Shown: positions 1-60,985 of the stretch, one piece after another
How positions within the stretch are numbered: the first letter of the stretch is position 1
Layout: the number at the start of each line of letters is the position of its first letter
Virus record (IMG/VR): IMGVR_UViG_3300048996_000173
Location: 1-60,985 of that record
DNA: 60,985 nt
Strand: one strand, 5' to 3'
DNA from: a virus
Notes under the pieces: generated by a model
What the model was told of the DNA's origin: nothing
What the model saw: only the letters and a program-made list of their open reading frames with translations
Database searches by the model: none
Translations under genes and position numbers: made by a program

Positions 1-1
1 C

Positions 2-892
2 CACCACGCGCCGTGGTTCTGTTGGTTCTGGTCCCCCCAAAACCCGCCCCCCCCCCCCCACTTCTGTGCGTGGCATCGCATCGACCGACTGCTGATCGAC
101 GACCAGATCGCCGAGGCCAAAGCGCGCCGCGAGCTCATGCTCAAGACTCACGAAGTTCGCGCGCGCGTCCCGGAGGCGCAGTGGCCGGCCGGACGTCGCT
201 TCTGCTCGGGCTGCCAGTTCATGGTCCCGAAGTGGTATACCGACGACTCGAAGTGCCGGGCCTGCGCCAGTGAGTCGCGGTACGGCGCGCACATCCTCGA
301 GACCTACGGCATCACGTACGACTTCTACCTCGCGCTCTACCAGTTCCAGGGCGGCCGCTGCTACATCTGCCGGAAGGTCCCCAAGACCCGCCGGCTCGCG
401 GTCGACCACGATCACTCGCTCTTCGGTCCGGACTCGGTCCGCGGACTGCTCTGCTCCGGCGAGCGATCCTGCAACCACGACATCCTGGGCAACATCACCG
501 GGATTGAGATGGCGCAGCGCATCGTGATCTACCTCGGCGACCCGCCGGCCAGAGCCATGCGCGAGGGCCGAGATCTCCCGGACGAGGTCGCGACCGCCGG
601 CGCCTCGATGCTCGGCGGCAAGGCGCGCACCGTACGCCCGGCAGAGCAGGCGGCTGGCCAGCTCGAGGTCATGCAGAAGATGGCCGCCCAGTCGATCGAG
701 GCCCGAGCTCGGCGAGCTCGCGACCGGGAGTACAGCGACGGCGACTTCTGGCGGTTCCCGAAGGACCACGATGGCCCGCTCGACATCTTCCACGCCGTAC
801 CCGATGCGCTCGACCCGAAGGCCTGGGAGAAGCGCCTGGAGCTGGCCAGGACACGCGAAGACGAGATCGCCGCGGCGCGCGCACGAGGCTAG
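2..892 (+). CDS. Endonuclease VII / HNH-type recombination nuclease, 5' part missing
   Basis: The translation has paired cysteines (C-x2-C, about 35 residues after the internal ATG at 137), then CYIC, then a DHDH motif, then LLCSGERSCN. This is the zinc-binding and His-Me finger layout of phage endonuclease VII, which resolves branched DNA before packaging. The C-terminal half is charged and unassigned. A gene caller would start at ATG 137. Reading the same frame upstream (62-136) gives well-formed coding sequence including FCAWHRID, so I extend it to the window edge. The first about 60 bases, with 13 C in a row at 47-59, look unreliable. The start is probably the partial gene at 60938. Family confident; exact 5' end not. 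Confidence 0.75.
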   Translation, partial: HHAPWFCWFWSPQNPPPPPHFCAWHRIDRLLIDDQIAEAKARRELMLKTHEVRARVPEAQWPAGRRFCSGCQFMVPKWYTDDSKCRACASESRYGAHILETYGITYDFYLALYQFQGGRCYICRKVPKTRRLAVDHDHSLFGPDSVRGLLCSGERSCNHDILGNITGIEMAQRIVIYLGDPPARAMREGRDLPDEVATAGASMLGGKARTVRPAEQAAGQLEVMQKMAAQSIEARARRARDREYSDGDFWRFPKDHDGPLDIFHAVPDALDPKAWEKRLELARTREDEIAAARARG

Positions 893-911
893 GCCCTCCT
901 GGACGAACAGA

Positions 912-939
912 AGCCCCGGGTCCCTCAGGACCCGGGGCT
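912..939. terminator. Bidirectional terminator hairpin
   Basis: A perfect 12-bp stem (agccccgggtcc with its complement) closes a 4-base loop. It lies between the converging ends of the endonuclease gene and the leftward lysis operon, and followed by tctcgt it fits a shared terminator. Confidence 0.8.
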
Positions 940-970
940 CTCTCGTGCCCTTAGAACGGCTCTCAGGGCC

Positions 971-1144
971 TCAGAACTTCCCGCTCTTGATCTGCAGCCA
1001 GTAGAGATCGTGCTTCTGGTTGCCCAGGATCCCCGTGCGGGTCGTCGACTTGCAGACGTACTGGGCGCCGCACCCGCCGCACTTCCACCGGCGGCCGAGC
1101 TTCTTCTTCACCAGGTAGGTCCGGCAGGTGTGACCGTCCTTCAC
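971..1144 (-). CDS. Small zinc-ribbon protein, 57 aa
   Basis: GTG start overlaps the stop of the upstream glycosidase-like gene as GTGA, so it is likely translationally coupled. The product begins MKDGHTCRTYLVKKK and has C-x-(about 15)-C-G-G-C-G, a short zinc-ribbon arrangement with many lysines and arginines. It is the last gene of the leftward late transcript, just before the terminator at 912-939. Function unknown; a nucleic-acid-binding protein is only a guess from the basic zinc ribbon. Confidence 0.6.
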   Translation of the reverse strand: MKDGHTCRTYLVKKKLGRRWKCGGCGAQYVCKSTTRTGILGNQKHDLYWLQIKSGKF

Positions 1145-2280
1145 AGCCGGGCCGCCAGTCCGCGCGTTGCCCGGAGCTGCTCCTGGACGTACTTGAAGAC
1201 GACGTGCGCCGGGTCGGTGTGCCAGACCGGGGTCTTGGCGTTGTCGGCCCAGAAGCCCACCCAGGCGATGCCGGCAGACCGGAACAGGTCGGAGGAGTCC
1301 TTGTAGACCTTGAGCAGTCCAGCGGCATCGCTGCCCACCTGGTCGGCGCCGAACTCGACGACCGCGCTGCGCAGCCCGAAGTCCTGCTTGATGGCCTCGG
1401 CACGCTGGAGGAACCCGCCGAGCACGTTGGCCGCGGTCTCATAGCCAGTCGAGCTCAGCCACGCCTCGTTGTAGATGTCCTCGGAGTAGTAGTGGATCGC
1501 CGAGGAGATCGGGTCGAGGTAGGTCTTGTAGTTGAAGCCGGCGTGCTCGATCTGGTAGTGGTTGAAGTTGGCCACCAGTCGGATCTTGTCCTTGTTCGGC
1601 GACTCGTCGTACGCCTGGTGGACGGTGTTCCACTGGGCAGTCCAGGCGGCGACCGACATGTCGGCCGGCTTGATCTCGTGGTTGAAGATGAACATGAACA
1701 GCGCGTAGTCGCGGACCCGGGGATGGTCGAACAGCGCCTTCATCTCGGCCAGGCTGACCGAGCCCTTCTTGCTGCACAGGATCGCGTCACCCTTGCGCTG
1801 CGCGGCGAAGGCGGCCGCAGTCGGGCTGAGCGTCCAGCTCAGCGTCTGCCCCGGCGAGGCGAAGACTCCGCGGGCGATGTTGAACGCCGGCGCCGGGGCG
1901 GCCGCGTCGGCGAAGAGGGCCTGCTTGGCTGCAGCGTCGGCCGCCCAGTTGCTCCCCGGCGCCGGGGAGGCGTCCAGGCTGAAGATCGTCGGAGGCGGAG
2001 TGTCGTCCTGCTCACCCTCGAGTTCGGCGATGCGAGCCTGCAGTTGATCCACCTCTTCGCCGAGCTCGTCGATGGTGGCATTGCGCTCCTGGATCGCCGC
2101 CAGGTCGGTGGCATGCTGAGCCTGGAGTCCTTGGTTCTGCTGGACCAGCTGGTCGCGGTACGTCGTCAGGGCGACGACCTGCGCCTGCAGCGGGGACGTC
2201 GCGTCAGCGATCGCCTTGGTGACGTAGTCCTGGACCAGCATGTCGTACGCGGTCCGGAGGTTGAGTCCGTGGTCTGCCAT
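1141..2280 (-). CDS. Coiled-coil protein with GH26-like glycosidase domain
   Basis: 379 aa from ATG 2280; earlier in-frame ATGs give non-coding-like sequence. Residues about 30-95 are a heptad-rich coiled coil (QVVALTTYRDQLVQQNQ, then IDELGEEVDQLQARI). The C-terminal 250 residues look like a TIM-barrel glycosidase: FIFNHEIKP resembles the acid/base Glu segment of GH26 mannanase-type enzymes and SAVVEFGADQ the nucleophile segment. This is a motif-level match only. It lies at the end of the lysis region, so a virion-attached or released polysaccharide depolymerase is the best guess. Alternative: an enzymatically inactive tail-associated protein. Confidence 0.6.
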   Translation of the reverse strand: MADHGLNLRTAYDMLVQDYVTKAIADATSPLQAQVVALTTYRDQLVQQNQGLQAQHATDLAAIQERNATIDELGEEVDQLQARIAELEGEQDDTPPPTIFSLDASPAPGSNWAADAAAKQALFADAAAPAPAFNIARGVFASPGQTLSWTLSPTAAAFAAQRKGDAILCSKKGSVSLAEMKALFDHPRVRDYALFMFIFNHEIKPADMSVAAWTAQWNTVHQAYDESPNKDKIRLVANFNHYQIEHAGFNYKTYLDPISSAIHYYSEDIYNEAWLSSTGYETAANVLGGFLQRAEAIKQDFGLRSAVVEFGADQVGSDAAGLLKVYKDSSDLFRSAGIAWVGFWADNAKTPVWHTDPAHVVFKYVQEQLRATRGLAARL

Positions 2281-2298
2281 CTGCCCAGCGTACGAAAG

Positions 2299-2329
2299 AG
2301 CCCCGCCAGCCACAAGGGCTGACGGGGCT
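2299..2329 (-). terminator. Terminator hairpin
   Basis: A 13-bp stem with one mismatch and a 5-base loop, followed on the minus strand by ctctttcg. It separates the holin-like gene from the glycosidase-like gene. Confidence 0.7.
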
Positions 2330-2344
2330 TCAAACGACTGATGC

Positions 2345-2725
2345 TCAGGCGACCCGGCGGAGCTGGACGCTGGTGAACGCCTCGTTGTGGAGGCCCGGGT
2401 TCTCCGCAGCCTCGGTGGTCTGGCGCAGGAAGCCGGCCAGGGCGAGCTGCAGGGCCGAGATGATGGCCGCCTGGAGAGCGACGTCGATGTCCGCGCCGAA
2501 GCCGACCAGCAGCGCCAGGACGGCCTGGGCCGCGCCGACGACAACCGCCGTCTGGACCTTCTTGGTGTAGATGGCGGTGACCAGAGCGAACGCTGCGCCG
2601 GCGGCCGCCTGGATCAGGGTGGACCGGACGTCGTCCAGGCCGAACGTGCCGAGGACGACCAGGACGCCGAGGACGCCCTGGAGAACGCCGGCAAACGCGG
2701 CCGGCTCGTAACCGAAGATCTTCAC
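2345..2725 (-). CDS. Holin-like small membrane protein
   Basis: 126 aa. Several hydrophobic stretches are visible: FAGVLQGVLGVLVVLGTF, then AAAGAAFALVTAIY, then VVGAAQAVLALLVGF, with a charged C-terminus. Two to three membrane passes, small size and position beside the endolysin and glycosidase fit a holin or holin-like protein that lets lytic enzymes through the membrane. Two other small membrane proteins lie upstream at 4415-5313, so which of the three is the true holin cannot be told from sequence. Confidence 0.55.
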   Translation of the reverse strand: MKIFGYEPAAFAGVLQGVLGVLVVLGTFGLDDVRSTLIQAAAGAAFALVTAIYTKKVQTAVVVGAAQAVLALLVGFGADIDVALQAAIISALQLALAGFLRQTTEAAENPGLHNEAFTSVQLRRVA

Positions 2726-2734
2726 GTGATGCTC

Positions 2735-3379
2735 CTACTCGGTGATGAGGTTGAAGTCGTTGAGCCGGAAGGTCCGCTCCGCGCCGGCGGTGTTCGCGAT
2801 CTCGACGCCGTACTCGACGGCCGAGACCTTGTCGCTCCCCTTCAGCCAGCCCTTGCCGACCAGCCAATCCAGGACCGCGAGTACATCCAGGCGACCGACG
2901 GGGGTGGGCTTCTCCATCGCCAGGGCGATGTATGACCCACCGACGTGCGATTGGCGCCGCCAGGCAGTGAAGGCGTGCCCATCGATCGTGACCTTGTCGG
3001 ACTCCGCGGCGTTGCGGGGCGGGATGACGCCGTTGTAGCGCTCGTGCGTCCAGATCATGACCTCGGCGGTCGAGCGACTGCCGAACCCGTTGACCCAGAT
3101 GTCGAACGCCCAGTCCCACTCACCGACCGTAAGCTGGTTGGCATCCCAGCTCGCCCGGATCTTGCTGAGCGAGTCGATCGTGCGGTCGAGGTTCTTCTGC
3201 GTGCACGGGTACGACTTGATCGAGCCCGCTGGGACGTCCGCGCGCGAGTGATTCCCGACGACATCCCAGCGGCCCGGCCCCCAGGCGAACATCGTCTGCG
3301 AGCCGGCCTCCTTCTGGTTGTGGACGTTGTTGTTGACGAGGAACCCGTCAACCGACCACTGGGAGAGCGGCTCGCTCAG
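2735..3379 (-). CDS. GH12-like glycoside hydrolase, probably made as -1 frameshift extension of the endolysin
   Basis: The protein carries the GH12 layout: a FLVNNNV strand, SYP and ASWD segments, AEVMIW with the expected nucleophile Glu, and near the C-terminus YGVEIAN with the expected acid/base Glu, followed by the last strand. The first in-frame ATG is at 3292, but that would remove the first strand of the domain. The frame is open and coding-like back into the endolysin with no ATG, GTG or TTG. A CTG at 3377-3379 overlaps the endolysin stop. Alternatively a CCCAAAA slippery heptamer (3382-3388) two codons before the endolysin stop would feed ribosomes into this frame, giving a 537-aa amidase-GH12 fusion. 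I list the CTG as a formal start. Confidence 0.6.
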   Translation of the reverse strand: MSEPLSQWSVDGFLVNNNVHNQKEAGSQTMFAWGPGRWDVVGNHSRADVPAGSIKSYPCTQKNLDRTIDSLSKIRASWDANQLTVGEWDWAFDIWVNGFGSRSTAEVMIWTHERYNGVIPPRNAAESDKVTIDGHAFTAWRRQSHVGGSYIALAMEKPTPVGRLDVLAVLDWLVGKGWLKGSDKVSAVEYGVEIANTAGAERTFRLNDFNLITE

Positions 3380-4347
3380 GCTTTTGGGGCCGGGACCGGC
3401 ACGTCCTCGTCGGGCGCAAGCAGGTCCAGCTTCGCCTGCGCGGTCTTCAGGGCGGCCTCGAGTCGGGTGACGGCGTCCTGGGTCTGGGCCCAGCGCGCGC
3501 CAGTCAGCTTGTCGAGGTTGTCGTCCTCGGCCTCGTTCTCGACGACGAGCTTGGTCAGGTCGGCGATCGCGGCCAGCGCGGCGCGGTTCTGCGCACGAGC
3601 CTCCTCGACCTCCTGGGCCCAGCGGCCACTGGCGATTTCGTGGAGGGCGTCGAGCTTGCCGCCCAGGACGGTGATGACGCGGTCTGCTTCAGCCACGGTG
3701 AGTTCTCCTTCAGGGTGTTGGGTGGCGGGCGGCGGGGTGCCACCGTTGACTGCCTTGATCATGGCGTCGACGTCGCGCCGAGCCTTGTCCATCGCGGTCT
3801 TGCCCGGGTCGTCCTTGCGGCGAGTGTGCTCCCGGTGACCGATGACGCTTCCGCCGGTCCAGCCGTAGAAGTCGCAGACCGCCGCGGTGGCCCGGACTGC
3901 GGTGTCGTAGGCCTTGGCGGTCATCGGCTGACCACCGTCGTACTTGACCTCGAATCCGAAGTACTGAGCGTTGCCGTCCAGCACGTCGGAACCGGGGTTG
4001 ATCTCGCCGGTTCGCGGCGCCTTGTCGGCTCTGACGAGAGTGAGGGCGGCCTGGGCGCCCTTGCCGGCGTGGTTCGCCCGGCCGGTCGTGCCCAGGATGA
4101 AGTCGCCGTCCATCTCGATCGTGGCCTGGCACAGCGCGCCGGGAATGCCTTCACTCTCCCGGCCGTCCCAGAACAGGAAGCGGTCGTACGACGTCGAGTT
4201 CTGGCCGCCGTCGCTGCCGGTGTGGTGCCACACGACGCCGACGGGGGAGAAGGCGCCCGGACGCGAACGGCCCGGGTACTTCTTCATGGTCACGCCGAAC
4301 TTGCGCAGCTGGCTTTGCCACTGCGCCTCGGTCATCGGTACGGCCAC
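3376..4347 (-). CDS. Endolysin: N-acetylmuramoyl-L-alanine amidase (Amidase_2)
   Basis: 323 aa from GTG 4347, chosen because AAGGAG lies about 6 bases upstream. VVWHHTGS near residue 40 supplies the first zinc histidine, NHAGKG is the substrate-site loop, and GHREHTRRKDDPG carries the second histidine and the downstream acidic ligand, the pattern of zinc amidases that cut the bond between muramic acid and L-alanine. Residues about 220-310 are helical, with a repeated GRWAQ/ARWAQ element, then a Pro-rich end. No signal peptide, so export needs a holin. See the frameshift note for the overlapping GH12-like frame. Confidence 0.9.
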   Translation of the reverse strand: MAVPMTEAQWQSQLRKFGVTMKKYPGRSRPGAFSPVGVVWHHTGSDGGQNSTSYDRFLFWDGRESEGIPGALCQATIEMDGDFILGTTGRANHAGKGAQAALTLVRADKAPRTGEINPGSDVLDGNAQYFGFEVKYDGGQPMTAKAYDTAVRATAAVCDFYGWTGGSVIGHREHTRRKDDPGKTAMDKARRDVDAMIKAVNGGTPPPATQHPEGELTVAEADRVITVLGGKLDALHEIASGRWAQEVEEARAQNRAALAAIADLTKLVVENEAEDDNLDKLTGARWAQTQDAVTRLEAALKTAQAKLDLLAPDEDVPVPAPKA

Positions 4348-4414
4348 GGAGGACTCCTTCTGGTGGCGGACAGGTGGGATCAACCTCCAGCCTAACTCGG
4401 CCGCGGAGGAAAAA

Positions 4415-4774
4415 CTAGACAGATGGGGGGCTGGGATCGAGGAGATCCTTCAGCGGCGGCGGCTTCGGAAGGTTGATCCCCTGAGCCGTCAGCGCCTCGT
4501 ACGCCTGCTGGTCCCAGTAGGCGTGGACGGCGATGATGGTGTCCTGCCGGCTGAGGTGACGCTGAGTCATCTCGTCACGCTGGATGAGCATTGCCTCGCG
4601 GGCCAGGATGCGCTGGTTCTCGGACTCCAGGCGCTCGACGACGCCGGACGCTGCCTTGGCAATGACCTCAGTGGCCTCGGCCGACAGCTTCCGCTTGTTG
4701 AACAGACCGGTAACCAGGGCCGTGAGGATCATCCCGATACCGAGGGCTCCGAGGAGCTGAAGGGCTGCGTTCAC
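4415..4774 (-). CDS. Holin-like protein, one membrane segment plus coiled coil
   Basis: 119 aa. An N-terminal hydrophobic helix (LLGALGIGMILTALVTGLF) is followed by KRK and a long charged helical region, then a Pro-rich end. The GTG start overlaps the stop of the upstream membrane protein (GTGA), so the pair is coupled. This design occurs in phage holins with a single membrane span and in holin partners. It precedes the endolysin gene, which supports a lysis role. Confidence 0.6.
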   Translation of the reverse strand: MNAALQLLGALGIGMILTALVTGLFNKRKLSAEATEVIAKAASGVVERLESENQRILAREAMLIQRDEMTQRHLSRQDTIIAVHAYWDQQAYEALTAQGINLPKPPPLKDLLDPSPPSV

Positions 4775-5313
4775 TCGTCGATTCCCATCCGCTTGCGGAC
4801 CTCGCGAACGATGTCCTGCTGCTCTTGAGCGTCACGCTCGTGCTTGACCGCCTGGACCGCCCGCTCCGCTTCATTGAGCAGGGCCTGGAGCTGTCCCCAG
4901 CGCCAGAAGCAGGAGATCCCCCAGCCGATGGTGATGGCCGCGGGGAACGATGCCGTCACTCCAACGACGAGGAGTACGGTGGCGCCGTAGAAGATGGCCG
5001 ACACGCCGACGCAGATCGATCCGATTTGCTCGGCCAGGATGCCGTTGACGGTCTGGCGGAACATGCCGAACAGGCAGGTGGCCGAGCCGACGGCGAGCGA
5101 CAGGCCCCAGGCGATGACCATCCAGTGGTCGAGCTGAGACTCGATCGTGCCAGGGGCGGCGTTGGCGAAGATCAGCGGGATGCCGGCCAGCGCACAGAGC
5201 GCGAGGACGAAGATCGCACGAGGATCAGCAGGATAGCGCGCGGCCGGCCGCATCACGACCTTGATGACTCGTTGCATCGTCCCTCGCAGTATCTTCTTGA
5301 TCATGGCCTTCAC
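4771..5313 (-). CDS. Polytopic membrane protein, probable holin or antiholin
   Basis: 180 aa from GTG 5313 (ATG 5304 is also possible). Hydrophobic segments include FVLALCALAGIPLIFANA, WMVIAWGLSLAVGSATCLF, ICVGVSAIFYGATVLLVVG and FPAAITIGWGISCFW, suggesting four membrane passes. The C-terminal 40 residues are a charged helix. It is the first gene of the lysis group and directly coupled to the next small membrane protein. Paired membrane proteins next to an endolysin are commonly holin and regulator. Confidence 0.6.
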   Translation of the reverse strand: MKAMIKKILRGTMQRVIKVVMRPAARYPADPRAIFVLALCALAGIPLIFANAAPGTIESQLDHWMVIAWGLSLAVGSATCLFGMFRQTVNGILAEQIGSICVGVSAIFYGATVLLVVGVTASFPAAITIGWGISCFWRWGQLQALLNEAERAVQAVKHERDAQEQQDIVREVRKRMGIDE

Positions 5314-5331
5314 GGTGGAGATTCCCCCAGT

Positions 5332-5377
5332 CCTCCCCCGAGGTTTGGTTGACAAAGCCAAGCATACTCGGGGGAGG
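5332..5377 (-). terminator. Long inverted repeat between tail-fibre and lysis genes
   Basis: A perfect 11-bp inverted repeat (cctcccccgag) flanks 24 bases that hold a smaller TTGG/CCAA dyad. It may end part of the tail transcript or control entry into the lysis genes. On the minus strand TATGCT lies inside it, but I see no good -35. Confidence 0.5.
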
Positions 5378-5387
5378 TTGCGCAGAG

Positions 5388-8300
5388 CTACGAGATCCTA
5401 GTCGCTCGCAGGTAAGAGTCAGCGTTCAGGATCAGACCGGTTGCGTTCGCCGTGTTCTGCGCCCAGTTGAGCGTGACAGTACCGAAGGTGGCGCTGGTCT
5501 TGACGATCGCCTGGAACGGGATGAAGGTCGGAATCAAGGTTGCCGTCACCTGGCCACCAACGCCGAAGGTGAGCGTGCTGGCGGCCGACCCGATGACACC
5601 GCGCCAGGTGGTCGGCGCCTCGGCTGCCGCGTCCGTGATTGCCAGTGTCGGGCCAGGCCCGAAGCCCGTCCAGCTGAACCCGGACGGGCCGGAGAACCCG
5701 ACCTTCGCATCGATCGCCGCGGTGTTGTTGGCGGTGAGCCGGAAGATCAGCATCATCTCGACGAGGTAGGTGGCATTCGCCTCGACGTTCCAGAACAATG
5801 CGGTGTCCGGGGTGATCGTGGTGTTGTTGGTCACCGTCTGGTTCGACGGCTTGACCTTCCAGATCGGTCCCCAGAAGCGATTCACGCCAGTAGGCAGAGA
5901 CTGCTCGAACGTCACTCCACGCATGAGGCCGTCGGCATCGATCCGCATGGTGCTGTTGACGTTGCGGAACATCGCCGGCGTGGCCGCAGGGAACGTATTT
6001 GTCACCGGCGCCGCGGTCGTCGTTGCCAGCGTCGTGAGCGTGAACGCCCGGGGTACGTCGTCGTACTCGACCTGACCCTGGTAGTACATGGCCGTGTCGG
6101 CTGGCTGCGTGGCTCCGCGGCCCATGTAGAGCCGAGTATGGCTCGGCGTCGAGCCGCCGGAGTACGGGATGTCCGGCGAGATGTAGCGCAACTTCGCGCG
6201 CCGACGCATCTGGAACGACTTCTTCGCGCCGAGAGTGGTCTCGTAGCCAGCCGAGCTCGAGCGGAACGTGATGCCGCCCCACCAGGTGGAAAGCCCCGTC
6301 GGCGTGTTGAAGCCCGGATCCCAGACCTCGCTAGTGTGCTTGTAGAGGAATCCGTCGCCGCCGAGCGTCCAGAAGCACTGATTGTTTGAGTCCCACGCCA
6401 TGCCGCGGCGGTTGCTGGTGGGCGACTCCCACGACTCGACATTGCGATCGTTCGCCGTCCACCCGCCCGAGCTGCCTGGGTACAAGATGTTGTCGACAGC
6501 TCGGTATACCAGGCGTGCGGCGTACGCCACGCCACGCTCGGCCGTCGCGTAACGGTGGGTAGCGCCGCCACCGATCCGGTCGAAGCCGCCGGTGCCACCC
6601 TTGGTGTCGTACTGGATGGCGCACAGCGAAGTGCCGTACGAGTTGTTGACCGAGCTGTAGCTGGCATACGGCGCTGGCAGGAACGGGATCGCACCGCCGG
6701 ATGCGTACGCCGTGATGTTGTGGTAGTTGATCTTCAGCTGGGTGCCGACCACCTCGGCGACGAACAGCTCGGTGCCGTTGGTGCCCAGCGCTGGCGTGCC
6801 GGCCGGATTCAGCGGAGTGTAGCGCTGGAAGTTGGCGCCGGTGGTCCCGACCGGGCAGCTGATGTACCAGTCGCTCGAACCGCCCACGAAGCGGAATAGG
6901 TTGTAGACGCCAGCCTTCGGGCCGGTCGGGATCGAGATAGTGGACCAGATCTGCCAGTCAACGTAGTCGTTGAAATAGACGCCCGTGCCGTACCGGTCCT
7001 TCGGGGCGCCGTTGATGTCGAAGAACCAAGCGCGCGAGCCGTTGGGGCGAGCCTGGAAGACGATCCAGGTTCCCCCGGAACCCTCGGTCGGCTTAAACTC
7101 CAGCCAGGTGGCGTCTCCGGGCGCGAAGTCGAACGGGCCACCGGGCAGCACTCCGGTCTTCTGAGCTGGCGTCAGGCTGGCCGTACTGAACTGGATCTTG
7201 TCGTAGTCGATCTCGAACTGCGGACTGGCTGACGGCGAAGCGATCCCGTTTTGCAGGATCATCGCGGCGTCGGCGGTCATCTCATTCGTGGCGGACTGAA
7301 TCGACATGCCACCGAGCACGGTGGCCCGGCGTACGACGAGCTCGCCGTCGAACAGCGCCTCGGTGCCGTCCGTCGGGAAGTTGATCATCAGCGAACCGTC
7401 GGACTTGTAGCCCTTGATGCCGACCGTGCCGAACTCGACGCGCTGGCCCTCGGTGGCCGTCTTGAAGACGCTGGCCAGGATCACCTCGGCGGAGAACAGC
7501 TCGCCGGTGAGCGTGCCCAGCTGTACATGCTCGGCGACGATGGTGTTGGCGAGAATCTGCACGCCCTCGACGCGGAAAATCGCGACAACGGCCTGCAGGC
7601 TCTGCGCGGCGGCACCGTCGTCGTCCTTTGCGATGATGCGGGCGTAGTACGTCGTGTCGTACTGGAGGGCGTAGGGATCGGCGTCGCCCGGGGCCGGCTC
7701 GGGGCCAGGCAGGCGCTTCACCGTGAACTGAGTGCCCTCGGTTTCGCCAAGGTAAGTAGTCGAGTCCGCGGTGAAACCTAGCGTGTCACTGACGTGGATC
7801 TCGTACTTGACCGGGTCAGCGTTGGTGATCGCCGTCCAACGAAGGACGGCGTTGTCGATGCCGGACATTGCGAACGGGTCAGGGGAGCTGGCGGGTGCGA
7901 AGCCATCCGAGCTGACGATGACCGGCCAGCTGTCAGCCTCCGTGGCGACCGAGCTCGGCGAGACGACGCCGGCAACCGTCCACGTGACCAGCTTGACGTA
8001 GTAGGTGCCCGGGGCGAGGCCGACGATCTGCTCGCCGCCGGTGGCCGCCACGAACGAGGCGACCCGGTTGCTGTGGTCCGGAGTGAATCCGGCCGTGGCG
8101 CCGATGTGGGCGTCGACGCGCAGGAAGTCCATCGGCAGGATGCCGCCGCTGGCGAACAGGCCGTTCCAGCGGACGATCAGCGCCTCGGTGGCGTCGTCGA
8201 CGACGGCGGCCAGCGGAGTCGGCGGAGTCGGGCCGTTCTGAGCCGTGGCGTTGTAGGTGCCATCCCACTGCCGGCCGATCGTCATGACCTGGCTATCACC

Positions 8301-8429
8301 GGCGTACGCCGACAGGGCGCCGTCCTCGATGGCGGAGTATGCCAGCTGCGCGTTGGAGCCGAGTGCGCTGACGTTCCGCTCGACGGCGGCGAGTCGGCGC
8401 GCGAGGGTGAGCAGCCTCTGATCGGTCAT
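5388..8429 (-). CDS. Large minor tail protein / tail fibre
   Basis: 1013 aa, starting MTDQRLLTLARRLAAVE with a short coiled coil. Residues about 70-290 read as beta-rich domains of fibronectin III type (VRWNGLF, APGTYYVKLVTW, VLRWTAITNADPVKYEIHVSD). The middle segment (ILANTIVAEHVQLGTLTGELFSAEVIL) resembles the helical hinge seen in phage central tip proteins. The C-terminal 600 residues are Gly, Thr and aromatic rich, like receptor-binding regions. It is the distal-most gene of the tail cluster, so host recognition is likely. The exact receptor cannot be inferred. Confidence 0.75.
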   Translation of the reverse strand: MTDQRLLTLARRLAAVERNVSALGSNAQLAYSAIEDGALSAYAGDSQVMTIGRQWDGTYNATAQNGPTPPTPLAAVVDDATEALIVRWNGLFASGGILPMDFLRVDAHIGATAGFTPDHSNRVASFVAATGGEQIVGLAPGTYYVKLVTWTVAGVVSPSSVATEADSWPVIVSSDGFAPASSPDPFAMSGIDNAVLRWTAITNADPVKYEIHVSDTLGFTADSTTYLGETEGTQFTVKRLPGPEPAPGDADPYALQYDTTYYARIIAKDDDGAAAQSLQAVVAIFRVEGVQILANTIVAEHVQLGTLTGELFSAEVILASVFKTATEGQRVEFGTVGIKGYKSDGSLMINFPTDGTEALFDGELVVRRATVLGGMSIQSATNEMTADAAMILQNGIASPSASPQFEIDYDKIQFSTASLTPAQKTGVLPGGPFDFAPGDATWLEFKPTEGSGGTWIVFQARPNGSRAWFFDINGAPKDRYGTGVYFNDYVDWQIWSTISIPTGPKAGVYNLFRFVGGSSDWYISCPVGTTGANFQRYTPLNPAGTPALGTNGTELFVAEVVGTQLKINYHNITAYASGGAIPFLPAPYASYSSVNNSYGTSLCAIQYDTKGGTGGFDRIGGGATHRYATAERGVAYAARLVYRAVDNILYPGSSGGWTANDRNVESWESPTSNRRGMAWDSNNQCFWTLGGDGFLYKHTSEVWDPGFNTPTGLSTWWGGITFRSSSAGYETTLGAKKSFQMRRRAKLRYISPDIPYSGGSTPSHTRLYMGRGATQPADTAMYYQGQVEYDDVPRAFTLTTLATTTAAPVTNTFPAATPAMFRNVNSTMRIDADGLMRGVTFEQSLPTGVNRFWGPIWKVKPSNQTVTNNTTITPDTALFWNVEANATYLVEMMLIFRLTANNTAAIDAKVGFSGPSGFSWTGFGPGPTLAITDAAAEAPTTWRGVIGSAASTLTFGVGGQVTATLIPTFIPFQAIVKTSATFGTVTLNWAQNTANATGLILNADSYLRATRIS

Positions 8430-8433
8430 AACC

Positions 8434-9576
8434 CTAGGCTACCTGGTCGGTGCGGACCAGGGTCAGCGACGCGTCGTCGGACTGGTCCGGGGCGAGCTGG
8501 ATATTGGTGACGCGGCACCACATGAACTCGTCCGACCACTCGTCGTCCAGCTGTAGCGGGACCTCGTCGCCGGGGCGGATGGAAGTGATGGGCGCGTATG
8601 AGCTGTCCCGCAGGGTGATCCCGCTGACCTGGCGGCCGGCCACCAGCGCCTGCTTGAGGAGTACGGCGGCGCGGCGGTCCGCCTGCGCGATCAGCTTCAG
8701 GTCCTTGCGCTCCTCGAGCAGTACGCGCCGAATGCGGCCGGTCGGCTGGGTCGCGTAGCCGCGGATCATCGTACGGCCGTTACCGGCTCCGAGGACCATG
8801 ACGTCCGTGACGGGCCCATTCGTGGGCGGCTCGACGCTCGGCTGGACGAGGATGTTCTCCCCCACCACGAAGCGGAGGTGGTCCAGGCGGGCTCCCAGGG
8901 TCGGGTAGCCGCGCTCCAGCTTGTGTCGCAGCGTGTCGCCGTCCCACCAGTGCACCTCCCGGTAGTCGAACGGGGTGGTCTCCGCCAGGTCCTGCACCAC
9001 GGGGCCGAGGTCGTGCGTCTCGTACCAGTTCAGCTTGAACGGGCCGGCTTCCAGGCCGATCAGGCCTGACTCGGTATCGAACTCGACCTGGTCCAGCTTG
9101 TAGCCGATCTTGACCGGAGACGAGCAGGCGCCGATCTCGAGCCCCACGTCGCCGCCGGGCTTGGCCTGCAGCCAGTTGTAGACGTGCTCGTGGATGGCCA
9201 GCGGGTCGGTCTCGACGAAGAAGGTCGAGTCCGTGCCGGTACCGTCGCCGTACGGCTGCTTGAACGGGATGCCGGACAGTCCGATGCAGCGCAGGCTCTT
9301 CGTCTGGCCGGTGTGCGGCGCGGTCTCGAGGATGCCGCCGCCGCGGATGTCACCGGAGGAGTCCTCTGCCCAGATCGCCGTACCCCACTCTTCGAAGAGC
9401 GGCCGGCCGTCAGCTGCTTTCATGCCGGCGACGCCCGCCGAGACCTCCGCGGTGAGCTCGTTGGTCGCGGTCAGGTTGTCCATGATGGAGACGTTCGTCA
9501 GCGGCAGATCGGTGTGCAGGAACTCTCCCCACGCCGTACCGCTGTACCGCTGGAGCAGGTAGCGCCAGCCGGCCAT
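8434..9576 (-). CDS. Minor tail protein (Gp37-like, tail tip)
   Basis: 380 aa. It starts MAGWRYLLQRYSGTAWGEFLHTDLPL and contains WYETHDLGPVVQDLAETTPFDY and RRVLLEERKDLKLIAQADRRA, features of the Gp37-like family of actinophage tail-tip proteins. It lies between the large fibre gene and another minor tail gene, and its start overlaps the upstream stop. Likely part of the baseplate hub or tip. Confidence 0.75.
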   Translation of the reverse strand: MAGWRYLLQRYSGTAWGEFLHTDLPLTNVSIMDNLTATNELTAEVSAGVAGMKAADGRPLFEEWGTAIWAEDSSGDIRGGGILETAPHTGQTKSLRCIGLSGIPFKQPYGDGTGTDSTFFVETDPLAIHEHVYNWLQAKPGGDVGLEIGACSSPVKIGYKLDQVEFDTESGLIGLEAGPFKLNWYETHDLGPVVQDLAETTPFDYREVHWWDGDTLRHKLERGYPTLGARLDHLRFVVGENILVQPSVEPPTNGPVTDVMVLGAGNGRTMIRGYATQPTGRIRRVLLEERKDLKLIAQADRRAAVLLKQALVAGRQVSGITLRDSSYAPITSIRPGDEVPLQLDDEWSDEFMWCRVTNIQLAPDQSDDASLTLVRTDQVA

Positions 9577-10601
9577 CAGGAGGCCTCTTCGACAAACCTC
9601 AGCCGGATGTGGTAGTTGGAGTTGCCGTCGACCACGAGGTCGCCCTGGCTGGCCGCGTCGGTGGGTACGGCCTGGATCTGGAACGCCTGCGCCGTCCCGC
9701 GCTGGGCAGCCGGGACGATGACGCGCTCAGCCATGAGGACCGGATACCGGCCGGCCACTTGCTGGCTGTACTTGAAGCCACCGGTGCCCCAGCCGCCCGT
9801 CTGGCACCACACGCGGAAGGTGGCGTTGGTGTCGTCGCTGGCGGTATCCTTCATGCCCTGGAGCCAGGCGTCGATGTAGACGACGGTCGCCCAGTCCGGG
9901 ATCGCGATGTTCGAGTTACTGTTGTCCGGAAAGTATTCGAAGGTGACCTGGTTGGCGGTGCTCAGCGTGTCGTTCGAGGCGACAGCGTTCCACTCCCGGA
10001 TGTTCTCCCGGGGGTTCACAACGCGACGCAGGTCGACGATCTGGGCGCCGCCGGTGATGGTGGTCCAGTTGCTGGCCAGGTCCAGGCGCGAGAGGGCGTA
10101 GCAGGGGTACGGCGGCGGGGAGGGGAGGTCCTCGACCCGGGTGGTGCCCGCCGGGACGTTCCGGATGATGAACGGCCGGACGTACTGGTAGGTCAGGGCC
10201 GCGGTCGGCGTCGCCGGCTTGTTCGCGTCGGTCAGCCAGGCATGACCGGCAGTGGTGTACAGCGGGTCGCCGACAGTCACGCAGACGAGGTGAGACTGGG
10301 CGACGCCAGGGTTGGTCGCCGGGAAGCCGCCCGGGAGGTCGACAGACGCATTGGTCAGGTCCATCGCGGCCTGGTTCTCGACGATGTACGCCTGGCCGGA
10401 GTTGGAGACGTACCGGTTCTCGATCACGCCTCCGCCGGCCGAGATGCGCACGCCAGCGCCCGGAGCGGCCAGAGGGATGACCTTCAGGTCGCCGACGTTG
10501 ATGACGCCCGACTGCTTGACGGCGGCGCGGTTGCCCAGGCGCTGCAGCGAGGCCGGCGTCCGGGCGCCATCGATAGCCAGCGCGGCTGCGGTGAACGGCA
10601 C
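9576..10601 (-). CDS. Minor tail protein
   Basis: 341 aa, beta-rich, with no detectable signal or membrane segment. The N-terminus MPFTAAALAIDGARTPASLQRLGN and the Gly-rich middle resemble minor tail proteins that follow the distal tail protein in actinophages. Placement in the tail cluster, with one-base coupling to the next gene, is the main evidence. Confidence 0.65.
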   Translation of the reverse strand: MPFTAAALAIDGARTPASLQRLGNRAAVKQSGVINVGDLKVIPLAAPGAGVRISAGGGVIENRYVSNSGQAYIVENQAAMDLTNASVDLPGGFPATNPGVAQSHLVCVTVGDPLYTTAGHAWLTDANKPATPTAALTYQYVRPFIIRNVPAGTTRVEDLPSPPPYPCYALSRLDLASNWTTITGGAQIVDLRRVVNPRENIREWNAVASNDTLSTANQVTFEYFPDNSNSNIAIPDWATVVYIDAWLQGMKDTASDDTNATFRVWCQTGGWGTGGFKYSQQVAGRYPVLMAERVIVPAAQRGTAQAFQIQAVPTDAASQGDLVVDGNSNYHIRLRFVEEAS

Positions 10602-10614
10602 GAGATCCTCCTGG

Positions 10615-11517
10615 TCAGAGCGCCGCGTGGGCGCCGTAGGTCTTGATGGTGGCTGTACCCGTCATGGTACCGGACAGTGCGCGGAAGCCAAAGCTCTGGT
10701 TGCCGGGCAGGACGAACAGGTTGCGCATCCGGACCCGGGGGTTGATGTAGCCGGCCACGCTCAGGCCGTCCTGGTTGACGATCGACCGTCGCCAGGGGCG
10801 GGTGTCGATCTCGACCCAGTCGCCCTCGGCGATCGTGGCGTTGAGCTTCAGGGTCCATGCGGGAGTGTAGATCTCCGGGTCGATGGCCTCACCGGTGATG
10901 CGGATGATCGGCCAGCTCGGCCGGCTGCCGGGGATGTGGACCTCGCCCTCGTTGTTGCCGGAAGGCAGGCTCGTGGTCGGGTAGGTGATCGGGTAGGTGA
11001 TGCCACCCTCGGACTCGGCCACCAGGTCCAGCGTCGCGACCTCGGGCACGTCGTCGTAGAACAGCGGGTCGACGCGTTGGAAGTCGCAGGTGATCGGGAT
11101 CATGCCCGACAGGACCCGGTTGTCCATCGAGTTGGCCCAGCGGCGCGGGCGGCCGTAGACCCTTCGCGTCCGTCCGGCGACCTTGTAGCGGATCACCGCC
11201 ACCTCGTCGGCGACGGTCGAGACGCCAGGGCCCGTCCAGGCGGTCGCCAGGGCACTCAGGGCGGCGAAGGCGTCCTCCTCCGACTGCTGGTTCACGAAGA
11301 GAGACCAGGTGAAGTTGGAGCCCTTGCGGACGTCGCGGCCCATCATCGTCGCACCGGTGGCCGGGTTGTCGACGTCCTGGGTGAGCCACTCGGCCACGCC
11401 CGGGTCGAAGCCGTCCGCGGTGCAGTGGATGGCGCGGCCGATCCCGAACGCCGTACCGGTGTCGAACTCCTCGGTCTGGAGGAGTTCGAACTGGTGGTCC
11501 TCGAGCAGCGTCGTCAC
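10615..11517 (-). CDS. Distal tail protein-like minor tail protein
   Basis: 300 aa. It follows the tape measure gene directly and overlaps it by four bases, the usual place of the Dit-like protein linking tail tube to tip. The sequence is beta-rich, with TWSLFVNQQSEEDAF and CDFQRVDPLFYDD, similar in style to actinophage Dit-like proteins. The assignment rests on position and general character. Confidence 0.7.
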   Translation of the reverse strand: MTTLLEDHQFELLQTEEFDTGTAFGIGRAIHCTADGFDPGVAEWLTQDVDNPATGATMMGRDVRKGSNFTWSLFVNQQSEEDAFAALSALATAWTGPGVSTVADEVAVIRYKVAGRTRRVYGRPRRWANSMDNRVLSGMIPITCDFQRVDPLFYDDVPEVATLDLVAESEGGITYPITYPTTSLPSGNNEGEVHIPGSRPSWPIIRITGEAIDPEIYTPAWTLKLNATIAEGDWVEIDTRPWRRSIVNQDGLSVAGYINPRVRMRNLFVLPGNQSFGFRALSGTMTGTATIKTYGAHAAL

Positions 11518-14500
11518 TTGAACACCCCGTCGTCGATCCGCTTCCAGGTGAAGGCCAGGTCGTCAGCGACATCGCCGGCCGTGAGGTCGGACTGGTTGAA
11601 CGTCGGCGCGTAGGTGAATCCGTCACCCTTGCTGCCGGCGCCCATGCTGGAGAACTGGTCCTCGGTGAAGACCGGCTCGGGCCTGCCCGTGAGGTTGACC
11701 ACTCGGGTGATGCCCGGGGGCAGGTACCCACCGTTGTCGTACATCATCGTGCCGTTGTCGGGCACGGTGCCACCGTCAGAGTACCAGCCGTGGTCCTCGC
11801 GGAAGTTCAGCGCCCCCTGCGGGTCGCCGTACCGGTCCTTGATGTACTGCAGGCCGTACTGGGCCTGCAGCTGCGGGTCGCTGGTCTTCTTGCCGTACGG
11901 GCCCCAGGTGCCGTTGAGGAACTGGAAGAGGCCGTACGCCGTGCTCGACGGGTTCTGTGCGTTCGGGTCCCAGCCGGATTCGGCCTGGACGATCTTGGCG
12001 AGGGCCGACCACTGGTTGCCCTCCCAGCCGAACATGGTCTTCGCCATCGTGGCGACCATTTCCTTCAGGCCGCCGGCGATCGGGGTCCAGCTCTCCTCGC
12101 TCTGGCCCGGCAGGAATCCGGTGATCATCTGGCCCATGCCGGTGATGATCGCCTCGGGGATCGCCTTCAGGGTCTTGGTGAGGGTGTTGTCGCCCCAGTC
12201 CTCGGTGAGCTTGCCCAGCTTGTCGCTGATCTTGCCGCGCAGCCAGTCGACCGGGTTGCTGATGGCGTCGCTGACCCAGCCGACGATGCCGCTCAGGCCG
12301 CCCTTGATCTTCTCGAGCAGGCTCGGGTCCTTCTTGACGTTCGGGCCGTCGTCCTTGCCGCCCAGGCCATCGCCGCCGGCGTAGTAGTCGGCGACCTGTC
12401 GCTTCGCGGCGTCGGACGCGGTCGGGTCACCCGCGGCGATGCCGTGGATGTGCGGGTTCCAAGGGCCCTGGCTCGAGTTGCGGTGCCAGGCAGCGAAGCC
12501 GACGGTGCGCAGCGCGAAGACGAGAGCTTGGCCGAGCAGGCCGCCGGGCCAGCCGGCGTCGAAGGCGCCACCGCCGGCGTGCGTCGATCCGGACGCGGCC
12601 ACCGAGGTGGAGTAGGAGCCCTGGGTGATGCGGAGGGTCTGCTGCGACAGCCGCTCGGCCGCCTGCAGCATCCGGATCGTGCGGTAGTTGAACCGCTTGC
12701 CGCGCCAGGTGGTCTTGTCGAACTCGCCGACCGAGCTGGCCGGCACGACGCCACCCTCGTAGTAGCCGCCGAGGTAGTTGGCGACACCCTGCGTCCCCTG
12801 CAGCTTGGCGCGCTTGTTGATGGCGTTGACCCACCCCGGGCCGAGTACGCGGGTCGCCTCCGGGCGGAGGATAGCCTCGCCTCCACCGACCGCGATGAGC
12901 TGGTTGTCTCGGCCCGGGGTGTAGCCGAATCGGACGCCGTAGTTCTTGTCCGGGATACCGCCGTTGGCGAAGCCCGCCGGCGGCCACGGGATCGGTTCGA
13001 CCGGCTTCAGGCCGGGCAGGTGGTTAGCCAGTCCGTTGAAGCCGGCGATCAGACCCTTGTTGATGATCGTGTCGACCATGAACGTGACGGGCGCCTTCAG
13101 GGTGTTTCCGAGGCCCTCCCAGATGGTCTTGATGAGGCTGATGGCGGAGCGGAACGCCCCGACCAGGCCGCCGCCCTTCTCCTTGCCGGCATCGTCGACA
13201 CCGAGCTTGTCAGCGATCGTGTCGAAGACCGGCTTGAGGATGGTCTCCCAGCCGAGCTTGATCAGCTTCCAGGTGTCGTCGAAGAGCTTGCCAACAGCGC
13301 GCAGGACCGGGCCAACAGTGAGGTTCCACAGCTGCCACAGGATCCGGCCGAGCACATCCAGGACCGGCCAGATCACGTTCTCCCAGACCCACTTGATGTC
13401 GCCGCCCATCTCGGAGAACAGGTCCTTGATGTCGGTCAGGACGGGCTTGGCCGTATCCTCCCAGAAGGCCTGGAGGTTCTCGGTGGCCCAGTCGAGGAAC
13501 GGGCTCAGCACCTCATCCCAGAACCAGACGAGAGCAGTCTGGAGATCGGAGAGCACGCCGATCACGAGACCCATGTTCCAGGCCCAGAGCTGGAAGGCGT
13601 GGACGATGATCCACTCGACGACCGGCCAGACGTCCTGGACGAGCTTAGCAAAATCTTCGTTCGTCTTGTAGAGGTAGACCAGCGCAGCGACCAGGGCGAG
13701 CGCGATGAGGACCCAGGCGCCGATGGGGCTGAAGATCACGGAGACGAGCGCGATGATGCCGGACAGTGCCTGGAAGGCGCCGATCAGCGTCAGGATCGCG
13801 CCGATTACGGTAGCGATGGTCTTGGGGTCCAGCCCGGCGATCCAGTTGAGGATGTCGGTGAGGACCTTCAGGATGTCCGGGCCGAACATCGCGAGCGCCT
13901 CGACCACGGCGAGCAGGGCGAGGGCGAGGGCCTTGAAGAAGTCGCGGACGGTGGGAGCGACCTCGACCAGGTAGGCGAAGAAGTCCTGGATCAGCTTCTG
14001 CCCCTCCTTCGAGCGCGTCCACTCGAGGACTCGCTTGGAGATGTCGAGCAGCGCCTCCGAGACGAGCAGGGCGAATGGGGCGGCCGCGACCGCCAGGTTG
14101 GCGAAGGCGGACAGCCAGTTGATGAAGGCCTCACCGAACTGCTTGGTGATGATCGGGGCGATGTCCCCGACCATCTTGAAGAACGCCTTCCACTCCTTGT
14201 TCGTGAAGACCGCGGCGGCCTGCTTCGCCAGCTCGCCGAGCAGCTTCGCCATCTCGCCAGCGAACTTGATGAAGTCCTCGCCGTAGGTGTCGATCAGGGT
14301 CTGCAGGGCGTCCTGGAGGCCGGGCAGGAAGCCCTCCTGGATGACGGCGCGCAGACGCTCGAAGTCGTCGGCCAGGCCGTGGATGAAGAGCGCGAAGGCC
14401 TGGCCAGCGGGGGACAGCTTACCCATCGCGTCAGCGAGCTTCTGGGCGGACGCCGAGCCGAGTTCGTTCGTCTCGACCAGGGCGTCCTTGTAGTCCAGCT

Positions 14501-16412
14501 GGGCCTGGGTCAGGCGCCGCTGGGCATCCTCGAGCGCCTCGCTGTTGTCCTGCTGGGCCCGCTTCTGGGCCTTGATGGCGTCGGCGACCGAACGCGCACC
14601 GTCGATGCGAGCCTGGTTCAGCTCGCGCTCAGCGTCGACCAGGCCACGCTGGGCCTCCTGCTGAGCCTCGAGCGCGGAGGTGACGCGGTCCTGAGCGTTC
14701 TTGACCTTGTCGGAGTCGTTGACCCCCTTCTTGCGCTGGTCGGCGAGCTCCTTCTCTTCCTTTCGGATGTCCTCGAGACGCAGCTTCGCGTTCTCCAGGT
14801 TGATCGACGCCTGCTCCTTCTCGAAGTTGGTCGCCCCCGGGTCGCGCTGGGCGGCGTCGTTCTCGACGGTTGCGGTGAAGAGGTCAAGCACGCCCTGGCG
14901 CTCGTCGAGCCGGTTCCGCTTCTGCTTGGCTGCGATCTCATCGAGCTCCTTCTGAGCGTCGATGCGCGCCTGGGTCAGGTCCTTTTGAGCCTGGGCGGCG
15001 TCCTCGTTGGCCTTGGAGAGCCGGCGCTCGGCGTCCTCCTGACGGCGCAGCGCGCTCTCGATCGAGCGAGCAGCCTGCTCCTTGGCGTCGACGACAGCCT
15101 GCTCGGCGTCGGCGGCACGCTGAGCAACGTCCTCCCGAGTGCGGGCCAGGGCGCGCTCGGCGTCCTCGACCTGCTCCGCGGCGTTGCGCATCCGCTTGGC
15201 GGCCGCCTGGGAGTCCTTGGCGGCGTTCTTCTGCTGGTCACCCAGCGCCGTGACGGCGTCGCCGATACCGGAGAAGCCGATGAGCATCACGCCGAGCGCG
15301 GCTCCGAGGCCCAGGGCCGCTACGGCGGCACCGAGCAGACCGCCGGAGATCAGAGCGAGGATTGGAACCAGGCCGGCGCCCGTGGCGGATACGGCCAGGG
15401 CTGCTCCATTGAAGAAGCGGAACGAGTTGGCGGTGTCGCGGCCATCCAGCGACAGGCGCTGGAACGCCCGGCCGAGCAGGCTGAGGTCCTTCTCGGTCTT
15501 GCGCGCGTTGTCGGCGTCGACCTTGATTCGGGCGCGCTTACCGTCCAGCTTCTCGCGCGCTCGGTCGGCGGACTCGATGGCGAGCAGGGCCGCGGTAGCG
15601 TCGGCGTTCACCTGAATGTCGATGGTGGTGGCGGCGAGGCGAGCCAGCTCGATCTCGATCGAGCGGATCTCCTTCTCCGCCTCCTTCGCGGTGACGTCGA
15701 TGCCGATCTTCTTCAGGTTGAGCGACTGTAGCCGGGCCTGGACTTCCTGGAGGTTCCGGTTCACGCTGTCGCCGATGGCGTCGCCCGCCTTGTTCAGGCG
15801 GTTCTTCAGCTGCTGCTCGAACGCGCCCAGCTTCCGCTCGGCCGGCTTGGTGTCGACGTCGACCTTCGCGGTGTGGTCCAGCTTCTGGATCTGGCGCTCA
15901 AGGCGCTCCAGGCCGGCGGTGGCCGCCGTGGCGTCCAGGCCGACGCGGAAGTCCTGGTCGCGCATGGTGCGCTTCAGGAAGACGGCAACCTCGGCGGCGC
16001 GACGCTCGATCTCCGAGGTGTCCATGCCGGGCTTGATCTGGATCTTCGACAGAGCCTTCGCCTCGGCCTTATAGTGCTCGAAGAGGCTGGCCAGCTCGCG
16101 GTCATCCGTGCGCAGCTGGATCGGGTCCAGCTCCTTGCTCAGCGACTTCAGTGAGTTGCCGAGCTCGGTGCGGAACTTTCCGGCATACTTCTTGCCGGCT
16201 TCCTCACCAGCCCGCTCTGCGCCTTCGCCCAGTTCGGCTCCGAGGATCTTGCCGGCCTTGGCGGCCGCGGACTTGGCGCCCTTCTGGACGCCGTCGTCGA
16301 TCTCCTTCTCGAGCGCCCGGCCGAGCCCCTTGGCCATGCGCGAGTTAGCATCCTGCACACCGTCGTACGAAACCTGCACCTGGAGGAAAACGGTGCCAGC
16401 TGAGTACGGCAC
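11514..16412 (-). CDS. Tape measure protein with two cell-wall hydrolase domains
   Basis: 1632 aa, the longest gene, starting at a GTG with GGAGGAG upstream. Residues 1-700 are long Lys, Glu and Ala-rich coiled coils, residues about 340-370 and 780-900 are hydrophobic, as in tape measures that span tail and membrane. About residue 1275, STHAGGGAFDAGW followed by WHR and HIHG matches the metal-binding pattern of M15-type D,D-peptidases. About residue 1480, AESGWDPNAQNPSSTAYGLFQF matches lytic transglycosylase. The end holds YDNGGYLPPGITRVVN, a motif frequent at actinophage tape measure ends. The protein sets tail length and probably opens the wall during DNA entry. Confidence 0.92.
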   Translation of the reverse strand: MPYSAGTVFLQVQVSYDGVQDANSRMAKGLGRALEKEIDDGVQKGAKSAAAKAGKILGAELGEGAERAGEEAGKKYAGKFRTELGNSLKSLSKELDPIQLRTDDRELASLFEHYKAEAKALSKIQIKPGMDTSEIERRAAEVAVFLKRTMRDQDFRVGLDATAATAGLERLERQIQKLDHTAKVDVDTKPAERKLGAFEQQLKNRLNKAGDAIGDSVNRNLQEVQARLQSLNLKKIGIDVTAKEAEKEIRSIEIELARLAATTIDIQVNADATAALLAIESADRAREKLDGKRARIKVDADNARKTEKDLSLLGRAFQRLSLDGRDTANSFRFFNGAALAVSATGAGLVPILALISGGLLGAAVAALGLGAALGVMLIGFSGIGDAVTALGDQQKNAAKDSQAAAKRMRNAAEQVEDAERALARTREDVAQRAADAEQAVVDAKEQAARSIESALRRQEDAERRLSKANEDAAQAQKDLTQARIDAQKELDEIAAKQKRNRLDERQGVLDLFTATVENDAAQRDPGATNFEKEQASINLENAKLRLEDIRKEEKELADQRKKGVNDSDKVKNAQDRVTSALEAQQEAQRGLVDAERELNQARIDGARSVADAIKAQKRAQQDNSEALEDAQRRLTQAQLDYKDALVETNELGSASAQKLADAMGKLSPAGQAFALFIHGLADDFERLRAVIQEGFLPGLQDALQTLIDTYGEDFIKFAGEMAKLLGELAKQAAAVFTNKEWKAFFKMVGDIAPIITKQFGEAFINWLSAFANLAVAAAPFALLVSEALLDISKRVLEWTRSKEGQKLIQDFFAYLVEVAPTVRDFFKALALALLAVVEALAMFGPDILKVLTDILNWIAGLDPKTIATVIGAILTLIGAFQALSGIIALVSVIFSPIGAWVLIALALVAALVYLYKTNEDFAKLVQDVWPVVEWIIVHAFQLWAWNMGLVIGVLSDLQTALVWFWDEVLSPFLDWATENLQAFWEDTAKPVLTDIKDLFSEMGGDIKWVWENVIWPVLDVLGRILWQLWNLTVGPVLRAVGKLFDDTWKLIKLGWETILKPVFDTIADKLGVDDAGKEKGGGLVGAFRSAISLIKTIWEGLGNTLKAPVTFMVDTIINKGLIAGFNGLANHLPGLKPVEPIPWPPAGFANGGIPDKNYGVRFGYTPGRDNQLIAVGGGEAILRPEATRVLGPGWVNAINKRAKLQGTQGVANYLGGYYEGGVVPASSVGEFDKTTWRGKRFNYRTIRMLQAAERLSQQTLRITQGSYSTSVAASGSTHAGGGAFDAGWPGGLLGQALVFALRTVGFAAWHRNSSQGPWNPHIHGIAAGDPTASDAAKRQVADYYAGGDGLGGKDDGPNVKKDPSLLEKIKGGLSGIVGWVSDAISNPVDWLRGKISDKLGKLTEDWGDNTLTKTLKAIPEAIITGMGQMITGFLPGQSEESWTPIAGGLKEMVATMAKTMFGWEGNQWSALAKIVQAESGWDPNAQNPSSTAYGLFQFLNGTWGPYGKKTSDPQLQAQYGLQYIKDRYGDPQGALNFREDHGWYSDGGTVPDNGTMMYDNGGYLPPGITRVVNLTGRPEPVFTEDQFSSMGAGSKGDGFTYAPTFNQSDLTAGDVADDLAFTWKRIDDGVFK

Positions 16413-16459
16413 GAGGATCTCCTCCGGGGTGGGGGTGCGGACGGCTAACGCTCAGTGTA

Positions 16460-17179
16460 TCAGTCGGCTCTGGAGCGCCGGTTCCGCAACATCCGGGCGG
16501 CCAGCGCCTCGTGCTTGCGCCACTTCATCCGCTCCATGGCCTTGCTCAGCTCGGACTTCGGCCGGGCATCCATCTTCGGCTTCTCGACGCCCGTGGCACC
16601 GTTCGTGGCGGCGATCCGGTACGAGATGATCTTCAGCTGGTCGAGCACGTCGGTGAGCTTGGCGAGCTCGGGCGACCAGGTGTACCACGGCGGTGAGGCG
16701 TCGGTCTCCTGCTCCGGGTGCTGCGCGCGATGCTCGGCAATGCGGGCGGCGTGCTCGGGGTCCTTGGCCAGCGCGTTCTGGTAGTGGGTGTTCTGGGGCA
16801 GGTGATCGATCAGGTTGAGGAGGGCCCGCCACTTCCGCGCGCGCCACATGTCGGCCGGTCCGATCCCGGGATACCAGCGAGGGAAGTCGGCCTCGAGCTG
16901 ATCTGAGTAGCGGTCCATCGCGTGCGCAAGCCGGCGGGTCTGAGCCTCATCCGGAGTCAGGCCGTAATGGGCCACCCAGGCCGCGCGGAGCAGGTCCGCT
17001 TGAGCGAGGGACATTGCACCGAGCTGGGCGGAGTTGATGAAGGCCTTGACGTCGGAGACGCAGGCCGCCACGCGACGCCAGTTCATCTGCGCTGGGTCCA
17101 GAGACACGACGACCCGCTGGCCACTCAGGGAGGCGACCAGCGGGCCGGTGCGCTCTCGATCTAGATCGTCGAGAGCCAT
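16460..17179 (-). CDS. Tail assembly chaperone, second component
   Basis: 239 aa from ATG 17179. It lies between the tape measure and a short first chaperone, the place of the G/GT pair in siphoviruses. The end is rich in Arg and Lys. In most phages this reading frame is entered by frameshifting from the upstream gene. Here the frame stays open through the upstream stop but is offset by +1 (or -2), and no classic slippery heptamer is seen. An independent ATG is also present 4 bases after the upstream stop. Confidence 0.7.
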   Translation of the reverse strand: MALDDLDRERTGPLVASLSGQRVVVSLDPAQMNWRRVAACVSDVKAFINSAQLGAMSLAQADLLRAAWVAHYGLTPDEAQTRRLAHAMDRYSDQLEADFPRWYPGIGPADMWRARKWRALLNLIDHLPQNTHYQNALAKDPEHAARIAEHRAQHPEQETDASPPWYTWSPELAKLTDVLDQLKIISYRIAATNGATGVEKPKMDARPKSELSKAMERMKWRKHEALAARMLRNRRSRAD

Positions 17180-17183
17180 GTCG

Positions 17184-17546
17184 TCAGATCGGCAGGCTCT
17201 TGCGGCCGCCGATCTCCGGCATGCCGAAGTGCTTGCCGATCTTCTGGACGAGGACGCCCATCAGCTCGATCGCGATCGGGTTCTCCCGCAGGAAGATCTT
17301 GTCGTCCTCGTCCGGGATGATGTGCCTGAGAATCTCGATGTTGTCCTCGAGCGTCGCCAGGATGCGCCAGTCCACCAGGTTCGGGTCGGTGACCCGGATC
17401 CGCTGGGTGACGTCCTGCTTTACGCCGTCGACCTCGACCTTGCCCTTGCGGACGAAGTAGAAGTCGCGACGCTTCGGCAGGTTGGACTGCTCGACATCCA
17501 GGTCGACATCGACCACAGAGTCGAAGTTCACGACGTTGTCGGTCAC
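17184..17546 (-). CDS. Tail assembly chaperone, first component
   Basis: 120 aa, compact and acidic, starting MTDNVVNFDSVVDVDLD. It is the short gene between major tail protein and tape measure that normally encodes the gpG-like chaperone. It binds the tape measure during tail assembly in related phages. The region IIPDEDDKIFLRENP and the position support this. The stop TGA is followed closely by the next gene. Confidence 0.75.
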   Translation of the reverse strand: MTDNVVNFDSVVDVDLDVEQSNLPKRRDFYFVRKGKVEVDGVKQDVTQRIRVTDPNLVDWRILATLEDNIEILRHIIPDEDDKIFLRENPIAIELMGVLVQKIGKHFGMPEIGGRKSLPI

Positions 17547-17563
17547 TTGGGCGGGCTCCTTCG

Positions 17564-17911
17564 TCAGTTCGCGCGCGGGGGCCGCGGGGTGTTGGCCTTG
17601 GGGGCCGGAACCTTCGCGTCCTCGGAATCGGTCTTCGGGGCCTCGGCCGAGCCGGCGACAGCGGAAGCCTGGTCGGCGCCGCCCGTCTGCTCGTCGGAGG
17701 TGTTGGCCTCGGCGGAGTCCGCCTCGGTCTTCTCGGTGGCCTTGGCGACCTCGGACTGGTAGTCCTTGGTCCCCTTCTCGTCCACCACGTAGCCCCGGGC
17801 GGTGAGGTTGTTCTCATCGGTCGGGGTGTACGCGACACGGGTCGAGCGGGTCTCGTTCTCGCCCTTGGCGAGGATCTTCGGGAACCCCTCGTACTTCTTC
17901 TTCTCTGCCAT
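17564..17911 (-). CDS. Acidic Ala/Glu-rich hypothetical protein
   Basis: 115 aa from ATG 17911 (GGTGG upstream). The first 55 residues are mixed (FPKILAKGENETRSTRVAYTPTDENN, in two blocks); the rest is a low-complexity tail of Ala, Glu, Asp, Thr and Pro, ending PRPPRAN. It lies between major tail protein and chaperones. Structural or assembly role possible; I do not recognise a family. Confidence 0.6.
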   Translation of the reverse strand: MAEKKKYEGFPKILAKGENETRSTRVAYTPTDENNLTARGYVVDEKGTKDYQSEVAKATEKTEADSAEANTSDEQTGGADQASAVAGSAEAPKTDSEDAKVPAPKANTPRPPRAN

Positions 17912-17945
17912 GGCCACCAGCTTACACCAGGAGTCCGGACATGGC

Positions 17946-17983
17946 GAGAGCCCCGACCGCCCGCCCAGGGAGTCGAGGCTCTC
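17946..17983 (-). terminator. Terminator hairpin after major tail protein gene
   Basis: A 12-bp stem with one mismatch (gagagccccgac and partner) and a 14-base loop lies just after the major tail protein stop on the minus strand. A partial terminator here would raise major tail protein over downstream products. Confidence 0.65.
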
Positions 17984-17998
17984 GCGCCAGAGGGTAGC

Positions 17999-18685
17999 TC
18001 AGGCCCAGCCCATCTCCGCCAGGGTCGCGTTCCAGCCAGCGCCGCCGAAGATCCAGCGCTCGGAGTAGCCCAGGTCGTCGTCGACCTCACCGGTGAAGGT
18101 GAAGCTCCACGCGATCGGGTCGTCGCCGCCACCGAACGCCTGCTCGCCGCGGTTGGTCACCTTGGCCTTGGGCAGGAAGCGAGCGATGTAGATCTCGCCG
18201 GAATCCGTCAGGTCGACCGCCAGCGAGAGCAGACGGTAGTGCCGGCCCTGCGGACGGGTCGCCTTCGGGATCGAGACCTCACCGGTGTCGACGTCCGGAA
18301 CCAGTGCGGCCGCGTCGACCGCGGTCATCAGGCCGATCGTGCGGGCCTTGGTCTCCTGGGCCACCACACTCAGGGTCGTGGTGTCGGAGATGATGTCCGA
18401 ACGGGTCGGGGTCACCGAGCCCCAGGACTGGACGTCCGAGGTCGTGGTGTCGGTCGCGAACGACGCGCCGTCGGTCGAGAGCAGGCCGAGGTCGTCGTAC
18501 GTGAGCGGCAGCGCAACAAGGTCGATGACCTCGTTCGGCGCGGTGCCGGTCTTGGCGGTCAGGTCCGCGATCGGGGAAGTCGGGGCACCGGTACCGTCCA
18601 GGAAGTCGCTCACGAAGACGGAGCCATCGAGAGCCTTCCGGATCAGGGCCCGCTGCTTGTTGGCCACTGCGTCGTAAGAGGGCAC
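17999..18685 (-). CDS. Major tail protein
   Basis: 228 aa from GTG 18685, chosen because AAGGTG lies upstream and the translation before it is not coding-like. The beta-rich sequence with Thr/Asp-rich loops, the position before the chaperones and tape measure, and a terminator directly behind all fit the tail tube subunit. C-terminal AWSFTFTGEVDDDLGYSERW resembles tube proteins of actinophages. Confidence 0.85.
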   Translation of the reverse strand: MPSYDAVANKQRALIRKALDGSVFVSDFLDGTGAPTSPIADLTAKTGTAPNEVIDLVALPLTYDDLGLLSTDGASFATDTTTSDVQSWGSVTPTRSDIISDTTTLSVVAQETKARTIGLMTAVDAAALVPDVDTGEVSIPKATRPQGRHYRLLSLAVDLTDSGEIYIARFLPKAKVTNRGEQAFGGGDDPIAWSFTFTGEVDDDLGYSERWIFGGAGWNATLAEMGWA

Positions 18686-18704
18686 GTGTTCACCTTCCAG
18701 GTCG

Positions 18705-19130
18705 TTATCGCCGCAGCGATAGTTGGTATGTTGCGCCGAATCGAGCCACCGCGGTCTCCCCGAAGTAGGGGATTCGCACAGGCGCCCGAGTCTGCTCGAC
18801 GTGGTCGAGCACAACGACGCCGGTCGGTGTCGTTACCCTGACAGGATATCCGAGCAGTACGGCGTCCATCGACTCAATCAGGTCTTCTACCCCGTCGTAG
18901 TCCCGGCCGAGCACCTCGATGTCGACCAGCGGGTAGTCGTTCAGCTTGGTCCGGCCACCGCTCGGCCACCTCCGGGGCTTGAAGAAGTAGCCGTCGATCG
19001 GGTCCGGATCCTCGACGCCGACGTGGCCACCCTCGTACCCGCCGGGGAACTCCGTGGGCCATCGGCCGGCGGCCCAGTGCATCAGGACCTTCTCGATGTT
19101 CGGGAACCGCCCGAAGTCGTTGGCGCTCAC
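18705..19130 (-). CDS. Tail terminator / tail completion protein
   Basis: 141 aa from GTG 19130, whose first bases overlap the upstream stop (GTGA). FPNIEKVLMHWAAGRWP, DYDGVEDLIESMDAVLLGYP and the beta-rich remainder resemble tail terminator proteins, and it is the gene directly before the major tail protein. It would cap the tail tube and join it to the head. Confidence 0.65.
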   Translation of the reverse strand: MSANDFGRFPNIEKVLMHWAAGRWPTEFPGGYEGGHVGVEDPDPIDGYFFKPRRWPSGGRTKLNDYPLVDIEVLGRDYDGVEDLIESMDAVLLGYPVRVTTPTGVVVLDHVEQTRAPVRIPYFGETAVARFGATYQLSLRR

Positions 19131-19489
19131 TTCTTCCCCCTCCGCTGCTTCGGAACGTGCCAGGCCGCCGCGACGTCGGCCATCCAGTGCTTCGCCGTCT
19201 GGTTCTTCCCGCCGAACTCGTCCGGCGCGGCGCCGGGGTGGGAGCTGTAGATGTCGGCGCCGGCGCGCGGCGATCCGTTGATGATGACCGGCTCCGGGTG
19301 CTCGTTGACCTCGTAGGTGTCGGCCAGGTGTACGCCGCCCACCCTCGAGCTCCGGTGCACGATGCCGGACAAGGCGTTCACCATGTCGTACGCCGCCTCG
19401 ACGGCCGGCTTCCGAGCCTGTTCGGACAGCATGAAGGCGCCGAAGTCGGCGTGGTTCGGGACGTACTTCACTCGCACGCGCGTGCTCAT
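19127..19489 (-). CDS. HK97 gp10-like head-tail connector
   Basis: 120 aa. VRVKYVPNHADFGAFMLSEQ followed by a helix (ARKPAVEAAYDMVNAL) is the typical start of gp10-like neck proteins. A Gly-rich loop and basic end follow. Coupled by four-base overlaps to both neighbours. Likely part of the neck joining head and tail. Confidence 0.65.
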   Translation of the reverse strand: MSTRVRVKYVPNHADFGAFMLSEQARKPAVEAAYDMVNALSGIVHRSSRVGGVHLADTYEVNEHPEPVIINGSPRAGADIYSSHPGAAPDEFGGKNQTAKHWMADVAAAWHVPKQRRGKK

Positions 19490-19812
19490 GAGCCCACTCG
19501 CTTGACCTGCATGATGACCTTGACGCCGGAGCTCGGCCGGAACTCGCCAGGAGCGCCGTCGATCTCCCAGTCCTTGCCGCGCGCGGTGATGCGGTCGTTG
19601 GCCTTGATGGCGACGGGGAGCTCGGTCGTCGCGAGAGGGTCGGCACGCGGGGGCACGTAGACGTTCAGGCCGTCCAGGATCGCGCCGTCCTCGGCCTCGC
19701 TCGAGGTTCGGGGCCAGATCTTGCAGCCCTTGATCTCGCGCGGGTCGCCGTACTCGCGCTGGCCGGTCGGACCCTTCTTGATGAAGGGCTCCACGGTGAT
19801 CGTCTCGGTCAT
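19486..19812 (-). CDS. Head closure / head-tail stopper protein
   Basis: 108 aa, beta-rich, with DGLNVYVPPRAD and IKANDRITARGKDWEIDG, which resemble the small barrel of head-closure proteins. The overlap with the next gene (GTGA/ATGA type) and the position in the connector cassette support the call. Confidence 0.65.
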   Translation of the reverse strand: MTETITVEPFIKKGPTGQREYGDPREIKGCKIWPRTSSEAEDGAILDGLNVYVPPRADPLATTELPVAIKANDRITARGKDWEIDGAPGEFRPSSGVKVIMQVKRVGS

Positions 19813-19828
19813 GGTGTCAGTCTACCGA

Positions 19829-21877
19829 TCAGACGATCTCTACGCCGGTGATTGGGACGATCTCGCCAGCCACGACGACACCCTCGACCGGCAGCTCCTC
19901 ACCGCCGAGCACGTACGTCAGCGACCAGCTCTCGCCGGTGGCCAGGTCCCAGGTGTCGACGTTGGTCCACTTCACCGTGCCGGTGATGGCGTCGTACCCC
20001 TGGTCGGTGATTTCGATCGTGGTGCCGTCGTCGACCAGCGTGCTGCGGACGAACTGCCGGCAGGCGGCTGGCGCCGGGCCGGAGAAGAACTCGTCGAAGG
20101 TCGACGGGTTACGTCCGCCGCCGGTGTTGTGCATGGGCGACGAGCAGACCACCGGGAAGTCGCCGTAGTCGTTGTTCTCGCGGCGGGTGTAGCCCATCAG
20201 GTGGCTGTCGCCGTGGTAGATCTTGATGTTGGCGCCGGCCGCCGCGACCAGGCCGTTGAACTCATTCCGGTAGTCGGCGTAGGACCACATCTTGTCCTCG
20301 CCGTTCGCCGTACTGGCCGGCCCCATCCAGGCGACGTCCATGAAGATGATCTTGAGCTGCTCGTCGCGCTCAAGCTCGCTGGCCAGCCAGGCCTCCTGGG
20401 CGGCGCCGAACGGAGTCTTGCTCGGCCCATCGGCGGTCAGGCCGGCAGTGCGGTCGAGGTTGCGGATGTCCGGCATGATGAACCGGACCCCGCCAGACGG
20501 AGTCGGCACGGTGAAGGCGTGGTGCCGACTCCGGAGTGGGCTGGTGGCGTCGACCAGCGGGTAGTGCGGAACGAAGTCCTTGTACGCCGTCAGAGCGGCG
20601 CCGTTGACGGTGTTGTTCGAGTCGGCGTTGTCGACGTTCGAGGTGTCGTGGTCGGATGGGAGGTAGTCGGCCGGGGTGTCCCGGAGCATTGCCTTCAGGC
20701 CAGCGGCGCCGGCGATCTGGCTCTCGAGCAGGCCGATGTGGGCCTCAGGGTCGGTCGACGTCGGGCCGGAGTAGTGGAAGTCACCGGTGCAGATCGACCA
20801 GTCCGGCGCCCAGGTGGCCAGAGCATCCATGGCCGCCGAGTCCGCGGCGTTGGTCGTGATGCAGGACCAGGCGGAGAACTTGACCGTGCCGTCGTCCGGT
20901 AGGGTGATCAGCCGGCCGGCCACGCCCAGGAGGTAGTCGACGCCGGAGATCGTGTCGACCAGACGGTACGAGTACGTCGTACCGGGCGCCAGGCCGGTCA
21001 GGTCGAACAGGTACCGGCCCGCCGCGGAGCTGGTGGGGATGAAGTCGCCGACGCCGACCACCCGCAGGGACAGCGAGGTCGCGCCGGTGACCTTCGCGCG
21101 GACGCGAGCGGTCGTGGTGGTGTTGGTGTACCACCGGTACACCTCGGTGCCTGGAGTCGGTTCCACCGGTGCCGGCGCGGGCCGGACGGCGAAGGTGTAG
21201 GAGACGCCGGACGGGGTGGCGACGTTGGACGTGAAGCTCATCGCGCCGGACGAGCCGGAGTCCACCGCGGCGTCACGACCGAACAGGCCGATCGCCGTGG
21301 CGCCGCTGGCCGTCTGCGCCCAGAAGCCGTGCGAGGTCCAGCCGGCCGGGACCGTCCAGCCGGTGAGGCTCGACTGCCGGTAGACGGCGATGGTATAAAC
21401 CTTGCTGCCTACGGTATCTAGATCGGTTACCACGGGGGCAGGGTGGACAGTGGCGCCGGTGCCCGACTCGGCCAGCCAGGTCGCAGTGCCGGACAAGAGG
21501 TCGGCGCCGTCGGACTCGCTCAGTACGATCGGGAGCAGGGCGGACCGGGCCGTGGTTGGCGCGGTCCAGTGCGCGTGGAAGATCTTGCCGGTGTCGGAGT
21601 CGGTGTATCGCTTCACCCAGACGGCGGACGTGTTGGCCGAGCTTGACCGGACAGAGCCGGTGAGCAGGGTCCAGCCCGCGGTGGCCGGATCGACTCCCGC
21701 CCCGGCCGCGCCGTACGTGAAGGTCAGGCCGGCCGTGATGACGACGTTCGTGGCGAAGACGACCGCGAGGAACTGGCCCTCGGTGTAGTCGCCAATCGTG
21801 AGTTCCTGCAGCTCCGGATCCAGGGCGCCCGAGGTGGCGATCAGGGGCAGGCCGAAGCTGGTGAACGCCGCGGTCAC
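19829..21877 (-). CDS. PhoD-like phosphatase/phosphodiesterase, virion-associated?
   Basis: 682 aa. The N-terminal about 230 residues are a beta-rich domain (ITAGLTFTYGAAGAG, VWVKRYT, VYTIAVYRQ). A fibronectin-like strand set (YRWYTNTTTTARVRAKVTG) follows. From about residue 345 the PhoD pattern appears: SAWSC, CTGDFHYSG, LPSDHDTSNVDNADS, IIFMDVAW, and YHGDSHLMGYTRR. These supply Asp, His and Asn ligands for metals in alkaline phosphatase D/phospholipase D type enzymes. It lies inside the head-tail connector cassette and overlaps an upstream fibre-like gene. It may act on surface phosphodiesters such as teichoic acid or phospholipid. The target is inference. Confidence 0.8.
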   Translation of the reverse strand: MTAAFTSFGLPLIATSGALDPELQELTIGDYTEGQFLAVVFATNVVITAGLTFTYGAAGAGVDPATAGWTLLTGSVRSSSANTSAVWVKRYTDSDTGKIFHAHWTAPTTARSALLPIVLSESDGADLLSGTATWLAESGTGATVHPAPVVTDLDTVGSKVYTIAVYRQSSLTGWTVPAGWTSHGFWAQTASGATAIGLFGRDAAVDSGSSGAMSFTSNVATPSGVSYTFAVRPAPAPVEPTPGTEVYRWYTNTTTTARVRAKVTGATSLSLRVVGVGDFIPTSSAAGRYLFDLTGLAPGTTYSYRLVDTISGVDYLLGVAGRLITLPDDGTVKFSAWSCITTNAADSAAMDALATWAPDWSICTGDFHYSGPTSTDPEAHIGLLESQIAGAAGLKAMLRDTPADYLPSDHDTSNVDNADSNNTVNGAALTAYKDFVPHYPLVDATSPLRSRHHAFTVPTPSGGVRFIMPDIRNLDRTAGLTADGPSKTPFGAAQEAWLASELERDEQLKIIFMDVAWMGPASTANGEDKMWSYADYRNEFNGLVAAAGANIKIYHGDSHLMGYTRRENNDYGDFPVVCSSPMHNTGGGRNPSTFDEFFSGPAPAACRQFVRSTLVDDGTTIEITDQGYDAITGTVKWTNVDTWDLATGESWSLTYVLGGEELPVEGVVVAGEIVPITGVEIV

Positions 21878-22473
21878 GGGGTGGTCCGTACGACAAGCGT
21901 GCCGTCCGGGGTGCCTCCGGGGAGCGCCTCGCCGGTATCCAGCTGGAGGACGGTGGCCTTGGTCGCGAGCTGGGCGTCGACGTAGGTCTTGTCGGCCTTG
22001 GCCGCGAGGGTCGTGGTGTGCCCGCCGACGGTGTTGGACAGGGTGGTCAGCGCGCTGGCCGCGGCCTTGCCGGACAGGGCGGAGTTGGTCGCAGAAACGA
22101 AGGCGTCGTACGTGCTGGTCGAGACCTTGTCGGCCAGGGAGGTGGCCACCGCCGAGGCAACCGCCTTCGTGGCGAGCTGAGCGTCGACGTACGACGTGTC
22201 GGCCTTGGTGCCGAGAGCGGATGAGACGTCGGAGCTGTTCGCCTTGCCGGCCAGTCCGCTGGTAAGCGCAGCAGCGGACGCCTTACCGGCGACGGTCGTC
22301 GACAGAGTGCCCAGGGTTAGCTCGATCGCGGCCACATCGGCCTGCAGGTCAGTGATCACCTGCGGATCGCCGCCGCCGACCACTCCGGCGATCTGCGACT
22401 CCAGGTCGGCCTTGATCGAGAGCAGGGTGTCCATGACCACGTTGGTCACGTCGTGGTCGAATCCTTGGGTCAT
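21874..22473 (-). CDS. Trimeric coiled-coil fibre-like protein (possible head fibre)
   Basis: 199 aa of low-complexity Ala, Thr, Ser, Val and Asp. The element KADxxYVDAQLATKA occurs twice, and LAGKA/LSGKA/VAGKA elements recur, a pattern of phage fibre stalks that form three-chain coiled coils. It overlaps the PhoD-like gene by four bases and lies between head-tail connector genes, so it may anchor that enzyme to the virion, perhaps as a head fibre. There is no direct proof of location. Confidence 0.65.
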   Translation of the reverse strand: MTQGFDHDVTNVVMDTLLSIKADLESQIAGVVGGGDPQVITDLQADVAAIELTLGTLSTTVAGKASAAALTSGLAGKANSSDVSSALGTKADTSYVDAQLATKAVASAVATSLADKVSTSTYDAFVSATNSALSGKAAASALTTLSNTVGGHTTTLAAKADKTYVDAQLATKATVLQLDTGEALPGGTPDGTLVVRTTP

Positions 22474-22476
22474 GGG

Positions 22477-22971
22477 TCAGTCTCCGAATGCGCCAGTTTG
22501 CGAGGTCTCGCCGTACGGGATCTCCCAATCGGAACCGAGGTTGTCCGGCAGGTACACGGTCGGCATCCGGGGAGTGTCGTCGATCGGGCGGATGACCCAC
22601 AGGCCGCCGAAGCTGCCGGTCTCGGTCTTCATCGCCTCGAGCTCGTCCTTCTCGTCCTGGGTGAGCTCCATGGCCGCGGCCATCTTCGCCAGGATCGACT
22701 CGTTCAGCGGACCGGTGCCCTCGGTGATGATCGACCGGGGGTTGGTGTAGGTCCGGGCGGCGACCAGCAGGCAGATCGTCCGAGCGCGCGAGGGGACCAG
22801 GGTGGGGTCTGTCTCCCAGGCCGGCACCGGGATGCCGGCGGCCGAAGTCACCAGCTCCGTGGCGCGCTCAAGCACCATCGTAGCGAAGGGGTCCGCGAGC
22901 ACCTGCGCCTTGTCCCGACCCATGCCCTCGCACCAAGTGCCGAGGTGGTCGAGCGATTCGAGGGTTGCCAT
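22477..22971 (-). CDS. Head-tail adaptor (gp6-like connector)
   Basis: 164 aa. ATELVTSAAGIPVPAW and VPSRARTICLLVAARTYTNP fit the helical gp6-like/adaptor family that sits below the portal. It is the first gene after the capsid gene on the minus strand, the usual place. C-terminal GLWVIRPIDDTPRMPTVYLP supports a structural role. Confidence 0.75.
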   Translation of the reverse strand: MATLESLDHLGTWCEGMGRDKAQVLADPFATMVLERATELVTSAAGIPVPAWETDPTLVPSRARTICLLVAARTYTNPRSIITEGTGPLNESILAKMAAAMELTQDEKDELEAMKTETGSFGGLWVIRPIDDTPRMPTVYLPDNLGSDWEIPYGETSQTGAFGD

Positions 22972-22990
22972 GAGCCCATGCTACGCGAAG

Positions 22991-23021
22991 GGCCCCCGCT
23001 CGCGCGATGCGAGCGGGGGCC
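22991..23021 (-). terminator. Strong terminator hairpin after capsid gene
   Basis: A perfect 13-bp GC stem (ggcccccgctcgc) with a 5-base loop lies between the capsid stop and the adaptor start. It would limit transcription past the highly expressed capsid gene. Confidence 0.8.
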
Positions 23022-23062
23022 TCGACCCTCAAGCCGAAGCCGGAGGGGGGATGATCCGAAGA

Positions 23063-24103
23063 TCAGTCCAGCACGGAGCCGGTGCCAGTGAAGGCGAACC
23101 GGACGTTGCGGACGTTCTTGCGGGTACCGACCGCCGACGGAACGACCGGGTTGCCGGTGTTCGGGTCGATCGGCAGGTCTTCCTCGTCCAGGTCGTCGAC
23201 CTCGTAGATCCACGAGCCGTCGGGGTTGCGCTGGTCGCGCACGTCCGCGATGCCCAGGAACGCGCTCACGATCGAGCGGTCACGAGCGTAGTTCGCGTCG
23301 TAGTCCTGGATCCAGCGCATCGCGTAGCCGTTCAGCGACAGGCCCGCGCCGGTGGCGGCACCCGTCGGGACGAACGGAGCGAGGCTGGCCAGGATCATGG
23401 CCGACGGGGAGAGCAGGTAGCCCTCCTTCGGGTCTAGGCCCGTGTGCTCCAGGACCGGCAGGCCCGAGAGCTGACCGATGAGCGCCTGGCGCACGGCCGG
23501 GACGGCGTTCTCGCCGATCGAGTCGTAGCGGGACAGTCGGTCCGAGACCCGGAAGGCCGCGGCGACGTCGGAGCCGACCAGGATCGCCCGGCCGCGGGTC
23601 GGCGCCACCTTGAACGAGTTCAGCCGGCGGACAGCCTCGACCACGTAGGTGTGCGGGTCCACGTCGCCCAGATCCATGGCGGGCATGATCAGGTCGGCGT
23701 GGTTGTTCAGGGTACGGAAGCCCGCGACAGCCTTGGCCTCGAAGTCCTTCGCGATCGCCTGCGCCTGGGGGGCGACGACGTCCTCGGACAGCGAGATCTC
23801 GTCCATCCGCATGTGCTCGTCGGTCAGAGCGGTCGCGGAGTAGACGTGCTTGTTCAGCTTCACGGGCATCGACGCGCCGCCCATGATGTCGTCCAGCACG
23901 ATCGGGGCGTTGCGGGTGCGCCACTCGTAGTCACGAGCCGTCGCCTGGAGCTCCTTGATGCGCATGTTAACCGTGTCGCCCTTGGCGCCGACGAAGTTCT
24001 CGCCGGAGAAGCGCGTCACGAAGTACGGCGCAAGGAGCTCGTCACCCATCACGGGGAGCGAGTACTCGATGACCTTCTCCGGCTTTACCTTCAGTACAGC
24101 CAC
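23063..24103 (-). CDS. Major capsid protein
   Basis: 346 aa from GTG 24103, with AGGAGG upstream. FVGAKGDTVNMRIKELQATA and YEWRTRNAPIVLDDI match actinophage capsid proteins with an HK97-type fold, and the end holds a Gly/Thr/Val-rich region. It follows the scaffold gene and is followed by a strong terminator, both usual for the coat subunit. Confidence 0.85.
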   Translation of the reverse strand: MAVLKVKPEKVIEYSLPVMGDELLAPYFVTRFSGENFVGAKGDTVNMRIKELQATARDYEWRTRNAPIVLDDIMGGASMPVKLNKHVYSATALTDEHMRMDEISLSEDVVAPQAQAIAKDFEAKAVAGFRTLNNHADLIMPAMDLGDVDPHTYVVEAVRRLNSFKVAPTRGRAILVGSDVAAAFRVSDRLSRYDSIGENAVPAVRQALIGQLSGLPVLEHTGLDPKEGYLLSPSAMILASLAPFVPTGAATGAGLSLNGYAMRWIQDYDANYARDRSIVSAFLGIADVRDQRNPDGSWIYEVDDLDEEDLPIDPNTGNPVVPSAVGTRKNVRNVRFAFTGTGSVLD

Positions 24104-24170
24104 GGGGGACCTCCTAGAGATCGGGTCGGCCGCCTAGGTCTCCGTGGCAGGTGACCTTGCGGTGTGTTCG

Positions 24171-24755
24171 TCAGTTTCCGAACGGGTTGGACTGCTTGGC
24201 GCGGAATCGATCGCGGAACTGGTCCGCGGTGAGCTCGGTGCCGCTCCCGGTCTGCTTCCGGTCGCCCGGATTGACCGTTTCCTTCGGGGTGGTGTCGACC
24301 GGGTTCTTACCCCCGTCGTCGCCGTCCTTGTCGGTGGTCTTCTTCTCGCCGACCCGGGCCTTCAGCTGCTCCGCGATCGCCTTGTTGGCGTCGAGGTCAG
24401 CTCCGGTCAGGAAGGCGATGTCGCCCTTTTCGAGCCCGTTGTCCTGGATCAGTTCCAGCTTCGCCCGCTCGAGCTCGGCCTTGGCGGCCTGGCCGGTGAG
24501 GGCTTCCACGGACTGCTGCAGCTTCTGGATCTCGGTCAGCCCCTCCTGGGACTTCTCGGTCACCTTGGTCTCCAGCTCCGTGATCTTCGTGTCCTTCTCG
24601 GACACTCGGGTCTGGAGCTTGTCCTTGTCGTTGAGCACGTTCCAGAGGTAGGTCTTGAGCTGCGCCTTGTCGATCACCTGATCTGCATCAGCGACCGGCT
24701 GGCCGTCCTTGACTTCCCACGGGGCCTTGAACTCTTCGAGCTTCGGAACGGGCAC
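24171..24755 (-). CDS. Capsid scaffolding protein
   Basis: 194 aa, with the typical scaffold design: a long charged coiled coil (about residues 35-95), a Gly/Lys/Asp-rich linker and a short basic C-terminus (DQFRDRFRAKQSNPFGN) that would contact the coat protein. It lies directly before the capsid gene. Scaffold is removed or released after assembly. Confidence 0.85.
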   Translation of the reverse strand: MPVPKLEEFKAPWEVKDGQPVADADQVIDKAQLKTYLWNVLNDKDKLQTRVSEKDTKITELETKVTEKSQEGLTEIQKLQQSVEALTGQAAKAELERAKLELIQDNGLEKGDIAFLTGADLDANKAIAEQLKARVGEKKTTDKDGDDGGKNPVDTTPKETVNPGDRKQTGSGTELTADQFRDRFRAKQSNPFGN

Positions 24756-24846
24756 GGTGTCCTCCTACGGACGTCGAGGGAAGACCACCTGCGGCCGTTC
24801 CCAATGGGATCAGTCTAAAGTGCGCGCTGGGGCCGGTGCATCCCAA

Positions 24847-25680
24847 TCAGCGAGACTTGCGGCGAGAGCGGTATTCCCGGCCCTCGACCAGCGCGCGGAA
24901 CGCCCGGCGATCTTCCTTCGGGCCGCCGTCGGACAGCTGAGTCGCCTGGATCCACAGCGCCTCGAAGTCGCGACCACGGCCTGGCCACTCACTCGAGCGG
25001 GAGTACGCCGGCTCCATGGTGCACTGGCACGCGTCGTGGACCTTGGCGATGCCTGAGCCAGTGAACTTGGCATCCGAGTCGGTGAACACCTTCTCGCCGT
25101 ACAGGGGTCCGCGACTGGCCAGCATCGCGCAGAAGTAGCACGGGTCGTCGCGAGTGACGCGCGCCCAGCCGATCGCGAGCCTGTCCTCCTGGGCTGCCTC
25201 GCGCATCAAGTCCCGGCCGCCGTCAAGCGTGTGGCGTACGGCGGCCGCGGAGACCGTCTTGCCGGCGGACTCGAAGGCTTCGTCCAGCCAGGCTCGGTCG
25301 AACTCAGGGGTGGTCTCGAGCTCCTTCAGCTTGCCGGCCTTCGCGCTGTAGGCCAGCGGGCCGGTCACGCGCAGGGAGGTCTCGACCGCCGGCAGAGAGA
25401 GTGGCGGAGCGTCGGGGAGCTCGAAGCGCGGCGCGTTCGGTACCTCCAGCGCGCGGAACTGCGGGTAGTACGCGCGCGTCAGGGCGACAGACTTCGGCCG
25501 CTCGCGCCGGATCAGCGCCAGAGCGAGCTGGAGGAAGCGCTCAGTCGTCTCGGCGAAGTTGTCTTGTCGGACAGTGCGCGCCCAGAGTGCGGCGATCGCG
25601 TAGGCCATGAAGGCGCCCCGCTTCGCCTGGGCGGCCCGGTGCGCCTCAGTGAGGCCGGCCGCGACCGGGGAGACGCTCAC
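24847..25680 (-). CDS. MuF-like minor capsid protein
   Basis: 277 aa. The C-terminal half carries WARVTRDDPCYFCAMLASRG then KVHDACQCTMEPAYS, the Cys/His pattern of MuF-type proteins, which are attached to the portal and packaged in the head. The N-terminal half is helical. Its start overlaps the portal stop, as is common. In related phages it may include a maturation protease region, but I see no clear catalytic motif. Confidence 0.8.
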   Translation of the reverse strand: MSVSPVAAGLTEAHRAAQAKRGAFMAYAIAALWARTVRQDNFAETTERFLQLALALIRRERPKSVALTRAYYPQFRALEVPNAPRFELPDAPPLSLPAVETSLRVTGPLAYSAKAGKLKELETTPEFDRAWLDEAFESAGKTVSAAAVRHTLDGGRDLMREAAQEDRLAIGWARVTRDDPCYFCAMLASRGPLYGEKVFTDSDAKFTGSGIAKVHDACQCTMEPAYSRSSEWPGRGRDFEALWIQATQLSDGGPKEDRRAFRALVEGREYRSRRKSR

Positions 25681-27194
25681 TTCGCGCCCCGGTCGCTACC
25701 CCCGGTGCCCTTGCCGACGACGGGCGTCGGCGGCACGGCGTCAGCCATCTGCTTCGCGGCGTCGGCGGCCTGCTCGGCCTCGAGCTCGGCGAACAGCGTC
25801 TCCATCAGGTCGCCGGACTCCACCAGGTCCTTAGCGCGCTCGCTGTCCTGGTCGGTCCAGCCGGGGATGCGCTCCCACAGCATCTCGACCGGGATCTTCA
25901 GCGCCGTCGCGGCGATGCCCAGGGCGTTCACGGTCTGGACCAGCGAACGCGACTCGGTGTCACGCCAGCGGACCTCCATGTCCCAGGCGCGAGACTCGCT
26001 GGTGTCGCCGTTGATGTGCGCCGCCAGACGGAGCAGCTTCTCGTGCGACTCCCCGCAGAAGGTCTTGAAGTCGCCGGCCTTTCGGAGCAGCCCGCCTTCG
26101 GCCGCGGCCAGAGCCTCGGCCTGCAGGTTGCTGGACAGGCCGAGCAGGTGGTGCGGCGGGGTCTGGGTGATGGCGGCCAGCTGGCGCAGGTCGTTGTCGA
26201 TGGCCGAGAGGAAGCCCGAGATGTCGGTCGCGTCGAGCGTGCCGAACTTCGTCTCCTTGTCGGGGCTGACCAGGAGGTCGGCGATGCGCAGCTTGAGCTT
26301 GACGTACTCCTCGTCGGTCGCGTCCTTGGGCTTGGCCAGGCCGGCGATGTACCGGACCTTCCAGGCGCCGAAGCGCTGCACGATAAGGCGGTCGAAGGTG
26401 CCCTGGTCCAGCCGGCGGAGCAGCGGGATGACGGGCTCGATCTCACCGGTGGCCAGACCATCGAGGTCGAGCGAGTTGGCGTACCGGACGAAGGGGGTCA
26501 CGTTCAGGTCGTGGCTGACGTAGCTGACGTACGACCACTCCTTCTTGTCGGCGCCGTCGCCCTTGGCCTTCAGCTTGTGCGTGCCGGTGTTGTCGACGAA
26601 GTCGATGTTCCAGCCCCTCTCCTTCTCGGTCACGCCGTCGGAGCCGACCTCGCGGTACGGACGGAAGTGCATGACGTGGAGCGGCCACTGGTCGTCCGGC
26701 TCCTCGTAGAACGCAGCCATCCGGCTCGCCGGGTACGCGCGCAGTCGGGCGAGCTTGTCGCCGGTGAACGGATCCTTGCCGGGCATGGCCGAGGCGAAGG
26801 CCAGACCGTGGCCGATGGTCGAGCGGGTGAGCGGGATCTGCATCGCGTCCCACTCGTTTCGCTGCCACGTCTCCCAGACCTTCAGGTTGTCGCGCGAGCC
26901 CGGCCGGCGTACGCCGTCGACGTACAGCATCTGGCTCATCGACTTGACCACCAGGCCGGCGAACGCGTTCGGCGATCGGGACTGCAGGTCCTCGTACTCG
27001 TCGTCGACGGAGTCGGGCTGATAGACCCCACCCTGCCAGGCCGCCAGGGAGCTGTTCGGCCGGAGCATCGCGGCGATGTCGTTCTGCTCCCCGCGGACCC
27101 AGGAATCCAGGACCAGGGTGCGCTCCCGCTGCCGCAGGCAAGAGGGGAAGTCGAGGTGTGCTTGAGCGAGCACCGACGTGCTACTGGCGACCAC
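25677..27194 (-). CDS. Portal protein
   Basis: 505 aa from GTG 27194, with AAGGAG 7 bases upstream. The sequence is typical of actinophage portals: AFAGLVVKSMSQMLYVDGVRRPG at residues about 60-85 (split in blocks), a helical stem, and TQTPPHHLLGLSSNLQAEALAAAEGG near residue 350, the well-conserved C-terminal helix. It forms the ring through which DNA enters the head. Its place between large terminase and MuF-like gene confirms it. Confidence 0.92.
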   Translation of the reverse strand: MVASSTSVLAQAHLDFPSCLRQRERTLVLDSWVRGEQNDIAAMLRPNSSLAAWQGGVYQPDSVDDEYEDLQSRSPNAFAGLVVKSMSQMLYVDGVRRPGSRDNLKVWETWQRNEWDAMQIPLTRSTIGHGLAFASAMPGKDPFTGDKLARLRAYPASRMAAFYEEPDDQWPLHVMHFRPYREVGSDGVTEKERGWNIDFVDNTGTHKLKAKGDGADKKEWSYVSYVSHDLNVTPFVRYANSLDLDGLATGEIEPVIPLLRRLDQGTFDRLIVQRFGAWKVRYIAGLAKPKDATDEEYVKLKLRIADLLVSPDKETKFGTLDATDISGFLSAIDNDLRQLAAITQTPPHHLLGLSSNLQAEALAAAEGGLLRKAGDFKTFCGESHEKLLRLAAHINGDTSESRAWDMEVRWRDTESRSLVQTVNALGIAATALKIPVEMLWERIPGWTDQDSERAKDLVESGDLMETLFAELEAEQAADAAKQMADAVPPTPVVGKGTGGSDRGAK

Positions 27195-27233
27195 GATGGT
27201 GCTCCTTCAGGTAGATGATAGCGTCCATGGTAC

Positions 27234-29159
27234 TCAGTACCCCCACACTTCCGCGCCGTCGGCGTACTGGTCTTCCTCTTCCTCGGTGTTGAGGTAGACC
27301 TTCCGGAGCAGGCGGGCGCCGACCAGACACACGGCCAGGTCGATCTTGTGCTTGCTCTCCCGGTTCTCCTTCATCATCGAGACGCCCCACTTGTTCGAGG
27401 GGTTCGACCGGGCGTTGCGGAGGTGCTGCACGAGGGCGGGGTGGCCGTCGATCATGAACTTCGGCCCGAACTCCTCGAACTGGTTCAGCGCCTCGAAGTC
27501 CTCGACGGTCTGCATGGCCATCTGGACGAAGGCCTTCTGGTTGGTCGGGCTTGTCATGTCAAAGTTGATCGCGTGCGTGCCGAGACCGCCCTTGACCGGC
27601 CAGACCTTCTTGTCGAGCTTCCGGCCGTGGCGCTTCATCCAGTCGTCGATCGTGTCGTCCCAGTAGTTCGAGCCGTCGGAATCCTCGGTGGCGTGCGACG
27701 GGTCGGCCCAGAAGCCGACGACGTTGAAGCGCTCGAACATCTCGTCGACCCGGGAGGTTATGGCGCCGCGGGGCGCGAGCCACTTCTTCGCGCGCTCCTT
27801 CTGCGACGGCGGCTGCCAGACCCCGATGGTGAAGCAGTAGCCGTCCTCGATGCGACAGCCGACCAGCGCCGAGGCGTCGTCGGACTTCGAGCCGTCGAAG
27901 AAGGCCACGACGGGCTCGTGCGGCATGACGATCCAGCCGGCGTGGAGGTCATCGGAGCCCGGGATGCGCCGGGCGGTCGCGACCACCTTGTCGATGGCCG
28001 CTTCGACGGCGGCCGGGTCGACCCAAGAATCCTCGGAGGCGATGATCTGGTTGAAGTAGAACCGCCGCGACTCGCCGGCCGGGTTGTTCGTGTCCATGAT
28101 CTCGGCCAGGATCGTCTCCAGGTCGAGCCAGGTCGCATCGCCACGGACCGCCGAGACGACCGCGGCCAGGTAGGCCTTGACCTCGTCCTCGGTCGGATCC
28201 GGGGAGTCCTCGCGCAGCTTCTTCGGGCGAATGCGGGCGTCCGGCGGCGCCTCGATCGAGTCGTACAGGACGCGCGAGTTGTAGGCCAGGCCGGCCAGTT
28301 GCTCTTCGTAGGTCTCGCGGCGCTTCTGGGCGACCGAGTCCTCCGACGGATCGTAGGCGTTGGTGATGGCCAGGATCCGCGCGGCGCCACCCTTGCTCTT
28401 GGTCACGTTACGTGTGATGACCTTGAACATAGCGTGACCCTCGTTGTTGGCCCGCCAGTGATGGGTCTCGTTCATGATGACGAAGGTCGGCCGGCCGCCC
28501 TCGAGGCCGCGCGGCGAGCTGGTCACACACTGGATCCGGCGCTGTCCGCCGTACGCGTAGATGATCTCCTTGCCGATGTCGAGACCGAACTTCTCCTTCA
28601 TGTGCTCGGCGCTGAGCATGCCGGGGAAGAGGGCCGACGTGTTGACCGTCTGGTCCTTGTTCACCGCGGCGATCTGGATCCAGGCCCGCGGGTTGTCGAT
28701 GCCGACCGGGTCGCCGTACAGCACGCCGATGTCGGGCATGTCCTCGACTGCCCAGCCGCCGAATCGGCACGGGCCGAGGAGCTCGACGATGGCGAGCACG
28801 GCGACGATCGGATCCTTGCCCCAGCCCTTGAGGCGCTGTAGGACGCCCTGGCGATAGCTGAACCGCCCGTTCTCGTCGATCGCGTACCACCACAGAATGA
28901 AGCGCGACTGCTCGCCGGTGGGAATGAAGGGCAGGCGGTTGCCCTCGATGTCGACGTCGTCGCCGAGTACGTTCTCGCCGATCCACTTCAGGATCTGCCA
29001 GCCCAGGGTGAACTCCGGCAGGATGTAGCGGAGCCCCTCGTTGTCGCCATCCCAGGCGGGATCCTCCTGCCAGGTCGGGCCGAGGTGCTTCGGTACGACG
29101 TTCCAAGCCTGATCCTCGGCGACCCAGTAGACGCCGGGCTCGAGGACTGCGGTACTCAT
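27234..29159 (-). CDS. terL: Terminase large subunit
   Basis: 641 aa from ATG 29159, which overlaps the upstream stop as ATGA. The ATPase half has RLKGWGKDP as a modified Walker A and TFVIMNETHH as Walker B with catalytic Glu. The nuclease half has VVAFFDGSKSDDASALVG (first metal Asp), VGFWADPSHATEDS and KHKIDLAVCLVGA (distal Asp). It pumps and cuts DNA during packaging. Length and motif order are normal. Confidence 0.95.
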   Translation of the reverse strand: MSTAVLEPGVYWVAEDQAWNVVPKHLGPTWQEDPAWDGDNEGLRYILPEFTLGWQILKWIGENVLGDDVDIEGNRLPFIPTGEQSRFILWWYAIDENGRFSYRQGVLQRLKGWGKDPIVAVLAIVELLGPCRFGGWAVEDMPDIGVLYGDPVGIDNPRAWIQIAAVNKDQTVNTSALFPGMLSAEHMKEKFGLDIGKEIIYAYGGQRRIQCVTSSPRGLEGGRPTFVIMNETHHWRANNEGHAMFKVITRNVTKSKGGAARILAITNAYDPSEDSVAQKRRETYEEQLAGLAYNSRVLYDSIEAPPDARIRPKKLREDSPDPTEDEVKAYLAAVVSAVRGDATWLDLETILAEIMDTNNPAGESRRFYFNQIIASEDSWVDPAAVEAAIDKVVATARRIPGSDDLHAGWIVMPHEPVVAFFDGSKSDDASALVGCRIEDGYCFTIGVWQPPSQKERAKKWLAPRGAITSRVDEMFERFNVVGFWADPSHATEDSDGSNYWDDTIDDWMKRHGRKLDKKVWPVKGGLGTHAINFDMTSPTNQKAFVQMAMQTVEDFEALNQFEEFGPKFMIDGHPALVQHLRNARSNPSNKWGVSMMKENRESKHKIDLAVCLVGARLLRKVYLNTEEEEDQYADGAEVWGY

Positions 29160-29581
29160 TGCGGCCGCTTGAAGGTCCACCAGCCGTCGTAGCCGGCCGG
29201 AGCTTCGGGGAAGCCCTTGAGCATCGCATCCAGAAAGGCCTGGTCCTCGACCATGGCCGCCCAGGTGGTCTCGGGCGCCCAGAGGCATTCACCATCCCAG
29301 CGCGACCGGCAGTTGCCGCCGTATCGGCCGTCCCACATGTTCTCGAGCCACGACGTGACGTCGGCCGGCGGCTCTCGGGAGGTGTCCCACAGGCTGCCGT
29401 AGTGTGCAGTCAGCGCGCCGTCCTTGCGACGGAACCAGACTGCCTCGGCGCCGATGTTGTAGTGCGGAGTCTCCGAAACTCGCCCGCCGGAATATGTGGA
29501 GTACTGCTCGGTAACCTTGAAGGTATCGAGCGCGACGGCGTACGGCGCCTTGCTGATCTGGAACTTGTCGAGCCGCTGCAC
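29156..29581 (-). CDS. Hypothetical protein between terminase genes
   Basis: 141 aa from GTG 29581, with GGAGG upstream. It is Trp-rich (AVWFRRKDG, WLENMWDGRYGG, CRSRWDGECLWAPETTW). No catalytic motif recognised. Overlaps the terminase start by four bases, so it is part of the packaging operon. Confidence 0.65.
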   Translation of the reverse strand: MQRLDKFQISKAPYAVALDTFKVTEQYSTYSGGRVSETPHYNIGAEAVWFRRKDGALTAHYGSLWDTSREPPADVTSWLENMWDGRYGGNCRSRWDGECLWAPETTWAAMVEDQAFLDAMLKGFPEAPAGYDGWWTFKRPQ

Positions 29582-29583
29582 TG

Positions 29584-29682
29584 CTACCTCCGCTTGATGT
29601 AGAAGACCCAGATCAGCCAAAGGCCGACCCCGAACACGATCAGGAAGTAGACCGCCGGCGCGGCGACCTGCCACCAGTACAT
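29584..29682 (-). CDS. Very small membrane protein, 32 aa
   Basis: The peptide runs MYWWQVAAPAVYFLIVFGV and continues with a hydrophobic stretch ending FYIKRR, a single membrane helix with positive charges at its end. ATG 29682 shares a base with the stop of the small terminase gene (TGATG), and it ends just before the next gene's ribosome site. Too short for gene callers, but tightly placed. Function unknown. Confidence 0.6.
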   Translation of the reverse strand: MYWWQVAAPAVYFLIVFGVGLWLIWVFYIKRR

Positions 29683-30272
29683 CAGCTCGCCTTGCCGCCG
29701 TTGAGCAGCTCGAGCCGGTTCATCGTCACCCGCTGGCGAGCCGTCTGCGACTCCTCGCCGTGGCGCTTGTGCGACTTCCGCTCGACGACGATCTGCAGGC
29801 GGCGGCGGTCGGCCTCAGTCGCGACCAGGGAGTTCAGGCCCTTGATCAGCGCGTTCAGCTTGGCGCCGGGCATCGGCTGCTCCATCTCGACCAGGATCGA
29901 CTCGCCCATCCCGTTCACGCCGACCTGGACCTGCCGCGGCTTGAGCTCGCGCGAGTAGTCCTCGCAGAGCAGCTGCAGGAACTGCCAGTCCGACGGCTCG
30001 TACAGGCGGGCCGGCACCGACTTGGCGATCCCCTCATAGAGGTCGATCGCCTTCTGGTGCCACTCGACGTCGGCCGGCGGCACCGGCACGAGGTCGGACA
30101 GGTCCTCCAGGACACCATCTTCCTCGGCGCCCTCTTCGTCATCGAGCTCGAGGTCCTCGTCGGTCAGCGGCTCGAGCACGGTCGGATCCCCGACGGCGCG
30201 CTTGTTGCGCCGGCGGGCAGTCGGGGATGGCGGCGGGCCGGAGTGACCCGGCGAGCCTGGCGTGCGGGGCAT
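29682..30272 (-). CDS. terS: Terminase small subunit
   Basis: 196 aa. A disordered acidic start is followed by WHQKAIDLYEGIAKSVPARL and SDWQFLQLLCEDYSRELKP, the helical DNA-binding pattern seen in actinophage small terminases, then a central beta/helical part (ILVEMEQPMPGAKLNALIKG). The C-terminus is basic. It precedes the large subunit with one small gene pair between. DNA recognition role; assignment from motif style and context. Confidence 0.8.
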   Translation of the reverse strand: MPRTPGSPGHSGPPPSPTARRRNKRAVGDPTVLEPLTDEDLELDDEEGAEEDGVLEDLSDLVPVPPADVEWHQKAIDLYEGIAKSVPARLYEPSDWQFLQLLCEDYSRELKPRQVQVGVNGMGESILVEMEQPMPGAKLNALIKGLNSLVATEADRRRLQIVVERKSHKRHGEESQTARQRVTMNRLELLNGGKAS

Positions 30273-31090
30273 CAGAAGTCCAGGTCTTCGGTACCCTCGG
30301 TGAGCCGGGGGTCACTCGGGTCGCGCAGCCGCAGGGCAGAGGTCGCCTCGGACAGCTCCTTGGCGTTGTCGTACGACGGGTCAGCCTCGTGAGCCGCGAA
30401 GGCGTTGTCGTACGCGATCTGCTGGTTGTTCCGGCGGGCGCGGCGGACGGGAGCGGCGGACTTCGGCTCGAGCTTCGACTGCTCGTTCGCCTTGTCGACG
30501 GCGTCCTTCTGCTCCTCGGTGAGGGTCGGCGTCAGGAGCTCGACCTCCTCCTCAGAGGCGCCGGCGGCGCGGAGTTGGTCCGGCGTCAGGGTCAGCTCGG
30601 GCAGGCCGGTGTCGTTCGTGATCTCGGTCAGGCCGGACGGCAGGCCCTGATTGGCCGCCTCGGTCTCCGGGCGCACCCAGGCAGCCATTCCGAGGTCGCG
30701 CAGAGTGTCGGCCGGGTCCTCGTTGGCGTGGAAGATGATCTCGGCCTTGTCGTCCTCGGGGGCGACCGGGCGCTCCACCTCGACGAAGTCGGCCGGATCG
30801 AACGAGGTGTCGACAGGTTCGTCGGACGTGTCAGCGTCCTGGCCGGGCTTCTCGATCTCGAACTTACCGCGGCGGGTCAGGCTCTTCAGGCGGTCGGTGA
30901 TGGCGAAGGTGCCGCGCTTCTTCGCGAAGCCCGGGAGCTCCACGATGCGGTCGTCACCCTTCCGGTTGTGGTAGGGGAGCACGCTCGCGCTGTGCACGTA
31001 CACGATGTCCCGCAGGTTCAGCTCCTGCTCGGTCGCCCACTGAGCGGCCTCACGCTGGTTGAACGCGAGCACGTAGATCTTCGGCTTCAC
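30272..31090 (-). CDS. Hypothetical protein, basic N-domain plus acidic C-terminus
   Basis: 272 aa from GTG 31090 (second of two adjacent GTGs; AGGAGG is 5 bases upstream). The first 85 residues form a compact basic alpha/beta domain (KIYVLAFNQREAAQWATEQ, IVYVHSASVLPYHNRKG). The rest is acidic with helices (LTLTPDQLRAAGASEEEVEL), ending EGTEDLDF. It is the first gene of the packaging operon. No family recognised. Confidence 0.65.
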   Translation of the reverse strand: MKPKIYVLAFNQREAAQWATEQELNLRDIVYVHSASVLPYHNRKGDDRIVELPGFAKKRGTFAITDRLKSLTRRGKFEIEKPGQDADTSDEPVDTSFDPADFVEVERPVAPEDDKAEIIFHANEDPADTLRDLGMAAWVRPETEAANQGLPSGLTEITNDTGLPELTLTPDQLRAAGASEEEVELLTPTLTEEQKDAVDKANEQSKLEPKSAAPVRRARRNNQQIAYDNAFAAHEADPSYDNAKELSEATSALRLRDPSDPRLTEGTEDLDF

Positions 31091-31099
31091 CACGACCTC

Positions 31100-31142
31100 C
31101 TGGGGTCTGTTCGGGCGCCACCTTCGGCGTCTCAGACCCCAG
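31100..31142 (-). terminator. Long hairpin ahead of the packaging operon
   Basis: Ten perfect base pairs (ctggggtctg) enclose a second inner stem. On the minus strand the ribosome site of the following gene begins right after it. Could end the helicase transcript or control the packaging operon. Confidence 0.6.
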
Positions 31143-31151
31143 GGTATCAGC

Positions 31152-31349
31152 TCACTGCTCGACGATGAAGACCTGGTCAACGAGCTCGCCCTTGTCGAGA
31201 AGGATGCGCCGGCGGCCCAGGTAACGATAGGTGAGGACCTTGCGGTTGACGTACGTCCGGACGGTCTCGCCGGGCAGGAGCATCTCATCCGGTAGCCCGA
31301 ACTCGAGCTCCTGGCCGTCGGCCGGGCCGCCCTGGAAAAGGATCTTCAC
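31152..31349 (-). CDS. Small beta-rich protein
   Basis: 65 aa from GTG 31349, overlapping the helicase stop (GTGA). VKILFQGGPADGQELEF followed by YRYLGRRRILLDKGEL looks like a small beta-barrel domain seen in many phage early genes. Function unknown; coupling suggests it is made with the helicase. Confidence 0.6.
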   Translation of the reverse strand: MKILFQGGPADGQELEFGLPDEMLLPGETVRTYVNRKVLTYRYLGRRRILLDKGELVDQVFIVEQ

Positions 31350-32926
31350 GCGATCACGTCCTGGCGCTTGAACTCGCGGAGGTGGCGGCACATCAGCGAG
31401 TTGTCCTGCAGTACGGCGGCCGCGCGCGAGTCGGCGATGAACAGCCGGCCCTGGTCGTCGACGGTGCGGATGAGCCGGCCGGCGGCCTGTGTAATCCGGG
31501 TCAGCATCTGGTCCTTGTATCGCGGGTAGTAGCGCTTCATCAGCGCCTCGCTGACCGGGTCCTTCCCGGGGTACGGCAGCTTGAAGATCACTGTGAGGCG
31601 CAGCGCCTCGCCTGGAGCGTCGAAGCCGGTCGCGAAGGATTCGCTCCCGAACAGTACGGCGTTCCCGTCAGCCTTGAACTGCTCGCCGAGCAGCTTGTTG
31701 TCGACCGTCCCATCCTGGCGGAGCACGGTCAGGCCAGCGGACTTCAGTGCCGGCGCGATCTGGTCGTAGACCCGCTCGAGGTCCTTGAAGCTGGAGAAGA
31801 GCAGGAGCGCGCCGCCCCTGGCTGCAAGCACCTCGGTGAGGATCTCGTCCGCGCGGGTCGCGATGTTGTTCGGGTGGCTGGCGTACTTGAAGGCGCCGTT
31901 CACCTGGCTCACGCCGACCGATGCCTGCTTGGCGTAGTCGAACGGGTGGCCGACGTCAATCACTCGAGCATCCTCCACGCCGAGCGAGCCGGCCATGGAC
32001 GAGGGGACGGTGGCGCTGACCAGTCCGAACGGGCGAGCGCGCAGGAGCTCGCGCGCCGTCGTACTGACGTCGATCCAGCTGAGCTTGAGCGACTCGCCGT
32101 CGGTCCAGATCAGGGCCTTGTCGGTCGGCGCGGCCAGGCGCGACTCGATCTTGATCAGCGACTCCTTCGTCTGCTGCTGGCGAACCGAGAGTGTGACCTC
32201 CTCCTCGAAGTCGGCGAGCACGCCCTTGATCAGACTCGGCAGCTGCGGCTGGTCGGCGACGACGACCGGCTCGCGGAAGTGGGCGATCCAGCTGGCGAGC
32301 TGGCGGCCGGCGGGTCCCTGCCTGGTCAGGTTGTCGGCGTTGACCGAGCGGTCCGCCCAGCTGCGCAACTTCGGCTCGAGCTGGTGCGCCTCATCGACGA
32401 GCAGCGGGCCCTCGCGGTCGAAGATCGGCTCCTGGAGCAGGCGGTCGTTCACGATCAGCATGTCGCTGTTCGTGACCACGATGTCGGCTGCGCTCGCCCG
32501 GAGCTTGGCCTCCTGGTACTCGCAGAGGTAACCGTTCTCCTGCCACTGCTGGAGGGTGCAGTTCGCGTCGGAGGCCATGCAGCCGGCATCGGGGTCGAAC
32601 TCGGCCGAGCGGGCGCAGGAGTACCAGCGCTTCCCGCGGAGCTCGGCGACCTCCATGCCGAAGCACTCGGCCGCGGCCGGCGCGTCGGAGGCCATGTACT
32701 GGTCCATCAGCACGCGCGTCGGGGTGACGACCAGCGACTGGACGTCATGGAGCTGGCGGAGGTGGGCCGCGGCCGCCAGGATGGCGATCGACTTGCCGAC
32801 GCCGGTGCCGGCCTGGGCGATGACGCCCGTGTTGTCGAGGGTGATCAGGTGCTCGTAGAGCGCCACCTGCTGCGATCGTGGCGCATAGCCGATGTGGTCG
32901 AGTAGGGTGGTGAGTTCCGAAGTCAT
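31346..32926 (-). CDS. DinG/XPD-like superfamily 2 helicase with probable Fe-S cluster
   Basis: 526 aa from ATG 32926. Walker A is AQAGTGVGKS (residues 37-46), DEAH box LLVDEAHQ (about 175-182), and QAAGRLIRT is motif VI. Between motif I and the DEAH box, cysteines at about 104, 116, 123 and 135 match the four ligands of the iron-sulfur cluster in DinG and XPD. It would unwind DNA 5' to 3', probably in replication or recombination. It starts just 7 bases after a predicted -10 box, so transcription starts at or near the ATG. Confidence 0.9.
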   Translation of the reverse strand: MTSELTTLLDHIGYAPRSQQVALYEHLITLDNTGVIAQAGTGVGKSIAILAAAAHLRQLHDVQSLVVTPTRVLMDQYMASDAPAAAECFGMEVAELRGKRWYSCARSAEFDPDAGCMASDANCTLQQWQENGYLCEYQEAKLRASAADIVVTNSDMLIVNDRLLQEPIFDREGPLLVDEAHQLEPKLRSWADRSVNADNLTRQGPAGRQLASWIAHFREPVVVADQPQLPSLIKGVLADFEEEVTLSVRQQQTKESLIKIESRLAAPTDKALIWTDGESLKLSWIDVSTTARELLRARPFGLVSATVPSSMAGSLGVEDARVIDVGHPFDYAKQASVGVSQVNGAFKYASHPNNIATRADEILTEVLAARGGALLLFSSFKDLERVYDQIAPALKSAGLTVLRQDGTVDNKLLGEQFKADGNAVLFGSESFATGFDAPGEALRLTVIFKLPYPGKDPVSEALMKRYYPRYKDQMLTRITQAAGRLIRTVDDQGRLFIADSRAAAVLQDNSLMCRHLREFKRQDVIA

Positions 32927-32932
32927 GCCAAG

Positions 32933-32961
32933 AGCATAAGCCGACTTGCGGAAAATTGCAA
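32933..32961 (-). promoter_or_regulatory. Leftward promoter
   Basis: On the minus strand TTGCAA (32956-32961), 17 bases, then TATGCT (32933-32938), a good match to a sigma-70-type promoter. It reads into the helicase gene. Confidence 0.7.
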
Positions 32962-32976
32962 ACTCTGTGATAGAGT
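32946..32976 (+). promoter_or_regulatory. Rightward promoter, probably leaderless
   Basis: TTGCGG (32946-32951), 19 bases, TAGAGT (32971-32976), seven bases before the ATG at 32984. It overlaps the leftward promoter. The inverted repeat actct-gtgat-agagt (32962-32976) covers its -10 and may be an operator. Confidence 0.55.
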
Positions 32977-32983
32977 GATTCTC

Positions 32984-33328
32984 ATGACTGACGAACTCCT
33001 CGGCCTGGCCGAGCTCGCGGAGCTGTACGGCGTCACCAAGGCCACCGCGAGCAACTGGTCCCGCCGGCACACTTTCCCTCAACCCCACCAGCACCTGAAG
33101 ATGGGTCCCGTCTGGCTGAAGTCGGACGTGGTCGCCTGGCGCACGCCGGCGACACAGCAGAAGTGGGTCCTGACCTGCGGATCGTGTGCGAGCCCGAGTA
33201 TCTTCCTGGTCGGGATCGGCTTCGGAGCCATCACCTACGACTGCCACGCCTGCGAAGCGCAGACAACCCTAGCCGCCACTCAAGGGGAGCCCCTTGGAGT
33301 GACGCTGATCGTGAAGGAGTCCAAGTGA
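32984..33328 (+). CDS. AlpA/MerR-like HTH regulator with zinc-ribbon C-terminus
   Basis: 114 aa from ATG 32984. LLGLAELAELYGVTKATASN (residues 5-24) then WSRRHTFPQP and VWLKSDVVAW is the winged helix-turn-helix of small excisionase/AlpA-like regulators. The C-terminal part has CGSC and CHAC, a probable zinc ribbon. It sits at the divergent promoter and would be first gene of the rightward operon. Likely controls the switch of both promoters, or helps origin binding. Confidence 0.75.
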   Translation: MTDELLGLAELAELYGVTKATASNWSRRHTFPQPHQHLKMGPVWLKSDVVAWRTPATQQKWVLTCGSCASPSIFLVGIGFGAITYDCHACEAQTTLAATQGEPLGVTLIVKESK

Positions 33329-35832
33329 CCGAGCCGTCATTCCTGGAGGCCCGCGGCCTGGGGAAGGTCGTCGCTCCGCACGGCGGGCCGGCGTCCGCTG
33401 CCCGCCTGGTCGAGAAGTACGGCTGCCACGTCCATCCGCTCCGGCTCGGCACGAAGGCGCCGGCCACCGAACACGGAACCTCCGACGCCGTACTGAGCGC
33501 CGCGGCGATCACCGGTAACTACGGTGTCAACGCTGCGAAGTCGCAGATCGTCGCCGTTGACCTCGACGACTACGTGCCCGACAACCTCTGCGACGAGTTC
33601 CTCGCGGAGTTCGAACTGCCGCCGACCTTCACGGTCCGGACTGGCTCGGGCGGCCGCAGCCTCTGGTACCGGGCGCCCGGGGATGTCACCCTGCGCCAGA
33701 AGCTCGGCATGTGGACCGGCGTCGACATCAAGGCCGGCAACTCTTACGTGCTCGGCCCTGGGAACAAGCTGGCCGGCAGTGAGCTGAAGCCCGGCGCGAC
33801 CGGCGACGGCACCTACTCCTTCGACAAGGACTCACCGAAGGAGTTCGCTCCGCTCCCGCAGAAGCTCGTCGACGCGCTGACGGTCAAGCCGGCCACGGTC
33901 TCCGTGCAGTCCACCGGCGAGTCCGCGGAGTACGCCGAGCTCAGCGACAGCCTGAAGGAGCGCGCGGACCAGTACGCGCGAGACTCGATCGCCCGAGAGC
34001 TCGAAACTGTTCGCGCGCTCGGGGAACTGGGCGACAATGAGCGGAATTCCGACGACGACGGCTGGGAGAGCGGAACCTGGCATGCCGCCGGCGCGATCGC
34101 TTCGCTGGTCAAGGCCAGCTGGAACGCCATGTCGTACGACGACGTCATCGAGCAGTGGCGCGAGGCAGTGCCGGGCGACGGATCGAAGTGGCACTCGCAC
34201 GGCGTCGGCATGCTGCCGCGGACGATGGTCAACGACGACTTCCCGGCGCGCGTCTGGCCAAAGTCGATCGAGGAGGAGCTCGACTGGTGGGTGGAAGGTA
34301 CCTACCGCCAGGTGGGTTTTCGCGAGGCCGGTGGTAGCGACGAGGCGCCGCCGGCCGAGCCCGTAGTCGTCGAGGAGGACCCGAACGACTGGCCGAAGGA
34401 AGCCTGGAACGAAGAGGGCCACGTCCAGCGCGGGGCTCGCTGGAGCGCCGGAGCCCTCCGCTGGCTGAAGGACGAGGAGACCTGGGTCACGTACGACCAG
34501 ATCCGCTGGGTCCGCGACAAGACCGCGGGCGCCTACGCCGTCCAGCAGGGGATGAAGGTCGCCCGCTGGACGGAGCTCAAGAACTACGACGCGACGCCCC
34601 AGGTCGACGAGAAGACCGGCCAGGCGAAGCCGAACAGCTCCGAGCAGGACAAGTTCGTCAAAGCCCTCTCGGATCAGTCGACCAGCATGATGTTCGACCG
34701 GGCCTCCCGCGCGCTGGCGCTGTCCGGCGAGCTGACCGCCCTGTCGACGGACTTCGACCGCGACCCGCTGGTCATCGGCGCGCTGAATGGCGTCGTCGAC
34801 CTCCGCACCGGTGAGCTCACCCCGCCGGCGCCGGAGCTGATGGTCAGTCATGTCGCGCCGGTCCGGTTCGACCCGGCCGCCACGGCGCCGCGATTCCTGC
34901 AGTACCTGGAGGAATCGCTACCGGATCCGGAGGTTCGGTCGTACCTGAAGCGCGTCATGGGCTACTCGATCACCGGGAGCGTCGCCGAGCAGGTGATGTT
35001 CATCCACCACGGAAAAACCAGTAACGGCAAGTCGGTCCTGTTCAAGGTGCTTTCGGCTGCGCTTGGTGAATACGCCGGCGGCGCCGACCCGAAGGCGCTG
35101 ATCGAGACCAGGAACGAGCAGCACAGTGCGCACATCGCATCACTCTACGGTCCGCGTTTTCTGACAATGAGCGAAACGGCGCGTGGTGCCCGGCTCAGCG
35201 ACGTTCTGATCAAGAACATCACTGGTGCCGACACCGTGACGGCGCGAAAGCTCTACAAGGAAAACGAAGACCTGGAAATCACCGGTAAAATCCACATGGC
35301 GACGAACCATCTTCCGCACATCGTCTCGTCGCCGTCGACAAATCGCCGAATCCAGCTCATTCACTGGCCGGTCGAAATCGCCGAGGAGAAAATCGACCTG
35401 CAGCTCGCGAGCAAGCTGATCGCAAACGAGCTCGAGGGCATCTTCACCTGGCTGGTCGAGGGGGCGGTCGAGTGGTGGACGACGCTCGCCGACGCTCAGG
35501 GGAAGCCCGTCCGCCGTGGAGGCCGGCCGTCCGGGCTGGCGATGCCTCACCAGGTGCTCGTCGACACCGCGAACTACCTCCGCGGCGAGGACGACATCCT
35601 GGAGTGGCTGGAGGAGCGCACGGAGACCTCCGACGCCATCGAGTCCACCGGCAACCTGTACCGCGACTACCGGACGTGGGCCGAGGCGCGCGGGGTGCGC
35701 AGTCCACTGACCCAGCGGGCCTTCACGACCGACCTGGAGACCTCCGGCGAGCTCGAGCGCGGCCGGACGAACGACAGGAAGGGTTTCAAGGTAGCTCTGA
35801 AGCCACTGCAGAAGACTTGGTTCCAAGGTTAG
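33325..35832 (+). CDS. Primase-polymerase with SF3 (D5-like) helicase
   Basis: 835 aa from GTG 33325, overlapping the regulator stop (GTGA). The N-terminal 250 residues are an archaeo-eukaryotic primase/polymerase domain: VAVDLDDY for metal binding, SGGRSLWYRAPGD and GVDIKAGNSYVLGPGN. From about residue 500, FLQYLEESLPDPEVRSYLKR starts the D5 region, then FIHHGKTSNGKSVLF (Walker A) and NITGADTVTARKLYKENED, typical of superfamily 3 helicases. This starts and unwinds DNA for phage replication. The lower-GC codon use at 34990-35400 is noticeable. Confidence 0.92.
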   Translation: MTEPSFLEARGLGKVVAPHGGPASAARLVEKYGCHVHPLRLGTKAPATEHGTSDAVLSAAAITGNYGVNAAKSQIVAVDLDDYVPDNLCDEFLAEFELPPTFTVRTGSGGRSLWYRAPGDVTLRQKLGMWTGVDIKAGNSYVLGPGNKLAGSELKPGATGDGTYSFDKDSPKEFAPLPQKLVDALTVKPATVSVQSTGESAEYAELSDSLKERADQYARDSIARELETVRALGELGDNERNSDDDGWESGTWHAAGAIASLVKASWNAMSYDDVIEQWREAVPGDGSKWHSHGVGMLPRTMVNDDFPARVWPKSIEEELDWWVEGTYRQVGFREAGGSDEAPPAEPVVVEEDPNDWPKEAWNEEGHVQRGARWSAGALRWLKDEETWVTYDQIRWVRDKTAGAYAVQQGMKVARWTELKNYDATPQVDEKTGQAKPNSSEQDKFVKALSDQSTSMMFDRASRALALSGELTALSTDFDRDPLVIGALNGVVDLRTGELTPPAPELMVSHVAPVRFDPAATAPRFLQYLEESLPDPEVRSYLKRVMGYSITGSVAEQVMFIHHGKTSNGKSVLFKVLSAALGEYAGGADPKALIETRNEQHSAHIASLYGPRFLTMSETARGARLSDVLIKNITGADTVTARKLYKENEDLEITGKIHMATNHLPHIVSSPSTNRRIQLIHWPVEIAEEKIDLQLASKLIANELEGIFTWLVEGAVEWWTTLADAQGKPVRRGGRPSGLAMPHQVLVDTANYLRGEDDILEWLEERTETSDAIESTGNLYRDYRTWAEARGVRSPLTQRAFTTDLETSGELERGRTNDRKGFKVALKPLQKTWFQG

Positions 35833-35854
35833 GCTCCCCTTCCCCACTTCCCCT

Positions 35855-35904
35855 AAAACGAGGTCCCGGCCACAACGGCGGGGCCTCGTTTTGTCGTTTT
35901 AGGG
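35855..35904 (+). terminator. Terminator with alternative stem
   Basis: aaaacgagg pairs with cctcgtttt around a GC inner stem, then TTTT. The outer arms ccctaaaacg (35851-35860) and cgttttaggg (35895-35904) form a perfect 10-bp repeat that could pair instead. Follows the primase gene. Confidence 0.8.
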
Positions 35905-35908
35905 CGGC

Positions 35909-36220
35909 GTGACTCTCGAGTGACCCTCGAGTGACCCAACTTCGGCACTTGGGTCACCGCTCTGACCTGCGGTTTTAGCCAATAGTGACCCAAGTGACCC
36001 AAATCGAAGGTCAGCTTCCTCTATGGAGCATCTAGAGCTCTTCTAGAGACTCTTCCAGACTCCCCTAAGGGGACTTTTGAATATTTGGGTCACTTGGGTC
36101 ACTAGGCATAATTCAGTAGTAGAAATAAGGGTCTGACCTGGGCTTACTTCGGAGAGTTACAGTGACCCACCCTTCGTGTTGGGTCACTTTGAGCGTGAAG
36201 TTGGGTCACTCGAGAGTCAC
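35909..36220. repeat. Mirror-symmetric iteron array (GTGACCCAA), candidate origin
   Basis: Forward GTGAC copies at 35909, 35920 and 35931 (three tandem 11-bp units), 35985, 35994, and 36162. Reverse TTGGGTCAC copies at 35949, 36085, 36094, 36179, 36201, with TCGAGAGTCAC at 36210. The order is F F F, R, F F, centre, R R, F, R, R R, so the left half mirrors the right. The centre holds tctaga repeats and tcccctaagggga. No ORF of coding character covers it. It follows the primase-helicase gene. Confidence 0.8.
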
Positions 36221-36356
36221 CTGGTTGAAAACCGAAGCAAGTAAGGGGTCCGAGACATATGACCCGTACATAACTGGAGCTGCTATGCAGACCGGTCACG
36301 CGTGCGCGCGTAGCAGGGGACCCCCTCCCCCGTCAAGGGGTAAGAGGCAGGAAGTT

Positions 36357-36397
36357 TGGCACATCGGTGTCATAGGTAGGTTGGCACCAATGTGCCA
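36357..36397 (+). other. Inverted repeat
   Basis: tggcacatcggtgtca pairs with tggcaccaatgtgcca with two non-Watson-Crick positions, around a 9-base loop. No neighbour gene explains it. Confidence 0.5.
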
Positions 36398-36655
36398 CAG
36401 GTAGGGGGTTGACAGGGGTGAGCATGGTGGTGTAGTACGCATGCGTGCAGCACAGGTCATAGAGTGCACTACACACAGTGAGCACCATGTACACAAAGTA
36501 GTTGTCCATATAGTGAGATAGGCTATTGACAGGTGGGGGAATCTCAGGCAGAGTTGTCCTCATCACCACACAGCAGCACCGCAGGGCAGGCAGGGAGCAC
36601 CGCTACTACCCCACTAGGGGAAGGGGCTCACACCATGGCCCAGCAGCAGGAAACA

Positions 36656-36674
36656 GGGGGTTGACAGAACCCCC
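36656..36674 (+). promoter_or_regulatory. Hairpin holding a TTGACA box
   Basis: ggggggtt-type arm: GGGGGTT, loop GACAG, AACCCCC, a perfect 7-bp stem that contains TTGACA. The downstream region has only a weak -10 (CAATGT). Confidence 0.4.
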
Positions 36675-37049
36675 GCAGTATGGCAATGTTCTCCACAGCA
36701 CCACACAAAAACTTCACAGCGGAGGGCACGGAACAAGAGCCCCGAACGGAACACGGCAGGCAATACGGGCTGCGGCAGTTCATCCAGGTCGGCGGTTTGC
36801 AGCAGTCAGGCACATGCGAGGACACCACAACGCTCGTAAGTCTCAAGACTTATCCCCTCCGCTGTGAACACCACTGGGCAGCTGATCCCGAAAGGGCAAA
36901 GGCCCGAACCCGAAACTTGACAAGAGAATGTACGCCTCCTGAGGGCAGAAACTCAGGGCGCTCCCGCTAGCTAAGCCGATTAAGGCGACCCAGGCGAGGA
37001 CCGCGCCGGAGATGAATGCAATCCGGGTAACTAACTATGATCACGAACA

Positions 37050-37069
37050 AGCCCTGCCAGAGCAGGGCT
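37050..37069 (+). terminator. Hairpin upstream of the first early gene
   Basis: agccctgc, loop caga, gcagggct: a perfect 8-bp stem. It lies about 120 bases before the gene at 37187 and has no T run, so it could be a leader structure instead. Confidence 0.4.
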
Positions 37070-37186
37070 GACCCTTGAATTGCCCCAGCCAGGATGCGCC
37101 ACTCCGTGAAACCCGGAAATCGACGCCTCCTGACTCGGGTCGAGCTTCACCCACAGGGGTGAGGTTGGATCTGAGAGGAATGCGCC

Positions 37187-37651
37187 ATGAGCAAGCGCGC
37201 ACTGGAAATGCCCGCGTTGAACCACGAGCCCGTCACTGAGTGGCACGCTCGCTACTGCCGGGAGAACGGCCACGCCACGCACCGGGTGGACGGCTTCCTG
37301 GAAGTGGACTGCCCTCGCTGCGGAGAGATGGTCTGGACGGGCAGCCTGCCCACGGTCAAGAGCTCCGAGCTCCAGCTCGGCGACGTCGTCCACGCCTACG
37401 GCATGCAGGTCAAGCTCGACCGCACGCCGTCGGTCTACAAGGCCAGTCACGGCGAGGGCAACGCCTACTCCTGGAACGGCGCGGTGCTCAACCCGGACCA
37501 GCGCGACAGCGCCCTGCCTGAGTCGTGGCTCTACCCGGACCAGTTCGTCGCCGGCCAGGGGTGGATCAAGGACAAGTCCGGCGGACCCCGCTGGACCATC
37601 CAGGGTAACGACCTGGTCCGCTGGACGATCGAGCCCCGCAAGGCGGTCTGA
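37187..37651 (+). CDS. Hypothetical protein with small zinc motif
   Basis: 154 aa. Near residue 40 VDCPRCGEMVW has a CxxC pair, with earlier C and H residues that could complete a zinc site. The rest is a mixed beta domain (LQLGDVVHAYGMQVKLDR) like a small barrel. First gene of the long rightward cluster; GAGAGGAATGCGCC upstream supplies a weak ribosome site. Function unknown. Confidence 0.65.
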   Translation: MSKRALEMPALNHEPVTEWHARYCRENGHATHRVDGFLEVDCPRCGEMVWTGSLPTVKSSELQLGDVVHAYGMQVKLDRTPSVYKASHGEGNAYSWNGAVLNPDQRDSALPESWLYPDQFVAGQGWIKDKSGGPRWTIQGNDLVRWTIEPRKAV

Positions 37652-37653
37652 TC

Positions 37654-37746
37654 ATGCCGAGCCTGACCTTCACCCCCGCCGAGATGGCCGCTTGGCTCCG
37701 CGAGGAGCGCCTCGCGGAGATCGCCGAACAAGCCGAGGAGAACTGA
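37654..37746 (+). CDS. 30-aa peptide
   Basis: MPSLTFTPAEMAAWLREERL then an acidic Glu/Ala end. Starts 5 bases after the preceding stop, and its stop abuts the next start. Amphipathic helix likely; no family. Confidence 0.45.
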   Translation: MPSLTFTPAEMAAWLREERLAEIAEQAEEN

Positions 37747-37747
37747 A

Positions 37748-37999
37748 ATGATCAAGCTCACGCAGATCGCAGCCAACCACACGCAGGTCACCGTCGGGCG
37801 AGTGCAGATCGCCTTCAGCTACGAAACCCCGATCGGCTTCTCGGTCGACTGGTCCCCGTGGATCCTCCGGGAGAACTCGTGGGGGCCGACGACGGGCAAG
37901 CACCTGAACTACTACGACGGCGGCACTGCTGCGGCCAAGGCCAAGCGCGTCTCGCACGACGACTTCCCCCACCAGTTGGCACGAGCGCTGCGCGGGTAG
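37748..37999 (+). CDS. Hypothetical protein
   Basis: 83 aa. ITQIAANHTQVTVGRVQIAFSYETPIGF begins a beta-sheet domain; HDDFPHQLARALRG ends it. It resembles small uncharacterised phage early proteins that often occur in this position, but no function is known. Confidence 0.55.
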   Translation: MIKLTQIAANHTQVTVGRVQIAFSYETPIGFSVDWSPWILRENSWGPTTGKHLNYYDGGTAAAKAKRVSHDDFPHQLARALRG

Positions 38000-38015
38000 C
38001 CTGACCCCATCCCTT

Positions 38016-38048
38016 GGCGCACAGCACCTCTCGGGGGTACTGTGCGCC
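38016..38048 (+). terminator. Hairpin after small gene
   Basis: ggcgcacag pairs with ctgtgcgcc (9 bp, 15-base loop). Lies between the genes ending at 37999 and starting at 38088. Confidence 0.5.
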
Positions 38049-38087
38049 TTGGAGGACAGTCAGTCCTAACTACAGGGAGTGATGAGA

Positions 38088-38645
38088 ATGACGATTCACC
38101 GCGACATGACCGGCGGTTCCTGGTACCGCAGGACGCTCAAGTACGCCTGGCACACCCCGAAGGGTGACGGCATCCTCGGCGACGCGCTCACCGACTACCG
38201 CGACGTGATCCTGCCCGCGCTCGATCGCCACTACGTCGACGTGACCGGCCTGGCCGCCACTGGCGGATTCATCGTCAAGGCGTCCGGCGAACTGGTCGGC
38301 GTGTTCTCCGCCTACAAGGGCCGTGGTGACGATCTGGTGGACGCCGCACTCAAGTCCGGCGCGACCCACCTGGACTGCTTCGACGGCTACCTGACCGAGT
38401 TCTACGCCCGGCACGGATTCATCGAGTACCACCGGGACCCGAACTGGACACCCGGCGGGCCGGACGTGGTCCTCATGGGCTTGCCGTCGTGGGTCCGGAG
38501 TGAGATCAAGGCGGGCAGGCTGCCGGAGGTCACCCCGCCGAAGTTCCCCGAAGGCACGCCGGAGTACGACGCCTACGCCGCCGAGCTGCGCGTCGAGCTG
38601 GCCAAGTTCTCGCGCGGCGAAGCGCCGTACGACGCGTCGCTCTGA
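38088..38645 (+). CDS. GNAT-like acetyltransferase-like protein
   Basis: 185 aa from ATG 38088, with AGGGAG 8 bases upstream (earlier in-frame GTG and ATG are closer than useful). The middle segment GGFIVKASGELVGVFSAYKG, then LVDAALKSGATHLDCFDGYL and FYARHGFIEYHRD looks like the second half of the GNAT fold, which normally binds acetyl-CoA and transfers acetyl to an amine. No clear QxxGxG/A acetyl-CoA loop is seen, so catalytic activity is uncertain. Substrate unknown. Confidence 0.55.
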   Translation: MTIHRDMTGGSWYRRTLKYAWHTPKGDGILGDALTDYRDVILPALDRHYVDVTGLAATGGFIVKASGELVGVFSAYKGRGDDLVDAALKSGATHLDCFDGYLTEFYARHGFIEYHRDPNWTPGGPDVVLMGLPSWVRSEIKAGRLPEVTPPKFPEGTPEYDAYAAELRVELAKFSRGEAPYDASL

Positions 38646-38647
38646 TC

Positions 38648-38854
38648 ATGCTCTGCCATCCGCGGAAGGGCAGGCGCGGCGGGATCCGTTGCTCCTGCCG
38701 CCACGGCCGCATGATGACGGCTTTCGACTGCGCCTCGGAGGTCTGGAGGGATCAAGCCGAAGCGGCCAGCAATGGCCACGACGCCGAGCTTGAAGAGTAC
38801 CGGCGGGACAATCCCCCGCCGCACCTGAGCGACTACATGAAATCGGAGTTCTGA
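38648..38854 (+). CDS. Small Cys/Arg-rich protein
   Basis: 68 aa. N-terminal MLCHPRKGRRGGIRCSCRHG may bind zinc, followed by an acidic helix. Starts one codon after the preceding stop. Function unknown. Confidence 0.5.
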   Translation: MLCHPRKGRRGGIRCSCRHGRMMTAFDCASEVWRDQAEAASNGHDAELEEYRRDNPPPHLSDYMKSEF

Positions 38855-38855
38855 G

Positions 38856-39110
38856 ATGAGTAATACGGTTTGGGATGCGGGGAGCGGTTGGCATGACGGC
38901 CAGGAGGTTGATGTCCAGCTCGACTCTGGTGGCCGGATCACCACTGCGCCGCGAGTCAAGTTCGTCGACGAGAGCGGCGCCGAGGTCACCATCCCGTGCC
39001 AGTGGATGGCCCTGTGCGACCACGACGCGGTCACCGTGCAGCCCCATCCGATCCTGGGCGACGTGCCGATCTGCGACCGTTGCAAGAAGCGCTACGACGC
39101 ACTGGCCTGA
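38856..39110 (+). CDS. Small protein with zinc-like C-terminus
   Basis: 84 aa. A beta-rich part (GRITTAPRVKFVDESGAEVTIP) is followed by ALCDHDAVTVQPHP and ICDRCKKRYDALA, giving C-x2-C plus Cys and His upstream, a plausible small zinc site. The CxxCkkryd end recurs in other small early genes here. Function unknown. Confidence 0.6.
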   Translation: MSNTVWDAGSGWHDGQEVDVQLDSGGRITTAPRVKFVDESGAEVTIPCQWMALCDHDAVTVQPHPILGDVPICDRCKKRYDALA

Positions 39111-39210
39111 TCGGACCACCCTAGTCCGGCACGACTGGCAGCGAGAATCACACTCCGCCAGCCGTGCCGTTCCAAGGTCGCCTGACCTGATCCACGACGA
39201 AAGTGAGCAC

Positions 39211-39369
39211 ATGATGAACGCCAGCAAGCACCTGCACTTCGAGCGCACCAGCGCGCCGACGCGGGACCGCGTCACCACCCACCACAAGCCCGCCCGGGGC
39301 GCGGCCGGACAGCGTCGCAACGCCGCCCGGCACACCGTCGCGGCCGAGCGTGCGGGGGTCGAGCTGTGA
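39211..39369 (+). CDS. Small basic protein, 52 aa
   Basis: MMNASKHLHFERTSAPTRDR and a His/Arg-rich remainder, ending RAGVEL. Strongly basic, probably nucleic-acid-binding. Its stop overlaps the next GTG start. Function unknown. The preceding about 100 bases (39111-39210) hold no gene I can support. Confidence 0.45.
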   Translation: MMNASKHLHFERTSAPTRDRVTTHHKPARGAAGQRRNAARHTVAAERAGVEL

Positions 39370-39578
39370 GCAAGATCCTTGTCAACGTGACGGGCAACCG
39401 CAGCGAGCCGCGCACCGTCGAGGTCGACCTGCCCGACAGCATGACGGATCGTCAGGCTGTCGCGGACGAACTGTTCGGCTTGACCGGTGGCAACAACGAC
39501 ACTCTCGTGAGTGTCGGCATCATCCAGGCCGACCAGCGTCCCGAGCTGGTCGGCTTCGTCTACACCTGGGAAGGCTGA
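39366..39578 (+). CDS. Small beta-grasp-like protein
   Basis: 70 aa from GTG 39366 (GTGA overlap). ILVNVTGNRSEPRTVEVDLP followed by a helix RQAVADELFGL and GFVYTWEG. Compact, no family recognised. Confidence 0.5.
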   Translation: MSKILVNVTGNRSEPRTVEVDLPDSMTDRQAVADELFGLTGGNNDTLVSVGIIQADQRPELVGFVYTWEG

Positions 39579-39580
39579 CC

Positions 39581-40000
39581 ATGTCGAACCCCATCACTCA
39601 CGCACTCGACAACCTGGCACCGCTCACCAATGCGATCGATGACTTCGGCGCGCTGTTCACCGTCTCGCGCGGCCTCGGCGAGCAGGTCGGGCAGGTGCTG
39701 ACCTGCAGCGAGGCGAACCGGTTCGCTGATCTGCTGGACGCGCTCGGCCTGAGCGAACTGGCCGCCGACCTGCTCTCGAACCACTACCACAACGGCGACA
39801 CCGACGACGCCGGGTGGGAGAACCACTGGGAGTTGGTGGAGGTCACGCAAGGCGAGCCGAACGAGTGGTACCTGGACGAGCGCATCACCCCGGAGCGCGC
39901 AGGCTGGCACGACAACAACAGTCCGGCCGCCGACTACGACCCGAGCACCGACGGCGGCGACAACAGCGCCGAGCTTCGATCGACCGCTGACTACCGCTGA
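39581..40000 (+). CDS. Hypothetical acidic protein
   Basis: 139 aa from ATG 39581. A helical first half (PLTNAIDDFGALFTVSR, EANRFADLLDALGLSELAAD) followed by an acidic disordered end (DPSTDGGDNSAELRSTAD). Similar small early proteins occur in many actinophages. Function unknown. Confidence 0.55.
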   Translation: MSNPITHALDNLAPLTNAIDDFGALFTVSRGLGEQVGQVLTCSEANRFADLLDALGLSELAADLLSNHYHNGDTDDAGWENHWELVEVTQGEPNEWYLDERITPERAGWHDNNSPAADYDPSTDGGDNSAELRSTADYR

Positions 40001-40009
40001 CCGGACATC

Positions 40010-40039
40010 TTGACTGGTGCGGCGAACCTGCGATAGGTT
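40010..40039 (+). promoter_or_regulatory. Early promoter
   Basis: TTGACT (40010-40015), 18 bases, TAGGTT (40034-40039). Belongs to a set of similar promoters in this half of the genome. The next gene starts at 40090. Confidence 0.7.
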
Positions 40040-40043
40040 CGCC
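40021..40043 (+). promoter_or_regulatory. Operator-like inverted repeat over the -10
   Basis: ggcgaacct, loop gcgat, aggttcgcc: a perfect 9-bp repeat covering the -10 box. Could be a repressor site or an early transcript hairpin. Confidence 0.55.
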
Positions 40044-40089
40044 GTGCTACCTGGCCGTCCGGCCACCACAAACGAGAGAGATGATCCGA

Positions 40090-40854
40090 ATGAGCACTGA
40101 GACCCTGCGGCCGCGCGATTGCCGCAACATCCTGAAGCTGTTCCGCGAGATCCCGGCCGACGTCATCGCCGAGGGCCGCGAGTGGTACCCGCGAGCTCGG
40201 GCCCTGGCCGAAGAGCTGGCTGACACGCACGGCCACGTGAGTCGGCACTACTCGAACCTCTGGGACGCTGAGGTCCGCAAGGCTGCGGCCGTCATCGCCG
40301 TACTGTCGCCGCGCGTGAACTGGGAGCGGAACAAGATGCTCGCCCGGCTGGTTTATGACCTGGCCGCGATCGAGACCTGGACCGTCGACATGTCTGTCGA
40401 GGAGGTCCGCAAGGGATGGGGTTACGGCCTGTCGGACGGCGCGGGCAAGGCGTTCCGCATCCTCGTGCTCAACGAGGACCCGGACGACGTGGTCGGCGGC
40501 CCGAAGGTCCGGCAGTTCTGGCAGACCATCGTCGACCCGACCGACTCGCGCGCCGTAGTGATCGACCGGCACGCGATCGATGTTGCGTTCGGGCGGATCC
40601 TGTCCGACGCCGAGCGGGGTCGCGCGGTCGGGCCGGCGGGCGCGTACGACCACCTGTCGCAGCTCTACCGCAACGCCGCGCGCATCATCTCCCGCGAGCT
40701 GGCCGAGGCCGCCATGGTCGGCCCGAACTCCGGCAGCATCACTCCAGCCAGCGTGACCCTGACCCCCGCCGAGCTGCAGGCGATTACTTGGACCTACTGG
40801 CGCCGCACGCGCGCCGCGAACGCTAAGGCCAACCGCAAGACCGAGGGGAAGTGA
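40090..40854 (+). CDS. HhH-type DNA glycosylase-like protein, unproven
   Basis: 254 aa from ATG 40090, with gagagag about 9 bases upstream. VIAVLSPRVNWERNKMLA, GPKVRQFWQTIVDPTD and AVVIDRHAIDVAFGR match a phage family whose layout (helical core, KVxxF, then a DrHa motif) recalls the HhH-GPD base-excision superfamily. I cannot confirm catalytic residues from sequence alone. It could otherwise be a nucleic-acid-binding protein. It follows a promoter. Confidence 0.5.
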   Translation: MSTETLRPRDCRNILKLFREIPADVIAEGREWYPRARALAEELADTHGHVSRHYSNLWDAEVRKAAAVIAVLSPRVNWERNKMLARLVYDLAAIETWTVDMSVEEVRKGWGYGLSDGAGKAFRILVLNEDPDDVVGGPKVRQFWQTIVDPTDSRAVVIDRHAIDVAFGRILSDAERGRAVGPAGAYDHLSQLYRNAARIISRELAEAAMVGPNSGSITPASVTLTPAELQAITWTYWRRTRAANAKANRKTEGK

Positions 40855-40859
40855 CGACG

Positions 40860-41123
40860 ATGAGCGATCGAGTCGATTTCGACGCCGTAGACGCCAAGCA
40901 CGCCGCCGGACTCGAGGAGGCCAAGGCTGCCGCCCGGGTTGCAGCGAAGGAGGGGTGGGGCGTAATCCGTCCCGGCGACCGCAAGGCGCACTACTACGTC
41001 GATGCCTTCAGCCTGTGCCGCCGCGTCGGCTTCTACTACGGTCCGCTCGACGTACTGGACAAGCCGTCGCCGGACGACTGCGCGGCCTGCCGCAAGAAGC
41101 TCGACAGGAACAAGGGGAACTGA
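40860..41123 (+). CDS. Small zinc-finger protein
   Basis: 87 aa from ATG 40860 (GTG 40851 also possible; GAGGGGAA is upstream). Histidine in AHYYVDAFSLCRR and then DDCAACRKKLD gives an HxxxxxxxLC...CxxC zinc pattern common in small actinophage proteins. Function unknown. Confidence 0.6.
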   Translation: MSDRVDFDAVDAKHAAGLEEAKAAARVAAKEGWGVIRPGDRKAHYYVDAFSLCRRVGFYYGPLDVLDKPSPDDCAACRKKLDRNKGN

Positions 41124-41125
41124 CC

Positions 41126-41398
41126 GTGGCGATGAGTCTCAAGATGGCCCGCTGGATCGATCAGATGGCCGCAGCGGCTGACAAGGCCGCCCGCGCGGTC
41201 TGGTCGGGCAGGGGCGAGGAGCTGATCCACCTACCGCGTGGGACCGAGGTCCCCAAGTCTCGAGAGTCCGGCGGCGACACGTTCATCTCGGCGATCGACC
41301 TGCTTCGCGCCCTGGTTGCCGAACACGAACGCGACAACGCCACCGACGAGGAGTACGAGCCTGTCGACATCATCCTGCCCCCCAAGGAGATCCGGTGA
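41126..41398 (+). CDS. Hypothetical protein
   Basis: 90 aa from GTG 41126 (AAGGGG upstream). MARWIDQMAAAADKAARAVW is an amphipathic helix; the end is acidic. Stop overlaps the next GTG. No family. Confidence 0.5.
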   Translation: MAMSLKMARWIDQMAAAADKAARAVWSGRGEELIHLPRGTEVPKSRESGGDTFISAIDLLRALVAEHERDNATDEEYEPVDIILPPKEIR

Positions 41399-41547
41399 CG
41401 CCCGTTTTGCTGGCCTGGTCGCTGTTCATCGCGGCCATGGCCGCCCTGCTCCTGATCCTGCTCACCGTCCGCCACCCGGTGCGGCTCGTGCCGTTCTGGG
41501 TGGCCCTGATCATCCTGACCCCCCGAGCCCTTGGAGGCTACGCATGA
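41395..41547 (+). CDS. Small membrane protein, 50 aa
   Basis: GTG at 41395 inside the previous stop; its own stop overlaps the next gene's ATG as ATGA. Two hydrophobic segments are visible: LLAWSLFIAAMAALLLILL and PFWVALIILTP. Two-pass membrane peptide coupled to the secreted protease that follows. May help membrane placement; unproven. Confidence 0.55.
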   Translation: MTPVLLAWSLFIAAMAALLLILLTVRHPVRLVPFWVALIILTPRALGGYA

Positions 41548-42260
41548 GGCGCATCCTGATCCAGGCCGTCGCCGTACTCGCTCTGGGCGGCGCGGTCGCT
41601 GGTCTCGCTGTCCGGCCCGCGACGTTCGAGCACACGCCCACCCCGGACGGGACGTTCCGCTACGACGAGCGCCCCGCGCCGTCGCCGCTCATGCCTGCTG
41701 GCCACCACCCTGAGCCAAAGGTCAATGGTCGGCAGGCCAAGGCAACCACGACGCCCTGGTCCGAGGGGTGGCAGTTCCGCTACCGCTCGGTCTGCATCGA
41801 GTCCGGCATCACCGGTGCGCCCCTGGCCAACGTGGCCTCGATGTTCCGCGTGAAGGGCATCGAGGTGTTCGTCCGCTTCGGCTACGGCCACTGCGCGGAG
41901 GCTGGCTTCGATGCCTCTCAGCGCATCGTGTTCAGCTACTACACCGCGGCTGACAAGGTCGATCCGAACCTCAAGGGCGCCTGCGCCTATACGCAAGCCG
42001 GGAGCTACGGCTTCCTGACCAGCGTCTACGTCCGGGTGAACGTGCTCGGCGGCGCCGGCGGGATGCGTACGGCGTGCGGCGACGTCGCCTCCGGAGAGTG
42101 GCAGGACGTCTTCGGCCACGAGGCTGGACACAGCTTTGGCCTGTCGCACGAGCAGCCGTACGTCACGTCCATCATGCGAGATGGGCGCTGGACTTCGGCG
42201 ACCGATGTGGCCTACCTTGGCTACATCTACGACAACAACCCCAAACTTCGGAGGTCCTGA
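41544..42260 (+). CDS. Secreted metzincin-type metalloprotease
   Basis: 238 aa. The start MRRILIQAVAVLALGGAVAG is a signal or anchor peptide. HEAGHSFGLSH at residues 192-202 is the HExxHxxGxxH zinc site (H192, H196, H202, catalytic E193), and the Met-turn (SIMRDG) follows around 211. There are cysteines (C84, C117, C147, C178) that could form disulfides, expected in an exported enzyme. The upstream 50-aa membrane protein overlaps it by four bases. Its role is unknown, perhaps trimming host surface proteins. Confidence 0.85.
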   Translation: MRRILIQAVAVLALGGAVAGLAVRPATFEHTPTPDGTFRYDERPAPSPLMPAGHHPEPKVNGRQAKATTTPWSEGWQFRYRSVCIESGITGAPLANVASMFRVKGIEVFVRFGYGHCAEAGFDASQRIVFSYYTAADKVDPNLKGACAYTQAGSYGFLTSVYVRVNVLGGAGGMRTACGDVASGEWQDVFGHEAGHSFGLSHEQPYVTSIMRDGRWTSATDVAYLGYIYDNNPKLRRS

Positions 42261-42742
42261 TGAAGATCGAGAACCAGTACGGCGACGAGACGCGCCGCCT
42301 CACCACCGGCCGCACGCCCGGCCGCACGCCCGGCTCCAACCACGACACCAACATCGTGATGTCGCGCGACGAGTACGACGGCGATCGATACACCGGCGGA
42401 ACGGTGCTGGTCGGGATGAGCCTGAACGTCGAGCAGTCCCGTCAGCTGGCCTACGACCTACTGAAGCGCATCGGCGACCCGGTCCCGGAGCCGCCGGCCA
42501 AGCCCTTCGAGCCGGGTGAGTTCGTGCAGAACTGGCAGGGTCAGCCGACCAAGCCGCAGGTCTACCGCCTCGTCGAGCCGTACGTGATGCACGGCAACGA
42601 GCAGTGGTGGAAGGTGCAGTACCTGGTCGGCGGCGGCGAGGTCAAGCACGCTCAGATCCAGACCAACCGTCCTGGCACGGAGTTCCGGCGGGTCAAGGTC
42701 GAGGTCACCAAGGCGTTCGAAGCCTGGGAGGTGGTTGAGTGA
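42260..42742 (+). CDS. Hypothetical protein with barrel-like C-domain
   Basis: 160 aa from ATG 42260 sharing a base with the preceding TGA. Residues 15-30 are a TPGRTPGS repeat; the middle holds GTVLVGMSLNVEQSRQLAYD; the end is beta-rich (QWWKVQYLVGGGEVKHAQ). No family recognised. Confidence 0.55.
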   Translation: MKIENQYGDETRRLTTGRTPGRTPGSNHDTNIVMSRDEYDGDRYTGGTVLVGMSLNVEQSRQLAYDLLKRIGDPVPEPPAKPFEPGEFVQNWQGQPTKPQVYRLVEPYVMHGNEQWWKVQYLVGGGEVKHAQIQTNRPGTEFRRVKVEVTKAFEAWEVVE

Positions 42743-43014
42743 ATCGGATCGTGCAGTCTGGGCTCGGCGTCGGCGCGGCTGTCGTGCTGGCGCTCGCCCC
42801 CGCCGTGTTCCTGGTCGGCGGCTTCGTCATCGGCCTCCTGATCTACAACGAGCGTCGCAAGCGCAAGACGCGCAAGCCGGCGGCTCCCCGCTTCGCCAGC
42901 GGCGGCACGATCCCACCGTCGCCGTACAACCGGCCGATGGATGACCGAGTGCTCTTCGTCATCCCGCCGCCCAACTTCGACCGCCCGACAACCTGGTACG
43001 ACGAACGGAGGTAG
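42739..43014 (+). CDS. Single-pass membrane protein with Pro-rich tail
   Basis: 91 aa from GTG 42739 (GTGA overlap). Hydrophobic VGAAVVLALAPAVFLVGGF is followed by RRKRKTRK and a Pro-rich tail containing ASGGTIPPSP, which resembles the tape measure end motif. Function unknown. Confidence 0.55.
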   Translation: MNRIVQSGLGVGAAVVLALAPAVFLVGGFVIGLLIYNERRKRKTRKPAAPRFASGGTIPPSPYNRPMDDRVLFVIPPPNFDRPTTWYDERR

Positions 43015-43019
43015 GTGAG

Positions 43020-43895
43020 ATGACGCTCTTCATCGTGTGCGCCATGCTCGCATGCGCCATGACCATGGGATTGGCGCGGATGGTGATCCAGAGCAAGCAG
43101 GTGCGCAACGAGGCGCTGGAGATTCTGACTGAGAGGCACCACAAAGAGCTCGCCCTCCATCGCGAATGGGACGAGCGAGCGAGCGAAGCGCTGGCCCCGT
43201 ACGACGCCGGGGGATTGCTGCCGCCTGGCTCTACCACGCACTGGCGAGACCGAGCGGTCGCCCGCCCGACGCCCGTCGAGGTCGACGAGGAGTACGAGGG
43301 CGAGCCGATGTCCGACGAGGACTGGCAGCTCCACGCGTACGGGCCGGATACCATCTACGGAATCGTGCAGGCCACGATCGAGCGCATCGACGCCGAGCTT
43401 GACAAGCCGTATGCGATCGCCCGAGCTTGGGCCGACGGCACCCTGGTCGCCGCGGAGCAGCGTGCCGAGCAGGTCCTGTCCGACGCGCACGACGAGTTCG
43501 AGCGCGAGCAGGCCGCCGCTCAGCTGCAGCAGGCTCACCGCGAGCTCGCCTGGATCTACGACGGCGGCGTCGGCGCGGCCGGCATCGAGAGTACGGCGTA
43601 CGACGCTCAGTTCGCCTTCGGTCAGCTGGTCGAGCGGAAGCGCCGCGAGATCGCCACCCGCAAGGCGCTGGGCGTCGGGAACGCTGAAGCTCACGGGTTC
43701 GCGCAGCCGCACGACCGTAACGCCCTCTACTCCCTCTATTCGAAGGCCGGCCTCATCGACGACACGGGCGACACCGTCGAGGTCCACTCGTGGGGCCAGG
43801 CCGAGCCGATTCAGGTCCAGGTGATGCGGTTGGTGAGCTCTGGATTCATCACCCAGGAGTACGCCCTCCAGATGATTGAGGAGGGAGAACGATGA
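43020..43895 (+). CDS. Membrane-anchored helical protein with GGxLPPG motif
   Basis: 291 aa. The first 20 residues (MTLFIVCAMLACAMTMGLAR) are hydrophobic and may anchor it. Long charged helices follow (HHKELALHREWDERASEAL; EQRAEQVLSDAHDEFERE). Residues about 60-72 read YDAGGLLPPGST, matching the tape measure C-terminal motif YDNGGYLPPGIT. Not otherwise recognised. Coupled to the next gene. Confidence 0.55.
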   Translation: MTLFIVCAMLACAMTMGLARMVIQSKQVRNEALEILTERHHKELALHREWDERASEALAPYDAGGLLPPGSTTHWRDRAVARPTPVEVDEEYEGEPMSDEDWQLHAYGPDTIYGIVQATIERIDAELDKPYAIARAWADGTLVAAEQRAEQVLSDAHDEFEREQAAAQLQQAHRELAWIYDGGVGAAGIESTAYDAQFAFGQLVERKRREIATRKALGVGNAEAHGFAQPHDRNALYSLYSKAGLIDDTGDTVEVHSWGQAEPIQVQVMRLVSSGFITQEYALQMIEEGER

Positions 43896-44359
43896 CCGAC
43901 CCGATCCAGCCCACCTATCGACGCGAGGAGGTGGAGCCTGAGAAGATCGCAGTGCCCGCACCCGAGGTTCCTGCCCGGCCGGCTCGCCCGGAGGAGATCC
44001 CTGGCGGCGCCCGCACGGTGCTCAAGCGCCTGGAGAAGCACGGCTGGACCACGGAGGCGCTGTACGCACGAGGGCCCTGGGTCGACAATGCCATGACGCC
44101 CGACATGATCACGATGTGGGAGGTCGACTCCGCCGGCCAGGCCGAGCCGGCCACCATCGTCGCGGTCACCGCGAGCATCCTGGTCAGGGGCCGCCGCGGC
44201 CGCCAGCAGGTCGCGGCGCTCTGGGTCTTGCGCCCGGGGCTGAAGGACGCTACGTTCAAGTTCCATTTCGCCTACACCAAACCCACCCCCGCCGGTGCGA
44301 CCACGGGTCGCATCGACAGCAAGCAGCTCAAGCAGCTGACAGAGAGCGAGGCATCATGA
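43892..44359 (+). CDS. Hypothetical protein
   Basis: 155 aa from ATG 43892. A Pro/Glu-rich N-terminus leads to a compact domain (GGARTVLKRLEKHGWTTEA, RQQVAALWVLRPGLKDA). Ends with SKQLKQLTESEAS. No family. Overlaps both neighbours by 4 bases. Confidence 0.5.
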   Translation: MTDPIQPTYRREEVEPEKIAVPAPEVPARPARPEEIPGGARTVLKRLEKHGWTTEALYARGPWVDNAMTPDMITMWEVDSAGQAEPATIVAVTASILVRGRRGRQQVAALWVLRPGLKDATFKFHFAYTKPTPAGATTGRIDSKQLKQLTESEAS

Positions 44360-45312
44360 CCGAAACCAACATGGAACGCATGTACGCAATGGCGCTGGAG
44401 GCGAGCGTCAAGACCACCGTGACCCACGAGCTGGCCGACGGATCGAGCATCGTGTTCGAGATGCCGAACGGCGCTCGCTTCACTACCGGCCGGGCAGCGG
44501 AGGAGCGGGAATTCCGTCGCGGTCAGTCAGTGCTGACGCTCGACCGCGGCGATGAGTTCGTGACCTTCTGGCCGATGCAGCCCGGTACGGCCGCAAAGCC
44601 GGGCCAGGATCACTCCTACCGGATGATCTTCAAGGAGCGGCCGCTCGAGGTGGGCGACTGGGTGAAGTGGGCCGAGCATCCGGACGCGCTCCCCATGCGC
44701 GCCGACTATGTGGCCAGTGCCGCCCAGGATGGACGCGGAGCGTACTGGTCCCTGCGGACCTCGAACGGCGGAAACATCGGAGCGTTCGAGAGGGACCTGG
44801 TCCGCGTCGACGCGCCGGCCCCGACCGGGCGGCCGAAGTTCGTGGTTGGCGACATCGTCCAGGTGCCGGGAAAGTACTTCCACGGCTGGACCAAGCCGCG
44901 CGCCATGGTCGTCACCGAGGTGATGTGGCGTTGGAGCAAGGACCTCACCGGCGAGTGGGTTTACATCCTCGACAGCCGCAAGGGCGACCCGTCGCCGCAC
45001 TCGTTCGCCGGCGCCTCGGTTGCCGACCTGACCAAGCTCCGCCAGTGGCCGATCCGCGTCGGAGACTTCGTCCGCGCGAACTACCCGCGGATCGATGGTC
45101 TCTCAGGCGAGGTGTGGAAAGTCTCCGGTGTTGACCGTCACGCCTACGGCAACTCGAGCGACCCGGACCAGTGGCTGATCTACGGCAAGGATCTCGCCGG
45201 AGTCGAACACTCGGACGAGGGCCTCTTGCTCGACCAGGTCGACGTGAAGGTCACCAAGACCGACCGCAAGGTCACCGTGACGTACGACGAGAAGTGGGAG
45301 GTGCAGGCGTGA
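44356..45312 (+). CDS. Protein with three SH3-like barrels
   Basis: 318 aa from ATG 44356. The sequence repeats the pattern VGDWVKW, VGDIVQVPGKY and VGDFVRANYP about 90 residues apart, each followed by short strands, suggesting three SH3-like barrels. RFTTGRAAEEREFRRGQSV comes before them. May bind nucleic acid or protein. Function unknown. Confidence 0.55.
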   Translation: MTETNMERMYAMALEASVKTTVTHELADGSSIVFEMPNGARFTTGRAAEEREFRRGQSVLTLDRGDEFVTFWPMQPGTAAKPGQDHSYRMIFKERPLEVGDWVKWAEHPDALPMRADYVASAAQDGRGAYWSLRTSNGGNIGAFERDLVRVDAPAPTGRPKFVVGDIVQVPGKYFHGWTKPRAMVVTEVMWRWSKDLTGEWVYILDSRKGDPSPHSFAGASVADLTKLRQWPIRVGDFVRANYPRIDGLSGEVWKVSGVDRHAYGNSSDPDQWLIYGKDLAGVEHSDEGLLLDQVDVKVTKTDRKVTVTYDEKWEVQA

Positions 45313-45410
45313 GCGATCAGATCGACCCGACGAACATGTCGCACATGCTCAACCTGAACGGCGAGTTTGAGAAGGGAGGTGAGAGCGGTGGGAGATCCGA
45401 AGAAGGCTGA
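45309..45410 (+). CDS. Small Gly/Glu-rich peptide
   Basis: 33 aa from GTG 45309 inside the previous stop. MSDQIDPTNMSHMLNLNGEF then a Gly/Glu/Ser tail. It carries the next gene's ribosome site inside its coding part. Function unknown. Confidence 0.4.
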   Translation: MSDQIDPTNMSHMLNLNGEFEKGGESGGRSEEG

Positions 45411-45591
45411 CCCGACCTACCCGACAATCGTCGTGCACGCCGAGGGCGTGATGCCGAAGAATGCCGCCGAGCTGGGCATCCTGCACGAGCAGATCGAGAA
45501 GGTCCGCTACGGCACGGGAGCCAAGGCCAGCGACGTCAAGGCGACGCTCGGCCCGCTCGGCAAGACGATCGAGTTCTCGTTCCTGGTCTAG
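45388..45591 (+). CDS. Small hypothetical protein
   Basis: 67 aa from GTG 45388, with GGGAGGTGA upstream, overlapping the previous peptide by 23 bases. MGDPKKADPTYPTIVVHAEG then KASDVKATLGPLGKTI. Possibly a small strand-helix domain. No family. Confidence 0.5.
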   Translation: MGDPKKADPTYPTIVVHAEGVMPKNAAELGILHEQIEKVRYGTGAKASDVKATLGPLGKTIEFSFLV

Positions 45592-45607
45592 GCCAGCTAC
45601 CCTGGTG

Positions 45608-45641
45608 TCACCGGTCGCCTCGGGGGCGACGCGGCCGGTGA
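45608..45641 (+). terminator. Hairpin before WhiB gene
   Basis: tcaccgg and ccggtga flank an inner cgcc/ggcg stem. Between the end of one early block and the WhiB gene. Confidence 0.45.
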
Positions 45642-45734
45642 TGCTGGGGGCTTTGGTGGACAACGACGAGATCATCGCAGGATTCCGGTCTATCACGGAA
45701 CGGTGGATTCTTGACCTGCGGAAGGAATTCGGCG

Positions 45735-46220
45735 ATGATGGGCTCCATGACCGAGTCGAAGCCGATCGAGACGCCCTGCCAGACCGGGAACCTCTGCAAG
45801 GTCCCGAAGTACCGCAATGAGATCCTCGAGCAGACAGGCCTCACAGACGAGGACCGCGCCGAGCTCATTGCGCAGGTCGAGTCGTCGTGCGACCACGAGA
45901 CCCACCCCGACGATTGGTTCGAGGATCCCGGGGCCGGCTACGGGACGCCGCCGTACTGGCGAGCTCAGCGCGCTCGTGCGCGCTGCTTCAACGTGTGCCC
46001 GATCCGCGTGCAGTGCCTCCAGATCGGCATGCAGCGTATTGACCACGGCGTCATGGGCGGATACACTGCCGCTCAACGTGCTCAGGTCGCAAGCACCTGG
46101 GCTCAACGGAAGGAGCACAACGATGCCGAGAAGGAACAAGCGCGGCCGGTCGCCGCAGATCACGAAGCGGCCGAGCAAGGCGATGCCGACCACCAAGGTG
46201 CGGAACGCCCTGGCCGCTAG
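45735..46220 (+). CDS. WhiB-family iron-sulfur transcription factor
   Basis: 161 aa from ATG 45735 (ATG 45747 also possible). Cysteines at 52, 84, 88 and 94 form C-x31-C-x3-C-x5-C, and HGVMGG (about 104-109) stands for the usual G[VI]WGG turn. The start is Cys-containing but acidic; the C-terminal extension after residue about 125 overlaps the next gene. WhiB proteins bind a 4Fe-4S cluster and work with the main sigma factor; phage versions can redirect host transcription. TTGACC at 45711 may be the -35 of a promoter. Confidence 0.85.
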   Translation: MMGSMTESKPIETPCQTGNLCKVPKYRNEILEQTGLTDEDRAELIAQVESSCDHETHPDDWFEDPGAGYGTPPYWRAQRARARCFNVCPIRVQCLQIGMQRIDHGVMGGYTAAQRAQVASTWAQRKEHNDAEKEQARPVAADHEAAEQGDADHQGAERPGR

Positions 46221-46515
46221 GGCCGGCGTGTCCCCGAGCCGGCTCGCCCCGCTCGTGAAGCCCGACGGGGTCTGCAACGGGTACCTGAAGCCGAAGTACG
46301 CCTTCTTCACGGAGGAGAAGGCGCAGCGAGCTCTCACGGCCGCCCAGAAGAACCACACTCTGCTCAGCAGCGACCACGTCGAGGAGCGCTACTTCGAGTG
46401 CACCCGCATGAACGCCCTGCTGACGCCGTTCGACCAGCGCGTCGAGGTCCCGGCCACTCACTGGCACCTCACGAGCATGCCGGCCGCTCCGGAGGTTATC
46501 GATGGGGAAGCGTAG
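46123..46515 (+). CDS. Basic hypothetical protein
   Basis: 130 aa from ATG 46123 (AAGGAG upstream), overlapping the WhiB gene by 98 bases. Strongly basic start (MPRRNKRGRSPQITKRPSKA) then a helical domain with ECTRMNALLTPF and THWHL. Function unknown. Confidence 0.55.
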   Translation: MPRRNKRGRSPQITKRPSKAMPTTKVRNALAARAGVSPSRLAPLVKPDGVCNGYLKPKYAFFTEEKAQRALTAAQKNHTLLSSDHVEERYFECTRMNALLTPFDQRVEVPATHWHLTSMPAAPEVIDGEA

Positions 46516-46774
46516 CAAGGAACTGCTCGCCGAGCTGGAGAGGGCGGAGAAGAAGGCTCTTGGCAACGACAAGCCCTGTAGACTGTGTGTGGCGCTGATG
46601 GACCTGGAACCGGGTGCGATCGATGCGGTCGAAGCCGTGCTCCAGAAGCGCCACCCGAATCGGGACAGGTACCTTCTCGGGGAGAGAAAGCTCCATCCCA
46701 TCCTGAATGCCGCGGGAATCAAGGTGACCCAGGTTGACATTCAGGTCCACCGAGAGGAAGGCCACGGAGCGTGA
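46502..46774 (+). CDS. Hypothetical protein with CxxC
   Basis: 90 aa. Charged helix start (KRSKELLAELERAEKKAL) then KPCRLCVALMDLEPG with a CxxC. Overlaps neighbours on both sides. Resembles helix-rich small regulators in actinophages, where such genes often precede a metallophosphoesterase. Confidence 0.55.
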   Translation: MGKRSKELLAELERAEKKALGNDKPCRLCVALMDLEPGAIDAVEAVLQKRHPNRDRYLLGERKLHPILNAAGIKVTQVDIQVHREEGHGA

Positions 46775-48081
46775 CCACCGACACCAAGAAGCTGATCGCG
46801 GACCTGAATGACGCCGTCCGCGCCAAGATCCAGACCCCGCCGGCGCCCATCGCAGCCCAGCGAGCCCCGAAGGACTGGAAGCCGGGCGTCAAGTACGACG
46901 GCCGCGGCCAGGTCTCGGAGATCACCACGGTAGCCATCCCGGGCGACCAGCTGGCCGCTGAGGACTATCAGCGCGTGGTCGAGGAAATGGGTGTCACGGT
47001 TCCGGCCGGCCTGGTACTCGTGCTGGCCGAGGCGAGCTTCGACCCCTTCGCCTGGACGCGCGAGGAGCCCTTCTGGATCGACGAGAAGGGACACCAGCGC
47101 AAGACCCCGGCGACCACTCAGGCTGGCTGGCGCTACCGCTTCAAGACCGCTTCAGCAGCTCTCGTGGCAGCCTCCGACGAGGACCTCGAGAAGCTTCAGG
47201 CCGCCGCTCGCCGAGCGGTCCGGGCGCGACCCCGTACGACTCCGTTCGACGGTGTCACGCAGGTCATCGTGCTCGGGGACATCCAGGCTGGCAAGGTCGA
47301 TCGCCGCGGCGGATCCGCCGAGCTCCTGGTCCGCCTGGAGCATGCGCTGGCCGAGATCCTCCGTCACGTGAAGCGGACCAAGCCGAACGAGATCCTGCTG
47401 ATCGACGGCGGCGACGGCATGGAGATGTTCGAGTCCTCGCCTGGCGCCGACCGGACCAACGACCTGTCGCAGACCGAGCAGATCCGCCTGTGGCGCCGCG
47501 TCCTGATGTCGTGGGTCCGCGAGCTGGCCAAGGTCGGCGTGACCGTGAAGGTCATCTCGGTGCCGTCCAACCACTGCTCGGTGCGCCGTGGGAAGCAGAA
47601 CATGGGCACGCCCGCCGACGACTACGGCATCGAGGTCCTGACGCAGGTGGCCGACATCTGCGCCGAGAACCCCGACGCGTACGGCCACGTCGAGTTCTAC
47701 TCACCCGGCGAGCACGAGGAAGCCCTGGCGATCACCCTGGCCGGCGGAAAGACCCTCGGCGTCGCACACGGCCACCAGAAGACCCGGCCCGAGGCCATTC
47801 CGGCCTACCTGGCCGGCCAGGCTGCCGGCCGGACCCCGATCGGCGACTGCGACATCGCAGTCTTCGGCCACTGGCACAACCTCCGGGTGCAGACCTGGGG
47901 CGACGACCGGTGGTTCTTCATCGCGCCGACCATGGACTCCGGCTCGAGCTGGTTCGCCAACAACACCGGCACCGAGTCCGCTCCCGGTGTGCTCACCTTC
48001 GTCGTCGACAGCCGCGGCTGGCGCGACATGCACGTCGCCTGGGCCCGCGAGGGCATCGACTACGAAACCCTGGAGGCCTGA
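46771..48081 (+). CDS. Calcineurin-like metallophosphoesterase
   Basis: 436 aa from GTG 46771 (overlap). Metal motifs in order: IVLGDIQAGK (D170, Gln in place of the usual His), IDGGDGMEM, PSNHCSVR, GVAHGHQKT and FGHWHN. This is the calcineurin fold common in phage metallophosphoesterases and nucleases, with D-G-x-H, GD, GNH, H and GHxH. The Gln may change metal use. It probably cuts phosphodiester bonds in nucleic acid or nucleotides. Substrate unknown. Confidence 0.8.
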   Translation: MTTDTKKLIADLNDAVRAKIQTPPAPIAAQRAPKDWKPGVKYDGRGQVSEITTVAIPGDQLAAEDYQRVVEEMGVTVPAGLVLVLAEASFDPFAWTREEPFWIDEKGHQRKTPATTQAGWRYRFKTASAALVAASDEDLEKLQAAARRAVRARPRTTPFDGVTQVIVLGDIQAGKVDRRGGSAELLVRLEHALAEILRHVKRTKPNEILLIDGGDGMEMFESSPGADRTNDLSQTEQIRLWRRVLMSWVRELAKVGVTVKVISVPSNHCSVRRGKQNMGTPADDYGIEVLTQVADICAENPDAYGHVEFYSPGEHEEALAITLAGGKTLGVAHGHQKTRPEAIPAYLAGQAAGRTPIGDCDIAVFGHWHNLRVQTWGDDRWFFIAPTMDSGSSWFANNTGTESAPGVLTFVVDSRGWRDMHVAWAREGIDYETLEA

Positions 48082-48082
48082 C

Positions 48083-48244
48083 GTGACCAGCCACTCGTCG
48101 CACCGCCGCTGGAAGGGTTGTCAGCTGTGCAAGCCCCACAAGAACCGCGACCGAGGTCAAGCTGAGCGGCAACCCTTCGCCGCCCTGCGCAAGCTCGGCA
48201 AGCGCCGGCGCGTCTCCCGCCGAGAGATCGGAGACGACCAGTGA
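48083..48244 (+). CDS. Small basic protein, 53 aa
   Basis: MTSHSSHRRWKGCQLCKPHK with a CxxC and His, then Arg/Lys-rich. GTG start; stop overlaps next gene. A Cys-His zinc knuckle is possible. Function unknown. Confidence 0.5.
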   Translation: MTSHSSHRRWKGCQLCKPHKNRDRGQAERQPFAALRKLGKRRRVSRREIGDDQ

Positions 48245-48414
48245 CCGCCGAGGAACCGACCCTGGCCGAGCTGGAGGAAGCGATCACCCACGTGGCCGCG
48301 ACCGCCGGCCGGTACAGCGACGTCGACCCGAAGAAGGCCCGGCTGCACGAGGAGCTCAACCACCTGCTCGAGGACCGGGACCGCCTCTTGACGGAGCGAC
48401 CGGCGATCGGCTAA
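48241..48414 (+). CDS. Small coiled-coil protein, 57 aa
   Basis: MTAEEPTLAELEEAITHVAA then acidic/basic helix ending LLTERPAIG. GTG overlaps the previous stop. Its TAA is part of the -10 box of the promoter for the tRNA region. Function unknown. Confidence 0.5.
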   Translation: MTAEEPTLAELEEAITHVAATAGRYSDVDPKKARLHEELNHLLEDRDRLLTERPAIG

Positions 48415-48417
48415 GCT
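48388..48417 (+). promoter_or_regulatory. Promoter for the tRNA region
   Basis: TTGACG (48388-48393), 18 bases, TAAGCT (48412-48417). It sits in the end of the preceding coding region and would start transcription just before the structured leader. Confidence 0.7.
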
Positions 48418-48601
48418 CGGTACTGCCGAACAGCGCTTCTAGAAGTGGAAGACCTCGGTGCTCTTCCTGAGACGCAAGGGTTGAGCGGTGGCGGTGCAGG
48501 ATCGGAGTCGGGAAACCTGCACGCGGTCACCTGATGAACTGATCAGGACCAGATGGGCCGGTACCCTTGCAGGGTAGTCGGAGACAGGGTCTAGATCGGC
48601 A
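48418..48601 (+). ncRNA. Structured non-coding leader
   Basis: Non-coding and hairpin-rich: gtgcagg/cctgcac, cctgat-gaactg-atcagg, taccct-tgc-agggta. Lies between promoter and tRNA-like genes. May be a processed RNA or leader. No known family recognised. Confidence 0.4.
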
Positions 48602-48672
48602 ATCGGTGCAGCATGGCGGAGAGCGGTCACCCGCGGAGGGTGGCCACGCGGGTTCGAGTCCCGTCACCGATG
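48602..48672 (+). tRNA. Degenerate tRNA-like gene
   Basis: ATCGGTG pairs with CACCGAT (7-bp acceptor stem). The T arm gcggg-ttcgagt-cccgt is canonical. A 7-bp hairpin (ggtcacc, loop cgcggag, ggtggcc) takes the anticodon arm place, but the loop has G where U33 should be (centre triplet CGG). The D arm is weak, with only two good pairs. Could be nonfunctional or an unusual tRNA. No CCA encoded. Confidence 0.45.
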
Positions 48673-48707
48673 CGAAGTTCGGCGGCTTAGTCCGTCGGGC
48701 CTTAAAT

Positions 48708-48801
48708 TCGCCATTAGCTCAGTCCGGTAGAGCACCGCTTGGCCAGCCCCGCAGTGTCGGGGGTAACGCGGAGGTCCTAGGTTCAAATCCTGGATGGCGA
48801 A
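48708..48801 (+). tRNA. tRNA gene with insertion in anticodon loop
   Basis: TCGCCAT pairs with ATGGCGA, TA follows, D stem gctc/gagc, variable bases ggtc, T arm ctagg-ttcaaat-cctgg. Anticodon stem ccgc (48735-48738) pairs with gcgg (48768-48771), but 29 bases lie between instead of about 9. The extra piece holds a hairpin ccccg-cagtgt-cgggg (48747-48762). Removing about 21 bases leaves TTGGTAAC, close to a Thr GGU loop though one base long. Isotype cannot be fixed. Confidence 0.55.
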
Positions 48802-49119
48802 CGAGGTAACGAGGGATCCCGAAACCCCATCCCGCAGTGTGGAAGAGAGGGTAAGAGGGTGAGGTTCGACCTCGGTGCGGCGACCGAAAACGCCCTTCTG
48901 GTCCACGACAGGACTCGCCTTGGCGGCGCGTATCCGTCTACGTGACCCGAGCGCACTCGGGCATTCAGGCCCCGCCGGTATGCATGCTCCCCACGGTTCG
49001 ACCGTGGAACTTGGAAGCAACCGGTGGGGTCTGTCTCATTCTGCGGACAGTCTATTGACCCAATCGGCAGCAGGCTGTAGGTTTTGAGCATCAGAACTTG
49101 CAACCACCTGGAGGTTTCC
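48802..49119 (+). other. Gene-free stretch before RNA ligase
   Basis: No coding-like frame. Holds a 6-bp hairpin cccgag-cgca-ctcggg (48946-48961), ccacgg-ttcga-ccgtgg near 49000, and the promoter at 49055-49083. Confidence 0.55.
49055..49083 (+). promoter_or_regulatory. Promoter for RNA ligase
   Basis: TTGACC (49055-49060), 17 bases, TAGGTT (49078-49083), 36 bases before the ligase start. Confidence 0.7.
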
Positions 49120-50301
49120 ATGCATCTGTATGACCTGGTCGACGTCAACGAGACGACCTGGCTCTACGAGAACGGCTGGCTGAACGAGACCGAGCACCCG
49201 ACCGAGCCGCTGCGCATCCTGAACTACTCCAAGCGCGCGCAGACTGCCGTGGAGCCGTGGTCGGTCGAGTCGCTGCACCACTGCCGCGGCCTGATCTACA
49301 ACACCACCAACGGTGAGATCGTCGCCCGGCCGTTCCCGAAGTTCTGGAACTACGGCCAGGCCGGCGCCCCGATGATACCCCTGGATGCCCTTGTCCAGGT
49401 GACCGACAAGGCCGATGGCTCGCTCGGCATCATGTATCGCCGACCGAGCGACGGCGAACTGGCCATCGCCACGCGGGGCTCGTTCCTGTCGGAGCAGGCC
49501 GTCCACGCTACGCAGACCCTGTATCTGAAGCACAACGACTTCGAGCCTAATCCCGACTGGACGATGCTGTTCGAGATCGTCTACCCGGAGAACCGGATCG
49601 TGCTCGACTACGGCGCTCGCGACGACGTGGTGCTGCTGGGTGGCGTCTTGACCCACTACAAGGACCTGGTGATCCTGGGCCCGAACGGCTTTCCGGAGTG
49701 GAAAGGCCCGAAGACCGAGATCATCTACGAGGGCAACTTCGACGGCGCGCTGGCGCTGAAGATGGACCGGCCGAACTCCGAGGGCTACGTGATCCGCCGG
49801 ATGATCGACGGCGGCATGGTGAAGCTCAAGCAGGAGGACTACAAGGCCCTACACGCCGCGCTCTTCGGGCTGAACCAGCGCCGGATCTACGAGATCGTCA
49901 TGGCTGGCCGCGGCCTCGGCCAGCCGGGCCAGTACGAAGGCGTGCCCGAGTTCGACACCCTGCTGGCCCAGCTGCCCGACGAGTTCCACGACTGGGCGCG
50001 CAACCAGCGGCACCAGATCCTCGAGACGATCCGGAAGCGCGCGGATGACATCTTCGAGGAGTACGGCGCGATCGTCGAAGGCTGGAGCGTGATCTACGAG
50101 GTAGACGACCAGCGGAGCCGGAAGAAGGCATTCGCGGCCGAGGTCGCCAAGGTCAAGACGCCGTATGCGTGGGCGCTGTTCGCCATCTTCAACGGCGCCG
50201 GCCGCGACGACATCGAGGACCAGCTGCTGCACCACCTGGACAAGGACAAGGAGATCGACGCCAAGGTCCGTCCGGTCAACCAGCCGGTCGAGGAGGTCTG
50301 A
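49120..50301 (+). CDS. RNA ligase, T4 Rnl1-like
   Basis: 393 aa from ATG 49120 (CTGGAGG upstream). The nucleotidyl-transfer motif KADGS (K97 receives AMP) follows FWNYGQAG. Later ALALKMDRPNSEGYVIRR resembles motif IV (EGYVI) and MVKLKQ motif V (KxK). ATP-dependent joining of RNA 5'-phosphate and 3'-OH ends. In T4 this enzyme repairs anticodon loops cut by host nucleases. It lies beside tRNA-like genes and, three genes on, the matching kinase/phosphatase. Assigned by motif; substrate inferred. Confidence 0.85.
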   Translation: MHLYDLVDVNETTWLYENGWLNETEHPTEPLRILNYSKRAQTAVEPWSVESLHHCRGLIYNTTNGEIVARPFPKFWNYGQAGAPMIPLDALVQVTDKADGSLGIMYRRPSDGELAIATRGSFLSEQAVHATQTLYLKHNDFEPNPDWTMLFEIVYPENRIVLDYGARDDVVLLGGVLTHYKDLVILGPNGFPEWKGPKTEIIYEGNFDGALALKMDRPNSEGYVIRRMIDGGMVKLKQEDYKALHAALFGLNQRRIYEIVMAGRGLGQPGQYEGVPEFDTLLAQLPDEFHDWARNQRHQILETIRKRADDIFEEYGAIVEGWSVIYEVDDQRSRKKAFAAEVAKVKTPYAWALFAIFNGAGRDDIEDQLLHHLDKDKEIDAKVRPVNQPVEEV

Positions 50302-50302
50302 C

Positions 50303-50473
50303 GTGGCCTGGGGTCGGAAGAAGAAGCAGGACATCAAGGGCGGCAAGGGCAAGCCGAAGGAGCCGTTCGTCCCGTGCGGGAAGCCGATCCACCGGCTCGC
50401 CAAGCGGGAGAAGAACGGCTCGGTGACCACCCCGATCTGCCAGAAGCAACGTGGACACTTTGGAGGTTGCTGA
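50303..50473 (+). CDS. Small Lys-rich protein with Cys residues
   Basis: 56 aa from GTG 50303. MAWGRKKKQDIKGGKGKPKE then FVPCGKPIHRL and PICQKQRGHFGGC. C and H positions could bind zinc. Lies in the RNA repair operon. Function unknown. Confidence 0.5.
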   Translation: MAWGRKKKQDIKGGKGKPKEPFVPCGKPIHRLAKREKNGSVTTPICQKQRGHFGGC

Positions 50474-50474
50474 C

Positions 50475-50663
50475 GTGAGCAAACAGATCAGAATCCACGA
50501 CGACGGTGACGAGATCGTCTGGATCGACGTCGACGGAGAGCAGTTGCACGAGCTGAACCACGACCTCGATGGCTGGGATGGCATGAAGCGGGGGATCGAC
50601 CTGGTCGAGAAGCTCGCCAAGGCCTTCGGCGTCGAGGTCAGCTACGAGCAGGACATCGTCTGA
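50475..50663 (+). CDS. Small acidic protein
   Basis: 62 aa from GTG 50475. MSKQIRIHDDGDEIVWIDVD then a helix DGMKRGIDLVEKLAKAFGVE. Stop overlaps the kinase ATG (TGATG). Possible adaptor; no family. Confidence 0.5.
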   Translation: MSKQIRIHDDGDEIVWIDVDGEQLHELNHDLDGWDGMKRGIDLVEKLAKAFGVEVSYEQDIV

Positions 50664-51616
50664 TGTCCACACTCGTTGTAACGAGAGGCCTGCCCGGATC
50701 CGGCAAGACGACGTACGCCAGAGAGTGGGTGGCCACCTGGATCGAGACGCGGTCGCGCGTGAACCGGGACGACCTGCGCAAGATGCTCCACAGCGGCCCG
50801 AACGGCTACTCGCGCGAGCTCGAGAACGCGATCACGGCCGCCCAGGAGGCGCAGGTCACCGCGCTGCTGAAGGCTGGTCGCGATGTCATCGTCGACGACA
50901 TGAACCTCCGCCAGCAGTACGCGCGCCGGTGGGCCAAGATCGCCGACCTAGCCGGCGCCGAATTCGACGTCGTCGACCTGACCAACATCCCGGTCGAGGA
51001 GTGCATCCGCCGCGACGCCGCCCGTCTGCCGGAGGAGCGCGTCGGAGCGCGATTCATCACCGAACAGCACGTCCGCTACCTGGCCGGCAAGACGCACCCG
51101 CTTCCCTGGCCGACCAACGACTACGGCGTCGTCCCCGAGCCGTACGTGCCGCCCGGCACCGGCAAACAGGCGATCATCGTCGACCTCGACGGGACGGTCG
51201 CTCTGCTGAACGGTCGCAGCCCGTACGACGTCACCACGGTGAGCAGGGACCTGCCCAACGCACCGGTGATCCGGATCGCGCGGGACATGATGGGCATCGC
51301 TGACGAGTACGGCGACACCCTGCACATCCTCTTCACCAGCGGCCGGAGTGAGCTCGCCCGCGAGGACACGGTGGGCTGGCTGGCGGAGCACTTCTTCGGC
51401 GGTTCGGGCTATGCGTTCGAGCGCGGATGGGCCCGCCTGTTCATGCGGCCGGAGGGCGACGGCCGGCGCGACTCCGAGCTCAAGCTCGAGATCTTCAACG
51501 AACACATCCGCAACGAGTACGACGTCGTGCTCGCGCTCGACGACCGGAACCAGGTCGTTGACTTGTGGCGCTCGCTGGGACTAACGTGCTTGCAGGTTGC
51601 GCCGGGCGACTTCTGA
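50663..51616 (+). CDS. Polynucleotide kinase/3'-phosphatase
   Basis: 317 aa. GLPGSGKTT (residues 9-17) is the P-loop kinase domain; RVNRDDLRKML and VIVDDMNLRQQ are typical of T4 Pnkp. DLDGTVAL (D174, D176) begins a C-terminal HAD phosphatase, with FTSGRSE and LALDDRNQVVDLW following. Domain order matches T4 Pnkp: 5'-kinase then 3'-phosphatase. It would prepare cleaved tRNA ends for the RNA ligase upstream. Sequence-based function confident; target inferred. Confidence 0.9.
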   Translation: MSTLVVTRGLPGSGKTTYAREWVATWIETRSRVNRDDLRKMLHSGPNGYSRELENAITAAQEAQVTALLKAGRDVIVDDMNLRQQYARRWAKIADLAGAEFDVVDLTNIPVEECIRRDAARLPEERVGARFITEQHVRYLAGKTHPLPWPTNDYGVVPEPYVPPGTGKQAIIVDLDGTVALLNGRSPYDVTTVSRDLPNAPVIRIARDMMGIADEYGDTLHILFTSGRSELAREDTVGWLAEHFFGGSGYAFERGWARLFMRPEGDGRRDSELKLEIFNEHIRNEYDVVLALDDRNQVVDLWRSLGLTCLQVAPGDF

Positions 51617-51633
51617 CCTACCGTCCAGATCCT

Positions 51634-51662
51634 GGAACCGTAACCCGCTTACGGTTCCAGAT
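51634..51662 (+). terminator. Terminator hairpin
   Basis: A perfect 12-bp stem (ctggaaccgtaa) with loop cccgc, just after the kinase gene. Ends the RNA repair operon. Confidence 0.8.
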
Positions 51663-51697
51663 ATGCACCACCACTCACCACTAGGAGGTACCACCCC

Positions 51698-52420
51698 GTG
51701 AAGAAGTTCATCGCCAGCGCCGTACTCATCGGTCTCGCCCTCAGCATCGGCGCCAAGCCGGCCGAGGCGGCCACGCCCAAGCCGGCCGAGCACCTCGTCG
51801 TCGTGAAGCTGTACCCGGACGGCGGCAAGACCACCTCGGTCGACGGAAAGCTCGTCCAGGACACCCGCGCCGGCAAGCGCGACGCCGTCGCGGCCGGACC
51901 GTACCGCGGCACCCGGTTCGCCGGCTCGTACATCTGTCTGTGGAACCAGATCGGAACGACCTGGGACATCGGCGGCGCCGGCAACGCCTGGGAGGGAACC
52001 AACTCCATCCAGACCGGCTACCGCTCGGCGGCGCAGGGCTGCGGCGGCTACAACACCAACCAGCACCTCCGCTTCAGCACCTACAGCGAGGGTGATGGCG
52101 CCTGCTCGGCGCTGATCGGCTACTCGGCCTCCGTCGGCCCGTACGCCTACTACAACGAGCAGTGGACCGCCACCGGCGGGGGTCCGCGGATCCTGATGAA
52201 CACCTACTACTACGCTGCGCTCGGGTGCCGGGACACCGTCCAGCACCGCAACAACAGCATGAGCCGGGCCCAGGGGCTCGCGTTCGGCATGCAGACGCTG
52301 GACAACCCCTACACGGCGTCGGTCATGAACGACCACTTCCAGGACAGCTACAACTTCGCGGGAGCGGTCGACCGGAACAACGCCTGGTCGCTCTACAACT
52401 GCCCTGGCGTCGGCTGCTAG
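51698..52420 (+). CDS. Secreted protein with degenerate metzincin-like motif
   Basis: 240 aa from GTG 51698 (AGGAGGTACC upstream). MKKFIASAVLIGLALSIGAK with PAEAA is a clear signal peptide with cleavage after AEA. Residues 100-240 are beta-rich with six cysteines. AQGLAFGMQTLDNPYTASVMND aligns with HEAGHSFGLSHEQPYVTSIMRD of the protease at 41544, but all zinc ligands are lost, so an inactive relative is likely. Role may be outside the cell, for instance receptor masking or wall binding. Unproven. Confidence 0.6.
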   Translation: MKKFIASAVLIGLALSIGAKPAEAATPKPAEHLVVVKLYPDGGKTTSVDGKLVQDTRAGKRDAVAAGPYRGTRFAGSYICLWNQIGTTWDIGGAGNAWEGTNSIQTGYRSAAQGCGGYNTNQHLRFSTYSEGDGACSALIGYSASVGPYAYYNEQWTATGGGPRILMNTYYYAALGCRDTVQHRNNSMSRAQGLAFGMQTLDNPYTASVMNDHFQDSYNFAGAVDRNNAWSLYNCPGVGC

Positions 52421-52436
52421 TACATCTCGCATCGTG

Positions 52437-52463
52437 GGCGCTCTCTGGACTCCAGGGGGCGCC
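52437..52463 (+). terminator. Terminator hairpin
   Basis: A 12-bp stem (ggcgctctctgg with ccagggggcgcc, two T-G pairs) and a 3-base loop, after the secreted protein gene. Confidence 0.7.
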
Positions 52464-52474
52464 TTCGGTACGCT
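52446..52474 (+). promoter_or_regulatory. Possible promoter
   Basis: TGGACT (52446-52451), 17 bases, TACGCT (52469-52474). It overlaps the terminator stem. The -35 lacks the second T of TTGACT. Confidence 0.4.
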
Positions 52475-52505
52475 GGGCCCACGAACTCACCACTTGGAGG
52501 TGCTG

Positions 52506-52745
52506 ATGAAGATCCACATCGCCGGCGTCGTACGCCGAGCTCGCCGCGAGCGCCTGGCCCGCCGCTATGACCTGATGGCCGACAAGGCCGCGGAGCGCGC
52601 GGTGTTCTGGGCGAACCAGGCCGCCGGCTTCGCCCTCTTCGACCTGGAGGGCTCGTTCCAGGAGGCCAAACACAAGCACCAGGAGCACGTCGAGGCCGAG
52701 CGCGTCGCCCGCGTCCGCGCCGAGGGAATCAGGAGCGGCAAGTGA
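52506..52745 (+). CDS. Small charged helical protein
   Basis: 79 aa from ATG 52506 (TTGGAGG upstream). VRRARRERLARRYDLMADKA is basic; the remainder is a charged helix. Function unknown. Confidence 0.5.
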   Translation: MKIHIAGVVRRARRERLARRYDLMADKAAERAVFWANQAAGFALFDLEGSFQEAKHKHQEHVEAERVARVRAEGIRSGK

Positions 52746-52963
52746 TCCCCACCTACATTCACGTCTGGCTGAAGAACGATGGAGCAGCCCCAATCAAGCA
52801 GACCGTCCAGACGTACCACACTTACGACGAGGTGCAGCGGGTCGTAGGTCAAGACACCACCTGGCTCGGTCTGACAGATTGCCTGGGCATCTACTGGTGG
52901 TTCCCGCGCGAGTCCATCGCGTTCATCCAGGTGATGCCGACGGCACAGGTCCAAGACTCATGA
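52742..52963 (+). CDS. Small hypothetical protein
   Basis: 73 aa from GTG 52742 (GTGA). IHVWLKNDGAAPIKQTVQTY and YWWFPRESIAFIQVM suggest a small beta domain. No family. Confidence 0.5.
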   Translation: MIPTYIHVWLKNDGAAPIKQTVQTYHTYDEVQRVVGQDTTWLGLTDCLGIYWWFPRESIAFIQVMPTAQVQDS

Positions 52964-53289
52964 CCTGGGGTGACGAGAAGGGCCGCAACCTCCCGCCGAA
53001 CTGGCCGGCCCTTGTCAAGGCGGTCAAGCACCGGGCCAAGGCGACCTCGCCCCTGGGGATCGAGCAGTGCGAAGGACGCCTGCCACGGTCCGGGAAGCGC
53101 TGCACCGAACTCGGGGTCGATGTCGACCACACCGGCGACCGGGACGATCACAGCCTGGGTAAGCTGCGCCTGAAGTGCGAACACTGCCACGACAAGAAGA
53201 CCTCGTCCCAGGGTCACCAGGCCTGGGCCGCGAAGAAGGGTCCGAAGAAGAGTCTCCGCAGAGATGAGCATCCCGGCCGCGTGAGGTAG
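52960..53289 (+). CDS. HNH endonuclease-like protein
   Basis: 109 aa from ATG 52960. QCEGRLPRSGKRCTELG supplies a Cys pair, VDVDHTGDRDDHSL the His-Me finger, and LRLKCEHCHDKKT the second zinc pair. This is the compact HNH nuclease fold found near phage packaging or as free-standing endonuclease. A basic C-terminus may bind DNA. Whether it nicks or acts with packaging is unknown. Confidence 0.7.
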   Translation: MTWGDEKGRNLPPNWPALVKAVKHRAKATSPLGIEQCEGRLPRSGKRCTELGVDVDHTGDRDDHSLGKLRLKCEHCHDKKTSSQGHQAWAAKKGPKKSLRRDEHPGRVR

Positions 53290-53327
53290 CCTGGAGGGGT
53301 CATGTACCTACTCGAACGGAGGCCGTA

Positions 53328-53804
53328 GTGGCCATCAAGCTCACGTCACCGGTCTTCGGGCAGCCCGCCGGCGCCACCTTCTCAGGGCCGGCCAGCGTCG
53401 TACCGTGGCTGATCGCCGAGGGTTACGCCTTCGACGACGCCAACGTGACCGACCATATCAACCAGCGTGCGGTCCTGCCGGCCGACGACCCTCAGCTCGC
53501 CGTGAACCGCGAGGCACCGGGGCAGCCCTTCGGCCTCAGTGGCCGGCTCGCCGTAGTCACCGCGTCCGCGATCGTCCCGAACACCGGACTGGCTGCGGGC
53601 GGCACGGATGTCGTCATCACCGGCGACCACATGGTCGACGTGACCGGGGTGACCTTCGGTGGCGTCGCCGCGACGAACGTCGTGGTCGTCGACGACCAGC
53701 ACGTGAAGTGCACCACCCCCCCGCACGCCGCCGGCGCGGTCACCGTGGTGATCACGGACTCCGACGGCTCGGCGACCAAGCCGACCTTCTACACCTACAG
53801 CTGA
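53328..53804 (+). CDS. IPT/TIG Ig-like domain protein
   Basis: 158 aa from GTG 53328 (AACGGAGG upstream). After a short start (MAIKLTSPVFGQPAGATFS), NTGLAAGGTDVVITGDHMVD and TFGGVAATNVVVVDDQHVKC make an IPT/TIG immunoglobulin-like domain. Such domains decorate phage capsids or tails. It is encoded far from the structural genes, in the early half. Its place in the virion is inferred. Confidence 0.65.
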   Translation: MAIKLTSPVFGQPAGATFSGPASVVPWLIAEGYAFDDANVTDHINQRAVLPADDPQLAVNREAPGQPFGLSGRLAVVTASAIVPNTGLAAGGTDVVITGDHMVDVTGVTFGGVAATNVVVVDDQHVKCTTPPHAAGAVTVVITDSDGSATKPTFYTYS

Positions 53805-53842
53805 GCCACGCCAGGCTCTGACACCGAACAAGGAGATCCATC

Positions 53843-54031
53843 GTGGCCAAGCTCACCCGACCGAAGCAGGTCAGCCGCCGGTACGGCCCCCGTCCCGGCC
53901 TTTCCCCGCAGGCGACCCCCGGCGACCCGGATTTCGTCTCGCCGTTCCAGTCGTCCAACGACATCCTCGGTTTCCCCGAGGCCGCGGACTCGAACCGCCC
54001 GGCCGACTGGGAGCCGGAGGACGAGGGGTGA
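53843..54031 (+). CDS. Small Pro-rich protein
   Basis: 62 aa from GTG 53843 (AAGGAG upstream). MAKLTRPKQVSRRYGPRPGL then Pro/Asp-rich, ending ADWEPEDEG. Followed by a strong terminator. Perhaps works with the Ig-like protein. Function unknown. Confidence 0.5.
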   Translation: MAKLTRPKQVSRRYGPRPGLSPQATPGDPDFVSPFQSSNDILGFPEAADSNRPADWEPEDEG

Positions 54032-54048
54032 TCTGATCCCCCTCCCTT

Positions 54049-54087
54049 GAGCCCCTCGCGCCGATCCGGCGTGAGGGGCTCTTTCTT
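54049..54087 (+). terminator. Strong rho-independent terminator
   Basis: A 15-bp stem (gagcccctcgcgccg with partner) and 3-base loop followed by tttctt. Confidence 0.9.
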
Positions 54088-54093
54088 GTGGTC

Positions 54094-54130
54094 GTACGAC
54101 GACAATCTGGAATGTGCACGTACGACGACA
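54094..54130 (+). repeat. Direct repeat upstream of a promoter
   Basis: GTACGACGACA at 54094-54104 and 54120-54130, 26 bases apart, with GTCGTACGAC palindrome at the first copy. About 20 bases before the TTGACG box. Possible activator or repressor site. Confidence 0.5.
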
Positions 54131-54151
54131 TCCATATGCCGAGACGGACGC

Positions 54152-54181
54152 TTGACGGGGCTCGGCCGGGCGGCGTAGGTT
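54152..54181 (+). promoter_or_regulatory. Early promoter
   Basis: TTGACG (54152-54157), 18 bases, TAGGTT (54176-54181); next start at 54220. Confidence 0.7.
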
Positions 54182-54219
54182 TTCCCCAGACGCACTGACC
54201 ACCGAGGAAAGGGGGCCAC

Positions 54220-54471
54220 ATGGCCGAGACCAAAGAGCGACTGCCGGTCAGCTCACCGAAGAACAGCTGCTGCGGGCTGCGCTGGAAGATCGCCCAGGGG
54301 GACCGCCGGGATCTGTCCGACTGGGCCCGCAAGCTGGCCAAGCAGCTCCCCCGCGGCGCCCGTCCGTCGGAGGCGCAGCAGGAGACCCTGGATCGGGTGA
54401 AGCAGAACCTGGCCGAGTCGACCCGGCAGTTCTTCCTGCACATCCACGACGAGGGGATTGAGCACCGGTGA
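54220..54471 (+). CDS. Small helical protein
   Basis: 83 aa. MAETKERLPVSSPKNSCCGL then a long charged helix (DWARKLAKQLPRGARPSEAQ). GAGGAAAGGGGG precedes the start. Stop overlaps the next GTG. Function unknown. Confidence 0.5.
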   Translation: MAETKERLPVSSPKNSCCGLRWKIAQGDRRDLSDWARKLAKQLPRGARPSEAQQETLDRVKQNLAESTRQFFLHIHDEGIEHR

Positions 54472-54725
54472 TCGAGCACCAGGCCACCTGGGAGGACGTC
54501 GCCGGCGGCCACAACATCAAGGACAAGACCGGCCGGGTCTGGCGCGTCGTCGAGTTCGAGTCGACCGGCAAGAACCCGCCGGAGTCGACCCACTTCGTCC
54601 ACATGGTCAGCGGCGTAAAGAAGGGTAAGATCCTCCTCCCGCCGGCGCTGACTCCCGTCACCATCGTCATCCTCAGCACCATCGAACTCGTCGAGCTCGA
54701 GCTCGACGGAACGGAGATCACGTGA
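54468..54725 (+). CDS. Small beta-rich protein
   Basis: 85 aa from GTG 54468. GGHNIKDKTGRVWRVVEFES looks like a small SH3-type barrel. Coupled to both neighbours. Function unknown. Confidence 0.5.
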   Translation: MIEHQATWEDVAGGHNIKDKTGRVWRVVEFESTGKNPPESTHFVHMVSGVKKGKILLPPALTPVTIVILSTIELVELELDGTEIT

Positions 54726-55081
54726 GCGAGTCACCGCAGGACCGGCCCCTGACGCCAGAGGAAGAGGCTATCGCGGCCCAGTTCGCCGAGCAGCTGGCCA
54801 GCAGCGAGAGCATGAAGACCGAGGAGGACGAAGACGGCGTTTGGTGGTTCACCTACGGCGACTTCACCGTTCCGGTCACCCCGGAACAGCAGGCCGAGTT
54901 CGCTCAGACGCTCTACAACTCCGCGCTGGCCAAGGCTCGCTCGATGGCGCCGGTCGAGAAGAAGCCGTACGAGCCGCCGTTCGTCGCCCGCCTGATTGGC
55001 AACACGGTGGGCATCGCCGCCTTCGTGCTGATCGCCGCCGCAGCTGGCCGGTTGGTTGTCAGGATCCTCGGCATCGGCTAA
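54722..55081 (+). CDS. Tail-anchored membrane protein
   Basis: 119 aa from GTG 54722. A soluble acidic part (EEEAIAAQFAEQLASSES; VWWFTYGDFTVPVTPEQQ) ends with a single C-terminal membrane helix (LIGNTVGIAAFVLIAAAA). Tail anchoring is probable. Function unknown. Confidence 0.5.
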   Translation: MSESPQDRPLTPEEEAIAAQFAEQLASSESMKTEEDEDGVWWFTYGDFTVPVTPEQQAEFAQTLYNSALAKARSMAPVEKKPYEPPFVARLIGNTVGIAAFVLIAAAAGRLVVRILGIG

Positions 55082-55084
55082 GCT
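55056..55084 (+). promoter_or_regulatory. Early promoter
   Basis: TTGTCA (55056-55061), 17 bases, TAAGCT (55079-55084). The inverted repeat gttcggta-ac-taccgaac follows at 55092-55109. Next gene at 55186. Confidence 0.6.
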
Positions 55085-55091
55085 CCATCCC

Positions 55092-55109
55092 GTTCGGTAA
55101 CTACCGAAC
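55092..55109 (+). promoter_or_regulatory. Inverted repeat downstream of promoter
   Basis: gttcggta, two bases, taccgaac: 8-bp dyad at about +1 of the promoter. Operator or transcript hairpin; a related cggtactgccgaac element lies just after the 48388 promoter. Confidence 0.5.
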
Positions 55110-55185
55110 ACCGAACACCCCCGGGGATCCCGGCCGGCTCAGTCCCGGTGCTGCACCCCACACCCAGACACCTGGAGGTACCACC

Positions 55186-55758
55186 GTGAAGCTCTTCGGA
55201 CGCAAGAACGACGTCGACGAGACGATCCCCGCCCCCGGCACTCCGCCCACCTTCGACGAGCACGGCGTCCTCACCGACCCGGGCAACCCCTGGTTCGGGC
55301 CGATCAACCAGAAGCTCGGCTACGCCACCGAGGGCTTCTCGGGCGAGCAGCGCCGTCGGATCCGTCGGGCCAGCGAGCGCCGGTCGGCCGCGGAGGTCCG
55401 CGTCGCCAGCCGGAACTACGCCCGGAACCAGGAGAAGCGAGCGCGCTACGAGTCCTTCGTCGCCCAGCGGACCCGGATCGTCACCGGGGAGATCGCAGTC
55501 GAGCCGTACTTGCTGGCCAGCGTCCAGCGCGACGAGGCCCGCCGGCGCTCCGTTACCCGCGCCTTCGAGACCCAGGCTGAGACGAAGCAGGCCAAGGCCG
55601 ACCGGATCGAGGACCGTCTGGACGCGCGCCGCATTGCCCGCTTCAAGGCCGGCAAGCCGCGCGGCAAGGACCTGCGCGAGGAGACCTTCAAGCAGTACTC
55701 CTCGTTCTTGCCGGCGTCGTACTGGCAGACCGAAGCCGACTACTACAAGCGCGGCTGA
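55186..55758 (+). CDS. Arg-rich coiled-coil protein
   Basis: 190 aa from GTG 55186 (CCTGGAGG upstream). A short start (KLFGRKNDVDETIPAPG) leads to a long Arg/Glu/Ala-rich helix (residues about 60-160). Strongly basic. May bind nucleic acid or a host protein. No family. Confidence 0.55.
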   Translation: MKLFGRKNDVDETIPAPGTPPTFDEHGVLTDPGNPWFGPINQKLGYATEGFSGEQRRRIRRASERRSAAEVRVASRNYARNQEKRARYESFVAQRTRIVTGEIAVEPYLLASVQRDEARRRSVTRAFETQAETKQAKADRIEDRLDARRIARFKAGKPRGKDLREETFKQYSSFLPASYWQTEADYYKRG

Positions 55759-55769
55759 TCTCAGCATCT

Positions 55770-55803
55770 GGGCGCCCTCTATTCACGGGGATAGAGGGCG
55801 CCC
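55770..55803 (+). terminator. Terminator hairpin
   Basis: A perfect 13-bp stem (gggcgccctctat) with 8-base loop, after the preceding gene. Confidence 0.8.
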
Positions 55804-55809
55804 TATGCT
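55782..55809 (+). promoter_or_regulatory. Possible promoter inside terminator
   Basis: TTCACG (55782-55787), 16 bases, TATGCT (55804-55809), 30 bases before ATG 55839. -35 is poor. Confidence 0.35.
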
Positions 55810-55838
55810 GTCCATACACCGAGCGAGAGGAGGTCCGG

Positions 55839-56291
55839 ATGCCGAAGCGCGGAGGCGCCCTGGGGATGTACGAGCCGACGGCGTGGGCGAAGCCCGCCGA
55901 GGGGATCACCCTGAAGCTGATGGACCGAGTCTGCTCGAAGTGCCAGCGAGACCTGGTCGACAAGAACCAGTGGTACGGCCTGCCGTGGGATCTCCGCCAG
56001 GCCGTGCGGAGCGAGTTCGCCTGCGGGCCCGGCGCACGCGGACTGTGCAACTCTTGCTACAGCCAGCTCCGCGGCAATGACCCCGACCAGCTGGCCGACC
56101 ACGAGCGCAAGACGCTGCCGCTGGATATCTTCGCCGAGGAGTACAACCTGCTGCACGAGCAGGGCGTCACCGATCGGCTGATCGCCGAGAAGCTCGGCCT
56201 GTACCGCCGGCACCGCTCGATGCCTTCGAAGCGGATGGACACTTTCTACAAGGCGCTGAAGCGCGCCAAGGATCGAGGACTGATCACGTGA
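55839..56291 (+). CDS. Zinc-finger protein with helical C-terminus
   Basis: 150 aa from ATG 55839 (GAGGAGG upstream). VCSKCQRDL and FACGPGARGLCNSCYSQL give two zinc-binding Cys pairs. VTDRLIAEKLGLYRRHRSMP looks like an HTH helix pair. May be a DNA-binding regulator. Stop overlaps the exonuclease start. Confidence 0.65.
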   Translation: MPKRGGALGMYEPTAWAKPAEGITLKLMDRVCSKCQRDLVDKNQWYGLPWDLRQAVRSEFACGPGARGLCNSCYSQLRGNDPDQLADHERKTLPLDIFAEEYNLLHEQGVTDRLIAEKLGLYRRHRSMPSKRMDTFYKALKRAKDRGLIT

Positions 56292-57358
56292 CCCAGGGCT
56301 ACTTCGCCGAGGCGATGACGGACGAAGCGCAGGTCGAGCGGCAGCAAAGCACTGGCCGACCGCTCATCAAGCAGCCGGACGGCTCCGTCCGGGCGTACAC
56401 CCGCGCCAGCTCGCTCGGGGACTACCTGACCGATCAGGAGTTCCTCAAGCAGTGGGAGATGATCTACCTGGCCATCGGGCTCGGCCGCCGGCCGGACCTC
56501 GCCGACCAGTGCGCAGTCGAGCCGTACACCACCGGATTCGACGAGCCGCCGCGGCTGGTCAAGGCCGAGTCGAAGCGCAACGTCCTCTCGATCATCCGGC
56601 GCGTGCTGGACGCGATGAAGATCCACGAGCGGGCCGACCGCGGCACCGTCGCCCACGCGATCACCGAGACCGGCTACGACGGGTACGTTCCACCGGCGCT
56701 GGTCGGCGAACACGCGGTCTTCGGTGCGTTCATCGATCTCAACCACATCATCCGGCTCGGCTCTGAGATCTTCGTCGTCAACGACGAACTGAAGGTGGCC
56801 GGCACCTTCGACCACCTCTGGTACGTGCCGAGCCTGCGGTCGGTGGTGATCGGCGACACCAAGAACGGCCGAAACAAGAACAGCCTGGGCTTCGGTGTCC
56901 AGTTCGCCGTCTACGCGAACAGCGTGGTCTACAACGCCGAGACCGGCGAGCGCATGACGCTCGAGGAGTACGTCGCACTGGCGCTCGACGAGCTGGGTCT
57001 GGGGATCGATCCGATGCCGCCCATCAACCGCAAGGTCGCTCTGCTGCTCTCGCTGAAGGAGCGTCAGGCCAAGCCGTCCGACGTCGACATCGAGTGGGGC
57101 TACCGGATGGCCAAGCTGGCCGCCACGGTCCGCGATGCCCGGGACGACACTGCCGGCCGGGTGCTGCAGTCCGAGCTCGTGCAGGGCGTCAAGGGCAAGA
57201 TGGCCCAGGAGATCACCCTGGCCGCGCTGGCTGAGCGCATCGAGGCGACCGAGAACGCCGGCGAGCTCGCCGTGCTCTGGCGCCACCACAAGGACATCTG
57301 GACCCCCGAACTGACCACCCGCGCCGCCGCGCGCAAACTCACCCTGGAGGCATCGTGA
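56288..57358 (+). CDS. PD-(D/E)XK exonuclease (Cas4/RecB-like)
   Basis: 356 aa from GTG 56288. DELKVAGTFDHLW (GxxD), VVIGDTKNGR (DxK) and FGVQFAVYANS (QxxxY) make the RecB/Cas4 nuclease core. The first 130 residues are helical. Such enzymes degrade or resect linear DNA in recombination-dependent phage replication. Cas4-type iron-sulfur cysteines are not seen. Confidence 0.8.
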   Translation: MTQGYFAEAMTDEAQVERQQSTGRPLIKQPDGSVRAYTRASSLGDYLTDQEFLKQWEMIYLAIGLGRRPDLADQCAVEPYTTGFDEPPRLVKAESKRNVLSIIRRVLDAMKIHERADRGTVAHAITETGYDGYVPPALVGEHAVFGAFIDLNHIIRLGSEIFVVNDELKVAGTFDHLWYVPSLRSVVIGDTKNGRNKNSLGFGVQFAVYANSVVYNAETGERMTLEEYVALALDELGLGIDPMPPINRKVALLLSLKERQAKPSDVDIEWGYRMAKLAATVRDARDDTAGRVLQSELVQGVKGKMAQEITLAALAERIEATENAGELAVLWRHHKDIWTPELTTRAAARKLTLEAS

Positions 57359-57960
57359 GCAAGTTCAAGGTCGGCTTCGACATCGACGACGTCCTGATGC
57401 CTTGGTATGCCCGAGCTCACGAGGCCTGCAAGGAGGCCGGGCTCACCGGCGGCGTCGAGCCGACCACCTGGCGCCCGTTCGAGGAGTACCCGGACTGCAC
57501 TCAGGAGCAGTGGCTCGAAGCGCTCGACGTCGTCACGCTGAAGGGCACGCTGTACCTCGAGACGGCGCCGGACGAGGACGCGGTCCGAGCACTCCGGTCG
57601 CTCTACTTCGAGGGCCACGAGGTGCACCTGATCACCGCTCGGGGCTTCATCGGCCACAGCCGGCTGATCAGCCAGCACACCGTCCGTTGGCTGGAGCTGA
57701 ACGCGATTCCCTACAAGACCCTGTCGTTCACGCAAGCGAAGGGCCCAAAGGCCAAGCAGCTCGGGCTGGACTGGTTCATCGACGACAACGAGAAGAACTG
57801 GCGCGAGGTGGGTGAGGCGATCAATCCCTGCTGGGCCGAGCCGCGCTCATTCCTGCTGGATCGCCCGTGGAACCAGAACGTCAACACCTTCCCCCGAGTG
57901 CGGGTAAGGTCTGTCCAGGAGTACGTCGACATCATCACCAAGGAGGCAAACCGTGAGTGA
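57355..57960 (+). CDS. HAD-like 5'(3')-deoxyribonucleotidase
   Basis: 201 aa from GTG 57355. FDIDDVLMPWYAR (HAD motif I, DxDDV), HLITARG (motif II), a Lys in FTQAKGPKAK and DWFIDDNEKN (motif IV). Matches the deoxyribonucleotidase branch of HAD enzymes that trims nucleotides or proofreads pools. Coupled to the exonuclease gene. Confidence 0.75.
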   Translation: MSKFKVGFDIDDVLMPWYARAHEACKEAGLTGGVEPTTWRPFEEYPDCTQEQWLEALDVVTLKGTLYLETAPDEDAVRALRSLYFEGHEVHLITARGFIGHSRLISQHTVRWLELNAIPYKTLSFTQAKGPKAKQLGLDWFIDDNEKNWREVGEAINPCWAEPRSFLLDRPWNQNVNTFPRVRVRSVQEYVDIITKEANRE

Positions 57961-58279
57961 ATCACCGCACGAAGGAGAGCTCGAGCCCCAGGGCGTGACC
58001 TACGTCATGGAGGACGTCGTCCGCCTGGAGTTCACGCTCGGCCGGACCAAACTCACCCTGACCGGCCCGCAGGAGGAGACCGACAACGCTCGAATCCTGG
58101 TCGAGGGCGCGAAGGACCTGTTCATCCAGGCCGTCGCGGCCGAAACGGAGAAGTCGGAGGTGCTCGTTCCGGAGGATTACGAGACCACCGACGACGGCGA
58201 CTTGATCGTCGACTACGAAGCCGACGACGAGGACGACTTCAGGAACGACACCTTCGGACGCCAGCCGGGGGAACTGTGA
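57953..58279 (+). CDS. Acidic hypothetical protein
   Basis: 108 aa from GTG 57953, overlapping the previous stop by eight bases. Strand-rich start (LEFTLGRTKLTLTG) then a very acidic end (TTDDGDLIVDYEADDEDDF). No family. Confidence 0.5.
   Translation: MSESPHEGELEPQGVTYVMEDVVRLEFTLGRTKLTLTGPQEETDNARILVEGAKDLFIQAVAAETEKSEVLVPEDYETTDDGDLIVDYEADDEDDFRNDTFGRQPGEL

Positions 58280-60985: not shown

Follow-up and report, generated by a model that had tools for sequence, protein, structure and literature searches.

A mirrored iteron array immediately 3' of a primase-helicase gene, very probably the replication origin of an actinobacterial phage

The window analyzed here, meaning the whole 60,985-base stretch of DNA, represents a 61-kb virus record that carries terminase, portal and tail genes. 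At 48602-51616 it also encodes a tRNA-Pro(cgg), next an RNA-ligase-family protein (49084-50301) and then a polynucleotide kinase (50663-51616), which perhaps constitute a tRNA-repair set. The locus of interest includes a primase-helicase gene and an adjoining array of short repeats, with sites in forward (F) or reverse (R) orientation:

33325-35832, + strand: gene for a protein with Prim-Pol, a D5_N/DUF5906 SF3 helicase and a predicted C-terminal winged helix, the presumed initiator; 835 aa from GTG 33325
35545-35832, + strand: C-terminal region of this protein, a predicted winged-helix DNA-binding domain (wing RTNDRKGFKV) and presumed iteron reader
35855-35892, unstranded: inverted repeat with a T-rich stretch after it, the likely primase-gene terminator; 14-nt arms, 93% complementary, 10 nt between them
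35909-35957, unstranded: left outer iteron cluster, F F F R, 11-bp period; sites F35909 GTGACTCTC, F35920 GTGACCCTC, F35931 and R35949
35961-35976, + strand: accessory element TCTGACCTGCGGTTTT, adjoining the inner pair
35983-36004, + strand: left inner arm, GTGACCCAA twice, 9-bp period; inner sites F35985 and F35994
36005-36082, unstranded: core between the inner arms, 78 bp, presumed melting site
36083-36104, - strand: right inner arm, GTGACCCAA twice, 9-bp period; inner sites R36085 and R36094
36132-36145, + strand: degenerate second copy of the accessory element (TCTGACCTGGGCTT); direct repeat D2, 86%
36162-36220, unstranded: right outer iteron cluster, F R R R; sites F36162 GTGACCCAC, R36179, R36201 and R36212 GTGACTCTC
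36297-36312, unstranded: alternating purine-pyrimidine tract CACGCGTGCGCGCGTA, 16 bases; one of three runs of at least 14 in the window

The mechanical open reading frame of the primase-helicase opens at 33163, and an SD-like stretch together with the overlap with the upstream open reading frame suggests GTG 33325 as the actual start. The protein matches the Pfam families Prim-Pol (4e-17), D5_N (2e-17) and DUF5906 (1e-6), a PHROG primase (6e-99) and the profile of the SaPI5 PrimHel structure 7ola (E 1.5e-13). Its AlphaFold model aligns with SaPI5 PrimHel (7ola/7om0) at Z 20.5 and with pox D5/E5 at Z 15-20, while pRN1 Prim-Pol aligns with its N-terminus at Z 10.9 (VIA-align); the top rank in Foldseek is ASFV PrimPol. 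At the C-terminus the AlphaFold model has helices at residues 775-788 and 797-806 and strands at 810-814 and 821-825, with a pLDDT of about 70-80 that drops to 50 at the wing. Profile matches of this region are weak and non-significant (SaPI5 PrimHel, E 0.44; P4 alpha DNA-binding domain 1ka8, E 1.1), and an alignment-free structure of the isolated C-terminus was of low confidence and was left out. The stop codon of the gene is followed by the terminator-like inverted repeat, which is absent from the list of an automatic terminator scan, and the array starts 77 bp past the stop codon.

The array (35909-36220) contains 12 iteron sites with the consensus GTGAC(C/T)(C)NN, ordered FFFRFF in the left half and RRFRRR in the right half. 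A first-pass annotation of this DNA had described about twelve copies in a two-armed order, and our count and order (FFFRFFRRFRRR) agree with it. Exact GTGACCCAA makes up 8 of the 12 sites, and these are all of its copies in the 60,985-base window, with zero outside the array. There are two nested mirrors, an inner one (35983-36004 / 36083-36104; 22 nt, 100% complementary, 78 nt between the arms) centered at 36043.5 and an outer one centered at 36064.5. The outer arms (35909-35926 / 36203-36220) are 100% complementary over 18 nt (arms 18-24 nt), which bears out the earlier statement that the left edge recurs at the right edge as its exact complement. Symmetry is good but imperfect because the two centers lie 21 bp apart and because one 11-bp unit (TCGAGTGACCC) of the left outer arm is missing from the right one. 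The inner pair has a period of 9 bp, and the outer clusters mostly one of 11 bp. AT content in the core is 0.525 (measured over 36004-36083) compared with 0.335 genome-wide, and the cores of most relatives are likewise AT-richer. The earlier remark that the array ends near a palindrome holds only loosely, as the palindrome TCCCCTAAGGGGA sits in the core (36061-36073) and what lies on the left is the terminator-like inverted repeat. A further inverted repeat, TTTGGCACAT ... ATGTGCCACA, occurs at 36355-36400 upstream of rightward genes and is possibly an operator.

This concentration of repeats stands well apart from the rest of the window. GTGACC reaches a density of 32 per kb within the array and of 1.1 per kb outside it, a roughly thirtyfold difference, and the 10 copies observed within a 312-bp stretch compare with a maximum of 4 in 100 first-order Markov sequences. 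Using an iteron-agnostic detector, which looks for a 6-mer pair with a period of 8-12 bp and a mirrored copy 30-120 bp away, we find that the array is the sole mirrored tandem pair in the whole window and that such a pair is recovered in 0 of 100 shuffles of the array region. Among GenBank phages there is no near DNA match to the array region, and the exact repeat pair was not found in the papers searched.

The same layout recurs on numerous unrelated viral contigs. We scanned 2.9 million viral contigs with spaced DNA patterns describing a 9-bp-period tandem pair with its mirror image beyond a core of 50-110 bp; by a rough estimate, far fewer than one match to a 24-base pattern of this kind would arise by chance. 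The GTGACC scan returned 6 stretches with gaps of 50-80 and 15 with gaps of 81-110, the CGAAGG scan returned 21, and GTGACG with a 9-bp period returned at least 120. A 10-bp control with GTGACG gave 41, so that the 9-bp period is preferred but not exclusive. The mirrored layout thus recurs in well over a hundred viral contigs, counts that do not represent independent events because the contigs are partly redundant. Genes were analyzed for 80 fetched loci of the at least 120 GTGACG matches with a 9-bp period. In 57 of these 80 no more than 200 bp separate the array from the 3' end of an initiator gene, compared with 2.3% for random placement in the same loci, and 58 of the 80 have D5 at the 3' side. 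An initiator gene of the D5, VapE-like or Cch type also adjoins the array in 34 of 41 GTGACG 10-bp, 15 of 21 GTGACC and 15 of 21 CGAAGG loci. When loci were instead selected by protein, a mirrored pair was present in 17 of 42 3' flanks and 0 of 29 5' flanks, several of these relatives being near-copies; in the other 25 of 42 3' flanks the strict detector gave no match, and some of those relatives, phage A2 among them, carry a degenerate array while others may lack one.

Initiators of three helicase types, including VapE-like and Cch-type proteins, accompany the GTGACC arrays, which may reflect either a shared ancestry of the binding domain or convergence, and 5 of the 21 have no recognized initiator nearby. 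Two GTGACC matches (L055 and L059) are false positives arising from coding repeats, and four CGAAGG matches (L036, L044, L045 and L053) are dispersed CACGAAGGACACGAAGG repeats with no initiator, the latter being kept in the tally of 21. The 18-mer GTGACCCAAGTGACCCAA is found exactly in four viral contigs. In one of them (L011) the same mirrored pair occurs at the same 100-bp offset beside a primase that is only 31% identical over 268 aa, and L012 and L013 carry arrays similar to that of the window; the match in L014 is a lone copy in coding-like sequence and was rejected.

The closest relatives of the initiator itself (L001-L005, L007 and L009) have mirrored TGCGAAGGGG arrays that use a different word, TGCGAAGGGGT (CGAAGG), with mirrored spacings. 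The first-pass annotation had proposed that absence of the repeats from close relatives would count against an origin; exact GTGACCCAA is indeed absent from them, while an equivalent mirror array built from another word is present in most. Two further relatives, L008 and L010, are fragments that showed no array 3' of the gene. The terminase DNA of L006 is 68% identical to that of the window, and the mirrored array of L006 (236-323, word GTGTGTCT) lies upstream of its primase. CGAAGG arrays are additionally found in Streptomyces plasmids with homologous initiators. A search for related loci from three alignments yielded no new loci.

The array is therefore, as its sequence and its relatives indicate, very probably the origin of an actinobacterial phage. 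The first-pass annotation had offered an origin reading, which the comparison supports well: many unrelated phages have the same layout where their homologous primase-helicase genes end, and a matching plan is found in P4 crr, PICI/SaPI origins, the A2 rep_origin and the mapped origin of pRN1. An operator, silencer or partition site for a regulator would be a different function for the same repeats, and the HTH protein encoded nearby at 32975-33328, a small protein that matches excisionase/regulator families, would be a candidate for binding them; the array also lies upstream of rightward early genes. We regard this as highly unlikely, given that in unrelated phages the arrays associate with the 3' end of the primase-helicase gene and not with a regulator, and that the P4 crr, A2 and pRN1 precedents are all replication sites. 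Less probable still is a classic iteron/DnaA-type origin run by a host initiator. Iterons beside an AT-richer core would suit such an origin, and three of seven one-mismatch DnaA-box-like words fall at 36502-36697, within 200 bp of one another and to the right of the array. However, the window has no exact DnaA box, its seven one-mismatch words compare with 8.85 expected and none is inside the array, the repeats are in both orientations, and no Rep_3-type initiator occurs among the proteins scanned. A HUH relaxase, as would serve a rolling-circle or hairpin origin, was likewise not found among the proteins scanned, which are a subset of the open reading frames.

The complementarity of the arms raises another alternative, in which they form a stem-loop or cruciform and the initiator recognizes this structure instead of the repeats, as has been proposed for pRN1. 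As single-stranded DNA the array region folds far better than shuffled sequences (z -8.9), and the inner arms of 22 nt with a 78-nt loop are near the 21-nt stem and 58-nt loop of pRN1 (PMC4234260). The same folding is nevertheless expected of any mirrored iteron pair, and the arms consist of tandem repeats of one core, not of arbitrary complementary sequence, with complementarity falling close to chance one or two bases beyond them. In addition, only 20 of 70 GTGACG and 2 of 22 GTGACC arrays preserve the exact mirror order across +-260 bp, so that many iteron copies have no partner, and the stem of pRN1 is itself a tandem 9-bp pair. Recognition of a folded structure is consequently an improbable explanation, and we favor reading of the repeats by a bound protein.

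Two additional elements accompany these arrays. The 16-mer TCTGACCTGCGGTTTT is identical in the L006 array and is found as a 14-mer in Streptomyces plasmids (L270 and L271), and TGACCTGC lies no more than 150 bp from 10 of 18 CGAAGG arrays, which are the full Streptomyces-type group of ten, as compared to 0-3% in the other array sets. Thus TCTGACCTGCGGTTTT is kept beside the origin arrays of actinobacterial (Streptomyces-type) phages and plasmids despite a differing iteron word. The second element is an alternating purine-pyrimidine tract of at least 10 bases in the core, present in 53 of 75 GTGACG and 15 of 16 CGAAGG arrays over a background of about 5%, in 17 of 37 of the 10-bp set, and in only 7 of 24 GTGACC arrays. 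The core of the window has no such tract, its longest alternating run being 4. Two of the three alternating runs of at least 14 in the window lie just right of the array (36297-36312 and 36435-36449), and the first of these may correspond, at a shifted position, to the core tract of the relatives.

Comparison of iteron words with the winged helix suggests which protein reads the repeats. On a tree built from the helicase domain only, the iteron class switches at least 3 times on supported branches. A wing of RR[AS] type is present in 14 of 15 CGAAGG users and in 0 of 87 users of GTGACG, GTGACC or TGACGG. The wing motif, which was picked after inspection, switches with iteron class in every, or almost every, one of 3 independent pairs, a number too small for significance (p 0.25). 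The window protein falls within the group of CGAAGG users (support 89) and yet has GTGAC iterons and an RTN-type wing. Since wing motif and iteron class change together, the presumed reader is the primase-helicase itself, through its C-terminal winged helix. A less likely binding partner is the HTH protein near 32984 that had been suggested earlier. A swap of the whole C-terminal module, which would bring it closer to GTGACC users, is not seen, as the CGAAGG users are closer overall (39% versus 27%); likeness of the window C-terminus to GTGAC users is confined to the wing.

On this basis we consider it highly probable that the array is a phage origin at which the upstream Prim-Pol/SF3 protein would bind the iterons, load two opposed helicases and melt the core. 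The C-terminal winged helix would bind GTGACCC(AA) iterons, and the mirrored arms would place two helicase assemblies in opposite orientation across the 78-bp AT-richer core, the mirror thereby supplying the opposite orientation needed by two diverging helicases. ATP-driven action would then melt the core, the Prim-Pol domain would prime, and two forks would depart in opposite directions, with the outer F/R clusters serving as extra loading or looping sites. Binding, hexamer number and directionality are modeled on SaPI Rep, P4 alpha, pRN1 and the pox E5 double hexamer, and core melting is also inferred. The earlier suggestion that a bound protein brings the two halves together is plausible and fits double-hexamer models. 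With a crude choice of open reading frames, leftward genes make up about 27 of the 31 kb of coding sequence to the left of the array, and to the right all of it is rightward; since coding sequence mostly diverges from the array, forks leaving it would run with transcription. GC skew of the window is confounded by gene orientation.

The two-armed mirror had initially been thought not to be ordinary iteron design. It is instead characteristic of this initiator class, as PICI/SaPI, P4, A2, pRN1 and our scans attest, and a mirrored-iteron origin beside such an initiator is an already known design that the window array joins. A broader proposal, on which we judge the odds to be even, is that a single origin grammar serves the D5/VapE/Cch-type primase-helicases of phages, satellites and plasmids in bacteria and archaea, the pRN1 "stem-loop" included, with the word set by the wing. 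This grammar would comprise a tandem iteron pair, mostly with a 9-bp period, and its mirror image on the other side of a 50-110-bp core, usually located just 3' of the initiator, with a long alternating purine-pyrimidine tract in the core of many phages. In the literature searched, this broader view, with the pRN1 "stem-loop" read as mirrored iterons, appears to be unreported. Such a sequence signature could locate origins in unculturable metagenomic phages and phage-plasmids, would extend the PICI-type origin to full-size phages, offers a simple reinterpretation of the mapped pRN1 origin, and connects iteron words to candidate specificity residues of the initiator winged helix.

Among known systems, SaPI/PICI Rep is an initiator helicase that is reported to bind iterons via its C-terminal domain, apparently as two hexamers (PMC6092414; PMC7581432). 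As in these islands, the window has mirrored iterons around an AT-richer core immediately 3' of the initiator gene, and its initiator is a D5/SF3 helicase that matches SaPI5 PrimHel in profile and fold. The window array differs in residing on a 61-kb phage record and not on a small satellite island, the PICI-type origin having been described in 2018 as present in no other known replicon (PMC6092414). In SCCmec, iterons lie directly downstream of the Cch2 initiator helicase at a putative origin and are bound by its C-terminal domain (PMC7581432). The array of the window is similarly 3' of its initiator, whereas Cch2 belongs to another helicase family and its iterons are short direct repeats (AAGTG). 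Two phage loci bring these systems closer together: L015 (1329-1650) and L019 (4485-4790) have GTGACC mirror arrays beside Cch-type proteins that join Prim-Pol, DUF927 and the Cch HTH domain (HTH_56), which would link SCCmec-like helicases to the GTGACC iteron word.

In the P4 record (NC_001609), the type 1 repeats of crr lie directly 3' of alpha, two on the + strand at 9-bp spacing and then - - +. P4 thus shares iterons in both orientations directly 3' of the initiator gene, and its GGTGAACA resembles AGTGACCC. It differs in having a Toprim-type primase (PMC4234260) where the window has an archaeo-eukaryotic Prim-Pol, and in needing both crr and a distant ori; in the window, from a record that may be incomplete, the detector, which covers mirrored sites, finds one array. 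The Lactobacillus phage A2 record (AJ251789) has a rep_origin annotated right after a homologous primase gene. Inverted GGGAGGAT repeats flank its AT-rich core as in the window, although their spacing is less regular and the host is low-GC.

Deletions and mutations placed the pRN1 origin in a 100-bp "stem-loop" located ~54-55 bp 3' of the Prim-Pol/SF3 gene (PMC4234260). Integrity of this stem-loop is required for replication, and the authors state that there are no iterons (PMC4234260). The arms TGTCCAtagTGTCCA / TGGACActaTGGACA (L269, 5087-5180) are a mirrored TGTCCA pair with a 9-bp period and a 64-bp AT-rich core, which is picked up by the same iteron-agnostic detector and in 0 of 200 shuffles. 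This archaeal plasmid differs from the window in having only 4 copies, without outer clusters. However, its ORF904 likewise combines Prim-Pol, SF3 helicase and winged helix in one protein (the winged helix of the window protein being predicted), and both have an inverted element 3' of the gene, which in the window has 22-nt arms and a 78-nt loop.

Follow-up and report, generated by a model that had tools for sequence, protein, structure and literature searches.

The window, which is the whole stretch of DNA analysed here, is a virus record of 60,985 bases with a G+C content of 66.5%, and it carries tailed-phage genes for terminase, portal, head, tape measure, primase, and helicase. Between a gene ending near position 48414 and the start of an RNA ligase gene at 49120 lies a region of about 700 bp, which is probably non-coding because the third-position G+C of its reading frames is low (0.62-0.65 vs about 0.9 in the main genes). 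The following features are found in this region and the genes behind it:

48388-48417, plus strand: promoter-like site of the actinobacterial type (TTGACN17-19TANNNT), preceding the region of non-coding RNA (pattern match)
48602-48673, plus strand: degenerate tRNA-Pro(CGG)-like gene (ARAGORN; fold)
48708-48801, plus strand: tRNA-like RNA whose anticodon loop is replaced while the acceptor, D, and T arms are intact (RF00005; sequence)
48735-48771, plus strand: anticodon arm, CCGC (48735-48738) and GCGG (48768-48771), enclosing 29 nt instead of the normal 9 (sequence; RF00005 alignment)
48747-48762, plus strand: hairpin of the insert, CCCCG-CAGTGT-CGGGG, 5 bp (sequence; fold)
49055-49083, plus strand: promoter-like site TTGAC-N17-TAGGTT, ahead of the RNA-repair genes (pattern match)
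49120-50301, plus strand: T4 Rnl1-like RNA ligase with motif I KADGS, EGYVIRR, and VKLKQ (PF09511, 39.7 bits; phrog_562; PDB 2c5u, 5tt6, 9do4)
50663-51616, plus strand: T4 Pnkp-like 5'-kinase/3'-phosphatase with GLPGSGKTT and DLDGT (AAA_33, HAD_PNKP; phrog_505; PDB 4xrp, 1ltq)

The RNA encoded at 48708-48801 has the body of a tRNA. As read from the sequence, all seven pairs of the acceptor stem (TCGCCAT/ATGGCGA), all four of the D stem (GCTC/GAGC), and all five of the T stem (CTAGG/CCTGG, one of them T-G) are formed; A73 is present and CCA is not encoded. When the tRNA-like region was searched alone with laxer filters, it passed the cutoff of the tRNA family RF00005 (50.4 bits on the plus strand, E 1.1e-9, model positions 1-71; cutoff 29), while an Rfam run on the whole window returned no family reaching its gathering threshold and ARAGORN made no call at this position. 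A preceding sequence-only reading of the locus had described a tRNA with good acceptor, D, and T arms and about 20 extra bases, including a 5-bp hairpin, in the anticodon loop. Both observations are borne out by the covariance model which that reading had proposed as a check, as the alignment opens a gap of 29 nt where the model has 9.

The anticodon stem consists of four of the five pairs, positions 31 and 39 being T and C. The 29 nt inside CCGC/GCGG read TTGGCCAG-CCCCG-CAGTGT-CGGGG-GTAAC and thus contain 20 extra nucleotides; about 3% of 29-mers, random or shuffled, form a hairpin with at least five G-C pairs. The RNA shares its acceptor, D, and T arms with decoding tRNAs but not their anticodon arm, in which a 5-bp stem carries a 7-nt loop with U33. 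An origin of the insert as a duplication scar was considered and rejected, since the repeat of CCCGCAGTGT at 48748 and 48831 is no more than chance would allow for a 10-mer in this region. An assembly or sequencing artefact is extremely improbable. Although the RNA comes from a single virus record in a metagenome-type collection and no second genome with the insert was found, a GC-rich, structured insert of 20 nt is atypical of sequencing error, the insert shares no stretch of 11 nt or longer with the rest of the window, and a similar anatomy occurs in many unrelated contigs (see below).

Extra sequence within the anticodon loop is also a feature of intron-bearing tRNAs of archaea and eukaryotes. 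In the sequence-only reading, removal of about 21 bases was suggested to leave a Thr-GGU-like loop, and cutting and rejoining by the enzymes encoded downstream was listed as one explanation. The RNA would then be an intron-bearing tRNA-Thr(GGU) processed by the phage Rnl1 and Pnkp, both of which are encoded nearby with intact motifs. The 21-nt removal indeed gives TTGGTAAC between CCGC and GCGG, but these are 8 nt, whereas a canonical loop requires 9. Among all possible 20-nt excisions none leaves U33 with a 7-nt loop, and the sole one restoring the 31-39 pair is also without U33. Inspection and the MFE fold revealed no 3-4-3 bulge-helix-bulge in the anticodon arm, the internal loop around the insert hairpin being 8 x 5 nt (or 6 x 2) by inspection, and no splicing endonuclease was recognised among the proteins scanned. 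In having neither a bulge-helix-bulge nor a canonical loop after excision, the RNA differs from the intron-bearing tRNAs of archaea and eukaryotes.

The identification of the two enzymes themselves, an Rnl1-like ligase and a Pnkp-like kinase/phosphatase, is confirmed by profile, phrog, and PDB matches and by active-site motifs that are intact as read from the sequence. The closest solved structures are T4 Rnl1 for the ligase and bacterial Pnkp1 and T4 Pnk for the kinase/phosphatase. The ligase had been placed immediately downstream of the tRNA with its own promoter; a promoter-like site is present at 49055-49083, but the gene starts about 320 nt downstream of the tRNA-like gene. The ligase and kinase genes are in turn separated by one or two small ORFs. 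The promoter-like pattern occurs at seven sites in the window (0.54 expected), a number reached in none of 100 shuffles. The T4 repair module is known as a defence against host anticodon nucleases. In the PrrC/Pnkp/Rnl1 break-and-repair system of T4, whose ligase and kinase resemble those of the window, host tRNA-Lys is cut at a normal anticodon, whereas in the window no anticodon nuclease was seen and the tRNA-like RNA has no canonical loop.

Relatives of Rnl1 are found in 835 phage records, and the best relatives of the window ligase belong to phages of Actinobacteria, e.g. of Streptomyces and Arthrobacter. Phages Seahorse, Bauer, and CN1A carry the same ligase-kinase pair, and in none of them is a tRNA annotated next to it. 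An Rnl1-family ligase is encoded in 3 of 45 records with expanded tRNA-likes (see below) and in 1 of 50 controls; thus, the ligase is not required for such RNAs and is not clearly enriched with them. Because the pair has its own promoter-like site, occurs elsewhere without an annotated tRNA beside it, and belongs to a family spread over so many records, it is more plausibly a general means of countering anticodon nucleases of the host than a partner of the tRNA-like RNA. As far as co-occurrence can tell, a dedicated link between them is argued against, and nothing that was found ties the tRNA-like RNA to the neighbouring RNA-repair enzymes. Cutting and rejoining by these enzymes is therefore not supported, since no loop can be restored, no splice motif is present, the promoter-like sites are separate, and the ligase is mostly absent from other records with similar RNAs. 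An intron-bearing tRNA-Thr at this locus is very improbable.

The anatomy of the window RNA recurs in other viruses. Viral contigs were scanned for D and T arms of class I that are intact and separated by 40-64 nt (normally 25-26), which gave at least 119 loci and at least about 70 different tRNA-likes whose loop is expanded. Among the matches listed, most loci form 6-7 of the 7 acceptor pairs. A purpose-written tRNA-like finder, which gave no hits in 2.0 Mb of shuffled DNA, reported 425 tRNA-likes in 1.0 Mb of control loci that had been picked for a normal tRNA; 411 of these have a normal anticodon arm and four are expanded, two of them convincingly. The expanded anatomy is thus rare, at roughly 0.5-1%. 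ARAGORN misses or miscalls genes of the class. Two loci, L051 and L088, encode three expanded tRNA-likes each, for which the only Rfam match is tRNA, and in L051 ARAGORN finds no tRNA at all. The inserts are diverse and fall into several unrelated families. In Rfam 15 and in the open-licence papers that were searched, no description of the class was found.

Despite their enlarged loops, these RNAs keep the anticodon stem in register. With the largest families excluded, a 27-31/39-43 stem together with a variable loop of exactly 5 nt is found in 36 of 51 expanded RNAs among the matches listed, compared to 5.9 expected from 500 re-pairings, which gave at most 14. In contrast, U33 is kept in only 8 of 36 expanded RNAs among the matches listed vs 379 of 399 normal tRNAs. 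A U33/R37 loop can be recovered by excision in 13 of 38 cases (among the matches listed), which is no more often than in shuffled loops (9.6, range 3-18). Because the stem register is kept, U33 is lost, and loop recovery is at the level of shuffled sequence, the expanded tRNA-likes as a group are not decoding tRNAs with an intron, and they are not simply interrupted tRNAs either. The window RNA has the anatomy of this class, with its acceptor, D, and T arms, a stem in register (4 of 5 pairs), and an enlarged loop.

For two families within the class, base changes point to selection. In family A (25 contigs), whose arm contains UCAYGGYRAAGGRCC, compensatory changes affect four successive pairs within the replaced arm (4, 12, 6, and 5 sequences), the GGY/RCC mini-stem (6 sequences), and the acceptor stem. 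In family B (21 contigs), in which CUAACAGCAA follows a hairpin, all four counted pairs of the anticodon stem show compensatory changes (8, 6, 5, and 3). The invariance of the family motifs stems partly from their use as search keys; several members of family A had already surfaced in the unbiased scan. From these compensatory changes it follows that some members of the class are selected RNAs and not wrecks, and that at least for part of the class decay is untenable. The motifs of families A and B are absent from the window, and an assignment of the window RNA to family A was rejected, as the covariance model matches only its generic tRNA parts.

No relative of the window RNA itself was found. 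Searches with exact and relaxed patterns of the insert matched no viral contig and none of 84,980 genomes; one further pattern match lies within a methyltransferase-like gene and was discounted as a false positive. Neither megablast against INPHARED nor a search with the portal protein as query turned up a close relative of the window, and the ligase query led to two distant viral contigs, neither of which has such a tRNA. As no homologue with the insert was found, selection on the insert of the window RNA cannot be shown. Among normal homologues, tRNA-Ile(GAT) of Streptomyces phage Success comes closest; it shares the acceptor, D, and T arms, with about 90% identity over the aligned parts outside the loop. 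From such canonical phage tRNAs the window RNA differs in the 29 nt, instead of 9, enclosed by its anticodon stem and in having no loop that can be restored.

A decaying tRNA, which had also been among the options of the sequence-only reading, is therefore the main and a serious rival for the window copy, as the RNA is a singleton. It would be an ordinary class I phage tRNA (Thr- or Ile-like) that recently received an insertion in the anticodon loop and lost its function. The close similarity to the normal tRNA of phage Success fits this explanation, as do the modest improbability of the insert hairpin (p about 0.03) and the degenerate state of the neighbouring tRNA-Pro. In the latter, G replaces U33, the D stem has 2 bp, a hairpin of 8 bp with a 5-nt loop occupies the anticodon position, and RF00005 gives no match at E<=1, so that it is probably not a working tRNA. 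However, the remaining stems of the tRNA-like RNA are all perfect, and after a single recent insertion of 20 nt the original loop of 7 nt should still be recoverable, but it is not. In addition, comparable viral RNAs lack U33 and yet keep the stem in register, with two families under selection. On balance, decay is unlikely for the window copy, though it deserves to be taken seriously.

A further option raised before was a decoy for anticodon nucleases. In a broader form, the RNA would be bound or cut as a sponge by host tRNA-targeting defences or tRNA enzymes, thereby sparing the real tRNAs. Changes in the anticodon loops of phage tRNAs counter tRNA-targeting defences (PMC10264068), and phages are also reported to counter them by producing specific tRNAs (PMC11555353); this published work supports evasion by phage tRNAs, but not by the architecture seen here. 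The RNA-repair module next door and the intact acceptor and T-arm features, which are recognised by some effectors, are in line with a decoy. The lack of a canonical anticodon loop weakens the version involving anticodon nucleases, and nucleases requiring U33 and the anticodon probably would not recognise the RNA. As an explanation in its own right a decoy is improbable; as a possible function of a non-decoding scaffold, it is compatible with the preferred reading.

The earlier interpretation is thus partly supported, and an explanation that was absent from it now fits best. According to this explanation, for which the chances appear about even, the window gene encodes a tRNA-like RNA that does not decode and has a natural tRNA as its scaffold. 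Acceptor, D, and T arms would be kept for processing of the 5' and 3' ends by host RNase P and RNase Z and for stability, and they may bind tRNA-handling proteins. The anticodon loop would be replaced by a small hairpin domain, CCCCG-CAGUGU-CGGGG, which could present a site for a binding partner. Transcription probably starts from the promoter-like site at 48388 and would include the degenerate tRNA-Pro-like RNA, independently of the ligase and kinase, which would form a separate repair module against anticodon nucleases. More tentatively, with chances put slightly below even, the window RNA may belong functionally to a widespread, so far undescribed class in viruses of prokaryotic hosts, in which RNAs that mature like tRNAs have a structured domain without decoding function where the anticodon loop would be; the cargo of the window RNA would be its 5-bp hairpin.

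The same architecture has been used in engineered tRNA scaffolds, in which the acceptor, T, and D arms are kept and the anticodon loop serves as insertion site for a foreign hairpin (PMC3753655). These scaffolds are man-made for the production of stable recombinant RNA, whereas the window RNA would be natural and viral. YrlA and tmRNA resemble it in that tRNA-like modules are part of non-decoding RNAs. An identity with YrlA (RF02553) was rejected, as the match scores 20.7 bits, where the cutoff is 69, and extends over two genes, and ARAGORN found no tmRNA.

Why phages have tRNA genes is a long-standing question, which is usually framed in terms of decoding or of replacing cleaved tRNAs. If the preferred reading is true, a third use would be that of a stable carrier of another RNA domain that is processed by the host or, alternatively, that of a bait for tRNA-handling host proteins. 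A third family of expanded tRNA-likes, family C, is found in a stretch without annotation in the cultured Pseudomonas phage Haboob, which makes the idea directly testable.

Viral tRNA-like RNAs with a replaced or enlarged anticodon loop or arm are also present at other viral loci (L-numbers; positions are those within each locus), where three families (A, B and C) and two further sets are distinguished.

L036, L054, L070, L075, L122, L248-L262, plus others: family A tRNA-like
L051:276-386, 474-588, 675-789; L088:4378-4488, 1727-1842, 1241-1363; L263-L282: family B tRNA-likes, arranged as arrays
L031:1296-1391; L284:379-474 (Pseudomonas phage Haboob): family C tRNA-like
L052:1050-1155; L094:2432-2535: two homologous tRNA-likes, each bearing a long additional anticodon stem-loop
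L016; L060:3922-4020; L086; L095: tRNA-likes in which three short hairpins separate the D arm from the T arm

In family A, which is carried by 25 viral contigs, a covarying stem substitutes for the anticodon arm and bears the loop UCAYGGYRAAGGRCC-WAA..GC. Ordinary tRNAs often adjoin these genes. The enlarged anticodon loop of family B contains a hairpin followed by CUAACAGCAA; at L051, no normal tRNAs were found by ARAGORN. In family C the anticodon arm is replaced, and the gene sits within an unannotated gap. An RT-15 RNA follows downstream of the tRNA-like, as does a reverse transcriptase accompanied by an Avd-like protein. The extra anticodon stem-loops of L052 and L094 are similar in shape and changed in sequence; both genes are located in tRNA arrays. 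One of the hairpins in the three-hairpin set, preceding the T arm, is GC-rich, and a search for this set in named phages gave 0 matches.

Within the window, the region upstream of the Rnl1-like ligase gene holds the following further features.

48602-48673: tRNA-Pro(CGG) called by ARAGORN
48972-49031: strong long-range hairpin in which CCCCGCCGGT...ACCGGTGGGG surrounds CCACGGTTCGACCGTGG

In the tRNA-Pro(CGG), U33 is replaced by G, the D stem measures 2 bp, and a 5-nt loop caps an 8-bp arm; it is probably not a working tRNA. Non-coding positions 48511-48527 are complementary to the ligase ribosome-binding region (49103-49119) at 14 of 17 nt, which was equalled in 3 of 200 shuffles; a duplex-energy test of this pairing was not significant. 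The long-range hairpin, possibly a terminator or a structured RNA, is placed just upstream of the promoter-like site of the ligase, one of seven such sites (TTGAC-N17-19-TANNNT; 0.54 expected) in the window.

40010, 46039, 48388, 49055, 51558, 54152, 59012, + strand: promoter-like sites

All seven lie in the right third of the window.
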